The notes below the pieces were generated by a model. It ran no database searches. It worked only from the letters and a program-made list of their open reading frames with translations, and was not told the origin of the DNA. A stretch of 64,000 nt of DNA, from assembly GCF_006912135.1 (NCBI RefSeq), contig NZ_VIRS01000009.1:124001-188000 (forward strand), in the 5' to 3' direction. The stretch comes from Cryptosporangium phraense (GTDB lineage: Bacteria; Actinomycetota; Actinomycetes; Mycobacteriales; Cryptosporangiaceae). Made by a program: the position numbers and the translations under genes. Shown here piece by piece: positions 1 to 64,000 of this stretch (the first letter of the stretch is position 1; the number at the start of each line of letters is the position of its first letter).

Positions 1-60
1 ATCGAGTCGATCGAAGAGCTCGAGGGCGGCGGCGGCATCGTCCGGGACATCATCGAATGA
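1..60 (+). CDS. YefM/Phd-type antitoxin, C-terminal end (partial)
   Basis: Only the last 19 codons are in the window; the 5' part lies upstream. The frame is open from base 1 and ends in TGA at 58-60 with the acidic peptide IESIEELEGGGGIVRDIIE. It overlaps the next gene by 4 bases (ATGA), the usual layout of yefM-yoeB operons, in which the antitoxin comes first and its C-terminal tail wraps the toxin. The identity is inferred from the toxin that follows, because the DNA-binding N-terminus cannot be seen. Confidence 0.55.
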   Translation: MESIEELEGGGGIVRDIIE

Positions 61-314
61 AGCTCGTCTGGAGCACGCGTGCGTGGGACGAGTACGTCTG
101 GTGGCAGTCGCACGACCGGAAGGTCGTCAACCGGATCAACCTGCTCCTGCAGGACATCCTGCGTAACGGCAACGACGGGATCGGTAAGCCCGAGCCGCTG
201 AAGTACGAGCGCCACGGGTACTGGGCTCGCCGAATCACGCTCGAGCATCGACTGGTCTACAAAGTCGTCGACGAGGACGTCCGCATCGCCGAATGCCGCT
301 ATCACTACGAGTGA
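57..314 (+). CDS. yoeB: YoeB/Txe-family mRNA interferase toxin
   Basis: A complete protein of 85 aa, the normal size for YoeB. The family cleaves mRNA on the ribosome and is held inactive by YefM. Family marks include the N-terminal KLVWSTRAWDEYVWW, the central GIGKPEPLK followed by GYWARRIT and EHRLVY, and the C-terminal CRYHYE; the late His-Tyr of this ending belongs to the catalytic site in YoeB. The ATG overlaps the antitoxin stop, so the two are translationally coupled. A GC-rich hairpin follows at 322-348. Confident as a type II toxin; whether it is active is not known. Confidence 0.87.
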   Translation: MKLVWSTRAWDEYVWWQSHDRKVVNRINLLLQDILRNGNDGIGKPEPLKYERHGYWARRITLEHRLVYKVVDEDVRIAECRYHYE

Positions 315-321
315 CCGACGC

Positions 322-348
322 GGGGCCGCCCAGCCGGGCAGCGGCCCC
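322..348 (+). terminator. Candidate terminator after yoeB
   Basis: GGGGCCGC (322-329) is perfectly complementary to GCGGCCCC (341-348) around an 11-base loop, starting 7 bases after the toxin stop. No T-run follows, so it may be a factor-assisted or weak terminator separating the toxin-antitoxin pair from the ilv leader. Confidence 0.4.
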
Positions 349-383
349 GCCGCTCGGCGCGCAGACCACAGAGTGGGATGGGT

Positions 384-412
384 TTGACGGGGGGTGGGAA
401 GCGGCATAGCGT
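384..412 (+). promoter_or_regulatory. Candidate ilvB promoter (-35/-10)
   Basis: TTGACG (384-389), 17 bases, then TAGCGT (407-412) fits an actinobacterial housekeeping promoter. Start of transcription would fall near 419-420, on the GTG at 420-422. If so, the leader peptide would be leaderless and ten residues long ([10 protein letters not shown]). This conflicts with the alternative that the transcript starts further upstream and includes the 387-396 segment complementary to the terminator. A mapped 5' end would settle it. Confidence 0.42.
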
Positions 413-452
413 GACCATCGTGCGATCCACCCTGATTCTCGTACTCAGCTAG
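411..452 (+). CDS. ilvBNC leader peptide (attenuator)
   Basis: GTG at 411 opens a 13-codon frame, [13 protein letters not shown], ending in TAG at 450-452. Seven of the 13 residues are Ile, Leu or Val, and it lies just upstream of a perfect hairpin and a terminator ahead of ilvB. This is the classical layout for ribosome-mediated attenuation by branched-chain amino acids, described for ilvB of several Actinobacteria. A GGGAAG (396-401) could serve as ribosome binding site for GTG 411. GTG 420, giving [10 protein letters not shown], is the alternative leaderless start. The ATT Ile codon is unusual in this G+C-rich DNA and may sharpen stalling. Confidence 0.68.
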
Positions 453-482
453 CGCGTCGACACCGCACCACATCGACGCGCT
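451..482 (+). promoter_or_regulatory. ilvB attenuator: leader-stop hairpin
   Basis: AGCGCGTCGA (451-460) and TCGACGCGCT (473-482) form a perfect 10-bp stem with a 12-base loop. The stem begins inside the leader-peptide stop codon, so a ribosome on the last codons would melt it. Separately, ACGGGGGGTG (387-396) is perfectly complementary to CACCCCCCGT (483-492), the left arm of the terminator, and could act as antiterminator if the RNA starts upstream of 387. Confidence 0.6.
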
Positions 483-483
483 C

Positions 484-515
484 ACCCCCCGTGCCGCAGG
501 CACGAGGGGTTTTTT
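484..515 (+). terminator. ilvB attenuator terminator
   Basis: ACCCCCCGTGC (484-494) pairs with GCACGAGGGGT (500-510) with one C-A mismatch around the 5-base loop CGCAG, followed by six T's (510-515). It is a textbook intrinsic terminator placed 49 bases before the ilvB ATG, so it must be read through for ilvBNC to be expressed. Confidence 0.87.
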
Positions 516-564
516 GTTGCCCGAGAACTCGAGACCGCGTCACCGCTACACGAAGAGGCCTGCC

Positions 565-2340
565 ATGAATGCACCAGCCACCCCACCGGCCCACGAATCG
601 GTCACGGGTGCCCAGTCGCTCGTCCGCTCGCTCGAGGCGGTCGGCGCCGAGGTGGTCTTCGGTATCCCGGGCGGCACCATTCTCCCCACCTACGACCCGC
701 TCTACGACGCGCAGGGCGTCCGGCACATCCTGACCCGTCACGAGCAGGGCGCGGGCCACGCGGCCGAGGGATACGCGCAGGCCACCGGCAAGGTCGGCGT
801 CTGCATGGCGACGTCCGGCCCGGGCGCGACGAACCTGGTCACCGCGATCGCCGACGCGTACATGGACTCGGTGCCGATCGTCGCGATCACCGGCCAGGTC
901 AGCACCCCGATGATCGGCACGGACGCGTTCCAGGAAGCCGACATCTGCGGCATCACGCTGCCGATCACCAAGCACAACTTCCTGGTCAAGCACCCCGAAG
1001 AGATCCCCCAGACGATCGCCGAGGCGTTCCACCTGGCCTCCACCGGTCGCCCCGGCCCGGTCCTGGTCGACGTGCCCAAGGACGTCCAGCAGGCGATGAC
1101 CCGGTTCACCTGGCCGCCGCAGCTGAACCTGCCCGGCTACCGGCCGACCGTCCACCCGCACGGCAAGCAGGTGCGCGAGGCCGCGCGGCTGCTGACCACG
1201 TCGAAGCGCCCGGTGCTCTACGTGGGCGGCGGCGTGCTGAAGGCCCGGGCCTCGGCCGAGCTGAAGGTACTGGCCGAGCTGTCCGGCGCGCCGGTCGTCA
1301 CGACGCTGATGGCGCGGGGCGCGTTCCCCGACAGCCACCGGCAGAACCTCGGGATGCCGGGCATGCACGGCACCGTCGCCGCGGTGCAGGCGCTGCAGAA
1401 GGCCGACCTGATCGTCGCGCTGGGCGCCCGGTTCGACGACCGGGTGACCGGCAACCTCGACAGCTTCGCCCCGCACGCGGTGATCGTCCACGCCGACATC
1501 GACCCGGCCGAGATCAGCAAGAACCGCACCGCGGACGTGCCGATCGTCGGCGACGCCCGCGAGGTGATCGCCGAGCTGGTCGTCGCGCTGCAGGCCGAGG
1601 CCCAGGCCGGCCACCGCGCCGACCTGGAGCCCTGGTGGGCGCAGTTGAACTCCACCCGTGACCGCTACCCGCTGGGTTACGAGGAGCAGGCCGATGGCAC
1701 GCTGGCACCCCAGTACGTCATCGAGCGGCTGGGGAAGATCTCCGGACCGGAGACGATCTTCGCCGCGGGTGTCGGCCAGCACCAGATGTGGGCCAGCCAG
1801 TTCATCTCGTACGAGAACCCGTACACCTGGCTGAACTCCGGCGGCGCGGGGACGATGGGATACGCCGTCCCCGCCGCCATGGGCGCCAAGGTCGGTAAGC
1901 CCGACACCACCGTGTGGGCGATCGACGGCGACGGCTGCTTCCAGATGACCAATCAGGAACTGGCCACCTGCGCCCTGGAGGGCATCCCGATCAAGGTCGC
2001 CATCATCAACAACGGCAACCTCGGCATGGTCCGGCAGTGGCAGACGCTGTTCTACGAGCAGCGCTACTCCAACACCGACCTGAAGACCCACAAGCAGCGC
2101 GTGCCCGACTTCGTGAAGCTGGCCGACGCGCTCGGCTGCGTCGGACTGCGCTGCGAGACCGCGGGCGACGTCGACGCGACGATCGAGAAGGCGATGGAGA
2201 TCAACGACCAGCCGGTCGTCGTCGACTTCGTGGTCGGGGCCGACGCGATGGTGTGGCCGATGGTCGCGGCCGGGGCCAGCAACGACGACATCCAGGCCGC
2301 CCGTGATGTCCGCCCCGTGTGGGGCGAGGACCAGACCTGA
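565..2340 (+). CDS. ilvB: Acetolactate synthase, large (catalytic) subunit
   Basis: A ThDP/FAD enzyme of 591 aa that condenses two pyruvates, or pyruvate with 2-ketobutyrate, as the first common step to Val/Leu and Ile. The catalytic Glu lies in [14 protein letters not shown] (Glu60), the FAD region in [10 protein letters not shown], and the ThDP/Mg motif runs from [11 protein letters not shown] (near residue 455) to NNGNLG. The ATG at 565 was chosen because it follows GAAGAGG; an upstream TTG at 514 lies inside the attenuator terminator and is not credible. It leads the ilvB-ilvN-ilvC operon, with 18 bases to ilvN, and is controlled by the upstream attenuator. Confidence 0.97.
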
Positions 2341-2358
2341 TCGAGAGAGACACTGACG

Positions 2359-3947
<1,589 letters not shown>

Positions 3948-3957
3948 GCTACCGCTG

Positions 3958-3990
3958 ACGGGGGTGTGGGCGCTCGCCCGCGCCCCCGTT
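3958..3990. terminator. Bidirectional terminator after ilvC
   Basis: ACGGGGGTGTG (3958-3968) pairs with CGCGCCCCCGT (3979-3989) using two G-U wobbles on the + strand. It sits between convergent genes, touching the stop of the leftward membrane-protein gene, so it may serve both. Confidence 0.6.
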
Positions 3991-4417
3991 ACGTGTTCCG
4001 GGCGCGGTGCATCACGATCAGCGTGGCGCCGCCGAGGGCGGTGAGGGCCAGGGCGCCGGCGCCCACCGGGTCCAGGACGCCGTCCACACCCTGGGTGAGG
4101 GCGCCCACGGCGGGCCAGCCCGCCACTACCACCGTGCACAGGCTCGCGATCATCAGACGGCGGGGTTCGTCGGGCTCGTCGTAGTAGGCGTACTTCCAGG
4201 CGGCCCGGGCGCCGACGGCGCTCAGCGCGGCGAGCACCAGCACGCCCACGACGACGATGCCGAGCGCCAGCGCGTCCCCGATCGTCGACGGCACCGAGCC
4301 GGTGAGCAGGAACGCCACCGCGACGGCGGCCCAGCCGAGGGCCAGCGCCCCGCCGAGCAGCCCGGCGACCGCCCATCCCCGGCTACCCGTGGTGCGCTGC
4401 TCGCTGTTGGTACTCAC
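3989..4417 (-). CDS. Small four-helix membrane protein, unknown function
   Basis: A protein of 142 aa. A GTG start at 4417 is chosen because GGAGG lies 7 bases upstream of it. Four hydrophobic stretches are visible: WAVAGLLGGALALGWAAVAV, the helix around ALGIVVVGVLVLAALSAVG, MIASLCTVVVAGWPAVGAL, and GAGALALTALGGATLIV near the end. A charged loop, KYAYYDEPDEPRR, separates helices two and three. No family is recognised with certainty; small membrane proteins next to serA are common in actinobacteria. It is divergent from serA with a 75-base shared promoter region. Confidence 0.7.
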   Translation of the reverse strand: MSTNSEQRTTGSRGWAVAGLLGGALALGWAAVAVAFLLTGSVPSTIGDALALGIVVVGVLVLAALSAVGARAAWKYAYYDEPDEPRRLMIASLCTVVVAGWPAVGALTQGVDGVLDPVGAGALALTALGGATLIVMHRARNT

Positions 4418-4492
4418 AACTGAACCTCCGTCCGGCGATGCCACGTTCCTTAGTATCGGAATGCCGCACTCTCCGCCGGTAAGGACAACGAC

Positions 4493-6139
4493 GTGCCTCA
4501 GCCAGTGGTCCTCGTCGCCGAGGAACTCGCACCGTCCGCGCTCGACGTCCTCGCCCGGGACTTCGAGGTCCGCCACGTCGACGGCGCCGACCGCGCCGCG
4601 CTGCTCCCGGCCCTGGCCGAAGCGGACGCCGTCCTGGTCCGCAGCGCCACTCAGATCGACGCCGAAGCGCTGGCCGCCGCCCCGAGGCTCAAGGTCGTCG
4701 CGCGGGCCGGGGTCGGACTCGACAACGTCGACGTCCCGGCGGCGACGGCCCGGGGCGTCATGGTCGTGAACGCGCCGACGTCGAACATCGTCTCGGCGGC
4801 CGAGCAGGCGATCGCGCTGCTGCTGGCCACCGCCCGCAACATCGCCCCGGCCCACGCGGCGCTGCGCGACGGCCGCTGGCAGCGCTCCGAGTTCACCGGC
4901 GTCGAGATCTCCGACAAGACGATCGGCATCGTCGGGCTGGGCCGCATCGGCGTGCTGTTCGCCCAGCGCATGGCCGCGTTCGGCACCCGTCTGATCGCCT
5001 ACGACCCGTACGTCCAGCCCACCAGGGCCGCGCAGATCGGCGTCCGGCTGGTGAGCCTGGAGGAGCTGCTGGCCGACAGCGACTTCATCTCGATCCACCT
5101 CCCGAAGACCGCGGAGACCCTCGGGCTGATCGGCGAGAAGGAGCTCCGTCTCGTCAAACCGACCGTCCGCATCGTGAACGCCGCCCGGGGCGGGCTGGTC
5201 GACGAACAGGCCCTGTTCAACGCGATCACCGAAGGCCGCGTAGCCGGCGCCGGCCTGGACGTCTACGCGACCGAACCGTGCACCGACTCGCCGCTGTTCG
5301 CGCTGGAGAACGTCGTGGCCACCCCGCACCTCGGGGCGTCCACGGTGGAGGCGCAAGACAAGGCCGGGCTCGCCGTCGCGCGGAGCGTCCGACTGGCGCT
5401 GAACGGCGAGTTCGTGCCGGACGCCGTGAACGTGCAGGCCGGAGGGGTGGTGGCGGAAGAGGTCCGGCCGTCGCTGCCGCTGGCCGAGAAGCTCGGCCGG
5501 GTGTTCACCGCGCTGGCCAGCGGGCTGGCCCGGTCGATCACGGTCGACGTCCGGGGCGACCTCGCCGAGTTCGACGTCAGCGTGCTCGAGCTGGCCGCGC
5601 TCAAGGGGGTGTTCGCGGACATCGTCGAGGAGTCGGTGACGTTCGTGAACGCGCCGCTGCTGGCCAAGGAGCGCGGGGTCGAGGTCGGGCTGACGACGGA
5701 GTCGGCGAGCCCGGAGTACCGCAACCTGGTGACGGTCTCCGGCGTGCTGGCCGACGGACGCACGCTGCGCGTCTCCGGGACGCTGTCCGGCCAGCGGCGG
5801 GTCCAGAAGCTGACGAACATCGACGCGTTCGACATCGACCTGGTCCCGAACGGAAACCTGCTGTTCCTGCAGTACGCCGACCGCCCGGGCGTGGTCGGCA
5901 CGCTCGGGGTGCTGCTCGGCGACGCCGGCGTCAACATCGCCGGCATGCAGGTGGCCCGCTCGGAGTCGGGTGGCCGCAGCCTGATGGCGCTCGCGGTCGA
6001 CCAGGCGGTGCCCGGCGACCTGCTCCAGCGGCTCGCAGCCGCGATCGGTGCGCACGACGCCAACACGGTTGACCTCAGCGAAGTCGAGCCCGTCCCGAGC
6101 AGCGGGACCGGTGTACCGGAAGATGGGACGCTTCGCTAA
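4493..6139 (+). CDS. serA: D-3-phosphoglycerate dehydrogenase
   Basis: A protein of 548 aa that oxidises 3-phosphoglycerate with NAD, the committed step of serine synthesis. Its length fits the long (type I) form with catalytic, Rossmann ([16 protein letters not shown], near 143-158), ASB intervening and C-terminal ACT domains ([20 protein letters not shown], from near residue 459). Catalytic Arg and His lie in [10 protein letters not shown] and [11 protein letters not shown] start at 4493 after AAGGA (4481-4485). TAGTAT (4451-4456) is a possible -10. leuB follows after 10 bases, so the two are probably co-transcribed. Confidence 0.96.
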
Positions 6140-6149
6140 GCTCGTCCCC

Positions 6150-7178
6150 ATGACGAACCTGGCGGTCATCGGCGGCGACGGCATCGGTCCGGAGGTGGTG
6201 GCCGAGGGCCTGAAGGTCCTGAACGCGGTCCTGCCGGGCGTCGAGACCACCGACTACGACCTGGGTGCCCGCCGCTACCACGCCACCGGCGAGGTGCTGC
6301 CCGACTCGGTGCAGAACGAGCTGGCCGGGCACGACGCGATCCTGCTGGGTGCGGTCGGCGACCCGGGCGTGCCGCCGGGCGTCCTCGAGCGGGGGCTGCT
6401 GCTCAAGCTGCGGTTCGCGTTCGACCACTACGTCAACCTGCGGCCGGCCCGGCTCTACGAGGGCGTCACCAGCCCGCTGGCCGGTGTGAAGCCCGGTGAC
6501 ATCGACTTCGTCGTCGTCCGCGAGGGCACCGAGGGCCTCTACGTCGGCGCCGGTGGCGTGCTGGCCAAGGGCACTCCGCGCGAGGTCGCGACCGAGGAGA
6601 GCCTGAACTCGCGCAGCGGCGTCGAGCGCGTGATCCGGGACGCCTTCAGCCGCGCACAGAGCCGCCCGCGCCGCCACCTCACGCTCGTCCACAAGCAGAA
6701 CGTGCTGGTCAACGCCGGCAACCTGTGGTCGAGGACGTTCACCGAGGTGGGCAAGGAGTTCCCCGACGTCGTCACCGAGTACCAGCACGTCGACGCGGCG
6801 AGCATGTTCTTCGTGACGCAGCCGCAGCGGTTCGACGTGGTCGTCACCGACAACCTGTTCGGGGACATCCTCACCGACATCGCGGCCGCGATCAGCGGCG
6901 GCATCGGGCTGGCCGCCAGCGGCAACATCAACCCGACGAAGGAGTACCCGTCGATGTTCGAGCCGGTCCACGGCTCGGCGCCGGACATCACCGGGAAGGG
7001 CATCGCCGACCCCACCGCGACGATCCTGTCGGTCGCGCTGCTGCTCGACCACCTGGGCCACACCGACGAGGCCGACAAGGTCGAGGCCGCGGTGGCCGAC
7101 GACCTGGCCGCGCGCGAACCGGGCGCAGGCGTACGCACCAGCGAGGTAGGCGACCGGATCGCCGCGCGTGTGAGCTAG
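6150..7178 (+). CDS. leuB: 3-isopropylmalate dehydrogenase
   Basis: A protein of 342 aa, NAD-dependent oxidative decarboxylation of 3-isopropylmalate in leucine synthesis. Seen: GGDGIGPEV at the N-terminus, the substrate-arginine region [34 protein letters not shown], the Lys of THVHKQNV-type ([10 protein letters not shown]), and the metal-binding [16 protein letters not shown] followed by [14 protein letters not shown]. Its relatively short length and [13 protein letters not shown] sequence match the actinobacterial LeuB group rather than tartrate dehydrogenase. The ATG has no clear ribosome binding site; translation may depend on serA, which ends 10 bases earlier. A strong terminator follows. 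Confidence 0.95.
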
Positions 7179-7190
7179 CCCCGTCGTACC

Positions 7191-7225
7191 GAAAGACCCG
7201 GGCGCCACACGGCGCCCGGGTCTTC
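7191..7225 (+). terminator. Terminator after leuB
   Basis: AGACCCGGGCGCC is perfectly complementary to GGCGCCCGGGTCT around the loop ACAC (7207-7210), followed by TCGTCGT. It ends the serA-leuB unit. Confidence 0.8.
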
Positions 7226-7353
7226 GTCGTATCTGACGACGCTCGGTCGGCCGTTCTGGCGCCCGCACCCACCCCCGCCGCTCGAACGGGCGGTAAATTC
7301 GGGTGTGGCCCCCTTCGTGGTCAGGCCCACCCCAGCGATGCGGAAGGACCGCC

Positions 7354-8442
7354 ATGAGCAGCACCCTGGACTTCGAGATCATCCCGGCCACGAAGCCCGC
7401 CAGCGACGAGGAGCGCGCCGCGCTGATGGCCGACCCCGGCTTCGGCCGGATCTTCACCGACCACATGGTGACGATCCGCTACGCCGAGGGAAAGGGCTGG
7501 TACGACGCCCGGCTCGAGCCGTACGGGCCGATCAGCCTCGACCCGGCCACGTCCGCGCTCCACTACGGCCAGGAGATCTTCGAGGGCCTCAAGGTCTACC
7601 GGCACCCCGACGGCTCGCTCGGGCTGTTCCGGCCGGAGCAGAACGCCCGCCGGTTCAACCGCTCGGCGGCCCGGCTCGCGATGCCCGAGATCCCCGAGGA
7701 GCTGTTCCTCGAGTCGATCCGGCTGCTCGTCGAGCGCGACCAGAACTGGGTGCCGAGCGCCCCGGAGACCAGCCTCTACCTGCGGCCGTTCATGTTCGCG
7801 ACCGACCCGTACCTGGGCGTCCGCCCGGCCCTGGAGTACCTGTACGTGCTGATCGCGTCCCCGGTCGGCGCGTACTTCCCGCGCGGGGTCCAGCCGGTGA
7901 GCGTCTGGCTGTCGACCGACTACACCCGGGCCGCGCCCGGTGGCACCGGCGAGGCCAAGTGCGCTGGCAACTACGCGGCCAGCCTCGTCGCCCAGGCCCA
8001 GGCGGCCGCGCAGGGCTGTGACCAGGTGGTCTGGCTCGACGCGACCGAGCACAAGTACATCGAAGAGATGGGCGGGATGAACCTGTACTTCGTCTTCGAG
8101 GGCACGACGCTGGTCACCCCGGAGCTGAACGGGTCGCTGCTGCCCGGCGTCACCCGGGACAGCATCCTGCAACTGGCGCAGGAGCTGGGCCTGGAGACCG
8201 ACGTGCGGAAGATCTCCACCGACGAGTGGCGGGAGTCCGCGGCCAGCGGCCGGATGACCGAGGCGTTCGCCTGCGGCACGGCCGCGGTGATCACGCCGGT
8301 CGGGACGGTCAAGGGCACCGACGGCGAGTTCGCGGTCGCCGACGGCGGGCCCGGCGAGGTGACGATGAAGCTGCGCAGCGCGCTGCTCGACATCCAGCAC
8401 GGCCGGGTGAACGACACCCACGGGTGGATCACGACCCTCTGA
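7354..8442 (+). CDS. ilvE: Branched-chain amino acid aminotransferase
   Basis: A fold-type IV PLP enzyme of 362 aa that transaminates the keto acids of Val, Leu and Ile, the last step of the three pathways. The PLP lysine is Lys202 in TGEAKCAGNYAASL; the ALHYGQEIFEGLKVY, LYLRPFMFATD and EEMGGMNLYFVF segments are typical of the BCAT_II group. The ATG at 7354 follows GGAAGGA at 7342-7348; the frame is open 17 codons further up but with no ribosome site. Its stop shares one base with the start of the next gene (TGATG), so ilvE and the GGT-like gene are coupled. Confidence 0.96.
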   Translation: MSSTLDFEIIPATKPASDEERAALMADPGFGRIFTDHMVTIRYAEGKGWYDARLEPYGPISLDPATSALHYGQEIFEGLKVYRHPDGSLGLFRPEQNARRFNRSAARLAMPEIPEELFLESIRLLVERDQNWVPSAPETSLYLRPFMFATDPYLGVRPALEYLYVLIASPVGAYFPRGVQPVSVWLSTDYTRAAPGGTGEAKCAGNYAASLVAQAQAAAQGCDQVVWLDATEHKYIEEMGGMNLYFVFEGTTLVTPELNGSLLPGVTRDSILQLAQELGLETDVRKISTDEWRESAASGRMTEAFACGTAAVITPVGTVKGTDGEFAVADGGPGEVTMKLRSALLDIQHGRVNDTHGWITTL

Positions 8443-10169
8443 TGCAGGCGCGCCCGGATCTCACCGGCTCGTTCGGGATGTGCGCCTCCACGCACTGGCT
8501 GGCTTCGGCGTCCGGGCAGGCTGTGCTCGAACGTGGGGGCAACGCGTTCGACGCGGCCGTGGCGGCGGCGTTCGTCCTGCATGTCGTCGAGCCGCACCTG
8601 AACGGGCCGGGCGGCGATCTCGTCGCGCTCGTCGCCCCGGCCGGACGAGCCCCGAAGACCCTGGCCGGGCAGGGGCCGGCCCCGGCCGCGGCCACGATCG
8701 AGCACTTCGGGCGGCTCGGCCTCGACCTCGTGCCGGGCGCCGGGGCCCTGGCCGCGGCCGTGCCCGGAGCGGTGGACGCCTGGCTGGTCCTACTGCGTGA
8801 CCACGGCACCTGGGAGGTGCCGGAGGTGCTCGAATTCGCCGAGCACTACGCGTCGAAGGGGCACGCGCTGCTGCCGGCCGAGGTGGCGACGATCGCCGGT
8901 GCGGCGGACCTGTTCCGGGATCATTGGCCGAGCTCAGCGGCGTTATGGCTGCCCGGCGGCCGGGTGCCCGGCGTCGGCGAGGTGCTCCGCAACCCGGCCT
9001 GGGCCCGCACCCTCGCCCGCCTCTCCGACGCCGCCCGCGGGCCCGGCGCGGTCGGCCGCGAGGCGCGCATCGACGCGGTACGGCGCCAATGGCGGGCCGG
9101 GTTCGTCGCGGCCGCGATCTGTGAATCGGTGACCACGCCGCACCGGCACTCGTCCGGAGGCGACTTCGCCGGGGTGCTGTGCCTCGACGACTTCGCCTCC
9201 TGGGAGCCCGGCTACGAGGAACCCGTCCGCGGCTCGTTCCGGGGCCACGAGGTGCTCAAGGCCGGCCCCTGGTCGCAAGGTCCGGTGCTGCTCCAGACGC
9301 TGGCGATCCTCGACGGTTTCACCGACGTCGAACTCGACCTCGGTACGCCGGGAGGCGTCCACCGGGTGCTGGAGGCGCTGAAGCTGGCGCTGGCCGACCG
9401 CGATGTCTACTACGGCGAGGACGCCGACCTCGGAGAGCTGCTGAGCCCGGCCTACGCCGCACAGCGGCGGACGCTGATCGGCGAGCGGGCCTCGGCCGAG
9501 TTCCGACCCGGCGGAGCGTCGACCTACCGGCCACCGCTCCTCGAGGGAGAACGGATCCTCGACCGCACCACCGGCGAGCCCACCGTGCGCGGCGACACGT
9601 GTCACCTCGACGTGGTCGACCGCTGGGGCAACGTGATCTCGGCGACGCCGTCCGGCGGGTGGCTGCAGTCCTCGCCGACGATCCCGGAGCTCGGGTTCGC
9701 GCTCGGCACCCGCCTGCAGATGAGCTGGCTCGACGCGAAGAGTCCCTCCGCACTGCGCCCCGGGAAACGGCCCCGCACCACGCTCACCCCCTCGCTGCTG
9801 GTCAAGGACGGCGAGGTCGTCAGCGCGTTCGGCACCCCCGGTGGCGACCAGCAGGACCAGTGGCAGGCGGCCTACGTCGTGCGCGTGCTGGCCGGCGGCC
9901 TGACCCCGCAGCAGGCGATCGAGGCCCCGGCGTTCCACACGACGAGCTTTCCCGGCAGCTTCTGGCCGCGCTGGTGGACGCCGGGCGGCGCAGTGGTCGA
10001 AGACCGGATGACCGGCATCGACGAACTCGAGGCCCGGGGCCACGTCGTCACCCGGGCCGGCGACTGGACGCTCGGGCGGCTCTCGTCGGTGAGCCGTGAC
10101 CCGGCGACCGGCCGGCTGGGTGCCGCCGCCAACCCGCGCGGCGCGCAAGGCTACGCGGTGGGTCGCTAG
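8442..10169 (+). CDS. Gamma-glutamyltransferase-family N-terminal nucleophile hydrolase
   Basis: A protein of 575 aa, similar in length to GGT. These proenzymes self-cleave before a Thr that becomes the nucleophile, then hydrolyse or transfer gamma-glutamyl groups. The GNAFDAAVAAAFVLHVVEPHLNGPGGD start block, the LEALKLALADRD stretch, the processing site GDTCHLDVVDRWGN (Thr386) and the late GTPGGDQQDQWQ are all present. There is no signal peptide, so it should act in the cytoplasm, unlike classical periplasmic or secreted GGT. It overlaps ilvE by one base and precedes the DUF2252 gene. Its substrate is unknown; cleavage of a gamma-glutamyl amine product made with the ligase at 12376 is inference. 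Confidence 0.85.
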   Translation: MQARPDLTGSFGMCASTHWLASASGQAVLERGGNAFDAAVAAAFVLHVVEPHLNGPGGDLVALVAPAGRAPKTLAGQGPAPAAATIEHFGRLGLDLVPGAGALAAAVPGAVDAWLVLLRDHGTWEVPEVLEFAEHYASKGHALLPAEVATIAGAADLFRDHWPSSAALWLPGGRVPGVGEVLRNPAWARTLARLSDAARGPGAVGREARIDAVRRQWRAGFVAAAICESVTTPHRHSSGGDFAGVLCLDDFASWEPGYEEPVRGSFRGHEVLKAGPWSQGPVLLQTLAILDGFTDVELDLGTPGGVHRVLEALKLALADRDVYYGEDADLGELLSPAYAAQRRTLIGERASAEFRPGGASTYRPPLLEGERILDRTTGEPTVRGDTCHLDVVDRWGNVISATPSGGWLQSSPTIPELGFALGTRLQMSWLDAKSPSALRPGKRPRTTLTPSLLVKDGEVVSAFGTPGGDQQDQWQAAYVVRVLAGGLTPQQAIEAPAFHTTSFPGSFWPRWWTPGGAVVEDRMTGIDELEARGHVVTRAGDWTLGRLSSVSRDPATGRLGAAANPRGAQGYAVGR

Positions 10170-10189
10170 GACCGTCTACCCTCCGTTTC

Positions 10190-11560
10190 GTGGCACAACA
10201 GACTCCGGCCTCGGCACTGATCGACGCGATCGCCGCGCGGAACGCCGACGAGCGGTCGGACCAGCTCATCGAGATCCTCGTCGACACGTTCCACCCGCTG
10301 ATCGAGGCCGCGCCGGCCGCGTTCCGCACGAAGTTCCGGAAGATGGCGGCCGACCCGTTCGCGTTCTACCGGGGCAGCGCCTGCATCTTCTACGCCGACG
10401 TCACCGACCCGCGGATCGACGTCGAGGACCCGTGGACCGACGAGCGCACCCGTCGGGTCTGGATCCAGGGCGACCTGCACTGCCAGAACTTCGGCACGTA
10501 CATGGACAGCTCCGGCGTCCTGGTCTTCGACGTCAACGACTACGACGAGGCCTACGTCGGTCACTACACCTGGGACCTGCAGCGTCTGGCGGCCAGCCTC
10601 GCTCTGCTCGGCTTCGGTAAAGCGTTGTCGGACGCCACGATCGAGCGCATGATCCGCACGGTGTCGGACGCCTACCTGCGCACGGTCCGACGCTTCGCCG
10701 AGCACACCGGGGACGAGGAGTTCCGGCTGACGCTGGACAGCGCGACCGGCGTGCTCCGGGACGTGCTGCTCGACTCGCGCATGCAGACCCGGATCGCGCT
10801 GCTGCAGCGCACGACGACGATCCGCGAAGCCGACCGGGTGTTCCGGGAGGGCCCGGGCGTGCGGCTGCTCGACGACTCCGAGAAAGCGAAGGTGGAGAAG
10901 GCGTTCCGGAAGTACCTGGAGACGATCCCCGAGGGGAAGCGGAAAGACGTCCAGAGCTACGTCGTCAAGGACGTGGTCGGGCGGTCCGGGTTCGGCATCG
11001 GCTCGGCCGGGCTGCCCGCGTACAACCTGCTGGTCGAGGGCGCGACGCAGGCGCTGGAGAACGACGTCGTGCTGTCGATGAAGCAGGGCAACGTGGCCGC
11101 GCCGAGCCGGGTCGTGCCCGACCCCGACATCAAGAGCTACTTCGAGCACCACGGGCACCGCACGGTGGTGTCGCAGCGGGCACTGCAGGCGCACGCCGAC
11201 CCATGGCTCGGGTGGACCGAGATCGACGGCGTCGGCCAGGTCGTGCAGGAGCTCTCGCCGTACGAGAACGACATCGACTGGTCGGACGTCAACGAGCCGG
11301 ACGACATCATGCCGTTGCTCGACCAGCTCGGGCAGGCCGTGGCCAAGGTGCACTGCGTGTCCGACGCCGACAGCGAGCAGAGCCTGGTGAAGTTCCAGAC
11401 CGAGGACGCGATCGTGGCCGCGGTGGGCGACCGGGACGAGGAGTTCGCGGCCGATCTGGTGGCGTTCGGGCTCGGCTACGCCCGCCAGGTCCGCGACGAC
11501 CACCGCCACTTCGTCGACGCGTTCCGCAACGGCCGGATCCCAGGTGTCGACGGGGGCTGA
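10190..11560 (+). CDS. DUF2252 family protein
   Basis: A protein of 456 aa belonging to the uncharacterised DUF2252 family (COG4320), common in actinobacteria. Visible marks are FYRGSACIFYAD (60-69), GDLHCQNFG (94-102) and FDVNDYDEA (113-121). The GD.H..N and later D pattern resembles the catalytic and metal sites of aminoglycoside-phosphotransferase-like kinases, so a small-molecule kinase is possible but unproven. GTG start at 10190, 20 bases after the GGT-like gene. The 3' end overlaps the regulator gene by 17 bases, which implies co-transcription. Confidence 0.85.
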   Translation: MAQQTPASALIDAIAARNADERSDQLIEILVDTFHPLIEAAPAAFRTKFRKMAADPFAFYRGSACIFYADVTDPRIDVEDPWTDERTRRVWIQGDLHCQNFGTYMDSSGVLVFDVNDYDEAYVGHYTWDLQRLAASLALLGFGKALSDATIERMIRTVSDAYLRTVRRFAEHTGDEEFRLTLDSATGVLRDVLLDSRMQTRIALLQRTTTIREADRVFREGPGVRLLDDSEKAKVEKAFRKYLETIPEGKRKDVQSYVVKDVVGRSGFGIGSAGLPAYNLLVEGATQALENDVVLSMKQGNVAAPSRVVPDPDIKSYFEHHGHRTVVSQRALQAHADPWLGWTEIDGVGQVVQELSPYENDIDWSDVNEPDDIMPLLDQLGQAVAKVHCVSDADSEQSLVKFQTEDAIVAAVGDRDEEFAADLVAFGLGYARQVRDDHRHFVDAFRNGRIPGVDGG

Positions 11561-12260
11561 GCCGGCGGAGGAACTCGCCCGGGTGCTGTTCCGGCCGGTC
11601 CGGGACGGGAACCCGTTCGAGGTGACCGTCGAGCGGCTGGCCACCGCCATCCGGCTGGGTGCGGTCACCGACCGGCTTCCTCCGGAGCGGGAGCTCGCCG
11701 CGATGCTCGGGGTCAGCCGGATGACGCTGCGCGACGCGCTGGGAGCGCTGGCCGACGCGGGCTTCGTGACGTCCCGGCGGGGGCGGGGCGGCGGCACGTT
11801 CGTGCGTCACCGGCCGCCGCCGGAGGACGATGCCGAGACCGTCGCCCGGTCGATGGGGGAGTCGCTCACCCATGCACTGGACTACCGCCGGATCATCGAG
11901 CCGGGAGCGGCGGCGCTGGCGGCTTCGTGCGCCGACGTTCAGGGGCTGCGCGGTTACCTGGCCGACATCTCGGCCGCTCCCGACGACGCGGCCCGGCGGC
12001 GGGCCGACTCGCGCTTCCACCTCGCGATCGCCAGCGTCACCGGCAACGCCCCGCTGATCGCCGCGGTCGCCGACGTCCAGGCCCGGCTCTCCGGGTTGCT
12101 GGAGCTGATCCCGGTGTTGCGCTCGAACATCGCCCACTCCGACGCCCAGCACGCCGAGATCGTCGCCGCGATCGGGCGCGGCGACGGGGCGGCCGCGGAG
12201 AGGCACATGCGCGAGCACTGCGACGCCACGGCGGCCCTGCTGCGCGGCTTCCTGCGTTGA
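11544..12260 (+). CDS. FadR-type GntR transcriptional regulator
   Basis: A protein of 238 aa. The N-terminal winged helix-turn-helix is clear (LPPERELAAMLGVSRMTLRDALGALADAGFV, near residues 48-78, then the wing RRGRGGGTFV). The C-terminal FCD ligand domain is helical, with RRIIEPGAAALAA, DSRFHLAIASVTGN and HAEIVAAIGRGD carrying the usual metal-binding Asp/His positions. Its start overlaps the end of the DUF2252 gene by 17 bases. The next gene, 115 bases downstream, is the glutamine-synthetase-like ligase, whose promoter region holds two palindromes; this protein is the natural candidate to bind one of them. Confidence 0.9.
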   Translation: MSTGAEPAEELARVLFRPVRDGNPFEVTVERLATAIRLGAVTDRLPPERELAAMLGVSRMTLRDALGALADAGFVTSRRGRGGGTFVRHRPPPEDDAETVARSMGESLTHALDYRRIIEPGAAALAASCADVQGLRGYLADISAAPDDAARRRADSRFHLAIASVTGNAPLIAAVADVQARLSGLLELIPVLRSNIAHSDAQHAEIVAAIGRGDGAAAERHMREHCDATAALLRGFLR

Positions 12261-12298
12261 CCCCGCCTGCGGTGGTTCGCCGCATAGCGTAAATAAAA

Positions 12299-12357
12299 GG
12301 TCTGAGCGGAGACCATTGCGCGGCGGCGCCACACGATCTACGTTGCGCAGCAACGTA
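12299..12357. promoter_or_regulatory. Two palindromes upstream of the GS-like gene (candidate operators)
   Basis: GGTCT-GAGCGG-AGACC lies at 12299-12314. TACGTTGC-GCA-GCAACGTA lies at 12339-12357, with perfect 8-base arms. Both are in the 115-base gap between the GntR gene and the GS-like gene, and the second ends 7 bases before the ribosome site GGAGG. Size and placement fit operators for the adjacent FadR/GntR regulator; which one is used cannot be told from sequence. Confidence 0.5.
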
Positions 12358-12375
12358 CGAAAACCGGAGGTGGGC

Positions 12376-13716
12376 ATGGCGGGCCGGTTGGACCTGGAGC
12401 AGCTCCGAATTGAGATCGCCGACGGAACCATCGACACGGTGGTCCTCGGGTTCACCGACATGCAGGGCCGACTGCAGGGGAAGCGGCTCTCCGCCGAGTA
12501 CTTCCTGTCCGACGTCGTCGGGCACGCGGCCGAGGGCTGCAACTACCTCCTCGCGGTCGACGTCGAGATGAACACCGTCGACGGCTACGCGATGAGCTCG
12601 TGGTCCACCGGCTACGGCGACTTCGTGCTCCAGCCCGACTTCTCGACGCTGCACCGCATCCCGTGGCACCCCGGCAGCGTCGGCGTGCTCGCCGACCTGG
12701 AGTGGCTCGACGGGACGCCGGTCGTCGCGTCGCCCCGGCAGATCCTGCGGAAGCAGGCCGACCGGCTGGCCGAGCGCGGCTGGAAGGCGTACGCGGGCAC
12801 CGAGCTCGAGTTCGTCGTCTACAAGGACTCGTACGAGGAGGCCTGGAACGCCGGCTACCGGAACCTGACCCCGGCGAACCAGTACAACGTCGACTACTCG
12901 CTGCTCGGCACGGCCCGGATCGAGCCGTTACTGCGCCGGATCCGGCTCGCGATGACCGGCGCCGGCCTCACCGTCGAGTCGGCCAAGGGCGAGTGCAACC
13001 CCGGGCAGCACGAGATCGCGTTCCTGTACGACGAGGTCACCGCGGCCTGCGACCACCACGTCATCTACAAGAACGGCGCCAAGGAGATCGCGGCCCAGGA
13101 CGGCGTGAGCCTTACGTTCATGGCCAAGGTGAACGAGCGCGAGGGCAACTCGTGCCACATCCACATGTCGGTGCGGGGCACCGACGGTTCTCCGGTCTTC
13201 GCGGACTCCCCGGCGGTGTTCGACCAGTTCCTGGCCGGGCAGCTGAAGTACCTGCGCGAGCTGACGCTGCTGTTCGCGCCGAACATCAACTCGTACAAGC
13301 GCTACGCGGACGGGTCGTTCGCGCCGACCGCGATCGCCTGGGGGCACGACAACCGGACGTGCGCGCTGCGGGTGGTCGGGCACGGGTCCGGGCTGCGGTT
13401 CGAGAACCGGGTGCCGGGCGCGGACGTCAACCCGTACCTGGCGTCGGCGGCGATGATCGTGGCCGGGCTGGCCGGCGTCGAGGAGGAGCTGGAACTCGAG
13501 CCGGAGCTGGTCGGCAACGCCTACACCTCGGACGCCCCGCGGGTGCCCACCACGCTGCGGGCCGCCCGGGAGGCGTTCGCGTCGTCGTCCCTGGCCCGCA
13601 CCGCGTTCGGCAACGACGTCGTCGACCACTACCTGAACGCGGCCGACGTCGAGCTGAAGGCCTTCGACGCGGCCGTCACCGACTGGGAGCTGCGCCGCGG
13701 CTTCGAGCGCCTCTGA
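12376..13716 (+). CDS. Glutamine synthetase-like gamma-glutamyl amine ligase (PuuA/GlnA3-4 type)
   Basis: A protein of 446 aa, of the GS family. The catalytic beta-grasp/guanido domain holds TELEFVVY, AKGECNPGQHEIAF, GNSCHIHMSV, NSYKRYADGSFAPTAIAWG and the RFENRVPGADVNPYLA glutamate-flap region. Divergence from GlnA1 in length and sequence (no KPFEGDMHQSI region, an inserted AYRNLTPANQYNVDYS-like segment) places it with ligases for polyamines or monoamines. ATG at 12376 with CCGGAGG at 12364-12370. It heads a run with an aldehyde dehydrogenase and an SDR, as in gamma-glutamylated amine catabolism (Puu-like). The actual amine (putrescine, ethanolamine or other) is not known. Confidence 0.85.
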   Translation: MAGRLDLEQLRIEIADGTIDTVVLGFTDMQGRLQGKRLSAEYFLSDVVGHAAEGCNYLLAVDVEMNTVDGYAMSSWSTGYGDFVLQPDFSTLHRIPWHPGSVGVLADLEWLDGTPVVASPRQILRKQADRLAERGWKAYAGTELEFVVYKDSYEEAWNAGYRNLTPANQYNVDYSLLGTARIEPLLRRIRLAMTGAGLTVESAKGECNPGQHEIAFLYDEVTAACDHHVIYKNGAKEIAAQDGVSLTFMAKVNEREGNSCHIHMSVRGTDGSPVFADSPAVFDQFLAGQLKYLRELTLLFAPNINSYKRYADGSFAPTAIAWGHDNRTCALRVVGHGSGLRFENRVPGADVNPYLASAAMIVAGLAGVEEELELEPELVGNAYTSDAPRVPTTLRAAREAFASSSLARTAFGNDVVDHYLNAADVELKAFDAAVTDWELRRGFERL

Positions 13717-13732
13717 TCGCTGGAGAACACCT

Positions 13733-15118
13733 TTGAGCACCAACACGTTGGACGCCGTCGGCGCCCACGACGTGATCAACCCGGCGACCGCGGAGGTCGT
13801 CGCCACGGTCTCGCTGGCGTCGGTCGCCGAGACCGACGACGCGGTCGCGAAGGCGCGGGCCGCCTACCCGGCCTGGCGGGACGTCTCCCCGGCCGACCGG
13901 GCGCGGCTGCTGCGCCGGTTCGCGTCCGTCGTCGACTCGCATCTGGAGGAGCTGGCTTCGCTGGAGGTGCGCAACGCGGGGCACCCGATCGGCTCGGCGC
14001 GCTGGGAGGCCGGGAACGTCCGGGACGTCCTCGAGTATTACGCGGCCGCGCCGGAGCGGAACTTCGGGAAGCAGATCCCGGTGGCCGGTGGCGTCGACAT
14101 CACGTTCCACGAGCCGCTCGGTGTGGTCGGCATCATCGTGCCGTGGAACTTCCCGATGCCGATCGCGGGCTGGGGGTTCGCGCCGGCGCTGGCGGCCGGG
14201 AACACGGTCGTTCTGAAGCCGGCCGAGCTGACGCCGCTGACCGCGGTTCGTCTCGCGGCGCTGGCGCTCGAGGCCGGGATCCCGGAGGGCGTCTTCACGG
14301 TGCTGCCCGGGGCCGGGCGGGTCGTGGGTGAGCGGCTCCTGTCGCATCCCGACGTGGCGAAGATCGTGTTCACCGGGTCGACTGCCGTCGGGCAGCACGT
14401 CATGGAGAAGTGCGCGGCCACGGTCAAGCGGGTGACGCTGGAGCTCGGTGGGAAGTCGGCGAACATCGTGTTCGCGGATTCGGACCTGGAACGCGCGGCC
14501 GCGGCCGCCCCGGGCGGGGTGTTCGACAACGCGGGTCAGGACTGCTGCGCGCGGTCGCGGATCCTGGTCGAGCGGTCGGTGTTCGACCGGTTCCTCTCGT
14601 TGCTGGAGCCGGCCGTGAAAGCCGTGCGGGTGGGCGACCCGACGGCCGCCGACACCGAGATGGGGCCGCTGATCAGTGCCGGCCAGCGCGACCGGGTCGC
14701 CGGGTTCGTGTCGTCGGCCTCGGTGGCGTTCGCCGGCGAGGCGCCGTCCGGCCCGGGGTTCTGGTTCCCGCCGACCGTCGTGCTGCCCTCCGGTCCTTCC
14801 GACCGGATCGTGACCGAGGAGGTCTTCGGCCCGGTCGTCGCGGTGCTCCCGTTCGACGACGAGGCGGACGCGGTGCGGATGGCGAACGACACGCTCTACG
14901 GGCTGTCCGGGTCGATCTGGACGCGGGACGTCGGGCGGGCGCTGCGGGTCGCGCGCGGTGTCGAGGCGGGCAACCTGAGCGTCAACTCTCACTCCTCGGT
15001 GCGGTACTCCACGCCGTTCGGGGGGTTCAAGCGCTCCGGTCTGGGGCGCGAGCTCGGCCCGGACGCGCTGTCGGCGTTCACCGAGGTCAAGAACGTGTTC
15101 ATCGCAACGGAGGACTAG
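13733..15118 (+). CDS. Aldehyde dehydrogenase (NAD(P)+)
   Basis: A protein of 461 aa, of the ALDH superfamily. Seen: PWNFPMPIAGWGFAPALAAGN, VVLKPAELTPLT (cofactor Lys), FTGSTAVG, the general-base Glu237 in ELGGKSAN and the catalytic Cys271 in AGQDCC, and EEVFGPVVAVLPF and PFGGFKRSGLGRELG near the C-terminus. TTG start at 13733 with GGAGAA at 13722-13727. By position after the GS-like ligase it would oxidise a gamma-glutamylaminoaldehyde to the acid, as PuuC does; this is inference. It is one base from the next start, so the operon is tight. Confidence 0.93.
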   Translation: MSTNTLDAVGAHDVINPATAEVVATVSLASVAETDDAVAKARAAYPAWRDVSPADRARLLRRFASVVDSHLEELASLEVRNAGHPIGSARWEAGNVRDVLEYYAAAPERNFGKQIPVAGGVDITFHEPLGVVGIIVPWNFPMPIAGWGFAPALAAGNTVVLKPAELTPLTAVRLAALALEAGIPEGVFTVLPGAGRVVGERLLSHPDVAKIVFTGSTAVGQHVMEKCAATVKRVTLELGGKSANIVFADSDLERAAAAAPGGVFDNAGQDCCARSRILVERSVFDRFLSLLEPAVKAVRVGDPTAADTEMGPLISAGQRDRVAGFVSSASVAFAGEAPSGPGFWFPPTVVLPSGPSDRIVTEEVFGPVVAVLPFDDEADAVRMANDTLYGLSGSIWTRDVGRALRVARGVEAGNLSVNSHSSVRYSTPFGGFKRSGLGRELGPDALSAFTEVKNVFIATED

Positions 15119-15883
15119 ATGGATCGGCTGGCTGACCGGGTGGCGATCGTCACCGGCGGGGGGAGCGGTATCGGGCTGGCGACCGTGCGCCGGTTCGCGT
15201 CCGAGGGGGCGCGGGTCGTCGTCGCGGACGTGGACGACGTGGCCGGAAAGGCGGCGGCGTCCGAGGCCGGCGGGATCTTCGTGCGCACCGATGTGACGTC
15301 GTCGGACGACGTGGACGCGATGGTGGCGGCGGCCGTCGACACGTACGGGCGGTTGGACATCGCGTTCAACAACGCGGGGATCTCGCCGCCGGACGACGAC
15401 TCGATCCTGAGCACCGGCCTGGAGGCCTGGCGTCGGGTGCAGGAGGTCAACCTGACCTCGGTGTACCTGTGCTGCAAGGCGCAGATTCCGGTGATGCAGC
15501 GCCAGGGCAAGGGGTCGATCATCAACACCGCGTCGTTCGTGGCGCGGATGGGGGCGGCGACGTCGCAGATCTCGTACACCGCGTCGAAGGGCGGGGTGCT
15601 GGCGATGTCGCGGGAGCTCGGCGTGCAGTTCGCGCGCGAGGGGATCCGGGTGAACGCGCTGTCTCCCGGGCCGGTCGATACGCCGTTGCTGCGTGAGCTG
15701 TTCGCGTCGGACCCGGAACGGGCGGCGCGGCGGATGGTGCACATCCCGATGGGTCGCTTCGCCGACGCGACCGAGATCGCCGCCGCGGTGGCGTTCCTGG
15801 CCAGCGACGATTCGAGCTTCATCACCGCCAGTGAGTTCCTGGTAGACGGCGGAATCAGCGGAGCCTACGTCACGCCCCTCTAG
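15119..15883 (+). CDS. Short-chain dehydrogenase/reductase
   Basis: A classical SDR of 254 aa. The cofactor motif GGGSGIG is at residues 13-19, NNAG follows (AFNNAGISPP), and the active site is Tyr153/Lys157 in SYTASKGG. The C-terminal FLASDDSSFITASEFLVDGG is typical of the FabG-like group. ATG at 15119, immediately after the ALDH stop, with CGGAGGA upstream. Its role in the cluster is probably oxidation of the alcohol to the aldehyde used by the ALDH, or a linked step; the substrate is not known. Its last 4 bases overlap the convergent Uma2 gene. Confidence 0.92.
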   Translation: MDRLADRVAIVTGGGSGIGLATVRRFASEGARVVVADVDDVAGKAAASEAGGIFVRTDVTSSDDVDAMVAAAVDTYGRLDIAFNNAGISPPDDDSILSTGLEAWRRVQEVNLTSVYLCCKAQIPVMQRQGKGSIINTASFVARMGAATSQISYTASKGGVLAMSRELGVQFAREGIRVNALSPGPVDTPLLRELFASDPERAARRMVHIPMGRFADATEIAAAVAFLASDDSSFITASEFLVDGGISGAYVTPL

Positions 15884-16455
15884 GGATACAGCCGGTCGAC
15901 GTCAATAGTCATCGGAAACGGCCGCTCGAGCACCAACTTACGACGCTCGACGGCCGTTTCCACGTAGTAGCCGGCCGCGGCGTCGAGCTCGAAGGCATGC
16001 ACTACGGCCTCGCCCCGGTCTTCCTCGATGCGCCAGTAGTGGGGAATGCCGGCCCGGGCATATTTGAGGTGTTTGGCCACCCGGTCGCGGTGCTCGGAGT
16101 CCGGCGATACGATCTCGACGACCAGAGGTACTTCTGTGGGCAGATACCACGTCCGCTGGGGCCCGAGCACGGCCGAAGGTGCGACAGCGACCAGATCGGG
16201 CTCGGGCCGGCTCTTTCCGCCCAATCGAACCGTCATCTCGGTGCGAATCCGCCACCCCTCCGGTGCGGACCCGTCGAGGGCAGCGGCCAGTCGCCACATC
16301 ACCGCCGAATGAAAGTCCCGCTGGGGGGCCATCACGATAAGTACTCCGTCGAGTACTTCACAGCGGCCGACCTCCTCGGGCACGCGGTCCAGGTCGTCCG
16401 CGGTCCATGCGCCCTGAGGAATGTGCATCAGACTCGAAATCGCCTCGGCGCTCAT
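15880..16455 (-). CDS. Uma2 family (DUF820) endonuclease-like protein
   Basis: A protein of 191 aa. The start MSAEAISS at 16455 is chosen because GGAGG precedes it closely; an upstream in-frame ATG exists at 16503. The family has a PD-(D/E)XK nuclease fold; seen are RPEPDLVAV, LVVEIVSPDSEHRDRV and the Lys-bearing KHLKYARAGIPHYW. Uma2 genes are very numerous in cyanobacteria and some actinobacteria, usually as isolated copies; their role is unclear. It runs tail-to-tail with the SDR gene and the two stops overlap by 4 bases. Confidence 0.85.
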   Translation of the reverse strand: MSAEAISSLMHIPQGAWTADDLDRVPEEVGRCEVLDGVLIVMAPQRDFHSAVMWRLAAALDGSAPEGWRIRTEMTVRLGGKSRPEPDLVAVAPSAVLGPQRTWYLPTEVPLVVEIVSPDSEHRDRVAKHLKYARAGIPHYWRIEEDRGEAVVHAFELDAAAGYYVETAVERRKLVLERPFPMTIDVDRLYP

Positions 16456-16582
16456 TGCGCCTCCCTCCGGCGGCGTTTCGTCCCCATCAGTCATGCACGC
16501 CACTGTGCCTGATCTCGGGGACCCGACGCCATGACCGTAGCACTCGTGTGTACGTTGGTGTCAGTGGCGTCGGGTCCCGCTT

Positions 16583-17353
16583 TCACGTCGAGCGCTGGTA
16601 GGCGCGGAAGGCGGCGGAGGCGGCTACCGCCATGGCCAGAGCCAGCCCCGCCAACTGCAGGGCGTCACGCCCCACCAACCCCCAATCCGGCGCCACCGAC
16701 AACGCCGACCGACTCCCTTCGGCAGCCCAGTTCAACGGATTCCACGCCGCCGCCCGAGCCACCCACCCCGGCAACAACGACGGCGCCAGCATCACCGACG
16801 ACAGGAACGACAACGGCAGCGTCAGGAACTGCGACAGCCCGATCAGCGCGTCCTGCGACCGCAACAGCAGCGCCAACGCGTCCGACAACCCGGTGAACGC
16901 GGCGGTCAGCAACACCGCCAGCCCGATCGTCACCGGCACCCCCACGAACCCGGAGTACCGCACCCCGGCGAGCCAGGCCGCCCCGAACACGATCGCCCCG
17001 AGGATCACCATCGAGATCCCCTGATACGCGATCGACGCCCCCACGATCGCCCCCCGCCGGGTCGGCGACGCGAGCGTCCGATCCATCACCCCCCGATCGA
17101 TGTCCTGGATGAACGACGTCCCGGCCCAGGTCGCGGTCAGCATCGCGGTCATCGCCACGACCCCGGGCGTCAGGAACTCCAGGTACGAGCCCTCGAACCC
17201 GGGCAGCTTCCCGATCGCGGTGAACACCGAACCGAACAACAGCAGCCAGATCAACGGCTGCACCAGCGAGAACGCCAGATAGACCGGCTGGCGGCCGAGC
17301 GTCCGCACAGCCCGGACGGTGAGCAACCCGGTCTGGGTCAGCGCGAGGGTCAT
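16583..17353 (-). CDS. ABC-2 type exporter permease (DrrB-like)
   Basis: A protein of 256 aa with six predicted hydrophobic segments, including YLAFSLVQPLIWLLLFGSVF, GVVAMTAMLTATWAGTSF, ISMVILGAIVFGAAWLAG, TIGLAVLLTAAFTGLSDALA and LAGLALAMAVAASAAF. The DRTLASPTRRGAIV loop and RSQDALIGLSQFLTLPLSFLSS stretch are typical of DrrB/ABC-2 permeases. Its ATG overlaps the stop of the ATPase gene by 4 bases, so the two form one transporter. The substrate is unknown; members export antibiotics, lipids or polymers. Confidence 0.9.
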   Translation of the reverse strand: MTLALTQTGLLTVRAVRTLGRQPVYLAFSLVQPLIWLLLFGSVFTAIGKLPGFEGSYLEFLTPGVVAMTAMLTATWAGTSFIQDIDRGVMDRTLASPTRRGAIVGASIAYQGISMVILGAIVFGAAWLAGVRYSGFVGVPVTIGLAVLLTAAFTGLSDALALLLRSQDALIGLSQFLTLPLSFLSSVMLAPSLLPGWVARAAAWNPLNWAAEGSRSALSVAPDWGLVGRDALQLAGLALAMAVAASAAFRAYQRST

Positions 17354-18288
17354 GCCGCCGCCTCCTGGTACGCGCGGCCGGCGTACCGCAGGTACACGTC
17401 GTCGAGCGACGCGTGCGCGACGCTCGCGGCGACCGTCGGGACGCCCGCGTTCCGGAGCTCGAGGAGGACACGCGCGCCGTCGCGGGCCTGAGCCCGCAGC
17501 CGGAGCCCGTCGCGCCGGACGTGCACCACGTCCGGCAGGGCCTCCAGCACGCGGGCGGCCCGGCCACCGTCCTCGGCCGACCGCAGGTCGATCTGCACGG
17601 TGTCCCCACCCAGGTCGGCCTTGAGCGCCTCCGGCGCTCCCTCGGCCACGGCCTGACCGCGGTCGACGATCAGGAGGTGATCGGCCATCTGGTCGGCCTC
17701 GTCGAGATAATGCGTGGTGAGGACGACGGTGAGCCCGGTGGTGCGGGTCAGCGTCGACACCGTGGCCCAGAGCTGGGTCCGCGCCTCGGGGTCCAGCCCG
17801 GTGGTCGGCTCGTCGAGGAACAGCACCTCCGGTGCGTGCACCAGGCCCATGGCGACGTCGAGCTTGCGCTGCATTCCGCCCGACCACCGCCCGGCCTGCC
17901 GGTCGGCGGGCTCCTCGAGGTCGAACGTGGCCAGCAGCTCGCGGGCCCGGGCCGCCGCGGCCCGCCGGGGGATGCCCCGGAGCCGCGCGGTGAGCACCAG
18001 GTTCTCCCGCCCGGTCGCGATCGGGTCGAAGCCCGGCCGCTGGGAGACGTAGCCGATCGCGGCCCGGACCGCGGCCGGTCGGCGCAGCACGTCGAAGCCG
18101 GCCACCTCGGCGGTGCCGCCGTCGGGACGGCTGAGCGTGCTGAGAATCTTGACGGTGGTGGACTTGCCTGCGCCGTTCGGGCCCAGCAGCGCGAAGACGG
18201 TGCCGGCCGGCACCTCCAGGCTGAGGCCCTTCAGCGCCTGGACGCGTCCGTAGGACTTGGTCAGGTCGGTGGCACGGATGACGGTCAT
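17350..18288 (-). CDS. ABC exporter ATP-binding protein (DrrA-like)
   Basis: A protein of 312 aa. Walker A GPNGAGKST at 36-44, the Q-loop YVSQRPGFDPIATGREN, signature WSGGMQRKLDVAMGL and Walker B VLFLDEPTTGLDPEA are all intact. The C-terminal extension after LLIVDRGQAVAEG resembles the DrrA C-terminal domain. It partners with the permease downstream (4-base overlap). The PadR regulator 155 bases upstream on the same strand suggests the classic PadR-controlled efflux pair. Confidence 0.94.
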   Translation of the reverse strand: MTVIRATDLTKSYGRVQALKGLSLEVPAGTVFALLGPNGAGKSTTVKILSTLSRPDGGTAEVAGFDVLRRPAAVRAAIGYVSQRPGFDPIATGRENLVLTARLRGIPRRAAAARARELLATFDLEEPADRQAGRWSGGMQRKLDVAMGLVHAPEVLFLDEPTTGLDPEARTQLWATVSTLTRTTGLTVVLTTHYLDEADQMADHLLIVDRGQAVAEGAPEALKADLGGDTVQIDLRSAEDGGRAARVLEALPDVVHVRRDGLRLRAQARDGARVLLELRNAGVPTVAASVAHASLDDVYLRYAGRAYQEAAA

Positions 18289-18443
18289 GTCGATCCTCCA
18301 GGGACGCCGAGCCGGCGACGGATACCCTGAAGTTGCGACCCTCGGGATCGTCGCCCGCTCAGCGAGAGCGAAACGGGTTCGGTTCGGGGATTCGGGACGG
18401 CCCTCGGCCCGGCGTTGGCGCGCCGAGTTCGGGGGCCGTCCGC

Positions 18444-19133
18444 TCAGCGGCTCTCCGGTGGCCTCACCTCCGGCGGGCCGGTGAAGACGACCGGGAACTC
18501 GGCCGCGAGCTTCGCGTCGACCTCCTCGGGCGAGAGCCCGGACGCACGCAGCTCGTGAATCCGGCGCCAGCCGTCGAGGCCGCTCAGCGTGCCGTCCTCG
18601 ATGTCGCGCAGCAGGCCGGTGACGAACCGGATCTCGGCGTCGCGGACCGCGGCCTCGTACTCGCTCTCGAGCATGAAGATGCGGGGGAACCCGGCGACCG
18701 CCTCCTGGATCGCCGCCGCCGACCGCGCGGCCATCGTCAGCGAGGCCAGGCGGAGCCGGAGCAGGCGGATCGCGTCGTCGACCGGCAGGGCGCCGAGCAG
18801 CGACAACCCGGCCTCGAACTGCGTGAACTCCTTGACCGGGCGGCTGATCAGCTCGCTCAGCCAGTCTTCGACCTCGCGCTGGCCGGCGTCGGTGATCGCG
18901 TAGACCGTGCGCTCGGGGCGACGGCCCTCGCGGGTCGTCTCCAGGGCCTCGATCAGCCCGTGCCGGGCCAGCGACTCGACGACCGAGTACAGCGACCCGT
19001 AATTGAGCTTGATGCTCTCGTCCTTGCGCCGCTCGCGCAGGTTCGACGAGATCTCGTACGGGTGCATCGGACGCTCCTGCAGCAGCGTCAACGCGGCCAG
19101 CGCGAGCGGATTGGAGACCCGTCGCCGCGCCAT
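18444..19133 (-). CDS. PadR-family transcriptional regulator
   Basis: A protein of 229 aa. The start ATG at 19133 follows the ideal GGAGGTGATCGC site. The winged helix lies at residues 5-80 (NPLALAALTLLQERPMHPYEI, LNYGSLYSVVESLARHGLIE, RRPERTVYAITDAG), followed by a long helical C-terminal dimerisation domain (Vir_act_alpha_C type). PadR proteins usually repress a neighbouring efflux operon and respond to its substrates; here DrrAB-type genes follow on the same strand. An inverted repeat at 19153-19172 near its own promoter suggests autoregulation. Confidence 0.91.
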   Translation of the reverse strand: MARRRVSNPLALAALTLLQERPMHPYEISSNLRERRKDESIKLNYGSLYSVVESLARHGLIEALETTREGRRPERTVYAITDAGQREVEDWLSELISRPVKEFTQFEAGLSLLGALPVDDAIRLLRLRLASLTMAARSAAAIQEAVAGFPRIFMLESEYEAAVRDAEIRFVTGLLRDIEDGTLSGLDGWRRIHELRASGLSPEEVDAKLAAEFPVVFTGPPEVRPPESR

Positions 19134-19152
19134 GCGATCACCTCCGAGGGCG

Positions 19153-19172
19153 AATACTCGACTCAGAGTACT
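19153..19172. promoter_or_regulatory. Candidate PadR operator
   Basis: AATACTC-GACTCA-GAGTACT is an inverted repeat with 6 of 7 matching arm positions, 20 bases upstream of the PadR start codon. PadR sites are often ATAC-type inverted repeats, and this one has ATACT/AGTAC arms. Assignment is from position and motif shape only. Confidence 0.45.
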
Positions 19173-19242
19173 CGGCACCGCAAGAGGTCCAGCATGTGGA
19201 CGTGAGGTCCCAGGAACGGCCTCGATGTGTCAGTATCGGCTC

Positions 19243-19269
19243 ATGACTGGGTTCTGCATTACCAGCTAG
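19243..19269 (+). CDS. cimA leader peptide (attenuator), MTGFCITS
   Basis: ATG (19243) ACT GGG TTC TGC ATT ACC AGC TAG, an 8-codon frame directly before a perfect hairpin and an intrinsic terminator ahead of cimA. It contains one Ile codon, the unusual ATT, three codons before the stop. There is no ribosome binding site. A CAGTAT (19231-19236) ends 6 bases before the ATG and would put the transcript start at or next to it, so this is likely a leaderless peptide. The 13 bases CAGCTAGCGCGTC at its end are identical to the end of the ilvB leader. Being so short, it is called from context. Confidence 0.58.
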   Translation: MTGFCITS

Positions 19270-19293
19270 CGCGTCAGCTCGTCGCTGACGCGC
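19269..19293 (+). promoter_or_regulatory. cimA attenuator: leader-stop hairpin
   Basis: GCGCGTCAGC (19269-19278) and GCTGACGCGC (19284-19293) form a perfect 10-bp stem around TCGTC, beginning on the last base of the leader stop codon, as in the ilvB leader. Upstream GTGAGGTC (19202-19209) can pair, with a 2-base bulge, with the left terminator arm, a weaker counterpart of the ilvB antiterminator. Confidence 0.6.
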
Positions 19294-19294
19294 A

Positions 19295-19326
19295 GACCTC
19301 CCACGCTTCGGTGGGGGGTCTTTTTT
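19295..19326 (+). terminator. cimA attenuator terminator
   Basis: GACCTCCCAC (19295-19304) pairs with GTGGGGGGTC (19311-19320), one T-G wobble, loop GCTTCG, followed by six T's. It lies 47 bases before the cimA ATG and must be bypassed for expression. Confidence 0.87.
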
Positions 19327-19373
19327 GTGGCCCCGCACAGGCCCCGGAACCCTGCTGAGGAAAGGTCTTCGAC

Positions 19374-20969
19374 ATGCTGGATGACACGTTCCACGTCTTC
19401 GACACCACGTTGCGGGACGGGGGCCAGCGCGAGGGCATTTCGTACTCCGCCACCGACAAGATCGCCGTGGCCCGGCTGTTGGACGACGTCGGGGTCGGGT
19501 TCATCGAGGGTGGCTGGCCGGGCGCGTTGCCGACCGACACGGAGTTCTTCGCCCGGGCCGCGGCCGGCGAGCTCGCGCTGAAGAACGCGCAGCTGGTGGC
19601 GTTCGGCGCGACGCGCAAGGCCGGCGTACGCGTGCAGGACGACAAGCAGGTCGCCGCCCTGCTGGCCGCGCAGACCCCCGTCGTCTGCCTGGTCGCGAAG
19701 TCCGACGTCCGGCACGTCACCGACGCGCTCCGGACGACGTACGAGGAGAACCTGGCGATGGTGCGTGACACCGTCGCGTACCTGGTCGGCGAGGGCCGCC
19801 GGGTGTTCCTCGACTGCGAGCACTTCTTCGACGGCTACGCCCACGACCGGGACTACGGGGTCCGGGTGCTGGCCAGCGCCTTCGAGGCCGGGGCCGACGT
19901 CGGCGTGCTGTGCGACACCAACGGCGGGATGCTGCCGATGGGCGTCGGGCGGGTGGTCTCCGAGGTCATCGAGCGCACCGGGTTCCGCGTCGGCATGCAC
20001 GCCCAGGACGACACGGCCTGCGCGGTCGCCAACACGCTGGCCGCGGTCGAGGCCGGCGCCACCCACGTGCAGGGCACCGCGAACGGCTACGGCGAGCGGG
20101 CCGGCAACGCCGACCTGTTCGCGGTCATCGGAGGCCTGGTGACGAAGATGAACCGCCAGGTGGTCCCCGAGGAGTGCCTGCCCGAGCTCGTCCGGGTCTC
20201 GCACGCGATCGCCGAGATCGCCAACATCGCGCCCGACACCCACCAGCCCTACGTCGGGGCCAGCGCGTTTGCGCACAAGGCCGGCCTGCACGCCAGCGCG
20301 ATCAAGGTGTCGCCCGAGCTCTACAACCACATGGAGCCGGCGGTCGTCGGCAACGACATGCGCATCCTCGTCACCGAGATGGCCGGTCGGGCGTCGATCG
20401 AGCTGAAGGCCAAGGAGCTGGGCATCGACCTCACCGACGAGCCCGAGGCCGTCGGGCGGGTCGTCGCCAAGGTGAAGGAGCTGGAGGCCGGGGGCTCGAG
20501 TTTCGAGGCCGCCGACGCGTCGTTCGAGCTGCTGGTCCGGTCGGAGCTCGAGGGCGAGAACGGCCCGACGTTCTTCCGGCTCGAGTCGTACCGGGTGCTG
20601 GTCGAGCAGCACGACGGTGGCGAGGCGATCAGCGAGGCGACCGTGAAGCTCGCGGTCGACGGCGAGCGGGTCATCGCGACCGCCGAGGGCAACGGCCCGG
20701 TGAGCGCGCTCGACCGTGCGCTGCGCCAGGCGCTGACGACGTTCTACCCGTCGCTGGCCGACGTCGAGCTGGCCGACTACAAGGTCCGCATCCTCGACGG
20801 CCGGTTCGGCACCGACGCGGTGACCCGGGTGCTCATCGACACCACCGACCACAAGGGCGAATGGACCACGGTGGGCGTGCACGGCAACGTGATCGAGGCG
20901 TCCTGGCGGGCGCTGATCGACGCGCTCAACTACGGCCTGCGCCGCGCCGGAGCGGCCACCCTGGTGTGA
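19374..20969 (+). CDS. cimA: Citramalate synthase
   Basis: A protein of 531 aa that condenses pyruvate and acetyl-CoA to (R)-citramalate, which LeuCD and LeuB convert to 2-ketobutyrate for isoleucine, bypassing threonine deaminase. Seen: the LeuA/CimA catalytic block [18 protein letters not shown] near the N-terminus, [40 protein letters not shown]-type metal and product-site residues ([18 protein letters not shown]), the [13 protein letters not shown] segment, and the C-terminal LeuA dimer regulatory domain from near residue 400. RBS GAGGAAAGG precedes the ATG. Length and sequence favour the CimA group over LeuA. Confidence 0.93.
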   Translation: [531 protein letters not shown]

Positions 20970-20988
20970 CCGGCGAGCCGCCGAGGCG

Positions 20989-21381
20989 TCAGGCCAGGCC
21001 GGGCGCCTCGGCGGGCAGCCCCACCGACCGGGCCACCTCGAGCAGCCGCTTGTCGTAGGTGACCAGGCAGTCGAGCGCCGGGCCGAGGACCTGCGCGCTC
21101 GCGATGTGGATGGCGTCGAGGGTGCGGACTCGGGCCGGTAGGCGAGCGGCCCGGTCTCGGACGCGGGCGGTGACCTCCACCTCGGTGTACTCGGTAGTGA
21201 GGGTGCGCATCGCCGAGGGGAAGTCGCCGATCCGGTCCAGCGCCCGCACGGTCTCGACGAACCCGACCGTGCTCGTTCCCTGCGGCCGGTGGGGTCTGAG
21301 GCCGAGGAAGTGCCGGAGCTCGGCGGCGTACGTCCGCTCGGCGATCAGCGTGACGAGCGCGCTGGAATCCAGATAGATCAC
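20989..21381 (-). CDS. PIN-domain ribonuclease toxin (VapC-like)
   Basis: A protein of 130 aa. The PIN acids are visible: Asp in IYLDSSALV near the start, Glu in GFVETVRAL, Asp in RTLDAIHIASA and a late Asp in LVTYDKRL. The family cleaves RNA, often tRNA, and is neutralised by the upstream antitoxin. A GTG start at 21381 overlaps the antitoxin stop by 4 bases. The gene lies tail-to-tail with cimA, 19 bases apart. Confidence 0.9.
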   Translation of the reverse strand: MIYLDSSALVTLIAERTYAAELRHFLGLRPHRPQGTSTVGFVETVRALDRIGDFPSAMRTLTTEYTEVEVTARVRDRAARLPARVRTLDAIHIASAQVLGPALDCLVTYDKRLLEVARSVGLPAEAPGLA

Positions 21382-21665
21382 CGATCCTCTTCCTCGCGAG
21401 CGGCGAGCAGGATGTCGAGCGGCTCGACGCCGGGCGGGACCTCGAAGGTGGTGATCTGGTCGATGTCGCTCGTCGACATGGACCCGAGCCGGAGGGTGCC
21501 GTCGGCGATCAGCGACGCGTAGCGGTCGTGATGCCAACCGTCGCCGGGAACGAGGATCGCGATCACGTTGCCGTGACGCGTCACCTCGATGGTTTCGCCC
21601 TTTTCGGCCCGGGCGAACATCGCGCTGGGATTGTGGGAGAACTCGCGGATCGAGACAGTGCTCAT
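21378..21665 (-). CDS. Phd/YefM-type antitoxin
   Basis: A protein of 95 aa. The N-terminal STVSIREFSHNPSAMFARAEKGETIEVTRHGNVIAILVP is the Phd/YefM DNA-binding fold, which represses its own operon. The C-terminal half (PPGVEPLDILLAAREEEDR) is the toxin-binding tail. It precedes the PIN toxin with a 4-base overlap. Two direct repeats lie upstream at 21684-21717 and could be its operator. This pairs a Phd-type antitoxin with a PIN toxin, which is common in actinobacteria. Confidence 0.9.
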   Translation of the reverse strand: MSTVSIREFSHNPSAMFARAEKGETIEVTRHGNVIAILVPGDGWHHDRYASLIADGTLRLGSMSTSDIDQITTFEVPPGVEPLDILLAAREEEDR

Positions 21666-21683
21666 GACTGGGCCTCCGATCGC

Positions 21684-21717
21684 TGTACTTACATCGGAGC
21701 GATTGTACCCACATCGG
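21684..21717. repeat. Direct repeat upstream of the antitoxin gene
   Basis: TGTACTTACATCGG (21684-21697) and TGTACCCACATCGG (21704-21717) are 12/14 identical and 20 bases apart, about two helical turns. They lie 19 bases upstream of the antitoxin start and overlap the 3' end of the neighbouring gene. The spacing fits two adjacent antitoxin dimer sites. Confidence 0.5.
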
Positions 21718-22549
21718 CGGCGTGCGCGCAGACGTCGAGGAGGGCTGTGCGTAGCCGGGCGCCGCGCTCGGCGAAGCCTCGCTGGGTGGCGGCGTACTCC
21801 GCGCGGCCCTCGGGCGTCTCGATTCGGACCGGTTCGTAGCCGAGCGCGGCGAAGTCGTACGGGCTCGCCCGCATGTCCAGCTCACGGACGTTCTTGGCCA
21901 GCCGGAAACACTCGAGAACCAGGCTCGACGGCGTGAGCGGCGAGAGTTTGTAGGCCCACTTGTAGAGGTCCATCGTCGCGTGCAGACACCCGGGTTGTTC
22001 GAGCTGGACCTGCGTCTCGCGCGACGGCTGCAGCACGTTCAGCGGGCGGGCCGGCGACGTGAAGAACCGGAACGCGTCGAAGTGGCTGCAGCGGACCCCG
22101 CGCCCCTCGACGACGGCGTCGGTGGCCGCGCCGCCCAGCCGCAGCGGCCACTCGTGCCGGGTCTCCGGCGACCGGTACACCATCGCCCACTCGTGCAGCC
22201 CGAAGCAGCCGAGCTGGGCCGGGCGCGACGCGGTGGCCGTCAACAGGCTCCGGACGAAATCCACGGTGGCCGAACGGCGCGCCAGGAAGGCGTCCAGATC
22301 AAGCACGACGCCGCCCTCGACGGCGGTGTACCCAGCCTCCGGGGGAGCATCCTGGAGCACCACCCCGGCGCCGGGGTGCCACCGGCGCAGCTGACCGGGG
22401 CGGAACGAGTAGTACTCGAAGAGGAAGTCCTCGACCGGGTGCTTGCGTCCGCGGCGGCGGCGCTCCAGGTGGTCGCGCAGCAGCGCGTCGACCGCCGTCT
22501 CGTGGGCAGCGCGCAGCGCGCTCCACTCCTCGCGCGCCAGAAACCTCAC
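21689..22549 (-). CDS. Conserved actinobacterial protein, often labelled 3-methyladenine DNA glycosylase
   Basis: A protein of 286 aa. Its start (HETAVDALLRDHLERRRRG, HPVEDFLFEYYSFRPGQLRRWHPG) matches a conserved actinobacterial family that databases often name 3-methyladenine DNA glycosylase, a label I cannot support from motifs. Seen also: HEWAMVYR, HFDAFRFFTSPARPLN and CLHATMDLYKWAYKLSPL, rich in His, Asp and Tyr and possibly metal-binding. No helix-hairpin-helix glycosylase motif is evident. It overlaps the LacI regulator stop by 4 bases and is probably in the same transcript, although there is no obvious functional link. Confidence 0.75.
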   Translation of the reverse strand: MRFLAREEWSALRAAHETAVDALLRDHLERRRRGRKHPVEDFLFEYYSFRPGQLRRWHPGAGVVLQDAPPEAGYTAVEGGVVLDLDAFLARRSATVDFVRSLLTATASRPAQLGCFGLHEWAMVYRSPETRHEWPLRLGGAATDAVVEGRGVRCSHFDAFRFFTSPARPLNVLQPSRETQVQLEQPGCLHATMDLYKWAYKLSPLTPSSLVLECFRLAKNVRELDMRASPYDFAALGYEPVRIETPEGRAEYAATQRGFAERGARLRTALLDVCAHAADVGTIAPM

Positions 22550-23559
22550 GTGCCCGAGGGTACGGCCGTGCTGTCGCGGACGACCAAGCTCGTCGCGAGC
22601 TCGATGCTGGTCGAGTCGAGCGCCTCGCCCGCCACCAGGCGCAGCAGGGTCCTGGCCGCGGTCGCGCCCATCTCGTGCAGGGGCTGGCGCACGGTGGTGA
22701 GCCCGGGCGCGGTCCAGGACGCGAAGTTCAGGTCGTCGAACCCGACCACCGACAGGTCGTCGGGAACGGTCCGGCCGGACTTCCTCGCGGCCTCGTAGAC
22801 GCCCATCGCGTGCATGTCGCTGCCGGCGAAGATGGCCGTCGGCGGGTCGTCGTCCTCGAGCAGCGAGCGCGCGGCCCGGAACCCGCCGTCGTGGTAGAAG
22901 TTGCCGTATCGCAGCAGCCCACGCGGGGCCACCAGATCGGCCGCGTCGAACGCGGCCCGGTAGCCGGCGATCCGCGCCCGGGTGCAGGCGAGCTGCTCGG
23001 GCCCGCCGATGACCGCGATCCGCCGGTGCCCGAGCTGCAGCAGGTGCTCGGTGGCCGAGTAGGCCCCGGAGAAGTTCGTGGCTCCGACCGACGGGACGTC
23101 CGGCGGCGGTTGGGAGACCCCGTCGATGACGACGATCGGCGTGCCGTGGCGCCGCAGCTGCTCGCGCTGGGCGTCGTCCAGGTCCGACAGCACCAGGATC
23201 GCGCCCTGGGAACCGCGGGCCAGCAGCGACTCCAGCCAGCGACGGGTCAGCGCGGCCCGGCTGTGCACGGCCGAGATCACCAGCCCGATGCCGGCCGACT
23301 CGACGACCTCCTCGATGCCGGTGAGCAGCGCCAGGCCCCAGGGGGTGTCGAGGTCGTTGATCACCAGGTCGAGCAGGTCGCCCGAGCGCTGGTGGTGGGC
23401 GGCCCGCCGACGGCGGTACCCGCGCTCGTCCAGCAGCCGCTGGACGCGCCGACGGGTGTCCTCGGCGACGTCGGTGTGGCCGTTGAGCACTTTGGAGACG
23501 GTGGATACCGAGACGGCGGCGGTCCGCGCGATCTCCGCAATAGTCGTACGACCGGTCAT
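22546..23559 (-). CDS. LacI-family transcriptional regulator
   Basis: A protein of 337 aa. The N-terminal HTH and hinge TIAEIARTAAVSVSTVSKVLNGHTDVAEDTRRRVQ is standard, followed by a sugar-binding-protein-like effector domain (GAILVLSDLDD, GHRRIAVIGGPE, TAIFAGSDMHAMG, DLSVVGFDDL). It is divergent from the sugar ABC operon and GH43 gene at 23713-28395, so it is most likely their repressor, with a xylo- or arabino-oligosaccharide as inducer. Three candidate operators lie in the 153-base gap. The stop overlaps the next gene by 4 bases. Confidence 0.93.
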   Translation of the reverse strand: MTGRTTIAEIARTAAVSVSTVSKVLNGHTDVAEDTRRRVQRLLDERGYRRRRAAHHQRSGDLLDLVINDLDTPWGLALLTGIEEVVESAGIGLVISAVHSRAALTRRWLESLLARGSQGAILVLSDLDDAQREQLRRHGTPIVVIDGVSQPPPDVPSVGATNFSGAYSATEHLLQLGHRRIAVIGGPEQLACTRARIAGYRAAFDAADLVAPRGLLRYGNFYHDGGFRAARSLLEDDDPPTAIFAGSDMHAMGVYEAARKSGRTVPDDLSVVGFDDLNFASWTAPGLTTVRQPLHEMGATAARTLLRLVAGEALDSTSIELATSLVVRDSTAVPSGT

Positions 23560-23575
23560 GCGGGCAGCGTAGGGC

Positions 23576-23587
23576 CGAAACTTTTCG
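23576..23587. promoter_or_regulatory. Candidate LacI-family operator 1
   Basis: CGAAA-CT-TTTCG, perfect 5-base arms, 17 bases upstream of the regulator start codon and so placed for autoregulation. CGAAA..TTTCG-type sites are typical of LacI-family regulators of plant-polysaccharide genes in actinomycetes. Confidence 0.55.
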
Positions 23588-23627
23588 AAACTAAGTCAAC
23601 GTTATGAGATCGTGATTTGCGGTTTGC

Positions 23628-23656
23628 TTGACCTGTGAAAGCGCTTCCCCTAATTT
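23628..23656 (+). promoter_or_regulatory. Promoter of the sugar ABC operon with operator in the spacer
   Basis: TTGACC (23628-23633), 17 bases, TAATTT (23651-23656) is a strong housekeeping-type promoter. Within the spacer is GAAAGCGCTTCC (23637-23648), a near-perfect palindrome of the LacI/GalR type (GAAAGC/GCTTCC, 5 of 6 positions match), so a bound repressor would block RNA polymerase directly. Confidence 0.62.
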
Positions 23657-23675
23657 CCTCGCACCTCAGCCCGCT

Positions 23676-23687
23676 CGAAACCTTTCG
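23676..23687. promoter_or_regulatory. Candidate LacI-family operator 2
   Basis: CGAAA-CC-TTTCG, perfect arms, in the untranslated leader of the ABC operon just past the predicted transcript start. It shares its arms with operator 1, exactly 100 bases away, which would suit a DNA loop. Confidence 0.55.
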
Positions 23688-23712
23688 AACCCAATGACGT
23701 GGGGAAGGACAG

Positions 23713-25005
23713 GTGCGGAACATGCGCCGACGCGCGCTTCTCGCCGCAGTCACCGGCATCGCACTCGCATTAACCGCTGCTTGTGGCAGCTCCGGACCGG
23801 GTGACACCAAGTCCGGTGAAGTTCATGTCTGGTCCCTGCAGGACGCCGGTCTGACGCCGGTCGTCAAGGCATCGATCACCCGCTACAACAAGGACGGCGA
23901 CAACAAAGCGTCGCTGTCCACGTACATCAACGACGCGTACAAGCAGAAGATCCAGGTCGCGATGGGCTCGCCCAACGCGCCGGACGTCTTCTACAACTGG
24001 GGCGGCGGAAACCTCAAGCAGTTCGTCGACGCCAACCAGGTCGCGCCGCTCGACGACGCGCTGGCGAAGAAGCCCGAGGTCAAGGACGCGTTCCTGCCCG
24101 CGGTGCTGAAGACCGCGAACCTCGACGGGAAGCAGTACGGCCTCCCGATGACCGGTACCCAGCCGGTGATCTTCTTCTACAACAAGAAGGTCTTCACCGC
24201 GGCCGGCGCGCAGCCGCCGAAGACCTACGACGACTTCCTCAAGCTCGTCGACCTGTTCAAGTCGAAGAAGGTCACGCCGATCGCGCTGCCCGGCTCCCAG
24301 GGCTGGACCGAGCTGATGTACGCCGAGTACTTCCTCGACCGCATCGGCGGCCCGGAGAAGTTCGACGCGATCCAGAAGGACCCGGCGGCCTGGAAGGACC
24401 CCGACGTCGTCAAGGCACTGCAGATGTGCCAGGACCTCGCCAAGAAGGGCGCCTTCGGCACGAACTTCGCGTCGATCAACTACGACAACGCCGGCGCGGG
24501 CAAGCTGCTCGCCACCGGTAAGTCGGCGATGTTCCTGATGGGCACCTGGGAGTACCCGACCCAGCTGACCAACAACCCGGACTTCGCCAAGAAGGACCTG
24601 GGCTGGTTCCAGTTCCCGTCGATCGCCGGTGGCAAGGGTCAGCCGGGCAACCTGGTCGGCAACCCGAGCAACTACTTCTCGGTGAACGGGAACTCGAAGA
24701 ACAAGGACGCGGCGATCGACTACCTGATCAACACGGTGTCGTCCGACGGCTACATCGACGACCTGATCAAGAGCGGTGCGGTCCCGGCGACCAAGAACGC
24801 CGAGTCCAAGCTGGCCGGTAAGCCGAACGCCGAGTTCAACGGCGACGTCTTCAAGATGGTCTCGACCGCGCCGTCGTTCGCGCAGTCGTGGGACCAGGCG
24901 ATCGCGCCGGACATCGCCAAGGAGCTGCTGACCAACCTGCAGAAGCTGTTCCTCCAGCAGATCACCCCACAGGCCTTCGTCGACGACATGGCCAAGCGCA
25001 AGTGA
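23713..25005 (+). CDS. Sugar ABC transporter, substrate-binding lipoprotein
   Basis: A protein of 430 aa of the extracellular solute-binding family 1. The signal sequence is MRNMRRRALLAAVTGIALAL with a lipobox-like LTAAC, so the mature protein is probably lipid-anchored outside the membrane. Body features: EVHVWSLQDAG, the DVFYNWGGGNLKQFVD region, LPMTGTQPVIFFYNKKVF and ATGKSAMFLMGTWEYP. GTG at 23713 is used; ATG at 23722 is the alternative. It overlaps the next permease by 4 bases. The neighbouring GH43 enzyme suggests xylo- or arabino-oligosaccharide uptake. Confidence 0.92.
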   Translation: MRNMRRRALLAAVTGIALALTAACGSSGPGDTKSGEVHVWSLQDAGLTPVVKASITRYNKDGDNKASLSTYINDAYKQKIQVAMGSPNAPDVFYNWGGGNLKQFVDANQVAPLDDALAKKPEVKDAFLPAVLKTANLDGKQYGLPMTGTQPVIFFYNKKVFTAAGAQPPKTYDDFLKLVDLFKSKKVTPIALPGSQGWTELMYAEYFLDRIGGPEKFDAIQKDPAAWKDPDVVKALQMCQDLAKKGAFGTNFASINYDNAGAGKLLATGKSAMFLMGTWEYPTQLTNNPDFAKKDLGWFQFPSIAGGKGQPGNLVGNPSNYFSVNGNSKNKDAAIDYLINTVSSDGYIDDLIKSGAVPATKNAESKLAGKPNAEFNGDVFKMVSTAPSFAQSWDQAIAPDIAKELLTNLQKLFLQQITPQAFVDDMAKRK

Positions 25006-25892
25006 GCAGTGTTGCCGCAAAGGAGCGGCCCGGATTCGTCTGGGCCGCTCCCGCGGCACTCTTCTTCGCACTGTTCGGCGTGGTGCCGATCGTCGTCGTG
25101 ATCTACCTGTCGGGGACGAAGTGGAACGGGCTCGGCACCCCGCAGTGGGTGGGGTCGGCGAACTGGTCCGCACTGCTCGACGACGGCGAGTTCCTCCCCG
25201 CGCTACGCACGACGATCCTGCTCACGGTCGGCACCTGGCTCGTGCAGACGCCGCTGGCGCTGCTGCTGGGCGTCTGGTCGGCCGGGCAGCAGCGGTTCCG
25301 CGCGGTGCTCTCGACCGTGTTCTTCCTGCCGTTGCTGCTCTCGACGGCGGCGATCGCGCTGGTGTTCGTCTGCCTGCTCGACCCGAACTTCGGGTTGGCG
25401 GCGACGTGGGGCAAGTTCCTCGGCGTCCCGGACGGCAACTTCCTGGGCGACTCGGGACGGGCCCTGCCCACCGTGATCTTCGTGCTGGCCTGGCAGTTCG
25501 TACCGTTCCACACGCTGCTGTACCAAGCCGCGACCCGGCAGATCCCGACCCAGCTGTACGAGGCCGCCCAGCTCGACGGGGCCGACACCGTGCGGCAGTT
25601 CTTCTCGATCACGCTCCCGCAGCTGCGGAACACGATCGTCGCGTCCTCGGTGATGATGCTGGTCGGCTCGGTCACGTACTTCGAGTCGGTGCTGCTGCTG
25701 ACCAACGGTGGCCCGGGCACCGCGACCCAGGTCGTGCCGCTGGAGATGTACAAGGACGGCTTCATCGCGTTCGACATGGGCTACGCGAGCGTGCTCGCGG
25801 TGCTGCTCGTGATCATCGGCACGATCCTCTCGATCGTCGTCGTGCGAGCGACCGGTTACCACCGGATGACGAGTGACCGGGAGGGCCTGTGA
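25002..25892 (+). CDS. Sugar ABC transporter permease (MalF/UgpA type)
   Basis: A protein of 296 aa with six membrane segments, starting with FVWAAPAALFFALFGVVPIV. The ATPase-contact EAA loop is EAAQLDGADTVRQFFSITLP. GTG start at 25002 overlaps the binding-protein stop by 4 bases, and the stop overlaps the second permease by 4 bases. No ATP-binding gene is in the cluster; many actinobacterial CUT1 importers share an MsiK-type ATPase encoded elsewhere. Confidence 0.94.
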   Translation: MSSVAAKERPGFVWAAPAALFFALFGVVPIVVVIYLSGTKWNGLGTPQWVGSANWSALLDDGEFLPALRTTILLTVGTWLVQTPLALLLGVWSAGQQRFRAVLSTVFFLPLLLSTAAIALVFVCLLDPNFGLAATWGKFLGVPDGNFLGDSGRALPTVIFVLAWQFVPFHTLLYQAATRQIPTQLYEAAQLDGADTVRQFFSITLPQLRNTIVASSVMMLVGSVTYFESVLLLTNGGPGTATQVVPLEMYKDGFIAFDMGYASVLAVLLVIIGTILSIVVVRATGYHRMTSDREGL

Positions 25893-26773
25893 GTACCTCA
25901 GTTCTGTCCCGCCCGAAGACGGAGACCGCGTCCTCGCCGCCGCCCCGCCGCCGGCGCCGGTTCCGGGCCAACGTCCCGGCCGGGATCGCCGCGAGTTTCT
26001 GGTTCCTGATCGTCGCGGTGCCGCTGTACTTCATCGTGGTGACCAGCGTCCGCACCCAGGACGCGTACGTCGCCGACGGGCCGCTCGACCTGCCGACGAA
26101 GTTCACGCTGCACAACTACGCGAACGTGCTCGACCTCGGGTTCGGGACGTTCCTGCGCAACAGCGTCATCGCCGCCGCGGCGACGGTGATCGTGACGCTC
26201 GGGCTCGCGCTGCCGGCCTCGTACGCGATCGTGCGCGGACAGAGCCGGTGGGTGCGCAACGCGTTCAACCTGTTCCTGCTCGGGCTGGCGATCCCGGCGC
26301 AGGCGGTGATCATCCCGATCTTCCTGATCATCACCCGCCTGCACCTCTACGACAGCCTCACCGCGATCATCCTGCCCACCGCGGCGTTCTCGCTGCCGAT
26401 GGCCGTGCTGGTGCTGACCAGCGCACTGCGGGACGTGCCGAACGAGTTGTACGAGGCGATGACCGTCGACGGAGCCAGCCCGGCGGTGCTGTTCCGGCGG
26501 CTGGTGCTGCCGCTGTCGCGGCCGGCGCTGGCCAGCGTCGGCATCTTCTCCGGCCTGAACGCCTGGAACGGCTTCCTGTTCCCGCTGGTGCTCACCCAGA
26601 GCGAGAGCCAGCGGGTGCTCCCGCTCGGCCTCTGGAACTTCCAGAGCCAGTACGGCACCGATGTTCCGGGCCTGCTCGCGGCCGTCGTGCTGTCCGCGCT
26701 CCCGGTTCTGGCCCTCTACCTGTTCGGCCGACGCCAGCTACTCAGCGGCCTGGCCGCCGGATTCGGCAAATAA
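25889..26773 (+). CDS. Sugar ABC transporter permease (MalG/UgpE type)
   Basis: A protein of 294 aa. After a basic cytoplasmic N-terminus (PRRRRRFRANV) come six membrane segments, including AASFWFLIVAVPLYFIVVTS and LFLLGLAIPAQAVIIPIFLI. The EAA loop is YEAMTVDGASPAVLFRRLVLP. GTG start, 4-base overlap with the first permease. It completes the importer with the two preceding genes. Confidence 0.94.
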   Translation: MSTSVLSRPKTETASSPPPRRRRRFRANVPAGIAASFWFLIVAVPLYFIVVTSVRTQDAYVADGPLDLPTKFTLHNYANVLDLGFGTFLRNSVIAAAATVIVTLGLALPASYAIVRGQSRWVRNAFNLFLLGLAIPAQAVIIPIFLIITRLHLYDSLTAIILPTAAFSLPMAVLVLTSALRDVPNELYEAMTVDGASPAVLFRRLVLPLSRPALASVGIFSGLNAWNGFLFPLVLTQSESQRVLPLGLWNFQSQYGTDVPGLLAAVVLSALPVLALYLFGRRQLLSGLAAGFGK

Positions 26774-26781
26774 GGATCTCC

Positions 26782-28395
26782 ATGGCAATCGAAGTCGCTG
26801 CCCCGCCGACCGTCATCACCAACCCGGTCCTCACCGGCTTCTACCCGGACCCCTCGATCCTCCGCGTCGGAGACGACTACTACGTCGCCACCTCGACGTT
26901 CGAGTGGTTCCCGGGTGTGACGCTGCACCACTCGCGCGACCTCGTGCACTGGCGCTCGCTGGGCGGGGCACTGGACCGGGAGGAACTACTCGAGCTGCGG
27001 GGCGTCCGGGACTCGGGAGGGGTCTGGGCGCCCTGCTTGTCGTACGTGGACGGGCTGTTCCACCTCGTCTACTCGAACGTCGGCACGTACGGTGGCGGGT
27101 TCTGGGACACGCCCAACTACCTGACGACGGCCCCGGACATCACCGGTCCGTGGTCGGCGCCGGTGCGCCTGCACTCGCTCGGCTTCGACGCGTCGATGTT
27201 CCACGACGACGACGGCCGCAGCTGGATGCTGAGCATGATCGCCGACCACCGGCCGGGCCGGGAGGCGTTCGCGGGCATCGCGCTGCAGGAGTACGACCGG
27301 TCGGCCGCGGCCCTGGTCGGCGAGCCGGTGAACATCTTCACCGGCACCTCGGCCGGGCTGGTCGAGGCGCCGCACCTCTACCGGCACGACGGCTGGTACT
27401 ACCTGGTCACGGCCGAGGGCGGCACGTTCTGGAAGCACCAGGTGACGGTCGCGCGCTCCCGCACGATCGAGGGTCCCTACGAGGCCGACCCGGAGGGAGC
27501 GATGCTCAGCTCCTGGGGCGATCCGACGCTCACCCTGCAGCGGGCCGGTCACGGGTCGCTCGTCGCGACCCCCGAGGGGGAGTGGTACCTGGCCCACCTC
27601 GTCGGACGGCCGATCACCGAGCGCGGCCGATGCATTCTGGGACGCGAGACCGCGCTGCAGCGCGTCGAATGGAGTGCCGACGGGTGGCCGCGCGTGCCCG
27701 GCGGCGTGCCGCTCGACTCGGTGGTCGCGCCGAGGCTGGAGCCGCACCCCTGGCCGGCCGAGCCGGAGTGCGACGAGTTCGACGGGTCCGTCCTCGGCCC
27801 GCAGTGGAGCACGCTGCGCCGGCCGCCGTCGGACGACTGGCTGCAGCTGTCCGACGGCCGGCTGCGGTTGATCGGCGGCGAGTCGCCGGTGTCGCTGCGC
27901 GGATCCAGCCTGGTCGGACGCCGGGTGCAGCACTCGACGAGCGCGTTCGAGACCCGGGTCACGTCGACGCCGGGCAGCTACAACCAGATGTCCGGGATCG
28001 CCGCGTACTACAACACGCTCAACTGGATCTACGCCCGGCTGACCCATCACGACGGCCTGGGGACGGTCGTCGACGTACTGGCGTCCAACCGGGGGCGTCT
28101 GCTGCAGGCGTCGGCGCCGGTACCGGTCACCGACCCGGGTGCCGGCGTGACGCTCCGGGCCGAGCTGGACGGGGCCGGCCTGCGGTTCGGGTACGCGATC
28201 GACGGCGGAGAGCTGCGCTGGTGGCCGGAGACGCACGACGCCAGCGTGCTCTCGGACGAGTACGCGCTGGAGATGCTCGACTCGGTCGAGCGGGTGCAGG
28301 GCTTCACCGGGGCGTTCTTCGTGCTGTGGGCCCAGGACCTGACCGGTGGCGGTCTGCCGGCCGATTTCGCGTACGCGTCGTACGAAGCTCGCTGA
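26782..28395 (+). CDS. Glycoside hydrolase family 43 beta-xylosidase/arabinofuranosidase
   Basis: A protein of 537 aa. The five-bladed propeller catalytic acids are visible: Asp23 in GFYPDPSI (base), Asp136 in FDASMFHDDDG (pKa modulator) and Glu195 in GLVEAPHLY (acid). The C-terminal half (from CDEFDGSVLGPQWSTL, near residue 330) is the beta-sandwich domain usual for GH43 xylosidases of about 530-540 aa. There is no signal peptide, so it acts on imported oligosaccharides. AAGGA lies 5 bases before the ATG at 26782. Last gene of the ABC operon. Confidence 0.93.
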   Translation: MAIEVAAPPTVITNPVLTGFYPDPSILRVGDDYYVATSTFEWFPGVTLHHSRDLVHWRSLGGALDREELLELRGVRDSGGVWAPCLSYVDGLFHLVYSNVGTYGGGFWDTPNYLTTAPDITGPWSAPVRLHSLGFDASMFHDDDGRSWMLSMIADHRPGREAFAGIALQEYDRSAAALVGEPVNIFTGTSAGLVEAPHLYRHDGWYYLVTAEGGTFWKHQVTVARSRTIEGPYEADPEGAMLSSWGDPTLTLQRAGHGSLVATPEGEWYLAHLVGRPITERGRCILGRETALQRVEWSADGWPRVPGGVPLDSVVAPRLEPHPWPAEPECDEFDGSVLGPQWSTLRRPPSDDWLQLSDGRLRLIGGESPVSLRGSSLVGRRVQHSTSAFETRVTSTPGSYNQMSGIAAYYNTLNWIYARLTHHDGLGTVVDVLASNRGRLLQASAPVPVTDPGAGVTLRAELDGAGLRFGYAIDGGELRWWPETHDASVLSDEYALEMLDSVERVQGFTGAFFVLWAQDLTGGGLPADFAYASYEAR

Positions 28396-28495
28396 AAGGT
28401 TTCCAGGCCCGCGCCGGCCCGGGGTGCTACCGCCATGCCTCCGGGCCGGTCGCGATCGTCGCTGCGGCAGTGGTGCCCCGCCGTGGCGCGCGCAG

Positions 28496-28524
28496 GGCCC
28501 CGACCCAGGCGGTGGGTCGGGGCC
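28496..28524. terminator. Hairpin after the xylosidase gene
   Basis: GGCCCCGACCCA (28496-28507) and TGGGTCGGGGCC (28513-28524) form a perfect 12-bp stem around GGCGG. It is followed by GCTGCAAAAA rather than T's on the + strand, so termination here may not need a U-tract. The 195 bases between the xylosidase and the FAH-family gene hold nothing else recognisable. Confidence 0.6.
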
Positions 28525-28590
28525 GCTGCAAAAATCGGCGCGCCTACTCGGGGTTAGGGTTGCGGCAACAACGACCCGAGGAGTTCAACC

Positions 28591-29382
28591 GTGCGCATCG
28601 CGCTCTTCGCTCACCCCGGCGGCCGGGCCTTCGGCGCTGTGGAGGGGCCGGCCGGAACCGACGATCCGGAAGCGCTGACGATCGCCGAGCTCGAAGGGGT
28701 GCCGTTCAGCGGCATCCGCTACACCGGCGAGCGCTGGGCGCTGGCCGACGTCGAACTCCTGCCGCCGATCCTGCCGAGCAAGGTCGTCGGCGTCGGGCGC
28801 AACTACGCCGCCCACGCCAGCGAGCTCGGCAACGAGGTCCCGTCCGCGCCGCTGCTGTTCCTCAAGCCGCCGACGTCGATCATCGGCCCGGGCGCCCCGA
28901 TCCGGCTGCCGATCGACTCCAAGCAGGTCGAGCACGAGGCCGAGCTGGCGATCGTGATCGGCGGCCGCGGCGCCCGCCAGGTCTCCCGCGAGGACGCGCT
29001 CAAGTCGATCTTCGGCTACACCTGCGCCAACGACGTCACCGCGCGCGACCAGCAGCGCTCCGACGTCCAGTTCACCCGGGCCAAGGGCTACGACTCGTTC
29101 TGCCCGCTGGGCCCGTGGATCGAGACCGATTTCGACTACGCCGACGCCGGGGTGCAGGCGCTCGTCAACGACGTCGTCAAGCAGGACGGCCGCACGAAGG
29201 ACATGATCTTCGACGTGCCGACGCTGGTCTCGTACGTCTCGCACGTCATGACGCTGCTGCCCGGCGACGTGATCCTCACCGGCACGCCGGCCGGCGTCGG
29301 CCCGATCGTCGCCGGTGACGCGGTCAGCGTCCGCATCGAGGGCCTGGGCACCCTCACCAACCCCGTCGCCAACCGCGCATGA
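28591..29382 (+). CDS. Fumarylacetoacetate hydrolase family protein
   Basis: A protein of 263 aa. The FAH-fold catalytic core is clear: [40 protein letters not shown] (metal-binding Glu pair), [21 protein letters not shown] and [11 protein letters not shown]. Members hydrolyse or decarboxylate acylpyruvates and related diones. GTG start with GAGGAG upstream. It sits before gltX as in M. tuberculosis (Rv2993c, recalled), where the product is annotated as an isomerase/hydrolase of this family. The in vivo substrate is not known. Confidence 0.9.
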
Positions 29383-29393
29383 AGGGAACATCC

Positions 29394-30875
29394 GTGTCCC
29401 GCGATCCGTCCGTCCGGGTCCGATTCTGTCCGTCGCCGACCGGCAACCCGCACGTCGGACTGGTCCGGACCTGCCTGTTCAACTGGGCCTACGCCCGGCA
29501 CCACGGCGGGACGTTCGTCTTCCGGATCGAAGACACCGACGCCGCCCGCGACTCCCAGGAGTCGTACCAGCAGCTGCTGGACTCGCTGCGCTGGCTCGGC
29601 CTGGACTGGGACGAGGGTCCGGAGGTCGGGGGCTCGTACGGTCCCTATCGCCAGTCCGAGCGCCGTTCGATCTACGTCGACGTCGTCTCGAAGCTGCAGG
29701 AGGCCGGCTATCTCTACGAGTCGTTCTCGTCGGCGGAGGAGATCGAGGCGCGGCACCGCGCAGCGGGCCGCGACCCGAAGCTCGGGTACGACAACCACGA
29801 CCGGTCGCTGACCGAGGCTCAGAAGGAGGCGTTCCGCGCCGACGGTCGTTCTCCGGTGCTGCGGTTCCGCATGCCCGACGACTCGATCGGCTGGACCGAC
29901 CTGGTGCGCGGCGACGTCGTGTTCGCCCCCGGCACGGTGCCCGACTACGTCGTCGTGCGCGGTAACGGCGACCCGCTGTACCCGCTGGTCAACCCGGTCG
30001 ACGACGCGATGATGCGGATCACCCACGTCCTCCGGGGCGAGGACCTGCTGCCGAGCACCCCGCGTCAGATCGCGCTGCACCGCGCGCTGATCGACGTCGG
30101 CGTCTCCGAGCGGGTGCCGGAGTTCGGCCACCTGCCGTACGTGATGGGGGAGGGCAACAAGAAGCTCTCCAAGCGCGATCCCCAGGCGAACCTGCTGCAC
30201 TACCGGGACGCCGGCTACCTCCCCGAGGGCCTGCTGAACTACCTCGCGCTGCTCGGCTGGTCGATCGCCGAGGACCGCGACATCTTCACGCTGCGCGAGA
30301 TGGCCGAGGCGTTCGACGTCCGCCGGGTGAGCCCGAACCCGGCCCGCTTCGACGCGAAGAAGTGCGAGGCGATCAACGCGGCGCACCTTCGTCTGCTGGC
30401 GCCCGACGACTTCGCCTCGCGGCTGGTGCCGTTCCTGGCCGGAGCGGGGTTGGTGGCGTCGGAGCCGACGCCGTCCGAGCAGAAGTTGCTCACCGCGGCT
30501 GCGCCGCTGGTGCAGGAGCGGATGCCGGTGCTCGGTCAGGCTCCCGGGATGCTCGGGTTCCTGTTCGTGAAAGACATCACTGTCGACGACGACGTGCAGG
30601 CGAAGGTCCTGGGAGCCGACGCCGGGCCGATTCTGGACGCTACGGTTTCGGCCCTCTCCGGGCTGGCGTCGTGGACCGCGGCGGACATCGAAGGGGCCCT
30701 GAAGGGTGCCCTGGTGGACGGGCTGGGGTTGAAGCCGAGGAAGGCGTTTGCGCCGGTCCGGGCGGCTATCACGGGCCGGACGGTGTCGCCGCCGCTCTAC
30801 GAGTCGATGGAGCTGCTGGGGTCGGAGCGGTCGCTCGCCCGGCTCCGGGCCGCGCGCGAACTCGTCGCCGCCTGA
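29394..30875 (+). CDS. gltX: Glutamyl-tRNA synthetase
   Basis: A class I synthetase of 493 aa. The HIGH-type motif is in [15 protein letters not shown], the Glu-binding [10 protein letters not shown] follows, and the KMSKS-type loop is KKLSKRD. The C-terminal anticodon-binding cage covers about the last 170 residues. GTG at 29394 is chosen since AAGGGA lies 6 bases before it; an ATG at 29379 overlaps the FAH-family stop (ATGA) and is the alternative. Actinobacteria generally lack GlnRS, so this enzyme likely charges tRNA-Gln with Glu as well. The genes for both tRNAs follow downstream. Confidence 0.96.
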
Positions 30876-30892
30876 ACGCCGCCCGAGGGGTG

Positions 30893-30919
30893 GGCCGGGG
30901 CCGATTTGGGACCGGCCCG
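30893..30919 (+). terminator. Weak hairpin after gltX
   Basis: GGGCCGG (30893-30899) and CCGGCCC (30913-30919) can pair over a 13-base loop with no T-run. It lies between gltX and the tRNA promoter; low support. Confidence 0.25.
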
Positions 30920-30936
30920 CATCCTCGGCTAGAGTT
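30907..30936 (+). promoter_or_regulatory. Candidate tRNA promoter
   Basis: TTGGGA (30907-30912), 18 bases, TAGAGT (30931-30936), followed 48 bases later by the first tRNA. The same TAGAGT hexamer lies before the DUF177-rpmF operon (56906-56911). Confidence 0.42.
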
Positions 30937-30984
30937 ACTGACGTTGCGAGCGGATGACAGCCAAGCAGACGCGAGCAGCGCCAT

Positions 30985-31056
30985 TGGGGTATGGGGTAAT
31001 TGGCAGCCCGACGGTTTCTGGTTCCGTTAGTCTAGGTTCGAGTCCTGGTACCCCAG
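30985..31056 (+). tRNA. tRNA-Gln (anticodon CTG)
   Basis: A cloverleaf of 72 bases: acceptor TGGGGTA/TACCCCA, D-arm GGG..CCC with TAATTGG, anticodon loop TTCTGGT with CTG at 31018-31020, and T-arm with GGTTCGAGTCC. The 3' CCA is not encoded and must be added after transcription. It reads CAG codons. It lies 109 bases after gltX and 37 bases before tRNA-Glu, probably in one transcript. Confidence 0.93.
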
Positions 31057-31093
31057 CTCAGCAGCGTTCGGACCGTCCCGAACGTTGTCCTAG

Positions 31094-31166
31094 GGCCCCG
31101 TCGTCTAGCGGCCTAGGACGCCGCCCTCTCAAGGCGGTAGCGCCGGTTCGAATCCGGTCGGGGCTA
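31094..31166 (+). tRNA. tRNA-Glu (anticodon CTC)
   Basis: A cloverleaf of 73 bases: acceptor GGCCCCG/CGGGGCT (first pair G-U), anticodon stem CCGCC/GGCGG with CTC at 31128-31130, T-arm GCCGGTTCGAATCCGGT. CCA is not encoded. It reads GAG, the dominant Glu codon here. A strong terminator follows after 6 bases. Confidence 0.94.
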
Positions 31167-31172
31167 CGCAGT

Positions 31173-31207
31173 ACGAAGGGCAGGTCGCCGAGCGACCTGC
31201 CCTTCGT
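31173..31207 (+). terminator. Terminator after the tRNA genes
   Basis: CGAAGGGCAGGTCGC and GCGACCTGCCCTTCG form a perfect 15-bp stem around CGA, extended by an outer A-T pair, followed by CGTT. It ends the tRNA unit. Confidence 0.85.
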
Positions 31208-32077
31208 CGTTGCCGGCGCGTGGTTCGAGGCCCGGCGCTGATCCAGATCGCGGTCGGGGCCCCGCGGAGACATCGCTCCGGCGTGGGGCTGGGTAGCCCG
31301 CATGACGGGCTCGACGGATGGTGCTGGCGGGGCTGACGGAAGAGCACTCGTTCGAGGTTCGTGAGGCGGTGCCGTCGTCGACTTCGGGCGGGACTCGGGG
31401 GCGGTCGTGACACCGAAGTTGAGCATCGAGGGCAGGACTCATTCGAGCGGGTGGTCCTCGACTTGGAGGGCCGGCTCCGGGCGCGGTCACGGGAATCGGG
31501 CCGGCTCCGGGAGCACGGTCCCGGTGGCGGCAGCGCCCGGCGGCTGCTCGCCCGGGGCGGGCAACGGTGGGCGCGAACCTTGGCCGATGCGCGGTTCTTG
31601 TTGGCCGCGATGCTGGTCGAGCAACGGTGGGCAGCTTCGCTGGACCGATGGGTCCGCCGAGCGGGACAGCAACTCCGGGATGGCCGGGTGCCCGGCGCGC
31701 GGCGGTCGCCGACTGCGGCTGAAACCCGATTGCCGGCACGCCTCGGTGGTGGTTCGGGCGATCGAACGGCTCGACCGGGCGGGCCTCTTCGCTCGGCAGC
31801 GGCCAGCGGCGCAGCGCTTTCCAATGGGCCCAGGGCTTTCCGGTGCCCCGGAACAGGCATGGGGATCACTCGCCTCGGTGCTGAGGGGTCCGCGTGTCGT
31901 TTCGTGACACGCCGGGCGAATAGGGGTCGATTCGCCCCAGGTGGAGTTTCCTGCCCCGTCCGGCTCGCTGACATCAACTGTGTCCGATTCATCCTGTTAA
32001 ATGGGCCATGACAGAGCCATGTACAGGTTTGAGCAAGGCCGTCCGGCCGGCCCGATTGTGGACAGGTAGGTGTTGAT
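31208..32077. other. 870-base stretch with no convincing gene
   Basis: Open frames exist on both strands (for example 31361-32011 and 31407-31907 on +), but none has a good ribosome site, a recognisable family or consistent third-position G/C. The frame from 31361 has a short protein-like run (ARFLLAAMLVEQRWAASLDRW). GCAACGGTGGGC occurs at about 31562 and again at about 31621. The last 120 bases are richer in A/T (CATCCTGTTAAATGGGCC) and probably hold the promoter of the LPXTG gene. It could be decayed coding sequence, an RNA gene, or simply spacer. Confidence 0.5.
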
Positions 32078-32701
32078 ATGAAGCCCAGGTTCCGACGTCT
32101 CGCATATGCAGGCGCTGCGACCGTGGGAGCGGGGGTCGTCGCATTCGTTCTGGCGGGAGGGCCGACCGCGAACGCGGACGAGTGCTCCTCCACCCGAACG
32201 GCTCTCGCTGCCGAATGCACGACGGCGGCCCAGGCGGCCGCGCTGGTGGGGCGGCCGGGCGCTCCGCTCGCGGCCACGCCGAACGAGGCCAGCCCACCGG
32301 CCGAGGAGTCCGGAGCCAACCCCGTGCAGCCGGGATCGTCGACCGGCCCCGAGGTGCCCGAGACGCCGGGCGAGGAGTCGGGAGCCAACCCGGTGCAGCC
32401 GCAGGCGTCCACGCCGCCGGAGGTGCCGGAGACCACCCCGCCGGAGGAGACCGGCACGCAGCCGGTGACGCCGGAGTCGCCGTCGTCCTCGCCGAGCGAG
32501 ACGCCGGGTGAGGAGAGCGGGAACCAGCCGCAGGTCCCCAGCAGCTCGCCGCCGGCCGGCCCGACCGGAGGAGAGAACCAGCCGCAGCTGCCGGTCACCG
32601 GCCGCAAGGACGGCGCCGCCCTGGGCGCCATCGGCGGCGCGACCGTCCTAGCCGGCGCCGGCCTGGTAGCGGCCGCCCGCCGCCGTCGCCGCACAAACTG
32701 A
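32078..32701 (+). CDS. LPXTG-anchored, Pro/Glu-rich surface protein
   Basis: A protein of 207 aa. A signal peptide covers about the first 33 residues (RRLAYAGAATVGAGVVAFVL then AGGPTANADE). The middle is low-complexity with repeated units ESGANPVQP (twice), then ETGTQPVTP, ESGNQPQVP and GENQPQLP. The C-terminal sorting signal is LPVTG at about 171-175, a hydrophobic helix ([20 protein letters not shown]) and an RRRRR tail, so it should be attached to the cell wall by a sortase. No sortase gene is nearby and no adhesive domain is seen. ATG at 32078. A perfect terminator follows. Confidence 0.85.
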   Translation: MKPRFRRLAYAGAATVGAGVVAFVLAGGPTANADECSSTRTALAAECTTAAQAAALVGRPGAPLAATPNEASPPAEESGANPVQPGSSTGPEVPETPGEESGANPVQPQASTPPEVPETTPPEETGTQPVTPESPSSSPSETPGEESGNQPQVPSSSPPAGPTGGENQPQLPVTGRKDGAALGAIGGATVLAGAGLVAAARRRRRTN

Positions 32702-32740
32702 CCCGCACGAACTGAACCGCACGAACTCACCCGCACGTAC

Positions 32741-32775
32741 GACGAAGGGCCTCGGCGAAGCCGAGGCCCTTCGTC
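32741..32775. terminator. Terminator after the LPXTG gene
   Basis: GACGAAGGGCCTCGGC (32741-32756) and GCCGAGGCCCTTCGTC (32760-32775) form a perfect 16-bp stem around GAA, followed by TTCCC. Confidence 0.82.
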
Positions 32776-32799
32776 TTCCCAACAACGGTGGTGCCACCT

Positions 32800-32903
32800 A
32801 GCGCGTCCAGGGCGGCGCTGGCAGTCGAGCGCGCCGACGCCGTGGCATCAGCGAAGCGCCATAAGGAGGCGCGCTCGCCTGCCAGCGTCGTTCTGGACGC
32901 GCT
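32800..32903. repeat. 104-base near-perfect palindromic element
   Basis: The 36-base arms 32800-32835 and 32868-32903 are inverted copies with four mismatches, around a 32-base loop. The outer stem is AGCGCGTCCAG/CTGGACGCGCT. It begins with CTAGCGCGTC (32798-32807), a 10-mer also found at the ilvB and cimA leader hairpins. It lies between the ends of the convergent LPXTG and IclR genes, with a separate terminator already present upstream. It may be a REP-like or MITE-like element, a structured RNA or a double-strand terminator; no open frame is inside. Confidence 0.7.
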
Positions 32904-32908
32904 CGGCC

Positions 32909-33607
32909 TTAAAGTCCCGACAACCGTTGGCCGGCGCGGATGACTTGTACCGCGTGACGTTCGCCCGGACGGCGGCCCAGGCGCTCGATCGGCCCCGAGA
33001 TCGAGATCGCCGCGATCACCCGCCCCTGACGATCACGCACCGGCGCCGACACCGACGCCACCCCCGGCTCGCGCTCCGCGACACTCGACGCCCACCCGCG
33101 ACGCCGCACTTCGGCCAGCGTCCGCCCGGAAAACCGGCACCGGGGCAGCAAGGGAAGCACCGACTCCGGCGGCTCCCAGGCGAGCAGCACCTGCGCGCCG
33201 GACCCGGCGGTGATCGGCAGCGCGGTACCGACCGGCACCGTGTCACGTAGGCCGCTCGACCGCTCGGCCGCGGCCACGCAGATCCGCTCGTCGGCCCTCC
33301 GCAGGTAGAGCTGTGTGCTCTCGCCGGTCGCGTCCCGCAGCTGCGAGAGCACCGGGGCGGCCGCGGTCAGCAACGCGTCCGGCGCCGCGTTCGCCAGCTC
33401 CGCGAGCCGCGGGCCCGGACGCCAGCGCCCGGCCTCGTCGCGCACCAGCAACCGGTGCGCCTCGAGGGCCTGCGCGAGCCGGTGCGCGGTCGCGCGGGGC
33501 AGGCCGGACCGCTCGACGAGCTCGGCCAGGCTGGCGCCGTCGACGGTGGCCTCGAGGATTGCCACGGCCTTGTCGAGTACCCCGACACCGCTGATAGTCT
33601 GTCCCAC
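32909..33607 (-). CDS. IclR-family regulator (NdgR/LtbR-like)
   Basis: A protein of 232 aa. The N-terminal winged helix (GVGVLDKAVAILEATVDGASLAELVERSGLPRATAHRLAQAL) and the C-terminal IclR effector domain (LRDATGESTQLYLRRADERIC, VPVGTALPITAGSGAQVLLAW, VAAISISGP-type end) are complete. It is divergent from leuC across only 53 bases. In Streptomyces and corynebacteria the regulator in this position (NdgR, LtbR) controls leuCD and other amino-acid genes, so the same role is very likely here. GTG start at 33607. Confidence 0.92.
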   Translation of the reverse strand: MGQTISGVGVLDKAVAILEATVDGASLAELVERSGLPRATAHRLAQALEAHRLLVRDEAGRWRPGPRLAELANAAPDALLTAAAPVLSQLRDATGESTQLYLRRADERICVAAAERSSGLRDTVPVGTALPITAGSGAQVLLAWEPPESVLPLLPRCRFSGRTLAEVRRRGWASSVAEREPGVASVSAPVRDRQGRVIAAISISGPIERLGRRPGERHAVQVIRAGQRLSGL

Positions 33608-33619
33608 AAGACGAAACTA
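33595..33619. promoter_or_regulatory. Candidate IclR-type operator between iclR gene and leuC
   Basis: GTCT-GTCCCACA-AGAC (33597-33612) is nested in TAGT..ACTA (33595-33619). It overlaps the regulator start codon and faces leuC, which would suit joint control of both genes. Supported only by symmetry and location. Confidence 0.32.
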
Positions 33620-33660
33620 CCATCCCACATCGCAGGAAGTCATGAGGTTGGGAGCCTGAC

Positions 33661-35073
33661 ATGGGCCGAACGCTTGCGGAGAAAGTCTGGGACGCACACG
33701 TCGTGCGTTCGCAGCCGGGCGAACCGGATCTGCTCTACATCGACCTGCACCTCGTCCACGAGGTGACCAGCCCGCAGGCGTTCGAGGGTCTTCGCCTCGC
33801 CGGCCGGCCGGTCCGCCGCCCGGACCTCACGATCGCAACCGAGGACCACAACGTCCCGACGGTCGACATCGACAAGCCGATCGCCGACCCGGTGAGCCGC
33901 ACCCAGGTCGAGACGTTGCGGAAGAACTGCGCCGAGTTCGGCGTCCGGCTGCACCCGATGGGCGACGCCAGCCAGGGCATCGTCCACGTCATCGGCCCGC
34001 AGTTGGGCCTGACCCAGCCGGGCATGACCGTCGTCTGCGGCGACAGCCACACGTCGACGCACGGCGCTTTCGGGGCGCTGGCGTTCGGCATCGGCACCAG
34101 CGAGGTCGAGCACGTGCTGGCGACCCAGACGCTGCCGCTGCGCCCGTTCAAGACGATGGCCATCAACGTCAAGGGCAGCCTGAACGAGGGCGTGACGCCG
34201 AAGGACATCATCCTCGCGGTGATCGCCAAGATCGGCACCGGCGGCGGCCAGGGCCACGTCCTGGAGTACCGGGGCGAGGCGATCCGGAACCTCTCGATGG
34301 AGGGCCGGATGACGATCTGCAACATGTCGATCGAGGCCGGCGCCCGCGCGGGCATGATCGCGCCCGACGAGACCACGTTCGCCTACCTGAAGGGCCGCGA
34401 CCACGCGCCCCAGGGTCAGGACTGGGACGCCGCGGTCGAGTACTGGAACAGCCTCCCCACCGACGAGGACGCCACGTTCGACGTCGAGGTGGAGATCGAC
34501 GCCGACGCGCTCACGCCGTTCGTCACCTGGGGGACGAACCCCGGCCAGGGGCTGCCGCTGGGCGAGAACGTGCCCGACCCGGCCGCGATCACCGACCCGG
34601 TCGCCCGCACCGCGGCCGAGCGCGCGCTCGAGTACATGGGCCTCACCGCGGGCACTCCGCTGCGCGACATCACGGTCGACACGGTCTTCCTCGGTTCCTG
34701 CACGAACGGCCGCATCGAAGACCTCCGGGCCGCGGCCAAGGTCCTCGACGGGCGGCACGTCGCCAACGGCGTCCGCATGCTGGTCGTACCGGGGTCGATG
34801 CAGGTGAAGCAGCAGGCCGAGGCCGAAGGCCTGGACAAGGTCTTCAACGAGGCCGGCGCGGAGTGGCGGCAGGCCGGTTGTTCGATGTGCCTGGGCATGA
34901 ACCCGGACACGCTCTCGCCCGGCGAGCGCTCCGCCTCCACCTCCAACCGCAACTTCGAGGGACGCCAGGGCAAGGGCGGTCGCACCCACCTGGTGTCGCC
35001 GCTGGTGGCCGCCGCGACCGCGATCACCGGGCACCTGAGCGCGCCCGCTGACCTGCCGCCGACGAGGAGCTGA
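33661..35073 (+). CDS. leuC: 3-isopropylmalate dehydratase, large subunit
   Basis: An aconitase-family protein of 470 aa that interconverts 2- and 3-isopropylmalate and, with citramalate from CimA, makes methylmalates. The [4Fe-4S] ligands are Cys347 in [10 protein letters not shown] and Cys407/Cys410 in [10 protein letters not shown]. Other family marks are [31 protein letters not shown] and the C-terminal [22 protein letters not shown] at 33661. leuD starts 8 bases after its stop. It is probably regulated by the divergent IclR protein. Confidence 0.97.
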
Positions 35074-35081
35074 GAAGAACG

Positions 35082-35681
35082 ATGGAGCAATTCACCACGC
35101 ACACCGGCACCGCGGTGCCGCTGCGCCGGTCCAACGTCGACACGGACCAGATCATCCCGGCGGTCTACCTGAAGCGGGTCACCCGCACCGGTTTCGAGGA
35201 CGGATTGTTCTCGGCCTGGCGCGCTGACCCCGATTTCGTGCTCAATCAGCCCCAATACGCGAACGCGACCGTGCTGGTCGCGGGCCCGGAGTTCGGTACC
35301 GGATCCTCGCGTGAGCACGCGGTGTGGGCGTTGATGGACTACGGCTTCAAGGTCGTGATCTCGCCCCGGTTCGCCGATATCTTCCGGGGGAACTCGCTCA
35401 AAGCCGGTCTGTTGACCGTCGTTCTCCCGGAAGAGACCGTCGAGTCGCTCTGGAAGACGATCGAGGCCGATCCGACGACCCCGGTGACCGTCGATCTGGA
35501 AGCCAAGCAGGTGCGAGTCGGCGACCGCGTCGAGGAATTCGAGTTCGACGACTACAGCCGTTGGCGGCTGCTCGAAGGACTCGACGACATCGGCCTCACA
35601 CTGCGGCACGCGGATGCCGTCGATGCCTTCGAAGAGAAGCGTCCGGCCTGGTTGCCGCGCACGCTGACGTCGGCGAAGTAA
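35082..35681 (+). CDS. leuD: 3-isopropylmalate dehydratase, small subunit
   Basis: A swivel-domain subunit of 199 aa that joins LeuC. Seen: [20 protein letters not shown], the [31 protein letters not shown] substrate-recognition block and [13 protein letters not shown]. The ATG follows GAGAAGAACG. Second gene of leuCD; a strong terminator lies 20 bases after the stop. Confidence 0.97.
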
Positions 35682-35701
35682 GGCCTTCAACCGGTTCGAC
35701 A

Positions 35702-35737
35702 CGGCCGGAATCCGTTGTTCGCAACGGATTCCGGCCG
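35702..35737 (+). terminator. Terminator after leuD
   Basis: CGGCCGGAATCCGTTG and CAACGGATTCCGGCCG form a perfect 16-bp stem with a TTCG tetraloop, followed by AATCTTTTTCG. It is one of the most stable terminators in the window. Confidence 0.92.
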
Positions 35738-35898
35738 AATCTTTTTCGACGGCGAACAGCGCTTCTCACGCGTAAATCAGCTCCCAACCGCCCGAAACCG
35801 TTACGACACAACGAAATTCGTCCCTCAATGGTCATTGTGCATTCTCGAAAGCGGGCCTAACGTTCGCGCCGAGGCGTCCGGCCTGCGCGCATTCGTCC

Positions 35899-35904
35899 TA
35901 GGAT
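35899..35904 (+). promoter_or_regulatory. hup promoter -10 element
   Basis: TAGGAT matches the actinobacterial -10 consensus and lies 21 bases before the GTG start, leaving a short leader with the GAGGGGG ribosome site. The -35 region (GTCCGG at 17 bases) is poor. The 160 bases upstream are less G+C-rich than the genome. Confidence 0.45.
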
Positions 35905-35925
35905 GCGCACTTCGAGGGGGAACTA

Positions 35926-37023
35926 GTGAACAAGACCGAACTGATCGAGACGCTCGTGCAGCGCCTCGGCGACCGTCGTTCCGCGACCGCGGCCCTCGAC
36001 GGCGTGATCGAGGAGATCCAGCGGGCGGTCGCCCGTGGCGACCGAGTAGCGATCACCGGCTTCGGGACTTTCGAGAAGCGGGTGCGGAACGCGCGGACCG
36101 CGCGCAACCCCCGTACCGGTGAGACCGTGAAGGTCAAGAAGACTTTCACCCCGGCGTTCAAGGCCGGGCAGGGCTTCAAGGACATCGTGACCGGCACCAA
36201 GAAGATGACGAAGGCGCCGGTGGCTCCGGCCGCGTCGGCGGGGTCCACCGGGTCGACCGCGGTCTCCGGCTCGACGTCCGCTCCGGTCGCGGCCGCGACC
36301 CGCAGCACCGGCACCACCGCCCGCGCCACCGCGACCCGCAGCACCACGGCCGCCCGCAACGGCGCGGCCCGTCCGGCGTCGGCCCGGACGACCGCCACCC
36401 GCTCGGTCAACGGCACCCCGACCCGCGCGACCAAGGCGACCGCGACCGCCACGAAGGCGGCCCCGGCCAAGACCGCGACGCGATCGACGGCCACGAAGTC
36501 GACGGCGAAGGCCACCGCCACCAAGGCTCCGGCCCGCACCGCGACGAAGACGACGGCCGCGAAGGCGACGGCGGCCAAGTCGACCGCCACCAAGGCCACC
36601 GCCGCGAAGTCCACCGCCGCGAAGTCCACCGCGGCGAAGTCGACCGCCACCAAGGCGACGGCCGCCAAGTCCACCGCGACGAAGGCGTCCGCGGCCAAGG
36701 CGACGACCGCGCGCGCGAACACCGCGGCCAAGAGCGCCGCGACCAGGGCGACCGCGGCCAAGACCACCGCGACCAAGGCGGCGGCCAAGACCACCGCGGC
36801 CAAGGCCACGGCGGCCAAGTCCACGGCGGCCAAGGCGACCGCGGCCAAGTCGACCGCGGCCAAGGCCACCGCCACCGCCACCAAGGCCACGGCCAAGTCC
36901 ACGCCGGCCAAGGCCACGAAGACGAGCCCCGCCGCCGCACCGGCGAAGACCGCGACCGCCAAGGCCGCCGCGCCGAAGGCGACCAGCAAGAAGGCGAAGC
37001 CGGCCGGCAAGAAGAAGAAGTAA
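35926..37023 (+). CDS. hup: HU-family DNA-binding protein with very long Lys/Ala/Thr tail
   Basis: A protein of 365 aa. Residues 1-90 are a full HU domain ([59 protein letters not shown]), which bends DNA. Residues from about 95 on are a basic tail of roughly 270 aa made of degenerate TAAKST, TATKAT and KTTAAKAT units, ending in [11 protein letters not shown]. Similar tails in mycobacterial HupB and Streptomyces HupS are much shorter (whole proteins about 215 aa). The tail resembles linker-histone C-termini and should compact DNA and be a target for acetylation. GTG start. The locus order leuD-hup-mutT1 is the mycobacterial one. Confidence 0.94.
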
Positions 37024-37110
37024 TTCGCGGAATCCGACCGGGACACCCGGGCGCGCGACCTTCGAGACGTCGCGGGGAAGCGACGTTTCCGGTCGCGCGA
37101 GCCGGGATCT

Positions 37111-37144
37111 ACGACGAACCGGGGTTCACACCCCGGTTCGTCGT
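37111..37144. terminator. Bidirectional terminator between hup and mutT1
   Basis: ACGACGAACCGGGGT and ACCCCGGTTCGTCGT form a perfect 15-bp stem around TCAC, followed by TTTTC on the + strand. It lies 2 bases from the convergent mutT1 stop and can serve both genes. Confidence 0.88.
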
Positions 37145-37146
37145 TT

Positions 37147-38088
37147 TCAGCTCTCCGGACGAATCGACGCCAGGTAATCGGCGCGCACGAGCCGCTCGCC
37201 GGCGAAATGCAGCGCCCAGATGCTGCCTTTCCGGCTACGCAGATCGCCGTCGCGATGGGCGGCCGGATTGGCGTCGACCACCGCGTCGTCGATCTCGGCG
37301 AGCTCGGAGACCACGCCGGGAATGAGCCCGCCCTGGCTGCACACCGCGGTCACCCCGCCCTTGAGCGCGAGCTCGCGGATCCGGGCGACGACCACCGACG
37401 AGTCGTCCCAGAACGCCTCCTCGTCGAACACCGGGTCGGTGACGACGTCGAGGCCCAGAACGGCCGCGAGCGGCTCGATCGTCTGGCGGCAGCGGACCTT
37501 GTCGGCCGAGTGCACGCGCTCCGGCGAGAACCAGGGCAGCAGCTCGCCCAGCCAGACCGCCTGGGCCTGCCCGCTGGGCTCCAGCGGACGCTCGGCGTCG
37601 GGCCCGGTCCAGGTCTTCTTGTCGCCGGCCTTCGCGTGCCGCACCAGCAGCACCGAACCGGTGATCGGGGGTAGCGCGGCGAACGCGCGGATCACGGTCG
37701 CGTCGTGTTCGTGCGTCACCCGCTCGACCGCCTGCGACGGGCTCATCCACTCCAGGCCGTCGACCTCGTCGTTGCGGGCGAACTCACCGCCGGCGGCCCG
37801 CATGGCCCAGTAGTCGACGACCTTCGGCACCACGGCCGGGCCGTCGTGCTGACCCCGCGGCGACACCAGGTACGACGTCGACGGCAGCCGCGGGCCGACG
37901 ACCGGCTGCAGCCCGGTCTCCTCGATCACCTCGCGGCAGGCCGCGGCCAGCACGTGCTCGTTGCCGTCGAGCTTGCCCTTCGGCAGCGACCAGTCGTCGT
38001 ACCGCGGCCGGTGCACGAGCACCAGTTCGAGCCCGCCCGGCGCCGTCCGCCAGACGACGCCCCCCGCCGCGCGGATCTCCGTACTCAT
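37147..38088 (-). CDS. mutT1: MutT1-type Nudix hydrolase with histidine-phosphatase domain
   Basis: A protein of 313 aa. The N-terminal Nudix box is GKLDGNEHVLAAACREVIEETG (split here: GKLDGNE..REVIEETG), and the C-terminal half is a SixA/phosphoglycerate-mutase-like domain with LVRHAKAGDKK and CRQTIEPL. Mycobacterial MutT1 has this two-domain build and hydrolyses 8-oxo-(d)GTP and diadenosine polyphosphates. ATG at 38088 overlaps the CYTH-CHAD stop by 4 bases; it is the last gene of the leftward fbiD-csp-ppk1-CHAD-mutT1 run. Confidence 0.92.
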   Translation of the reverse strand: MSTEIRAAGGVVWRTAPGGLELVLVHRPRYDDWSLPKGKLDGNEHVLAAACREVIEETGLQPVVGPRLPSTSYLVSPRGQHDGPAVVPKVVDYWAMRAAGGEFARNDEVDGLEWMSPSQAVERVTHEHDATVIRAFAALPPITGSVLLVRHAKAGDKKTWTGPDAERPLEPSGQAQAVWLGELLPWFSPERVHSADKVRCRQTIEPLAAVLGLDVVTDPVFDEEAFWDDSSVVVARIRELALKGGVTAVCSQGGLIPGVVSELAEIDDAVVDANPAAHRDGDLRSRKGSIWALHFAGERLVRADYLASIRPES

Positions 38089-39623
38089 CGCAACCAGGAC
38101 GTGAGTTTCGGCCGGTCGGTGCGTTCCCAGACCGGCGGGAAGTGGACGCGTGACTCGCGCACCGCCGCCCGCTCGCGCTCGATCAGCCGGCCGCAGGTGA
38201 GCACCACGTCGGTGTCGTCCGGATGGGCGGTCGCGATGTCGTGCCACTCGTCGGCGGCGATCGCGGCGTCCTGGTGCTCGCCGAGCACCTCCTGGACCTC
38301 CGCGCAGGCCTTGGCCAGCCGGGTCGCGGGCGCCCCGACCGCGGGAGCGACGGCCTCGGCCGCGTAGCGGGCGCGCTTGGCCCGGATCCGCGCGTTGTGC
38401 CAGGTCTCGTCCGGGTCGTCGAGCGTCAGCTTGCCCGCCTTGGACGCGAGCTTGTCCCAGACCACCTCGACCATCGACGGCAGCACCCAGACCGCACGCT
38501 GCTCGGCCAGGTCGTGGGTCTGGGGGGTGCGCACGGTGTCGATCAACAGGTCAAGCAGGGCCGGATAGCGGTCCGAACTCAATGCGGCGTCCAGATTCTC
38601 CAGCGCCCGACGCTGGCGGGTCTCGAGGATCGCGTCGATCCGTCGGATGGCCGTCTCGTCCACGGGCGCGAGTGGGTCGGTGTCAGCCGTCGACCGTAGC
38701 CGGGCCCGCAGGACTTCGGCGTCCCGGGGGCCGCCCAGGGCCGCGGCCAGCCACTTCAGTTCGGCGTCGAGCGGCGCCGCCCAGTCCGGGTCGACCAGCG
38801 GGCCGAACGTCCGGAGGTCGCTGCGCATCCGTCGGCACGCGACGCGCGCCTGGTGCACCGCGTCCTTCTCGTTCCGGCGCACGCGGACGTCGTAGTCGAG
38901 CAGCCGTCGGGCGGACCGGCGCATCACGAACGCGATCGCGTCGGCGGCCGAGGACTTCGGGGTGAGCTCACCGGCGACCGGCAGGTCGGGCGGTGCGGTG
39001 GCCCGGCGGCCGAGCGCACGCACCAGCTTCGGCGTCGTCGCGCCACCGGCGGCGCCGGCCGCGGCGAGCGCCTCGGCCGTCTTGCCCATCACGACGTCCG
39101 CGCCGCCGCGCGAGGACTTCCGCTCGACCTCGAGCTCGCGGAACGTCGTGCGGACGCCGGAGGAGTCGGCGAGCAGCCCGCGGCCCTCGGACACCTCGAC
39201 GGTGTCGTCGACCAGCTCGGCCAGCGTGCCCTTCTTGTCGCGGATCAGGTACCGGTCGCGGTCGGTGCGCAGCGTCGCCACCGCGACCAGCGGCTCGGTG
39301 CGGACCCAGGCGGTGACCAGGCTGGTCAGCTCCAGCGGGGGAGTGTCGGCCGGGCCGTCGACCGCGATCTCCTCGCGGACGGTCGCCCCGGCCGCGGTGG
39401 CCCCCTTGGGCAGCTTCAGGTGCCAGGGCGGCCCGTCTTCCCCGGTGCGGTGGCGCAGCGTGATCCCGAGGCGCGCCAGGCGAAGGTCGGCGGTGTCGTA
39501 GTAAACGGCGGTGAGGGTCTGGCGACCCTGGGGCTCCACCCGGTGCCCGTCGCCGAGTGCCGCCGTCAGGTCCGGAAGGACGAAACGACCGTGGACGCCG
39601 AACTTCAGCTCTTCTTCGCGCAA
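38085..39623 (-). CDS. CYTH-CHAD domain protein (polyphosphate-associated)
   Basis: A protein of 512 aa. The N-terminal CYTH (triphosphate tunnel) domain has the ExExK start EEELKF, then AVYYDTADLRLARLGITLRHRTG and ELEVERK. The C-terminal CHAD domain, from about residue 220, is helical with conserved basic residues (VHQARVACRRMRSDLRTF, LGGPRDAEVLRARL, WHNARIRAKRARYAAEAV), which bind polyphosphate in characterised members. Start TTG at 39623, 15 bases after ppk1, so it is probably in the same transcript. A role in polyphosphate binding or tripolyphosphate hydrolysis fits; the catalytic activity is unproven. Confidence 0.9.
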   Translation of the reverse strand: MREEELKFGVHGRFVLPDLTAALGDGHRVEPQGRQTLTAVYYDTADLRLARLGITLRHRTGEDGPPWHLKLPKGATAAGATVREEIAVDGPADTPPLELTSLVTAWVRTEPLVAVATLRTDRDRYLIRDKKGTLAELVDDTVEVSEGRGLLADSSGVRTTFRELEVERKSSRGGADVVMGKTAEALAAAGAAGGATTPKLVRALGRRATAPPDLPVAGELTPKSSAADAIAFVMRRSARRLLDYDVRVRRNEKDAVHQARVACRRMRSDLRTFGPLVDPDWAAPLDAELKWLAAALGGPRDAEVLRARLRSTADTDPLAPVDETAIRRIDAILETRQRRALENLDAALSSDRYPALLDLLIDTVRTPQTHDLAEQRAVWVLPSMVEVVWDKLASKAGKLTLDDPDETWHNARIRAKRARYAAEAVAPAVGAPATRLAKACAEVQEVLGEHQDAAIAADEWHDIATAHPDDTDVVLTCGRLIERERAAVRESRVHFPPVWERTDRPKLTSWLR

Positions 39624-39638
39624 TGGAATCCGTTCCCG

Positions 39639-42182
39639 TCAGCCGATGATCCGGGTCAGCAGAGTTTCCTGGACGTCACGCAGCGGGCGGTCGGGCGTCC
39701 CCTGGCGGCGGGTCCAGGCGCCGTCGGGCCCGAGGTCGAAGCCGGCGGCCGACGCGGCCAGCGACGTGTCGAGCGTCGACCGGAGCATGCGCCTGGCCTG
39801 GTCGTCGGAGACCCGCACCATCGCCTCGACGCGCCGGTCGAGGTTGCGGTGCATCATGTCGGCCGAGCCGATCCAGAACTCCTCGGCCTCGGTGCCGGGA
39901 GCGCCGTTGCCGAACCGGATGACCCGGGAGTGCTCGAGGAACCGGCCCAGGATCGACCGGACCCGGATGTTCTCCGACAGCCCCGGCACGCCCGGGCGCA
40001 GCGCGCAGATCCCGCGGATGACCAGGTCGACCCGGACACCGGCCCGGGACGCCCGGTACAGCGCGTCGATGATGCCCTCGTCGACGATCGAGTTCGCCTT
40101 CAGCTGCATCAGGCCCGGCCGGCCGGCCTTCACGTGCTCGATCTCGCGCTCGACGCGCTCGACGATCCCGCGGCGGACGCCGTACGGCGCCACCATCAGC
40201 GTCCGGTAGTCGGTCTGGCGCGAGTAGCCGGTGAGGACGTTGAACAGGTCGGTCAGGTCGCGGCCGACGTCCGGGTCGGCCGTGAACAGGCCGAGGTCCT
40301 CGTAGAGCCGGGCGGTCTTCGGGTTGTAGTTGCCGGTGCCGATGTGCGCGTACCGACGGATCCGCCCGTTCTCGTTGCGGACGACCAGCGACGTCTTGCA
40401 GTGCGTCTTCAGCCCCACCAGGCCGTAGACGACGTGGCAGCCCGCCCGCTCCAGCGCCTTGGCCCAGGAGATGTTGGCCTGCTCGTCGAAGCGCGCCTTG
40501 ATCTCGACCAGGACGACGACCTGCTTGCCGGCGCTGGCCGCGTCGATCAGCGCATCGACGATCGGCGAGTCGCCGGACGTGCGGTAGAGCGTCTGCTTGA
40601 TCGCCAGCACGTTCGGGTCGGCCGCGGCCTGCTCGATGAAGCGCTGCACGCTGGTCGCGAACGAGTGGTACGGGTGGTGCACGAGCACGTCGCCCTCGCG
40701 CAGCGTCGCGAACACGCTGCGCGGGGTCTCACCCTCGGCGAAGCGCGGGTGGGTCGCGGGCACGAACGGCTCGTACTTCAGGTCCGGCCGGTCGACGCCG
40801 GCCAGCGCGAACAGCCCGGAGAGGTCGAGCAGGCCGGGCACCCGGAGCACGTCCTGCTCGGCGACGTCGAGCTCGCGGACCAGCAGCTCGAGCACGTGCT
40901 CGCTGACGTTCGCGGCCACCTCGAGCCGGACGACCGGCCCGAACCGGCGCCGGGCCAGCTCGCGTTCGAGGGCCTGGAGCAGGTCCTCGTCCCGGTCTTC
41001 CTCGACCTCCAGGTCGGCGTTGCGGGTGACCCGGAACAGGTGGTGCTCGACCACCTGCATGCCCGGGAACAGCTGCGACAGGTGGACCGCGATCAGGTCT
41101 TCGACCGGCAGGAACCCACCCTGCACGGCGACGAACCGGGGCACGTTGTCGGGCACCTTGACCCGGGCGAAACGCTCCGAGGCCTGCCCGCCCTCGGGGT
41201 CGCGGACGACCACCGCGAGGTTCAGCGAGAGCCCGCTGATGTACGGGAACGGGTGCGCCGGGTCGACCGCCAGCGGCGTGAGCACCGGGAAGATCAGCTC
41301 GCGGAAGAACCGGTGCAGGCGGTGCTGCTCGTCGTCGTTGAGCTCGGCCCAGTGCAGGATCTTGACGCCGGCCGCCTCGAGCGCGGGCTGGACGTCGTCG
41401 GAGAAGCAGCGGGCGTGGCGCTCGACCAGCTCGGCGCCGCGCTGGGCGATCAGCGCGAGCTGGTCGCCCGCCGAGAGCCCGTCGACCGACCGGACCGAGA
41501 GGCCGGTGGACTGGCGGCGCTTCAGGCCGGCCACCCGGACCATGTAGAACTCGTCGAGGTTCGAGGCGAAGATCGCCAGGAACTTGGCCCGCTCGAGCAG
41601 CGGCACCGCCGGGTCCTCGGCCAGCGCAAGCACGCGGGCGTTGAAGTCGAGCCAGGACAGCTCGCGGTTGAGGAACCGGCCGTCGGGGAGCGGCTGGTCG
41701 ATCGAGGGATCTTCCTCGGCCAGCTGTTCGATCTCCTCGGCGAGCTCGGCCGCCGGTGGCACCGGGAACGTCTCCGGCGGCACGTCCCAGGTCGGGTCGC
41801 TGTCGGCCACCGACTCGACGCCGGACGCGGTCGCGTCCCCGGCGACCGCGGCCGCGGTCGACGCGGTGACCGCGCTCACGCCGGCCAGGCCGTTGCCGGG
41901 CTCGCCCAGGGTGCCCGCATCGAGCTCACCCGGGTCGGGTTCCGGGTCGGCCGGGGCCACGCCGGCGGCCGCCCGCTCGGCGGCCGACACCTGCTCGGCC
42001 GGCGGTTCGGCCGGGGCCCCGGCCGGGGCTTCGGCCGGGGCCTCGGTCGGGGTGCTGCCGTTCGGGATGGACGGGGAGGCGGTGCGGCCGCGGGGGGTGA
42101 AGCGGCCGTTGGCGTCTCGCTGACGGGCCGTCCGGGCCGCCGAGGCGCTGGTGGTCGCGGTGCTGTCGGTCGGAGCGCTCAC
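39639..42182 (-). CDS. ppk1: Polyphosphate kinase 1
   Basis: A protein of 847 aa that makes inorganic polyphosphate from ATP reversibly. The core starts at [21 protein letters not shown] (about residue 170). Key parts: [39 protein letters not shown], the autophosphorylated His in [18 protein letters not shown] (about residue 611) and the second His in [12 protein letters not shown] (about 777). The first 165 residues are an added low-complexity region rich in Ala, Pro and Glu, absent from E. coli-type PPK1 and probably disordered. GTG start at 42182. Neighbours: csp-like gene upstream, CYTH-CHAD downstream. Confidence 0.96.
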
Positions 42183-42229
42183 GGTCCCATCCTTCCCGTT
42201 GTCGGGTGCTTCCTGTCCAGAAATCCCAA

Positions 42230-42448
42230 TCAGCTCGGGAACGTAACGATCGTCACCGCGATCACGTCGCCGGTGGCGTCCCGTTCCAGCCGGACCCGCT
42301 GGCCCGGCCGGAGCAATCGCAGCCCGCCGGCGTCGAACGCCGCCGTGCTGAACGGAACGTCGCTGCCGTCGTCGAGCAGGACGCTGCCGTCCCGGCTATC
42401 CGGGGCGAAGTGGCGCACAGTGCCCTGGATACTCGTCACGGTGTTCAC
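42230..42448 (-). CDS. Small cold-shock-domain-like protein
   Basis: A protein of 72 aa. [48 protein letters not shown] has the layout of a cold-shock OB fold (GTV..F....G.V..DDG.DV.F), but the RNA-binding aromatics of RNP1/RNP2 (GFGFI, VFVH) are largely missing. So nucleic-acid binding is uncertain. GTG start at 42448, one base from the end of fbiD; 47 bases upstream of ppk1. Similar small proteins occupy this place in other actinobacteria. Confidence 0.75.
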
Positions 42449-42449
42449 T

Positions 42450-43244
42450 CTAAATGTGGATCGGTGCGGTCCGCGCCGGGGTTGGTGCCTTCTGTCCGTC
42501 TGATGAGACCCCGATTTCGAGCAGCGCCGCGGTTCGAGGGCCCAAACCGAGGCTCCGGACTGCGTCGAGGTCGGCTGCGGTGTCGACGTCCTGCCGGAGC
42601 GACGGGACGACCAGCGAGCTCGTCAGGTCGAGCGCGCCGTCCCGGGCGTGGAGCAGCGCCGACCCGGGGCCGTAGGCGGGCTCCAGCGCGAGCCGCCCCG
42701 GAGCGGCCAGCAGCGTCGTGCCGGTGCCGGTGGCGTCGGGGACGAACGCGCGGGCGCCCAGGCGCTCGGCCGCGCGCAGGGCGGCGTCCAGATCTGTGCT
42801 TTTCAGGGCGGGCAGGTCCGCGCCGACGGACGCGGTGCCGGCCCGGCCGCGACCGTCGGTCGCGCTCAACAGGGCCGCGACCGAGGCCCCCTGCCGCAGT
42901 GCGGCGTTGAGGCCGTCGGCCGGTGCGTCGCGGACGCAGACCGCGCCGAGGTCGCCGAGCGCGGCCGTCGCCACCGGATCGTCGGTCACCACGACGACGC
43001 GGTCGACGCGGACGGCGCCGAGCAGGGCCGTGACCGTGTCGAGCGCCATCGCGAGCGCGATCGCCGCGTGCCAGTCGGCGTCACCGTCGCCGGGCAGGCC
43101 GAAATCGCCGTCCAGCGCGCCGAACGGGTCCGGGCCGCTGAGGTAGTAGGCGGACAGCGCGGCGGCCGCCGGGAGCGTCGCACGCAGCCGGCTCTTGGCC
43201 AGACCCAGAGGCTTGACCGGCGTCACGATCGACCATCCCGTCAC
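42450..43244 (-). CDS. fbiD: 2-phospho-L-lactate/PEP guanylyltransferase (F420 biosynthesis)
   Basis: A protein of 264 aa, of the CofC/FbiD family. It activates phosphoenolpyruvate or 2-phospholactate with GTP for coenzyme F420 synthesis. Seen: WSIVTPVKPLGLAKSRL (nucleotide-binding start), DRVVVVTDDP, GLNAALRQGAS, the metal site VGADLPALKSTDL and the C-terminal PSLRQDVDTAADLDAVRSLGLGPRT. GTG start at 43244 after GGAG. In M. tuberculosis the same gene (Rv2983) precedes ppk1. It implies that the organism makes F420. Divergent from plsC. Confidence 0.9.
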   Translation of the reverse strand: MTGWSIVTPVKPLGLAKSRLRATLPAAAALSAYYLSGPDPFGALDGDFGLPGDGDADWHAAIALAMALDTVTALLGAVRVDRVVVVTDDPVATAALGDLGAVCVRDAPADGLNAALRQGASVAALLSATDGRGRAGTASVGADLPALKSTDLDAALRAAERLGARAFVPDATGTGTTLLAAPGRLALEPAYGPGSALLHARDGALDLTSSLVVPSLRQDVDTAADLDAVRSLGLGPRTAALLEIGVSSDGQKAPTPARTAPIHI

Positions 43245-43340
43245 AGCTCCATCCTCACACCATTCAGAAATAAGGCCCGCGTGCGGCGTAGGGTGAGGTT
43301 TCTTGCAGGGTGCGGCAGAGGGCGAGGAGGCGGCACTGCG

Positions 43341-44054
43341 GTGCGCCGGGGATTTTGGCTTCGTTTCGCGGAGGTCATCCTTCGACCCCTGCTTCTCCTG
43401 TTCACCAAGCGGACGTGGCTCGGGTACGAGAACGTCCCGGCCACCGGGCCGGCGATCTTCGTCGCGAACCACACCTCGTTGGCCGACCCGCTGGTCATCG
43501 CCCACTTCCTGTACGACCGGCCGCGCGAGATGCGGGTGCTGGTGAAGTCGAGCCTGTTCTCGGTGCCGCTGGTCGGCACCGTGCTCCGGTCGTCCGGCCA
43601 GATCCCGGTGTACCGGAAGACCCGTAACGCGGGCGAGGCGCTGCAGACCGCCGCCGCCCGCATCCGCGCCGGGGAAGCCCCGCTGATCTATCCGGAGGGC
43701 ACCGTCACCCGCGACCCCGATCTGTGGCCGATGCAGGGCAAGACCGGCGCGGCCCGGCTGTTCCTGGACACCGGGGCCCCGGTGATCCCGATCGTGCAGT
43801 GGGGCGCGCACGCGCTGCACGACTACCGCAACGGGAAGATCCGGCTCCGGCCGCGCACCCCGGTCACCGTGTCGGCGGGCCCGCCGGTCGACCTGTCCGC
43901 GTACGAGGGCGCGCCGCCGAGCGGCGCGGTACTGAAGGAGATCACCGACGTGATCATGCGGCGGTTGCGGGACGACCTGGCCGAAGTCCGCGGCGAACCG
44001 GCGCCGACCGGCCCGCTGTACGACCCCGAGGCCGCCCAGGGTCTGGCCCAGTGA
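43341..44054 (+). CDS. plsC: 1-acyl-sn-glycerol-3-phosphate acyltransferase
   Basis: A protein of 237 aa. The acyltransferase HX4D motif is NHTSLAD (His44, Asp49); the glycerol-phosphate motif YPEGTVTRD and the block [14 protein letters not shown] are present. It converts lysophosphatidate to phosphatidate at the membrane; an N-terminal hydrophobic patch ([11 protein letters not shown]) supports this. GTG at 43341 with GAGGAGG upstream. It overlaps gpsA by 4 bases, linking two steps of glycerophospholipid synthesis. Confidence 0.92.
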
Positions 44055-45067
44055 GCGCGGACGCGGTGCGGGCCGCGGTCCTCGGCGCCGGGTCGTGGGG
44101 CACCGCGTACGGCAAGGTGCTGGCCGACGCCGGGTGCGAGGTGAAGGTCTGGGCCCGCCGCCCCGAGCTGGCCGAGTCGCTCAACGCGACCCGGGAGAAC
44201 GGCGACTACCTGCCCGGCGTCCGGCTGCCCGACCGGCTCACCGCCACCGCCGACCACGAGGAGGCGCTGTCCGGCGCCGACCTGGTGATCCTCGCGGTCC
44301 CCTCGCAGTCGCTCCGGGCCAACCTGGAGCACTGGGTCGACGCCCTGGGCGACGACTCGACGCTGGTCAGCCTGGCCAAGGGCGTCGAGCTCGGCACGCA
44401 CAAGCGGATGACCGAGGTGATCGTCGAGGTCACCGGGGTGCCGGCGGGCCGGGTCGCGGTGGTGTCGGGGCCGAACCTGGCCAAGGAGATCGCGTCCGAG
44501 CAGCCGGCCGCGACCGTCGTCGCGTCGACCGACACGGCCCGGGCCGAGCTGCTGCAGCGGGCGTCGACGACGTGGTACCTGCGGCCGTACACGAACTCCG
44601 ACGTCGTCGGGTGCGAGCTCGGCGGCGCGGTGAAGAACGTCATCGCGCTGGCCGCCGGGATGGCCGAGGGGATGGGGTTCGGCGACAACACCAAGGCCTC
44701 GCTGATCACCCGCGGGCTGGCCGAGACCGCGCGGCTCGGCGTCGCGCTCGGGGCCGACCCGCTGACGTTCGCCGGGCTGGCCGGGCTCGGCGACCTGGTC
44801 GCGACCTGCACGTCCCCGCTCTCCCGCAACCGGACGCTGGGCGAGCGGCTGGGCCGGGGCGAGACGCTCGAGCAGGCGGTGGCGCACACCAAGCAGACCG
44901 CCGAGGGCGTGAAGTCGTGCCTGTCGATCTCCGAGCTGGCCGCCGCGGCCGGGGTGGAGATGCCGATCACCGAGCAGGTCGTGCAGGTGTGCCACGAGGG
45001 CATCGCGCCCGCCGTCGCCATGAAGTACCTGATGCGACGCGAGCCGAAGCCGGAGCGCCGGTCGTGA
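44051..45067 (+). CDS. gpsA: Glycerol-3-phosphate dehydrogenase [NAD(P)+]
   Basis: A protein of 338 aa that reduces dihydroxyacetone phosphate to sn-glycerol-3-phosphate for phospholipids. Rossmann motif GAGSWGT at 12-18, [11 protein letters not shown], the catalytic-Lys region [35 protein letters not shown] and [14 protein letters not shown] are diagnostic. GTG start, overlapping plsC by 4 bases and its stop overlapping the next gene by 4 bases (GTGA). Confidence 0.96.
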
Positions 45068-46173
45068 GCGTCCCCGGCGACGGAACGCTCGCGTCGCACG
45101 CCGGAGAGCGGGACGCGGTGGCGGGGGAGCCGGCCCGGCCCGGGCCGGTGCTGTCCTCGATCTTCCACCTCGGGCCCGGGGCCAGCGACAGCTACGGCCG
45201 GGCCGACAACCCGACCTACCGCGACCTCGAGCGGGCGATCGGCGAGCTCGAGGGCGGTGGCGTCTACACGACCGCGTTCGCGTCCGGCATGGCGGCGATC
45301 TCCGCGGTCCTGTTCGGACTGCTGACGGCCGGCGACACGGTCGTGATCCCGTCGGACGGCTACTACGCGACCCGGCCGCTGGCCCTCGACCGGTTGGACG
45401 CGCTCGGCGTGACCGTCCGGCAGGCGCCGACCCCCGGGCCGTACTCGCTCGACGGCGCGGCCCTGGTGCTGCTGGAGACGCCCAGCAACCCCGGTATGGA
45501 CGTCTGCGACCTGGCCGCCGTCTGTGCCGAGGCCCACGCGGCCGGTGCGCTGGTCGCGGTCGACAACACCACGGCGACGCCCCTCGGGCAACGTCCGCTC
45601 GACTTCGGCGCCGACCTGGTGCTGGCCAGCGACACCAAGGCGCTCTCCGGGCACGGTGATCTGCTGATCGGCCACGTCAGCACCCGGGACGAAGCGCTCG
45701 CCGGGCGGATCCGGCAGTGGCGGTCGTGGACCGGCGCGATCCCCGGGCCGTTCGAGGCCTGGCTGGCGCTGCGGTCGCTGGCGACGCTGGATCTGCGTCT
45801 CGAGCGGCAGGCGTCGAACGCGTTGGCGGTGGCGTCGCTGCTGGCCGCGCGGCCCGAGGTGTCCGCGGTGCGCTACCCAGGGCTTCCGGACGACCCCGCC
45901 CATCCGGTCGCGTCGAAGCAGATGCGCCGGTTCGGGGGCGTGCTCTCGGCCGTGCTGCCCGATGCGGCGTTCGTCGAGCGGATGCTGGCCGCGTCCCGGC
46001 TCGCCGCCGCGGTGACGAGCTTCGGGGACGTCCGCACCGGCATCGATCGGCGGGCGCAGTGGGGCGGTGACGTCGTTCCGGAGGGATTCGTCCGGATCTC
46101 TTGTGGAATCGAGGACACGGCCGATCTGGTGGCCGACCTCACGGTCGCCTTGGACGCCGCTCTCGCCGGGTGA
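45064..46173 (+). CDS. Cystathionine gamma-lyase/synthase-family PLP enzyme
   Basis: A protein of 369 aa, of the Cys/Met metabolism family. The PLP lysine is Lys192 in [11 protein letters not shown], and [36 protein letters not shown] and [14 protein letters not shown] are typical. This group in actinobacteria is usually named cystathionine gamma-lyase; sequence alone does not separate lyase, synthase or methionine lyase. GTG start overlaps gpsA by 4 bases, an odd pairing of sulfur-amino-acid and lipid genes. In M. tuberculosis gpsA and ddl are adjacent without it, so it looks inserted. Confidence 0.87.
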
Positions 46174-46206
46174 TACCGCTGGCGCCCGACCGGTAGGGTC
46201 TGCCGG

Positions 46207-47298
46207 GTGACGAGCAAGCTCCGCGTCGCCGTGGTCTTCGGCGGACGCAGTACCGAGCACGAAATCTCCTGCGTGAGCGGGGGAGCCGTGCTGGCCGGCC
46301 TCGACCGGGACGAGTTCGACGTGATCCCGGTCGGCATCACGCGAGAGGGCCGCTGGGTGCTGGCCCCCGACGACCCGGCCGCGCTGCGCGCCTCCGGCCG
46401 GGAGCTACCCACGGTCAAGGACGGCGCCGACGTGGTGCTGCCCGGCGACCCGACCCGGGGCGGCCTGATCGTCGCCGAGCCGTCGCGCGGTGGCGAGGTG
46501 CTCGAAGGCGTCGACGTCGTGTTCCCGGTGCTGCACGGGCCGTACGGGGAAGACGGCACGATCCAGGGCCTGCTCGAGATGGCCGGGCTGCCGTACGTCG
46601 GGTCGGGCGTCTTCGCGTCGGCCGCGGCGATGGACAAGGAGTACACGAAGAAGCTGCTCGCGGCCGAGGGTCTGGCGGTCGGCGACTACGTGGTGCTCCG
46701 CGACGGCGGCTCGCTCTCCGACGAGCAGAAGAACCGCCTCGGGCTGCCGGTGTTCGTGAAGCCCGCCCGCGGCGGGTCGAGCATCGGCATCACCCGGGTC
46801 ACCGACTGGTCGCAGCTCGACGCGGCGCTCGACGCGGCGCGCGCCACCGACCCGAAGGTGCTGGTCGAGGCCGCGGTCGTCGGGCGCGAGGTCGAGTGCG
46901 GCGTGCTCGAGGGCGAGTTCGGCGGGCCGCCCGAGGCGTCGCTCCCGGCCGAGATCCGCCTGGTGAGCCCGGATCACGACTGGTACGACTTCGAGGCCAA
47001 GTACCTCGACGACGCCTGCGAGTTCGACATCCCGGCCGGCCTGCCGTCCGACGTGACGGCCGCGCTGCGGAACGCGGCCGGGCGGGCGTTCACGGCCCTC
47101 GGCTGTGCCGGGCTGGCTCGCGTCGACTTCTTCGTGACGCCCGACGGCGGGCTGATCGTCAACGAGATCAACACGATGCCGGGCTTCACGCCGATCTCGA
47201 TGTTCCCCCGCATGTGGGCCGAGACCGGTCTCCCGTTCGACAAGCTGGTCGGCCGCCTGGTGCGGACCGCGGTCGCCCGCGGCTCCGGGCTGCGCTGA
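46207..47298 (+). CDS. ddl: D-alanine--D-alanine ligase
   Basis: An ATP-grasp enzyme of 363 aa that makes the D-Ala-D-Ala end of peptidoglycan precursors. Seen: [71 protein letters not shown] (the Tyr associated with D-Ala rather than D-lactate specificity) and the metal-binding [11 protein letters not shown]. The sequence therefore suggests a vancomycin-sensitive type. GTG start at 46207. Convergent with the DUF3515 gene, 3 bases apart. Confidence 0.96.
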
Positions 47299-47301
47299 CG
47301 A

Positions 47302-47850
47302 CTACTTGGCGGCGGGGACGGAGTCGGTGATCGGCGCGCTCAGGGGGCCCACCAGCGACTGGGGCTGCCCGACGTTGTACGGGGCGGGCAGCCGGACGTC
47401 GATCGCCACGCTGAGGTTCAGCGCGCGCAGCCAGGTCACCTTGTTCCCCTCGGTGACCAGCCAGGACACGCCGTTGATGGTGAGCACCTGGCCGGCGCTG
47501 CCGGCCGTCGTCGCCGGCTTGCCGACGCCGCAGCGCAGCACGATCGCCGGGTCGCCCCAGACCGCGGCCCGCTCGACCGCCGACTTCGGGTTCACCGGGC
47601 GGCTGGCGTGCTCGCCCAGCGTCGTAGGCAGGTTCGCGAGCAGCGCCCGGCAGACGGTCTCGGTCTGCTCGGTCACCGTCGTGTCGGAACTCAGATCGAC
47701 GGTGACCGGGCCGGTCGCGGCCGGCTCGTCGTCGTCGGCGAACCCGCCCGACAGCCAGAACCAGCCCAGACCGGCGAGCAGCGCCAGCGGCAACGCGATG
47801 AGCGTCGCGGTGACCGCGGCCCGGCTTCGCTCGGAGGTAGCGGTGGCCAT
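47302..47850 (-). CDS. DUF3515 family exported/membrane protein
   Basis: A protein of 182 aa. One N-terminal membrane segment or signal anchor (ATLIALPLALLAGLGWFWLSG), then an extracytoplasmic domain with two Cys (TVCRALLANLP, IVLRCGVGKP) that could form a disulfide, and the conserved WGDPAIVLRCG and VSWLV..WLRALNLSVAIDVRLP. Matches DUF3515, found beside ddl and thiL in actinobacteria (Rv2980, recalled). Function unknown; conserved location next to ddl suggests the cell envelope. Its start is followed upstream by the AsnC-like gene, 2 bases away. Confidence 0.86.
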   Translation of the reverse strand: MATATSERSRAAVTATLIALPLALLAGLGWFWLSGGFADDDEPAATGPVTVDLSSDTTVTEQTETVCRALLANLPTTLGEHASRPVNPKSAVERAAVWGDPAIVLRCGVGKPATTAGSAGQVLTINGVSWLVTEGNKVTWLRALNLSVAIDVRLPAPYNVGQPQSLVGPLSAPITDSVPAAK

Positions 47851-47852
47851 CG

Positions 47853-48086
47853 TCAGAGATGCACGACCGAGCAGGTCAGCGTGCGCGTGATGCCGGCGAC
47901 GCTCTGCACCTTGCTGACGACCAGCGAACCCAGCTCGTCGACCGTGTCGGCCTGCGTCAGCACGATGACGTCGTACGGCCCGGTGACCGCGTCCACCTGG
48001 ACGACGCCGGGAAGGTCGCTGACCGTTGCGGCAACATCCCGGGCCTTGCCGACCTCGGTCTGGATGAGGATGTATGCCTGGACCAC
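47853..48086 (-). CDS. Stand-alone Lrp/AsnC ligand-binding (RAM) domain protein
   Basis: A protein of 77 aa. VQAYILIQTEVGKARDVAATVSDLPGV and YDVIVLTQADTVDELGSLV are the AsnC_trans_reg fold without any DNA-binding HTH. Such proteins bind amino acids and oligomerise, but their target is unknown. The GTG at 48086 is used because AGGGAG lies 7 bases before it; two earlier in-frame starts exist. It is divergent from thiL and followed by the DUF3515 gene. Confidence 0.85.
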   Translation of the reverse strand: MVQAYILIQTEVGKARDVAATVSDLPGVVQVDAVTGPYDVIVLTQADTVDELGSLVVSKVQSVAGITRTLTCSVVHL

Positions 48087-48218
48087 GGACACGCTCCCTG
48101 TAAGGCCGTTCGACACCGTCCGTGCCGGAACGACGGATGGTAGGACGGGTGCACGCTACCGCAGGCTGCGGCAGCTCACGGCGGGGGCGGGCATCCGGGT
48201 GAGTGAGGGGTGGGCGCG

Positions 48219-49157
48219 GTGACCGTGTCGGACATCGGGGAGGCCGGACTCCTGGAGCGGGTGTTCCCCCGGCTGCCGGAGAGCCGGGTGACGCTGCTGG
48301 GGCCGGGCGACGACGCGGCGCTGGTGGCGGTCCGCGGCGGCCGGGTCGTGGCGACCACCGACGTCTTGGTCGAAGGCCGGCACTTTCGGCAGGACTGGTC
48401 GTCGCCGCGGGACGTCGGACGCAAGGCCGCGGCCCAGAACCTGGCCGACGTCGCCGCGATGGGCGGCATCGGGACCGCGCTGCTGATCGGTCTGGCGCTG
48501 CCCGGCGACACCGAGACGGCCTGGGTCGACGCGTTCTACGACGGCCTGCGCGAGGAGTGCGAGCTGGTCGGCGCCGGTGTCGTCGGCGGCGATCTGGTGC
48601 GGACCGACCACGGCATCACGATCGCGGTGACCGCGCTCGGCTCGATGCGCGGCCGCGAGCCGGTCACCCGGTCGGGCGCGAAGCCGGGGGACGTCGTCGC
48701 GATCGCCGGGCGGGTGGGCTGGTCGGCGGCCGGGCTGGCGGTGCTCTCCCGGGGCTTTCGCACCCCGCGGGCGCTCGTCGACGCGCACCGGTTCCCGGTC
48801 GTGCCCTACGCGGCCGGTCCGGCGGCGGCCGATCTCGGCGCGACCGCGATGTGTGACGTCAGCGACGGGCTCGTCGCCGACCTGCGGGCGATCGCGGTCG
48901 CCAGCGGCGTCTCGATCGAGATCACGACCGACGTGCTCGAGGTGACGCCACAGATGCGTGACGCGGCGACCGCGCTCGGTGTCGACCCGGTGCGCTGGCT
49001 GCTGGATGGGGGCGAGGATCACGCGTTGATCGCGTCGTTTCCCGCCGGAACCGAATTGCCCGCCCCATGGCTGACGCTCGGCCGGGTGGTGCGCGGTCGG
49101 GGCGTTTATGTCGACGGCCAGCCCAGCTCTGACCAGGGCTTCGATCACTTCCGCTGA
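48219..49157 (+). CDS. thiL: Thiamine-monophosphate kinase
   Basis: A protein of 312 aa that phosphorylates thiamine monophosphate to the diphosphate cofactor needed by IlvB, among others. Seen: LLGPGDDAALV, TTDVLVEGRHFRQDWSSPRDVGRKAAAQNLADVAAMG, GGDLVRTD, CDVSDGLVADLRAIA and DGGEDHALIASFP, all standard for the AIR-synthase-like fold. GTG at 48219 is chosen because GAGGGG (48205-48210) precedes it by 8 bases; GTG 48210 would overlap that site. Confidence 0.93.
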   Translation: MTVSDIGEAGLLERVFPRLPESRVTLLGPGDDAALVAVRGGRVVATTDVLVEGRHFRQDWSSPRDVGRKAAAQNLADVAAMGGIGTALLIGLALPGDTETAWVDAFYDGLREECELVGAGVVGGDLVRTDHGITIAVTALGSMRGREPVTRSGAKPGDVVAIAGRVGWSAAGLAVLSRGFRTPRALVDAHRFPVVPYAAGPAAADLGATAMCDVSDGLVADLRAIAVASGVSIEITTDVLEVTPQMRDAATALGVDPVRWLLDGGEDHALIASFPAGTELPAPWLTLGRVVRGRGVYVDGQPSSDQGFDHFR

Positions 49158-49350
49158 GTTCGCCCCACCCCTCGCGTGACCTTCGTCTCAAGAGACCGCT
49201 ATGGTCGCCGATGGGTAATTTGGGCGTTTTTGTGTTCTGGGGTTGGTGGAGGCTTGCGTCGAAGTCGGCGTTTCGTCCGCTGGACCCGGGGCTAATCCGG
49301 CCCAAGGGGCGATGGCAGCGATCGGCGATGGACGAGGGGCAGGGTGGACT

Positions 49351-50493
49351 GTGACGGCGATCGAGACCTCCTCCGCGCCAGCTCTCGTCCTCGATGGTCG
49401 CTACGAAATCGATGAACGCCTCGGTGGTGGCGGCGCCTCGGACGTGTTCCGGGCCCGTGATCTCAGACTGGGGCGCCAGGTCGCGGTGAAGCAGTTCCGG
49501 CACCGCGCCGGCGCACACTCCGACCGCCGCTGCGGCGACGAGGCCCGGCTGCTGGCCACGCTGAGCCACCCCGGGCTGGTCGCCCTCTACGACGCCGGCT
49601 GGCACGACGACCGCGAATACCTGGTGTTGCAGCTGGTCGAGGGCCGGACGCTCAGCCGGCGGATCGCGGCCGGGGCACTGGAGCCGCGGGACGTCGTCCG
49701 GATCGGGGCCGTTCTGGCCGACGTGCTGCACCACGTGCACGCGCGCGGGATCGTGCACCGGGACGTGAAACCGTCGAACGTCCTATGCGGGGACGACGGC
49801 GGGGTGTTCCTGGCCGACTTCGGGATCTCCCATCCCACCGGCGCGGAGGAGAGCGACGGGTCGGGCGTGGTCGTAGGTACCGCGCCGTACCTGGCGCCGG
49901 AGCAGATCCAGGGCGGCCCGGTCGGGCCGCCCTGCGACGTCTATGCGCTCGGGTTGGTGCTGCTGGAGTGCCTGACCGGCAAGCGGGAGTACCCCGGCGG
50001 CCAGCTCGAGGCCGCGATGGCCCGGCTGCACCGCGAGCCGGTGGTCCCCGACCACACGCCGGCGCCGCTGGGCCGGCTGATCCGGGCGATGACCGCGCTC
50101 GACCCGTCGGCCCGTCCGACCGCGCTGCAGTGCCGCAAGCAGCTCGCCGTCCACGACATGCACGTTGTGGCGGCCGCTCCGGCGACGTCGGCCACCGTTC
50201 CGGCGGCTCCGGCCGCGGTCGAGGAGCAGCGGCGCGACAGCGCCGACCTGCCCACCGCCGAGGTGGTCCTCGCCGTCGAGAACGCTCCGGCGGACGTAGC
50301 GGACGTAGCGGCAGACGCGGACGTTCCGGTTGACACGGACGTAGCGGCGGAAACGCCGTCGGAGCCGGTCGCGGAGGAGCAGGCGCGGCCGCGGCGCAGT
50401 ACCGGTGCGCACCGGCGGCGGCGCGGGGCCAGCATCGGGTCCGCGCTCTGGTCGCCGCGACGGGCCGGGGCCCCGGAGGCCCGGGCGAGCTAG
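49351..50493 (+). CDS. Serine/threonine protein kinase without membrane anchor
   Basis: A protein of 380 aa. Residues 15-280 form a Hanks-type kinase: glycine loop LGGGGASDVF (24-33), catalytic Lys47 in VAVKQF, HRDVKPSN (136-143), DFG at 156-158, and TAPYLAPEQ. The rest is a low-complexity Ala/Val/Asp/Glu tail ending in a basic RRSTGAHRRRRGAS segment. No transmembrane helix or PASTA domain is seen, so it is cytoplasmic or peripheral. The GTG at 49351 is used; a longer frame reaches 49243 without a better site. It lies between thiL and rpmB, where mycobacteria (recalled) have no kinase. Targets unknown. Confidence 0.9.
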   Translation: MTAIETSSAPALVLDGRYEIDERLGGGGASDVFRARDLRLGRQVAVKQFRHRAGAHSDRRCGDEARLLATLSHPGLVALYDAGWHDDREYLVLQLVEGRTLSRRIAAGALEPRDVVRIGAVLADVLHHVHARGIVHRDVKPSNVLCGDDGGVFLADFGISHPTGAEESDGSGVVVGTAPYLAPEQIQGGPVGPPCDVYALGLVLLECLTGKREYPGGQLEAAMARLHREPVVPDHTPAPLGRLIRAMTALDPSARPTALQCRKQLAVHDMHVVAAAPATSATVPAAPAAVEEQRRDSADLPTAEVVLAVENAPADVADVAADADVPVDTDVAAETPSEPVAEEQARPRRSTGAHRRRRGASIGSALWSPRRAGAPEARAS

Positions 50494-50542
50494 AAGTTCG
50501 CGCTCGAGTGGCACCACCCGATCGGTGTGGCACCGTGGACGG

Positions 50543-51043
50543 GTGACCTTCGCCGCCACTTCCGTCAGCCTCCGACCCGCGAGCTACGACTCGCCCGAGG
50601 CGTCGTTATTGATCGCGGCCGTGCAGGACGAGTACCTGACCCGGTACGGCGGCCACGACGAGACGCCGGTCGACCCGCTGGAGTTCGCGCCACCGCGTGG
50701 CCGGTTCGTGATCGCCCGGGTTCACGACACGCCGGTCGGCTGCGGCGGCTGGCGCGACCACGCCCCGCCCGGCGATGGCTCCCGTACGGCGGAGATCCGT
50801 ACGGCGGAGATCAAGCGGATGTTCGTGAGCGCGGAGGCCCGTCGCCGGGGCATCGCCCGGATGATCCTCGCGGACCTGGAACGCACGGCGGCCGAGGCCG
50901 GCTACGAGCGGGTGATCCTGGAGACCGGTGACCAGCAGCCCGAGTCGGTGGCGCTGTACCGGGCGGCCGGGTACGCGGCCACGGCGCCGTTCGGTCACTA
51001 CGCGGCGGACGCGGGGTCGATGTACTTCGCGAAAATGCTGTGA
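50543..51043 (+). CDS. GNAT-family N-acetyltransferase
   Basis: A protein of 166 aa. Motif A for acetyl-CoA is RMFVSAEARRRGIARMILADLE, followed by AGYERVILETGDQQPESVALYRAAGY and the terminal MYFAKML. The substrate is unknown. A perfect 15-base tandem duplication (50783-50812) gives the doubled peptide RTAEIRTAEIK just before motif A. GTG start at 50543; the ribosome site is weak. A terminator follows. Confidence 0.88.
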   Translation: MTFAATSVSLRPASYDSPEASLLIAAVQDEYLTRYGGHDETPVDPLEFAPPRGRFVIARVHDTPVGCGGWRDHAPPGDGSRTAEIRTAEIKRMFVSAEARRRGIARMILADLERTAAEAGYERVILETGDQQPESVALYRAAGYAATAPFGHYAADAGSMYFAKML

Positions 51044-51052
51044 AGACAGCAA

Positions 51053-51083
51053 AAAACGCGTAGCCGCGAGGGCTACGCGTTTT
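51053..51083. terminator. Bidirectional terminator between GNAT gene and rpmB
   Basis: AAAACGCGTAGCC (51053-51065) and GGCTACGCGTTTT (51071-51083) form a perfect 13-bp stem around GCGAG with A's on one side and T's on the other, so it works for both converging genes. Confidence 0.88.
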
Positions 51084-51095
51084 CGGCGGACGGTC

Positions 51096-51287
51096 TCAGC
51101 CGCGAACGACCTTGCCGGCCTTGATGCACGAGGTGCAGACCTGCTTGCGCACGGTCGTGCCGCCACCGGCCGGGACCCGGACGGTCTGGATGTTCGGGTT
51201 CCACCGGCGGTGGGTGCGCCGGTGGGAGTGGGAGACCGACATGCCGAAGCCCGGCCCCTTGCCACAGACGTCGCACACGCTCGCCAC
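51096..51287 (-). CDS. rpmB: 50S ribosomal protein L28 (zinc-binding form)
   Basis: A protein of 63 aa. ASVCDVCGKGPGFGMSVSHSHRRTHRRWNPNIQ is the L28 core. The cysteine pairs CDVC and CTSC make it the zinc-ribbon (C+) form; many actinobacteria also carry a cysteine-free copy induced by zinc starvation. GTG at 51287 with CAGGAG upstream. It is divergent from the DAK2 gene, a conserved neighbour pair. Confidence 0.96.
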   Translation of the reverse strand: MASVCDVCGKGPGFGMSVSHSHRRTHRRWNPNIQTVRVPAGGGTTVRKQVCTSCIKAGKVVRG

Positions 51288-51418
51288 GGAAACACTCCTG
51301 CAGTAGTTGGTCTGTTCAGCCCACGCAGAATCGGGGCACTGAGACAGCCTACCTAGTCGACCCAGCGGCGCCAAACCGGGAGCCGTGCGCGACCATACGT
51401 CCTGACGGAGGGGGTGGC

Positions 51419-52954
51419 GTGCTCGACAGCCTCGACGCCGGAGCGGTCCGGCGCTGGTGCGCGGGAACGCTGTCGGCGTTGCGCCGCAGCCAGCGGGAGA
51501 TCGACGCGTTGAACGTCTTCCCGGTCGCCGACTCGGACACCGGGACGAACCTGGTCCTGACCCTGCAGGCCGCGGTGGACGCACTGCCGGACACGGGCGG
51601 TCCGCGGGAGGTCTGGGCGGCGATGGCCCGCGGAGCGCTGCTGGGGGCCCGGGGCAACTCCGGGATGATCCTGTCGCAGCTGCTGGCCGGGGCCGCAGCC
51701 GCGCTGCCGTCCGACCGGCCGGTGGGCGGGCGGGCGCTGGCCACCGCGCTGACCGCGGCCGTCGACGCCGGGTACTCGGCGGTCGCGCAGCCGGTGGAGG
51801 GCACCGTGCTCTCGGTCGCCGGTGCGGCGGCCCGGGCCGCGACCGAGGTCGACACCGACGCGTTGCCGACGGTCAGCGCGGCCGCGCTGGAGGCCGCCCG
51901 GCGGGCGCTGGAGAGCACTCCGGCCCAGCTCGCCGCGATGGGCCTGCCCGGGGTCGTGGACGCCGGTGGCCGGGGCCTGGTCGTGATGCTGGACGTGCTG
52001 GACACGGTCGTGCGGGGCGCGGTCGTCGACCTGGCCGCACCGGAGCCGGAGCCGGTCCCGGCGGCCGGCGTGCAGGAGGGGTGGGAGATCCAGTACCTGC
52101 TCGCCTCGCGGGAACCCGACGTTCCCGGCCTCGCCAAGCGGCTGAGCGAGATCGGCGACTCGGTGGTCGTCGCATACGTGGAACCCTCGCTCTGGTCGGT
52201 GCACGTCCACGCCGACGACATCGGGGCCGCGCTGGAGGCCGGGCTCGAGCTCGGGCGGCCGCACCAGGTCGCGGTGACGCCGCTGATCGCCCGGGTGCGT
52301 ACCGCGTCGGCGTCGGGCCGGGCGATCGTGGCGGTGGTGCCCGGCGCCGGCCTGGCCGCGGTGTTCGCGGCTGCGGGCGCCGTCCCGGTGGAGGGCGCGC
52401 CGCGGAGCGACGAGCTGCTCTCGGCGATCGAGCGGATGGGCGCGGACGAGGTCGTCCTGCTGCCGAACTCCGACGCGCACGTCCCGGTGGCCGAGGAAGC
52501 GGCGGCCGCGGCCGGTGCGACGGTCTCGGTGCTGCACACCCGGTCGGTCGTGCAGGGCATCGCCGCGCTCGCGGTGGCCGACCGGGCCCGGTCGTTCCGG
52601 GACGACGTGGTCGCGATGGCCGAGGCGGCGGCCGCGACGCGCTGGGCCGAGGTCGTGATCGCGGACGAGGCCGGGCTGACGATGGCCGGGCCGTGCCGGG
52701 TCGGCGACGTGCTCGGGCTGGTCGACGGCGACGTCGCGGCGATCGGCGTCGCGGTGCCCGACGTGGTGACGAACGTCCTCGACCGGCTGCTCAACGCGGG
52801 CGGCGAGCTGGTGACCGTGGTTCTCGGGGCGGCCGCCGGCCCGTCGCTCGAGGCTTTCGTCCAGGCGCACCTGCACACGCACTGGCCGTTCTGCGAGGTG
52901 CACGTGATCGACGGCGGCCAGCCACGGGCGGTCGTCGTCATCGGGGTGGAGTGA
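51419..52954 (+). CDS. DAK2 (DhaL) domain protein, FakA/YloV-like
   Basis: A protein of 511 aa. The N-terminal DhaL domain has ALNVFPVADSDTGTNLVLTLQ (metal Asp38, Asp40), ALLGARGNSGMILSQLLAG and GLPGVVDAGGRGLVVML; the C-terminal half is the FakA-type domain (EIQYLLASREPDVP, HVHADDIGAALEAGL). Relatives phosphorylate fatty acids bound to FakB (DegV) in Firmicutes; the actinobacterial homologue, always near recG, is uncharacterised. GTG at 51419 with a GGAGGGGG site. recG follows after 74 bases. Confidence 0.88.
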   Translation: MLDSLDAGAVRRWCAGTLSALRRSQREIDALNVFPVADSDTGTNLVLTLQAAVDALPDTGGPREVWAAMARGALLGARGNSGMILSQLLAGAAAALPSDRPVGGRALATALTAAVDAGYSAVAQPVEGTVLSVAGAAARAATEVDTDALPTVSAAALEAARRALESTPAQLAAMGLPGVVDAGGRGLVVMLDVLDTVVRGAVVDLAAPEPEPVPAAGVQEGWEIQYLLASREPDVPGLAKRLSEIGDSVVVAYVEPSLWSVHVHADDIGAALEAGLELGRPHQVAVTPLIARVRTASASGRAIVAVVPGAGLAAVFAAAGAVPVEGAPRSDELLSAIERMGADEVVLLPNSDAHVPVAEEAAAAAGATVSVLHTRSVVQGIAALAVADRARSFRDDVVAMAEAAAATRWAEVVIADEAGLTMAGPCRVGDVLGLVDGDVAAIGVAVPDVVTNVLDRLLNAGGELVTVVLGAAAGPSLEAFVQAHLHTHWPFCEVHVIDGGQPRAVVVIGVE

Positions 52955-53028
52955 GGTTGTCCGCCCCGGCGAATGTCAGAGCCACCTGGTAGGAGTTGAC
53001 CCGCCGGAACCGTCTGGAGGTGACATCG

Positions 53029-55248
53029 GTGCAGCGCCCCACGCTCACGTCGCCGTTGCGCGACGCGGTCGGAGCCAAGACCGCGGACGCACTGGCGAAA
53101 GGGCTCGGCTTGGAAACGGTCGGTGACCTGCTGCACCACTATCCCCGGCGGTACGCCGAGCGCGGTGAGGTGTCCGATCTCGGCGCGCTCGAGATCGGCG
53201 AGCACGTCACGGTCGCGGCCAAGATCGAGAAGATCACGGTGCGCCCGATGCGTCAGAAGCCGCGCAGCAAGATGCTCGAGGTCACGGTCACCGACGGCCG
53301 TCGCAGCCTGCAGCTCACGTTCTTCAACCAGGCCTGGCGCGAGAAGCAGCTGACGATCGGCCGCTGGGGGCTGTTCTCCGGCAAGGTCGGCCAGTTCCGC
53401 GACAAACTGCAGCTCAACCAGCCCGACTACCAGCTGCTGGCCGAGGCCGGCGAGCTCACCGATGGCGAAGGCAGCAACGCGCTGGCCGAGTTCGCGAACG
53501 CGCTGATCCCGGTCTACCCGGCCGCGGCCAAGGTGCCGACCTGGGTGGTCGCCCGGGCGGTCCGGGCCACGCTGGAGATCGTCGCCGACATCGACGACCC
53601 GATGCCGGAGGGCATCCGCCGCCGTCGCCACCTGATCGGGCTGTCCGACGCGCTGCGCGCGATCCACGAGCCCGCCTCGCGCGGCGAGCTCCAGCAGGCC
53701 AAGCACCGGCTGAAGTGGGACGAGGCGTTCGGCCTGCAGGCGACGCTGGCGATGCGCCGGCTGGCCGCGGCCGCGCGTCCGGCGACGGCCCGGCCGCCGC
53801 GGCTCGGGGGCCTGCTCGACGCGTTCGACGCCCAGCTGCCGTTCGCGCTGACGGAAGGCCAGGAAAAGATCGGCGACGAGATCGCCGATGAAATTGCCGG
53901 TGAGCACCCGATGCACCGGCTGCTCCAGGGCGAGGTCGGCTCGGGCAAGACCGTGGTCGCGGTGCGGGCGATGCTGCAGGTCGTCGACGCGGGCGGCCAG
54001 GCCGCACTGCTGGCGCCCACCGAGGTGCTGGCCGCGCAGCACGCCCGCTCGATCCGGGCGCTGCTCGGGCCGATGGCGAGGGCCGGCGAGCTGGACGCGG
54101 CCGAGACCGCCACCCGGGTCACGCTGCTCACCGGTTCGCTCGGGGCGGCCGCTCGCCGGGCCGCGCTGGCCGAGGCCGCCGACGGCCGCGCGGGCATCGT
54201 CGTCGGCACCCACGCGCTGCTCTCCGAGGGCGTCGAGTTCGCCGATCTGGGCCTGGTCGTCGTCGACGAGCAGCACCGGTTCGGCGTCGAGCAGCGGGAC
54301 GCGCTGCGGGCCAAGGGCGGCGAGACCCCGCCGCACGTCCTGGTGATGACCGCGACGCCGATCCCGCGCACGGTCGCGATGACGGTGTTCGGCGATCTGG
54401 AGACGTCGGCGCTCACCCAGCTGCCGAGCGGCCGGTCGCCGATCGCCACGTCGGTCGTGCCGGTGGCCGAGAAGCCGGCCTGGCTGGCCCGGGCCTGGCA
54501 GCGGGTCACCGAGGAGGTCGCGGCCGGGCACCAGGCCTACGTCGTCTGCCCGCGGATCGGCGAAGCGGTAGCGGAAGACGATGACGAGGATCTCGAGGAA
54601 GAGCCTCCGCCCGAGGACGACGAGTCGGCCAAGCGTCCGCCGCTGGCCGTGCTCGACGTGGCCCCGAAGCTGGCCGAGGGGCCGCTGGCCGACCTGAAGA
54701 TCGGCATCCTGCACGGCAAGCTCCCGGCCGACGAGAAGGACGCGGTCATGGCCGAGTTCACCGCCCGCCGCCTCGACGTGCTGGTCGCGACCACCGTGAT
54801 CGAGGTCGGCGTCGACGTCCCGAACTCCACCGCGATGGTGATCCTCGACGCCGACCGGTTCGGCGTCAGCCAGCTCCACCAGCTCCGGGGCCGGGTGGGC
54901 CGGGGGAGCGCGGCCGGTCTCTGCCTGCTCGTCACCGAGGCCCCGGCCGGCACCAAGGCCCGCGAACGCCTGGACGCGGTGGCCAGCACCACCGACGGGT
55001 TCGAGCTGGCCCAGCTCGACCTGGAGCAGCGCCGGGAGGGTGACGTGCTCGGCGTCGCCCAGTCCGGCCGCCGCTCCCGGCTCAAGCTGCTGTCGCTGCT
55101 GCACGACCTCGAGGTCATCACCGACGCCCGGGTCGAGGCGACGACGCTGATCGCCGAAGATCCGGAGCTGCGCGCCTACCCGGGCCTGGCCGCCGCGGTC
55201 GACGCGCTGGTCGATCCGGAGTCGGCCGACTACCTGGAAAAGACGTGA
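53029..55248 (+). CDS. recG: ATP-dependent DNA helicase RecG
   Basis: A protein of 739 aa that reverses stalled forks and processes branched DNA. The N-terminal OB/wedge domain (YPRRYAERGEVSDLGALEIGEHVTV) is followed by Walker A GEVGSGKTVVAVRAM (301-315), DEQHRFGVEQRDALRAKG, MTATPIPRT, and C-terminal LHQLRGRVGRGSAAGLCLL. GTG at 53029 is used because GGAGGTGA precedes it ideally. An acidic insert (about 513-535, EDDDEDLEEEPPPEDDES) sits between helicase motifs in the second RecA lobe. It overlaps rsmD by 4 bases. Confidence 0.95.
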   Translation: MQRPTLTSPLRDAVGAKTADALAKGLGLETVGDLLHHYPRRYAERGEVSDLGALEIGEHVTVAAKIEKITVRPMRQKPRSKMLEVTVTDGRRSLQLTFFNQAWREKQLTIGRWGLFSGKVGQFRDKLQLNQPDYQLLAEAGELTDGEGSNALAEFANALIPVYPAAAKVPTWVVARAVRATLEIVADIDDPMPEGIRRRRHLIGLSDALRAIHEPASRGELQQAKHRLKWDEAFGLQATLAMRRLAAAARPATARPPRLGGLLDAFDAQLPFALTEGQEKIGDEIADEIAGEHPMHRLLQGEVGSGKTVVAVRAMLQVVDAGGQAALLAPTEVLAAQHARSIRALLGPMARAGELDAAETATRVTLLTGSLGAAARRAALAEAADGRAGIVVGTHALLSEGVEFADLGLVVVDEQHRFGVEQRDALRAKGGETPPHVLVMTATPIPRTVAMTVFGDLETSALTQLPSGRSPIATSVVPVAEKPAWLARAWQRVTEEVAAGHQAYVVCPRIGEAVAEDDDEDLEEEPPPEDDESAKRPPLAVLDVAPKLAEGPLADLKIGILHGKLPADEKDAVMAEFTARRLDVLVATTVIEVGVDVPNSTAMVILDADRFGVSQLHQLRGRVGRGSAAGLCLLVTEAPAGTKARERLDAVASTTDGFELAQLDLEQRREGDVLGVAQSGRRSRLKLLSLLHDLEVITDARVEATTLIAEDPELRAYPGLAAAVDALVDPESADYLEKT

Positions 55249-55802
55249 CCCGGATCGTCGCGGGGGTGGCCGGGGGGCGGCGGATCGACGTCCCGCCGGG
55301 CAAGGGCACCCGGCCGACGTCGGACCGGGCCCGGGAGGCGCTGTTCAGCGCGGTCGCCGCGGCCCTGGAGCTGGAGGGGGCGAACGTCCTCGACCTGTAC
55401 GCCGGGTCGGGGGCGGTGGGGTTCGAGGCGCTGTCCCGGGGCGCGGCCCACGCGCTGCTGGTGGACTCCGACCCGAAGGCGGTGCGAACGCTGCGGGCCA
55501 ACGCAGCGGCCCTGGGCCTGCCGGGCGCGGAGGTACGCAGCGGGCCGGTCGAGCGGCTGGCCGGGTCGCCCGCTTCGCGGGCTTACGACCTGGTGTTCGC
55601 CGATCCGCCCTACGCGCTGGCCGCCGCCGCCCTCGCGAGCGTCCTGACCGACCTCGATTCCTCTGGTTGGCTCGGTTCAGACGCCCTGGTGGTCGTCGAA
55701 CGCAGCACCCGCGACGAGCCCTGGGTGTGGCCGAAACCACTGGTGGGAGTACGTGAGCGCCGGTACGGCGAGGGAACGCTTTGGTACGGTCGCCGTTCGT
55801 GA
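55245..55802 (+). CDS. rsmD: 16S rRNA (guanine966-N2)-methyltransferase
   Basis: A protein of 185 aa. RIVAGVAGGRRIDVPPGKGTRPTSDRAREALFSAV is the RsmD start; the SAM site is VLDLYAGSGAVGFEALSRGA and the catalytic motif FADPPYAL. It methylates G966 of 16S rRNA in the assembling 30S subunit. GTG start overlaps recG by 4 bases and its stop overlaps coaD by 4 bases: a tightly coupled recG-rsmD-coaD set, as in many actinobacteria. Confidence 0.94.
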   Translation: MTRIVAGVAGGRRIDVPPGKGTRPTSDRAREALFSAVAAALELEGANVLDLYAGSGAVGFEALSRGAAHALLVDSDPKAVRTLRANAAALGLPGAEVRSGPVERLAGSPASRAYDLVFADPPYALAAAALASVLTDLDSSGWLGSDALVVVERSTRDEPWVWPKPLVGVRERRYGEGTLWYGRRS

Positions 55803-56278
55803 GACGAGCGGTGTGTCCTGGTTCTTTCGACCCTGTGACGAACGGTCATCTCGACATCATCGGTCGAGCGAGCCGCCTCTACGACGAGGTGGTGGCCGCC
55901 GTCCTGATCAATCCGCGCAAGGCCGGTCTGTTCACGGTCGACGAGCGGATCGACCTGTTGTCGGAGGTGACCGCGTCCTACGGCAACGTGCGCGTCGACA
56001 CGTTCAGCGGGCTGCTGGTCGACTACTGCAAAGACAACGACATCCCGGTCGTCGTCAAGGGCCTGCGTGCGGTCAGCGACTTCGACTACGAGCTGCAGCA
56101 GGCCCAGATGAACCACGGTCTGGCCGGGGTCGAGACGCTGTTCATGGCCACCAACCCGCTGTTCTCGTTCCTGTCGTCGAGCCTGATCAAAGAGGTCGCC
56201 AAGTACGGCGGTGACGTGTCCGCGCACGTACCCGAGGCGGTCCGGCGGCGGTTGGTCGAGCGTCTGAACAACTCTTAG
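55799..56278 (+). CDS. coaD: Phosphopantetheine adenylyltransferase
   Basis: A protein of 159 aa that makes dephospho-CoA, the penultimate step of CoA synthesis. CPGSFDPVTNGHLDIIGRAS holds the (T/H)xGH motif (His17), with KGLRAVSDFDYELQQAQMN and the ISSS-type motif LSSSLIKEVAKYGGDVS. The GTG at 55799 overlaps the rsmD stop (GTGA) and gives the standard N-terminus MRRAVCPGSFDP; a further TTG at 55781 is not needed. Confidence 0.96.
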   Translation: MRRAVCPGSFDPVTNGHLDIIGRASRLYDEVVAAVLINPRKAGLFTVDERIDLLSEVTASYGNVRVDTFSGLLVDYCKDNDIPVVVKGLRAVSDFDYELQQAQMNHGLAGVETLFMATNPLFSFLSSSLIKEVAKYGGDVSAHVPEAVRRRLVERLNNS

Positions 56279-56306
56279 TTCGCTCCGGCCCGGCGGAAGA
56301 GGCAGG

Positions 56307-56837
56307 ATGACGCCCAACGCCACAGACCAGACCGGAGCAGTCGTGGACCCTCTCGACCGAATCGATGAGATCAGCGCGTTCGTCGAGGCCGCGCGCTCGA
56401 TGCCGATGTCGTCGAACGCGATCGTCAACCGCAACGAGATCCTCGCCATGCTCGACGAGCTACGGGCGGACCTGCCGACCGAGATCCGCCGCGCCCAGGC
56501 GCTGCTCGACGAGCGCGACAAGGTGATCGGGGCCGGGCAGCGCGAGGCCGACCGGATCATCGGCGAGGGCGAGGCGGAGCACCAGCGGCTGGTCTCGGTG
56601 GCCGAGGTCACGGTCTCGGCCGAGCACGAGGCCGCTCGCATCGTCGGGGAGGCCAGGTCCGAGGCCCAGCGGCTGCGCGACGAGGTCGAGGAGTACGTCG
56701 ACACGACGCTGGCGAACTTCGAGCAGATGCTCAACCGCACGCTGGCCACGGTCGAGCGAGGCCGCGACAAGATGCGGGCCCTGTCGGAGATAGGCGGCTT
56801 CGACGCCACCAGCGAGGAACGGCCCCTGCCGTTCTAG
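56307..56837 (+). CDS. sepIVA: SepIVA-like DivIVA-family coiled-coil protein
   Basis: A protein of 176 aa. It has an N-terminal segment DRIDEISAFVEAARSMPMSSNAIVNRNEILAMLDELRADLP followed by a coiled coil (EIRRAQALLDERDKVIGAGQ to RDEVEEYVDTTLANFEQMLNRTL) rich in Glu, Arg and Ala. This matches the mycobacterial SepIVA septation factor (Rv2927c, recalled), which lies in the same place next to DUF177 and rnc. Likely role: cell division and polar envelope growth. ATG at 56307 is used; GTG 56343 with GGAG upstream is an equally plausible start. Confidence 0.83.
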   Translation: MTPNATDQTGAVVDPLDRIDEISAFVEAARSMPMSSNAIVNRNEILAMLDELRADLPTEIRRAQALLDERDKVIGAGQREADRIIGEGEAEHQRLVSVAEVTVSAEHEAARIVGEARSEAQRLRDEVEEYVDTTLANFEQMLNRTLATVERGRDKMRALSEIGGFDATSEERPLPF

Positions 56838-56905
56838 AGCATTCGCAGTACGCTTGTACGTCGGGCTCAGCAGGGCCCGATTCGATTCTGGCCGTCGCCC
56901 TCAGG

Positions 56906-56911
56906 TAGAGT
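56906..56911 (+). promoter_or_regulatory. Candidate -10 element for the DUF177-rpmF operon
   Basis: TAGAGT lies 35 bases before the DUF177 ATG, identical to the hexamer before the tRNA genes. A convincing -35 is not seen. Confidence 0.3.
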
Positions 56912-56945
56912 TCGCCGACGGCCTTACCAGTGCCGAGAGATCATC

Positions 56946-57527
56946 ATGCCCGAGAGCAGGAAGACGCAGGAGCGCCTCGACCCACGGAAACCCCTCGTGT
57001 TCGATACTCGCGAGGTAGGTCGCCGTCCTGGGTCGGCCAAGCGCCTACGCCGCCCCGTCCCCGTGCCGGAAGACCTCGCGCTGGACCTGGTCCGGGTCCC
57101 GGCAGGGACGACGCTCGACCTCGAAGTCATGCTCGAGTCGGTGCTGGAAGGCGTACTCGTCTCCACCACCGCCGAGGTGCCGATCGAGGGCGAGTGCGGT
57201 CGCTGCCTCGAACCGTTCCAGGACTTCGTCGACGTGGAGATCCAGGAGCTGTACGCCTACCCGGACAGCGAAACGGACGACACGACCGACGAAGACGAGG
57301 TCAGCCGGCTCCAGGGAGACTTCCTCGACCTGGAACCGGCACTGCGGGACGCGGTGGTGCTCGCACTGCCGACCAACCCGCTGTGCCGCGACGACTGTCC
57401 CGGTCTGTGCCCCGACTGCGGGGTGCACTGGGACGATCTGCCGCCCGAGCACTCGCACGACGTGGCCGACCCGCGCTGGGCCGCGCTGCAAGCACTGAAC
57501 GACCCGAACCGAGAAAGCAGGAGCTAG
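56946..57527 (+). CDS. DUF177 family protein (YceD-like)
   Basis: A protein of 193 aa. [47 protein letters not shown] and [19 protein letters not shown] are typical; the Cys pairs (C..C in GECGRCL, and CRDDC/CPDC) suggest zinc. The bacterial family is linked to ribosome/23S rRNA maturation and is almost always joined to rpmF, as here (rpmF starts 4 bases after its stop). The precise biochemical role is not settled. Confidence 0.92.
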
Positions 57528-57531
57528 AGCC

Positions 57532-57705
57532 GTGGCCGTACCGAAGCGGAAGATGTCGCGCAGCAACACCCGCTCGCGCCGGGCCCAGTGGAAGACCACC
57601 GTGGTGAACACGCAGCCGTGTGACCGTTGCCGGTCGCCGAAGCTGCCGCACGCGGCGTGCTCGAACTGCGGCTACTACAACGGCCGTCAGGTCGTCGCGG
57701 TCTGA
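57532..57705 (+). CDS. rpmF: 50S ribosomal protein L32
   Basis: A protein of 57 aa: [20 protein letters not shown] is the invariant L32 start, and the zinc ribbon is CDRC...CSNC ([19 protein letters not shown]). GTG start at 57532 with GCAGGAGCTAGAGCC upstream. It continues the DUF177-rpmF-plsX-rnc-mutM order found widely in bacteria. Like L28 in this window it is the zinc-binding form. Confidence 0.96.
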
Positions 57706-57818
57706 GCCCCAGAAGGTCCCGGGCCGGTACTGCGCCGAGTGGTGCGGTGCCCGAAGATGCGGTGCCCCGCGCTGCCGCGGCGTCTGACGACGTCGCGGCA
57801 GCAGGCATTGCGGGGCCG

Positions 57819-58820
57819 GTGCCGTTGATCACCACCCGTCCGGTGCGGATCGCCGTCGACCTGCTCGGCGGTGACCGCGCGCCGGACGTCGTCCTCGACG
57901 GCGCGCTGGCCGCGCTCGAGGGCGACCCCGAACTCCACCTTGTGCTGGCCGGTCCGCCGAGCCTGCGCCCCCGGTGGGACGCGGTCGCCGATCGGGTGAC
58001 GCTGCTGCCCACCGACGAGGGCGTCGGCATGTCCGACGCGCCCGTCCGGGCGGTCCGCACCCGGCGCACCTCGGTCCGGCTCGCCGTCGAGGCGGTCCGT
58101 TCCGGGGCGGCGGACGCGGTGATCAGCGTCGGTCCGACCGGCGCGGCGGTGGCCGCCGCGGTCACCGAGCTCGGGAAACTGCCCGGCTTCCGCCGGCCCG
58201 CGCTGGCCGCCGTGCTGCCCGCGCTGGCCCATCCGGTCGTTCTGGTCGACGTCGGGGCGCACGCCGGTGCGTCCGACGCCGACCTCGTCCGTCATGGACG
58301 GTTGGGTTCGGCGTTCGCGCGCGTGACGCTCGGACTCGACGCTCCCCGGGTGGGGCTGTTGTCGGTGGGCACCGAGCCGGGGAAGGGCGACCAGCTCCGG
58401 AAGAAGGCCGACCGCGCCCTGTCCGGCGGCGACCTGCACTACGTCGGGCTCGTGGAGGGGTACGACGTTCCGCTGGGGGGCCGGGCCGACGTGGTCGTCA
58501 CCGATGGCTTCACCGGCAACGTGGTGCTGAAGACGCTGGAGGGTTCGTTGGCGCTGGCGGGAACGTCGGTCGCGCCGGCCGCACACGGCCGGGTGCACCG
58601 TCGCGCGGCCACGCTCCTCGGCGTCCAGGGGATCGTCGTCCTGGGCCACGGTGCGGCCGGGTCGGACGACGTGGCCGACTGCATCGCGCTGGCCGCGGCC
58701 GCCGTCCGCGACGACGACGCGGCCCGCCTGCGCGCGGTGCTCGAGAACCCGGGTGACGCCCTACCGGACCCGGCAAAGATGGCCGCCCTGGCGGCTCCCG
58801 GAGAGAAGGCACGGTCATGA
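57819..58820 (+). CDS. plsX: Phosphate acyltransferase
   Basis: A protein of 333 aa from the start used. PlsX converts acyl-ACP to acyl-phosphate for membrane phospholipids. [25 protein letters not shown] opens the family domain; [56 protein letters not shown]-type and [21 protein letters not shown] follow. The start is unsure: GTG 57819 gives [17 protein letters not shown] 57747 or 57762 would add 24 or 19 residues; none has a clear ribosome site. It overlaps rnc by 4 bases (ATGA). Confidence 0.9.
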
Positions 58821-59605
58821 GGGAGCGACCCCCCGCAGCGCTGCTGGAGGAAGCGATCGGTGTCACGCTCGGCGCCGAGCTGCTCGAGCGCGCGCTGACG
58901 CACCGGTCGTACGCCTACGAGAACGGCGGCCTGCCCACCAACGAGCGTCTCGAGTTCCTCGGTGACGCCGTGCTCGGCCTGGTCATCACGTCGTCGCTCT
59001 ACCTCAGCTACCCCGACCTGCCCGAGGGCCAGCTGGCCAAGCTCCGGGCGTCGGTGGTGAACATGCGCGCGCTGGCCGGCGTGGCCAAGGACCTCGGCCC
59101 CGGCGGGCTCGGGTCGCACCTCCTGCTCGGCAAGGGCGAGGAGGCCACCGGTGGCCGCAACAAGGCGAGCATCCTCGCCGACACGCTCGAGGCCCTGCTC
59201 GGCTCGGTCTACCTCGAGCACGGCCTGGAGATCGCGGCCAAGGTGATCCACCGCCTGTTCGACGACCTGATGCTCGACGTCGCCCAGCGCGGCGCCGGCC
59301 TGGACTGGAAGACCAGCCTGCAGGAGCTCACCGCGAGCAACGCGCTGGGCGTCCCGGAGTACCGGGTCACCGAGGCCGGCCCCGACCACGCCAAGACGTT
59401 CACCGCGACCGCGGTCGTCGGCGGCGAGGAGCTCGGCACCGGCGAGGGCCGCAGTAAGAAGGAAGCCGAGCAGAAGGCCGCCGAGCTGGCCTGGCGCACG
59501 CTGCGCAACCGCATCGACGCCGGCGTTCCGGGGGCGGCCCCCGCGGAGAGCGCTATCACCCCGAAACTCGCCGACCCCGACGCGGCCGACACGAAGAATG
59601 CCTGA
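58817..59605 (+). CDS. rnc: Ribonuclease III
   Basis: A protein of 262 aa that cleaves double-stranded RNA in rRNA and mRNA processing. The signature [15 protein letters not shown] begins at residue 42 and the catalytic [16 protein letters not shown] follows; the double-stranded-RNA-binding domain covers about 155-230 ([38 protein letters not shown]). ATG overlaps plsX by 4 bases; its end overlaps mutM by 8 bases. The C-terminal 30 residues are a loose Ala/Pro tail. Confidence 0.96.
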
Positions 59606-60458
59606 ACTTCCCGAGGTCGAGGTCGTCCGCCGTGGCCTGGACCGCTGGGTGCTCGGCCGCCCGATCGAGTCGGTCGAGGTCTACAACCCGCGCGCGATCC
59701 GTCGGCACACGGCCGGACCGTTGCACTTCGCCGAGGTCCTCACCGGCCGGACGCTGCGCGCCGCGCACCGTCGCGGTAAGTACCTGTGGTTGCCGACGGA
59801 CGGCGGCGACGCGTTGATCGGCCACCTCGGGATGAGCGGTCAGCTGCTCGTCCAGCCGACGGACTCCCCGGACGAGACGCACCTGCGTGTCCGGATCCGG
59901 TTCGCGGGGGAGGACCGCGAGCTCCGATTCGTCGACCAGAGGACCTTCGGAGGGCTGTCGGTCGAGCCGCTGCCGGACCCGGAGGACGTGCCACCGAGCA
60001 TCGCGCACATCGCGCGGGACCCGCTGGACCCGAAGTTCGACCCGGGCGCGTTCGCGACCGCCCTGCGGCGGAAGAAGACCGGCGTCAAACGGGCGCTGCT
60101 CGACCAGACGCTGATCTCCGGCGTCGGGAACATCTACGCGGACGAGGCGCTCTGGCGGGCGAAGCTGCACTACGCGCGCCCCACCGAGACGCTGACCGGC
60201 CCGGCGATCGCGACGCTGCTCGACGGGGTGCGCGCGGTCATGCTGGAGGCGCTCGACCAGGGCGGGACGTCGTTCGACTCGCTCTACGTGAACGTGAACG
60301 GGGAGAGCGGGTACTTCGACCGGTCGCTGGCCGCGTACGGCCGCGAGGACGAGCCCTGCCCCCGGTGCGGGACGCCGATCCGGCGCGACGCGTTCATGAA
60401 CCGCTCGTCGTACACCTGCCCGGTATGCCAGCCGAAGCCGCGCCGCGCACGCTGGTAA
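59598..60458 (+). CDS. mutM: Formamidopyrimidine-DNA glycosylase
   Basis: A protein of 286 aa, bifunctional base-excision enzyme for 8-oxoguanine and ring-opened purines. The catalytic N-terminus [14 protein letters not shown] (Pro2, Glu3), the Lys in RRGKYLW, the H2TH helix motif [13 protein letters not shown] and the C-terminal zinc finger CPRCGTPI...CPVC are intact. It overlaps rnc by 8 bases. It is the last gene of the DUF177-to-mutM unit. Confidence 0.96.
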
Positions 60459-60484
60459 ACGCAGTTTGTGTGTTTTTATCGGGT

Positions 60485-60859
60485 ATGAGCACCATCCTGG
60501 TCGCGGACGACGACCGCGACATCCTCGATCTGGTGGCGTTCAAGCTGGGCGCGGCCGGGCACGAGATGATCACCGCGACCGACGGCGCCTCGGCGCTGAC
60601 CGAGGCGCGCCGGGCGGTTCCGGACATCGTCGTGCTGGACGTGGCCATGCCGGGCATGTCCGGGCTGGACGTGTGCCGTGAGCTGCGGGCCGACTCGGTG
60701 ACCCAGGCGATCCCGGTCATCCTGCTCACCGCCCGGGGGCAGGAGAGCGACGTCGAGGCCGGGTTCAACGTCGGTGCCGACGACTACATCGTCAAGCCGT
60801 TCAGCCCCCGGGAGCTCCAGAGCCGGGTCACGGCCTTGCTCTCGCGGGCGCGAGCCTGA
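60485..60859 (+). CDS. Stand-alone response-regulator receiver protein
   Basis: A protein of 124 aa, a single CheY-like REC domain with no output domain. The phosphorylation site is complete: acidic pocket Asp8-Asp10 (LVADDD), Asp52 (VVLDVAMPG), Thr82 (LLTARGQ) and Lys104 (VKPFSP). ATG at 60485, with no clear ribosome site. No histidine kinase is nearby. The next gene, a membrane HEAT-repeat protein, starts 3 bases after its stop, so its effect is probably by protein contact in this operon. The GT2 enzyme follows. Confidence 0.9.
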   Translation: MSTILVADDDRDILDLVAFKLGAAGHEMITATDGASALTEARRAVPDIVVLDVAMPGMSGLDVCRELRADSVTQAIPVILLTARGQESDVEAGFNVGADDYIVKPFSPRELQSRVTALLSRARA

Positions 60860-60862
60860 GCT

Positions 60863-62035
60863 GTGCGGGTCAGCGAGTCGCTCCTCGTCGTCTCGCTGCT
60901 GGCTGTGCTCGGGGTGTGCGTGCTGCTGGTGATCGTGACCGCGGTGCGGCGAGTGTGGGGGATCGTCGCCGACCGGCGGCGGGAGCGGCTGGAGAAGCCG
61001 GTCCGGCCGCTCGTTCTGATGATGGCGGCCGACTCCGACGACGACGGCGACGCGTACGAGACGCTGGCCGCGGTGCCCGCGGCGACCTGGAACGCGATCG
61101 AGCCGCTGGTGGTGCGCGTGCTGGGGAAGGTGCGCGGTGACGCCCGCGGTGCGCTGATCCGATTGCTGGAGTCGCACGGGGCGGCCGAGCGGGCGCTGGC
61201 GCGGCTGGGTCGCTTCGGCGCGGTCGGGCGGGCCCGGGCGGCCGAGACGCTCGGGTTGCTGGGGTCCGCGGACGCGGTGGCGCCGCTGTCCGAGCGGCTC
61301 GGGGACCGGTCGTCGGACGTGCGTGAGGTGGCGGCCCGGGCGCTCGGGCGGATCGGGGATCCGTCGGTGGCCGCTTCTCTGCTTCCGGTGCTGGACGGGG
61401 CGCACCGGGTGCCGGCCACCGTCGTCGTGCAGGCGCTGCTGCGGCTCGGGCCGCCGGCCGCGCCGGCGCTGGTGCCGGCGCTGGCGGATCCGAGCGACGT
61501 GGTGCGGGCCGAGGTGGCGGAGACGCTCGGTCTGTTGCGGGCGGTGAGCGCCGCTCAGCCGTTGATCGCGGTGCTGGCGGGGGATCCGTTGCTGGAGGTC
61601 CGGGTGCGGGCGGCTCGCGCGCTGGGGTTGATCGGGCACCCGGCGGCGTTGCTGCCGCTGGTGGCGGCGGTCGGCCGCGGCTCGCCCGCGGGGCTGCGGC
61701 CGGTCGCCGCGACCGCGCTCGGGGAACTCGGCTCGGCCGAGGCCGTCCCGATGCTGACCGCGCTACTCGGCGACGAGTCCCACGCCGTGGCCGACGCGGC
61801 GAGCCTCGCCCTCCTCCACCTGGGCCCGATCGGCCGAGCGGCGCTCGAGGAGATCGCCCGCTCGGCGGCGGCTGGCGCTGCAGGTACCTCCGGTGGCCAC
61901 GAAGCCGACCGCGCCGACCGCGCCGACCGTGCCGACCGTGCCGACCGCGCCGACCGGGCCGACCGCGCCGACCGGGCTCGGCGCGCCGCTTACGCCGGGG
62001 CCGCGCTCAGCGCGGCGCGGCTGAGCGCGCCGTGA
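60863..62035 (+). CDS. Membrane-anchored HEAT-repeat protein
   Basis: A protein of 390 aa. One N-terminal transmembrane helix (LLVVSLLAVLGVCVLLVIVTAV, about 6-27) with an Arg-rich cytoplasmic flank, then at about 110-335 a run of HEAT/PBS-lyase-type repeats (ARAAETLGLLGSADAVAPLSERLGD, VREVAARALGRIGDPSVAASL, VRAEVAETLGLLRA, VRVRAARALGLIGHPAAL). This is a protein-binding solenoid. The tail carries eight ADR triplets (348-371). GTG start 3 bases after the receiver gene. It probably links the receiver to the downstream glycosyltransferase at the membrane; this is inference. Confidence 0.86.
   Translation: MRVSESLLVVSLLAVLGVCVLLVIVTAVRRVWGIVADRRRERLEKPVRPLVLMMAADSDDDGDAYETLAAVPAATWNAIEPLVVRVLGKVRGDARGALIRLLESHGAAERALARLGRFGAVGRARAAETLGLLGSADAVAPLSERLGDRSSDVREVAARALGRIGDPSVAASLLPVLDGAHRVPATVVVQALLRLGPPAAPALVPALADPSDVVRAEVAETLGLLRAVSAAQPLIAVLAGDPLLEVRVRAARALGLIGHPAALLPLVAAVGRGSPAGLRPVAATALGELGSAEAVPMLTALLGDESHAVADAASLALLHLGPIGRAALEEIARSAAAGAAGTSGGHEADRADRADRADRADRADRADRADRARRAAYAGAALSAARLSAP
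61904..61975 (+). repeat. Tandem 9-base repeat (GCCGACCGN), eight copies
   Basis: Eight consecutive copies of GCCGACCG plus a variable last base (C, T or G) encode (Ala-Asp-Arg)8 in the HEAT-repeat protein. Such a tract is prone to slipped-strand length change in frame, by 3 residues per unit. Confidence 0.9.
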
Positions 62036-62069
62036 GCGGCTGCCCGCGCGGCGCCGTGGGCGCCGGCTG

Positions 62070-63491
62070 ATGGACGGCCTGCGGGACGCGGTGCTCGCCG
62101 GCTTGGATGTGCTCGGCGTGTTCGTGCTGGTCTACTTTCTCGCGATCAACACGAGCTATCTGGTCCTCATCGGCATCGCCGCGGCCGAGTTCTCCCGCTA
62201 CCTCCGCCGCCAGCCCTACCAGGGCCACGACGAGACCTACACGAGCCCGCTCACCCCGCCGGTCTCGATCCTCGTCCCGGCCTACAACGAGGAACTGAGC
62301 ATCGTCGGCGCGGTCCAGGCCATGCTCGCGCTGCGCTACCCGCGCTTCGAGGTCGTCGTCATCGTCGACGGCTCGACCGACCGCACGCTCGACCGCCTCG
62401 TCGACGCCTTCGACCTCGTCGAGACCCAGCGCGTGATCCCCGACGAGATCCCGACCCGGGCGACCGTCCGAGCCGTCTACGCGGCCCGTTCGGGCGGCTG
62501 GCCGCTGACCGTCGTCCACAAGAACAACGGCGGGCGCGCGGACGCGCTCAACACCGCGATCAACGTGGCCCGCCACCCGTTGCTCTGCATGGTCGACGCG
62601 GACTCCCTCCTCGACCCGGACGCGCTCCTCGCGGTGGCCAAGCCGTTCGCGGACGACCCGCTGCGGGTCGTGGCGACCGGAGGGGTCGTCCGGGTGGTCA
62701 ACGGGTGCTCGGCGATCGCCGGCCGGATCACCGAGATCCGGACGCCGAAGGCGTGGCTGCCGCGGGTGCAGATCGCCGAGTACCTACGGGCGTTCCTCCT
62801 CGGACGCACCGGGTGGTCGCGGATCGGCGGCCTGCTGGTGATCTCGGGGGCGTTCGGGCTGTTCCGGCGGGACGTGGTCGTCGACGTCGGCGGGCTCGAC
62901 CCGGACTGCATCGGCGAGGACGCCGAGCTGGTCGTCCGGCTGCACCGGCGGCTGCGGGAGGTCGGACGCGATTACCGGATCGTGTTCGTGGGGGAGCCGG
63001 TGTCGTGGACCGAGGTGCCGGGCACGGTGCCGGTGCTGGGGCGGCAGCGGCGGCGGTGGCACCGCGGGCTGGTCGAGATCCTGCTCAAGCACGGCCGGAT
63101 GATGGGCAACCCGCGCTACGGCCGGATCGGGACGCTCGCGCTGCCGTACTACCTGCTGTTCGAGGCGGTGGCGCCGATCATCGAGCTGGCCGGGATCGTG
63201 CTGGTGCCGCTCGGGCTGGCGCTCGGGGTCGTGGAGCCGGTGTTCGCGCTGCAGCTGCTGTTGGTCGCCTACGGGTACGCGATCCTGGTGACGCTGACCG
63301 CGATCACGGTCGAGGAGTTCACGTTCCGCCGGTATCACCGCTGGCAGGACCTGCTCGTGATCATGCTGGCCGCGACCGCGGAGAACTTCGGCTTCCGCCA
63401 GCTCACCGCCTGGTGGCGGGTCCGAGGCGCCTGGCAGGCCCTACGACGCACCAAGTCCGACTGGGGCGTCATGACCCGGACGGGGTTCTAG
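62070..63491 (+). CDS. Membrane-bound family 2 glycosyltransferase
   Basis: A protein of 473 aa. It has an N-terminal membrane segment (about 8-40), a GT2 catalytic domain with VSILVPAYNEE, VDGSTD (99-104), VDADS (175-179), GEDAEL (282-287) and the processive-type QRRRW (326-330), then hydrophobic C-terminal segments (YYLLFEAVAPIIELAGIVLVP, LQLLLVAYGYAILVTLTA). The layout is that of PgaC/hyaluronan/cellulose-synthase-like polymerases, so it likely makes or exports a polysaccharide or glycolipid; the sugar is unknown. ATG at 62070, 34 bases after the HEAT gene. Confidence 0.9.
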   Translation: MDGLRDAVLAGLDVLGVFVLVYFLAINTSYLVLIGIAAAEFSRYLRRQPYQGHDETYTSPLTPPVSILVPAYNEELSIVGAVQAMLALRYPRFEVVVIVDGSTDRTLDRLVDAFDLVETQRVIPDEIPTRATVRAVYAARSGGWPLTVVHKNNGGRADALNTAINVARHPLLCMVDADSLLDPDALLAVAKPFADDPLRVVATGGVVRVVNGCSAIAGRITEIRTPKAWLPRVQIAEYLRAFLLGRTGWSRIGGLLVISGAFGLFRRDVVVDVGGLDPDCIGEDAELVVRLHRRLREVGRDYRIVFVGEPVSWTEVPGTVPVLGRQRRRWHRGLVEILLKHGRMMGNPRYGRIGTLALPYYLLFEAVAPIIELAGIVLVPLGLALGVVEPVFALQLLLVAYGYAILVTLTAITVEEFTFRRYHRWQDLLVIMLAATAENFGFRQLTAWWRVRGAWQALRRTKSDWGVMTRTGF

Positions 63492-63494
63492 CGC

Positions 63495-64000
63495 CTACTC
63501 GGCGCCGAACATCTGGGTCCAGTACGCGGTGCCCGACGGGTCTAAGGCGAGGCCTACTCCGATGGCCTTGGACTGGCAGTTGAGGATGTTCGCCTTGTGG
63601 CCTTCGCTGTTCATCCAGGCGTCCATCACCGCCTCGGCGGTCTTCTGGCCGAGCGCGATGTTCTCCCCGGTCGGCACCTCGTACCCGGCCGCCTTCGCGC
63701 GGTCCCACGGCGAGAGGTTCTCCGGCGTGTTGTGGGAGAAGTAGTCGCGGGCGATCATGTCCTCGCTGTGCGCCAGCGCGGCCGCGGTCAGCCGGGCGTC
63801 GGTGTGCACCGGATCGCAGCCGAACTCGGCCCTGGCCGTGTTCACCAGGTCGACGACCGCGTCCGCCTCGGTGGCCGGCCCCGGCTTGGCCAGCGTCTTC
63901 GGGGTCTCGTCGTCGCTCGGCTCGGACTCGGGGCCGTCCGACGACTCGTCGCTGCTCGGCGAGGCGTCCTCGGCCGCGCTGCTCGACGGGGCCGGTGACG
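63495..64000 (-). CDS. CAP-domain (SCP/PR1) protein, 5' end beyond the window
   Basis: The frame runs open through base 64000, so the N-terminus is missing. The visible part begins with a Ser/Pro/Asp/Glu-rich linker, then a CAP domain: DLVNTARAEFGCDPV, LTAAALAHSEDMIARDYFSHNTPENLSPWDRAKAAGY, GENIALGQKTAEAVMDAWMNSEGHKANIL and YWTQMFG. His and Glu of the cavity (SEDM, HNTPEN, GENIA, EGHKANIL) are present. These proteins are normally secreted; targets are unknown. It is convergent with the GT2 gene, 3 bases apart. Confidence 0.9.
   Translation of the reverse strand, partial: SPAPSSSAAEDASPSSDESSDGPESEPSDDETPKTLAKPGPATEADAVVDLVNTARAEFGCDPVHTDARLTAAALAHSEDMIARDYFSHNTPENLSPWDRAKAAGYEVPTGENIALGQKTAEAVMDAWMNSEGHKANILNCQSKAIGVGLALDPSGTAYWTQMFGAE

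Follow-up and report, generated by a model that had tools for sequence, protein, structure and literature searches.

A putative ribosome-gated attenuator with isoleucine control codons upstream of the citramalate synthase gene cimA in Actinomycetota

The citramalate synthase gene (cimA) of Cryptosporangium phraense lies behind a short reading frame, a hairpin and a predicted terminator, an arrangement reminiscent of amino-acid attenuators, but the leader peptide holds only one codon for a branched-chain amino acid. This raises the question of whether so small a leader can adjust cimA expression to isoleucine supply, and of how it relates to the leaders of other branched-chain genes. Here we analyze the locus in a window of 64,000 nucleotides (contig NZ_VIRS01000009.1, positions 124,001 to 188,000) and compare it with its counterparts in other genomes. 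The evidence assembled below makes it probable that the element is a ribosome-gated transcription attenuator of cimA, which would place the citramalate route to isoleucine among the pathways under amino-acid attenuation in many Actinomycetota.

The product of the downstream gene matches TIGR00977 (citramal_synth) with 631.1 bits against a cut-off of 450 and, together with the sequence itself, this match confirms a first-pass annotation that had placed a leader encoding MTGFCITS, a 10-bp hairpin anchored on its stop codon and a terminator ending in T6 in front of cimA (Table 1). The same annotation had noted the hexamer CAGTAT six bases before the leader ATG and the lack of a ribosome site; reading of the sequence agrees, and no Shine-Dalgarno-like sequence was seen by eye before that ATG. 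The only branched-chain codon of the leader, and hence its sole isoleucine codon, is the ATT at 19258-19260, the third codon ahead of the stop. The hairpin, hereafter P1, begins with the G of the TAG stop codon, and the T6 run of the terminator occupies 19321-19326. On its other side the leader is flanked by a gene that looks by eye like a PadR-type regulator and is read away from it, so that the terminator serves no upstream gene on the plus strand.

Table 1. Features of the cimA and ilvB leader regions, in window coordinates (R1, covariance model described in the text)
Feature	Position	Strand	Basis or remark
ilvB attenuator: leader, P1 and terminator	411..515	+	R1 match at 419-519, E = 2e-9
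-10-like hexamer CAGTAT	19231..19236	+	ends 6 nt 5' of the leader ATG; leaderless start predicted
Leader ORF, MTGFCITS and stop	19243..19269	+	ATG ACT GGG TTC TGC ATT ACC AGC TAG
P1 hairpin, proposed antiterminator	19269..19293	+	arms 19269-19278 and 19284-19293, 10 perfect pairs
Intrinsic terminator (predicted)	19294..19326	+	stem-loop 19294-19321, directly abutting P1
Shine-Dalgarno-like GAGGAAAGG of cimA	19357..19365	+	sequence, by eye
cimA, citramalate synthase, 531 aa	19374..20969	+	ORF; TIGR00977

A terminator scan ranked the 19294-19321 hairpin first of four (1.7 expected in shuffled sequences), and the predicted fold of 19235-19373 comprises both hairpins (z = -3.02, with 2 of 200 shuffles equally good). 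A promoter scan based on an E. coli type consensus gave no match, and a search of the window for the leader core GCGCAGACCTC with up to two mismatches was uninformative (67 matches, 61.6 expected). The predicted fold also pairs GGGTTCTG of the leader (19249-19256) with CGGAACCC (19345-19352), just before the cimA Shine-Dalgarno sequence, a pairing that may be compared with the base stem to the Shine-Dalgarno sequence by which the LEU element, the leuA pseudoknot, is recognized.

Two stable hairpins followed by a terminator would also suit a riboswitch or a T-box that binds its ligand or uncharged tRNA directly, the reading frame being incidental, and T-boxes do occur before actinobacterial ileS according to the available text of PMC1262725. 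At the cimA leader, however, no Rfam family reaches its gathering score; in the whole window only two tRNAs do, and the six weak matches below cut-off, which we judged to be chance, include no T-box. The conserved part of the element is, moreover, the coding frame, and isoleucine codons give way to leucine or valine codons when the target gene changes, as detailed below. We regard direct sensing by the RNA as extremely improbable, and analyze the element as a leader that is read by the ribosome.

Comparison of the window with three other species of the genus shows the leader ORF to be 89-96% identical, P1 76% and the terminator 82%, whereas the four-fold sites of cimA reach 62-65% and the flanks 25-37%. 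Immediately 5' of the leader ATG, a stretch of 20 nt is 70-80% identical; over the preceding 100 nt the figure is 34-35%. The interval originally assigned to the attenuator, 19202..19326, thus contains a conserved element, but its first 20 or so bases are not conserved in the genus. Both the leader frame and the hairpin are kept in these close relatives, an outcome opposite to the loss of conservation that had been named as fatal to the proposal.

The single isoleucine codon, whose usual neighbours are replaced by Phe, Cys and Thr, might nevertheless mark a leader that has decayed in this genus, leaving a fixed partial termination and a peptide that no longer senses isoleucine. Such decay sits poorly with codons 4-8 and the stop (TTC TGC ATT ACC AGC TAG), which are identical in all four species while the four-fold sites of cimA have diverged to the extent given above, and with the ilvB leaders of the same genomes, which keep their branched-chain codons. 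The codon retained at the key place is also a rare one, ATT making up 6 of the 205 isoleucine codons in 13 genes of the window. We consider decay unlikely, and a leader that still senses isoleucine the better reading.

To establish how widely the element occurs, cimA loci were gathered from the best 80 of at least 581 relatives in 594 public-genome stretches and from 61 genomes near that of the window, which contributed 30 loci; one of these 110 loci (L010) was cut off and dropped. Leader, P1 and terminator occur together in 98 of the 109 usable listed loci, a count that includes the best 80 of the at least 581 relatives and, given near copies and 38 Streptomyces relatives among them, does not represent independent observations. 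The element is absent in the other 11 listed loci (L103, L108-L115, L017 and L018), and in L103 and L108-L115 cimA lies behind what appears by eye to be the end of leuB.

An alignment of 55 of the 98 elements (A1) was compiled without the 38 Streptomyces relatives, near copies (L014, L015, L101) and two loci with a long P1 (L038, L045). Over both helices, 93.7% of its cells are paired and 84 cells are changed on both sides, against 20.9 in shuffles, with helix support well above that of every slid version; the number of further pair types does not exceed that in shuffles (22 against 23.7). Among these 55 sequences, 5 of the 10 pairs of P1 have changed on both sides with 90.9% of cells paired, and 4 of the 11 pairs of the terminator with 96.3%. 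The covariation upstream of cimA that the first-pass annotation had proposed to look for is hence present in both helices. With a threshold of E <= 0.01, a covariance model (R1) built from these 55 cimA leaders has a match in 202 of the 296 class genomes and none in the remaining 94; of 246 genomes drawn from the phylum, 47 match at E <= 1e-4. In 74 of the 98 listed cimA leaders the chosen start has a [TC]ANNNT hexamer that ends 6-8 nt upstream of it, a figure inflated by the preference given to starts with such a hexamer where several were possible; the background is 3.4% per position (296 of 8820).

Outside the genus, leaders of the listed cimA loci usually carry two or three consecutive isoleucines, as in MTTRVIIIS from the same family (G004), MTHSVLIIGT from Paractinoplanes and MLSFAMIIGSRRAGPQ from Streptomyces. 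ATT accounts for 130 of 212 isoleucine codons in the listed leaders and for 23 of 1544 in the cimA genes of the same loci; when the Streptomyces relatives are left out, the figures are 61 of 136 and 21 of 858. The position of the isoleucine codon can be assessed freely only in the 54 listed leaders in which a TAG at P1 sets the reading frame, and there the key codon, three before the TAG, is Ile in 51, Leu in 2 and Val in 1. In the other 44 listed leaders, whose frames were chosen so as to favour Ile, Leu or Val codons, it is Ile in 41 and Met in 3. A codon of the pathway's own product is represented in the window by a single isoleucine codon, and across the family by isoleucine at the key place in 51 of 54 leaders. 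Leader, P1 and terminator thus co-occur and covary, and the isoleucine codon keeps its place before P1.

The cimA leader had been described as the second of its build in the window, the first being that of ilvB, and this description is correct: R1, trained on cimA leaders only, recovers the leader at 411-515, and the product of the gene downstream of it scores above the cut-off of NF005860. In the genome of the window the model returns the cimA leader (E = 2.5e-18), the ilvB leader and one chance-level match (E = 1.7). The ilvB leader holds rare ATT and GTA codons, and a similar leader is kept in the three other genus members compared. In other genomes R1 also identifies, as members of the same model, leaders before ilvB, leuS and leuA.

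Control codons change with the gene that follows, being Ile before cimA and leuB, Leu, Val and Ile before ilvB, and Leu before leuA and leuS. This was quantified in the five codons before P1 on 93 rows, after skipping matches shorter than 85 nt and second matches of a locus. Isoleucine codons average 1.84 before cimA (37 rows) and 3.0 before leuB (2 rows); ilvB leaders (37 rows) average 0.76 Ile, 1.54 Leu and 1.46 Val, and there is no Ile before leuA (4 rows) or leuS (6 rows). Of the remaining rows, 2 lie before a small ACT-like ORF and 5 before other sequences, and at least two of these 5 look like chance matches. No permutation out of 10000 reaches the observed difference between target genes, a result to be read in light of the rows being related and chosen partly by score, and of a frame fixed for all 93, which mis-reads several of them (internal stops) and lowers the isoleucine count of cimA.

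Individual loci illustrate the range of this build. Leucine leaders with CTC CTT precede leuS in several families (L168, L169, L170, L160 and L165) and leuA in L172. In two genomes outside the class (L189 and L199, at about 301-395) leuB is preceded by an isoleucine leader (VIIIE and VIIIP); these leuB products are 60-61% identical to that of the window, the leuB label having been assigned with a query that itself comes from one of the two rows, and isoleucine leaders would fit a role of LeuB in the citramalate route. In L150 and L153 (near 1500, minus strand), the leaders MFALVIIM and MFTPRIII, each followed by a stop, precede what looks by eye like a small ACT-domain ORF.

The dependence of codon identity on the target gene is the strongest sign that these leaders sense charged tRNA, and joins wide conservation and covariation in supporting the attenuator originally proposed before cimA. 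By the same comparative evidence the attenuators already known from actinobacterial branched-chain genes gain cimA as a putative new target, and the loci make up a series, provided by nature, of a single RNA build whose control codons are Ile, Leu or mixed depending on which gene lies downstream.

The geometry of the leader with respect to the ribosome provides a possible mechanism. The usual footprint of a ribosome reaches some 12 nt beyond the first base of its A-site codon. The stop TAG lies at P1 in 54 of the 98 listed leaders; in the others, including those of Streptomyces, Thermobifida and Nocardiopsis, the frame mostly continues across the 5' arm of P1 to a stop farther on, and the key codon keeps a constant place before P1 despite these differences. 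In 94 of the 98 listed leaders the entire 10-nt 5' arm would lie within the footprint of a ribosome positioned at the stop, while the place of the key codon is such that a ribosome waiting there would cover only 2-3 nt of P1. By this footprint, P1 can form ahead of a stalled ribosome and not ahead of a terminating one, which suggests that pairing of P1 in the window is possible only during a pause of the ribosome at the ATT.

Under the proposed mechanism, transcription would start at or next to the leader ATG and the ribosome would load on a leaderless mRNA. With charged Ile-tRNA plentiful, it would reach the stop and cover the 5' arm of P1; with P1 blocked, the terminator would fold and transcription would end near 19326. 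With Ile-tRNA in short supply, the ribosome would wait with the ATT in its A site and its front edge about 2 nt into P1, P1 would fold, the terminator would fail and cimA would be made. In this genus the single ATT would do the sensing that is performed elsewhere by two or three isoleucine codons.

How P1 could prevent termination is the least certain step. P1 and the terminator are separated by 0 nt in 87 of the 98 listed loci and by 1-4 nt in 7, and may overlap by 2 nt in 4. With a stalled ribosome masked, both hairpins are present in the predicted minimum structure of all 98 loci, and a switch is thus not predicted on simple thermodynamic grounds; once the ribosome has reached the stop, P1 is predicted to be lost in all 98, and the terminator to be kept in 93 and lost in 5. 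An antiterminator sharing the 5' arm of the terminator was rejected, the upstream complement to this arm being less than in shuffles (mean z +0.8, with 0 of 98 below -2). Pairing of the P1 loop with the 3' arm was likewise set aside, as a modest, lineage-dependent excess that is absent in the window, and predicted pairings of the window's leader with either arm of its terminator yielded no strand-sharing antiterminator.

These results bear directly on a classical three-strand attenuator, in which the antiterminator helix would take up a strand of the terminator, either through the P1 loop and the 3' arm, as has been suggested for the Corynebacterium ilvB-II motif, or through a short overlap at the boundary, like that of C. 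glutamicum ilvBNC. Inner loops of P1 do pair with the 3' arm at a mean of -9.7 kcal/mol, compared with -7.8 kcal/mol for random GC-rich sequence (n = 97), and 38% of these pairings lie beyond one standard deviation, for instance in Geodermatophilaceae with C-rich loops. A boundary overlap is possible in the 4 of 98 listed loci, and the available texts of PMC10272879 and PMC11857589 propose overlaps of this general kind. Composition, however, explains most of the excess for the 3' arm (shuffled mean -9.0), no complement to the 5' arm is found, and the loop of the window, TCGTC, contributes only -0.6 kcal/mol with the 3' arm. The three-strand scheme appears somewhat unlikely, if the most serious of the alternatives weighed here. 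Since the hairpins of the window are adjacent and no shared strand was found, we propose instead that P1 may work through abutment: once the P1 helix is complete, its presence at the foot of the terminator, with no spacer, would block the last terminator pairs from forming inside RNA polymerase, in the exit channel. The locus in this way poses the question of how a terminator can be controlled by a hairpin that shares no strand with it.

The logic put forward here is akin to that of the trp and ilv attenuators of E. coli, in which codon-specific stalling decides between two RNA folds, but the cimA leader has a predicted leaderless start, far fewer control codons and no overlapping 2:3 strand that we could find. 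Closer relatives are the attenuators of ilvBNC in C. glutamicum (PMC11857589) and ilvB1NC in M. tuberculosis (PMC13236596), whose available texts describe a branched-chain leader, a ribosome-gated antiterminator and a neighbouring terminator; reporter and mutation experiments support ribosome-gated logic for M. tuberculosis ilvB1 and essentially the same logic for C. glutamicum ilvBNC. In comparison with these systems, as described there, the window's leader has a different target, cimA, and isoleucine codons, with the rare ATT in place of the CUU and GUA named as control codons. The adjacent hairpins of C. glutamicum ilvBNC, for which a third hairpin is also proposed (PMC11857589, available text), share a boundary trinucleotide, whereas no shared nucleotide was found in the window. 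The Streptomyces ilvB and leuS leaders (available texts of PMC1262725 and, for leuL2, MRAVRLLLSEPR, of PMC8079986) are likewise built of leader, hairpin and terminator, and differ in having Leu or mixed codons where the cimA leader has Ile.

Changes to the leader codons of S. coelicolor ilvB were without effect on regulation, as told in the available text of PMC1262725, which by analogy would speak against a codon-sensing attenuator; the series of leaders with different control codons offers a direct way to settle codon sensing after that negative result. In line with the first-pass annotation, a literature search on cimA or citramalate combined with attenuation, which covered few subscription papers, returned no description of a cimA attenuator. 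The available part of the survey of Seliverstov (2005; PMC1262725) treats ilvB, leuA, leuS, trp, cys and ileS, with some attenuator parts missing, and neither cimA nor citramalate occurs as a word in its main text or in that of PMC8079986, whose S. lividans table, as available, lists eight leaders, none before cimA. PMC10272879, in its available text, treats ilvB only, and a word search of the texts of PMC8269248 and PMC4681348, exclusive of supplements, gave nothing on cimA; the former, in the portion available, cites a further survey by Lopatovskaya et al. (2010; Mol Biol 44:128).

The first-pass annotation had regarded an isoleucine-sensing leader with a single rare codon as an unusual, minimal attenuator. 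Unusual it is, but it now looks like the reduction of an isoleucine-rich leader, kept in all four species of the genus that were compared, where Cys and Thr now flank a sole remaining isoleucine codon, the ATT at the key place; the genus thereby shows leaders that are reduced to one rare codon. A similar reduction occurs in a second family (f23), where the element is found in 7 of 8 genomes examined. Four of these seven leaders contain Cys-Ile-Thr, namely MASTCITT, MTSCITT, MSTACCITT and MTQHCITP (L133, L227, L224 and L228), each with one ATT preceded by Cys and all before cimA; the remaining leaders read MSYRLITH and MSSQQIIP, and a third contains SIISP.

In a tree of 52 cimA proteins (2 of 54 could not be extracted, and L228 is not included), f23 lies far from the genus of the window and well supported branches force three label changes, a count insufficient by itself to establish which way the change went. 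Isoleucine-rich leaders surround both groups, which makes two separate origins the simplest reading and suggests that the Cys-Ile-Thr leaders of the genus and of f23 arose separately. Searches for the Cys-Ile-Thr word before P1 revealed no further group with a strict pattern (1 of 296 genomes) and, with a second pattern, returned 7 of 394 genomes, three of them from f23 and four that, going by the letters matched, were judged unrelated. Both patterns are narrow, the second being unable to match the window or L228, and both draws of genomes leave out the other species of the genus.

The citramalate route yields 2-oxobutyrate, which can also derive from threonine deamination and from the cleavage of cystathionine, the latter yielding cysteine as well. 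It is conceivable, though we hold it to be quite improbable, that the word TGC ATT ACN acts as a sensor of Cys, Ile and Thr charging, of multiple origins and tied to these sources of 2-oxobutyrate, in combination with an abutting antiterminator. Loss of threonine deaminase was considered as a cause of the reduced leader and rejected, TIGR01127 scoring above its cut-off in all four genus members compared. Within their respective stretches, the Cys-Ile-Thr leaders of f23 lie near 1500 in L133, L224 and L227, and near 155-230, on one strand, in L228.
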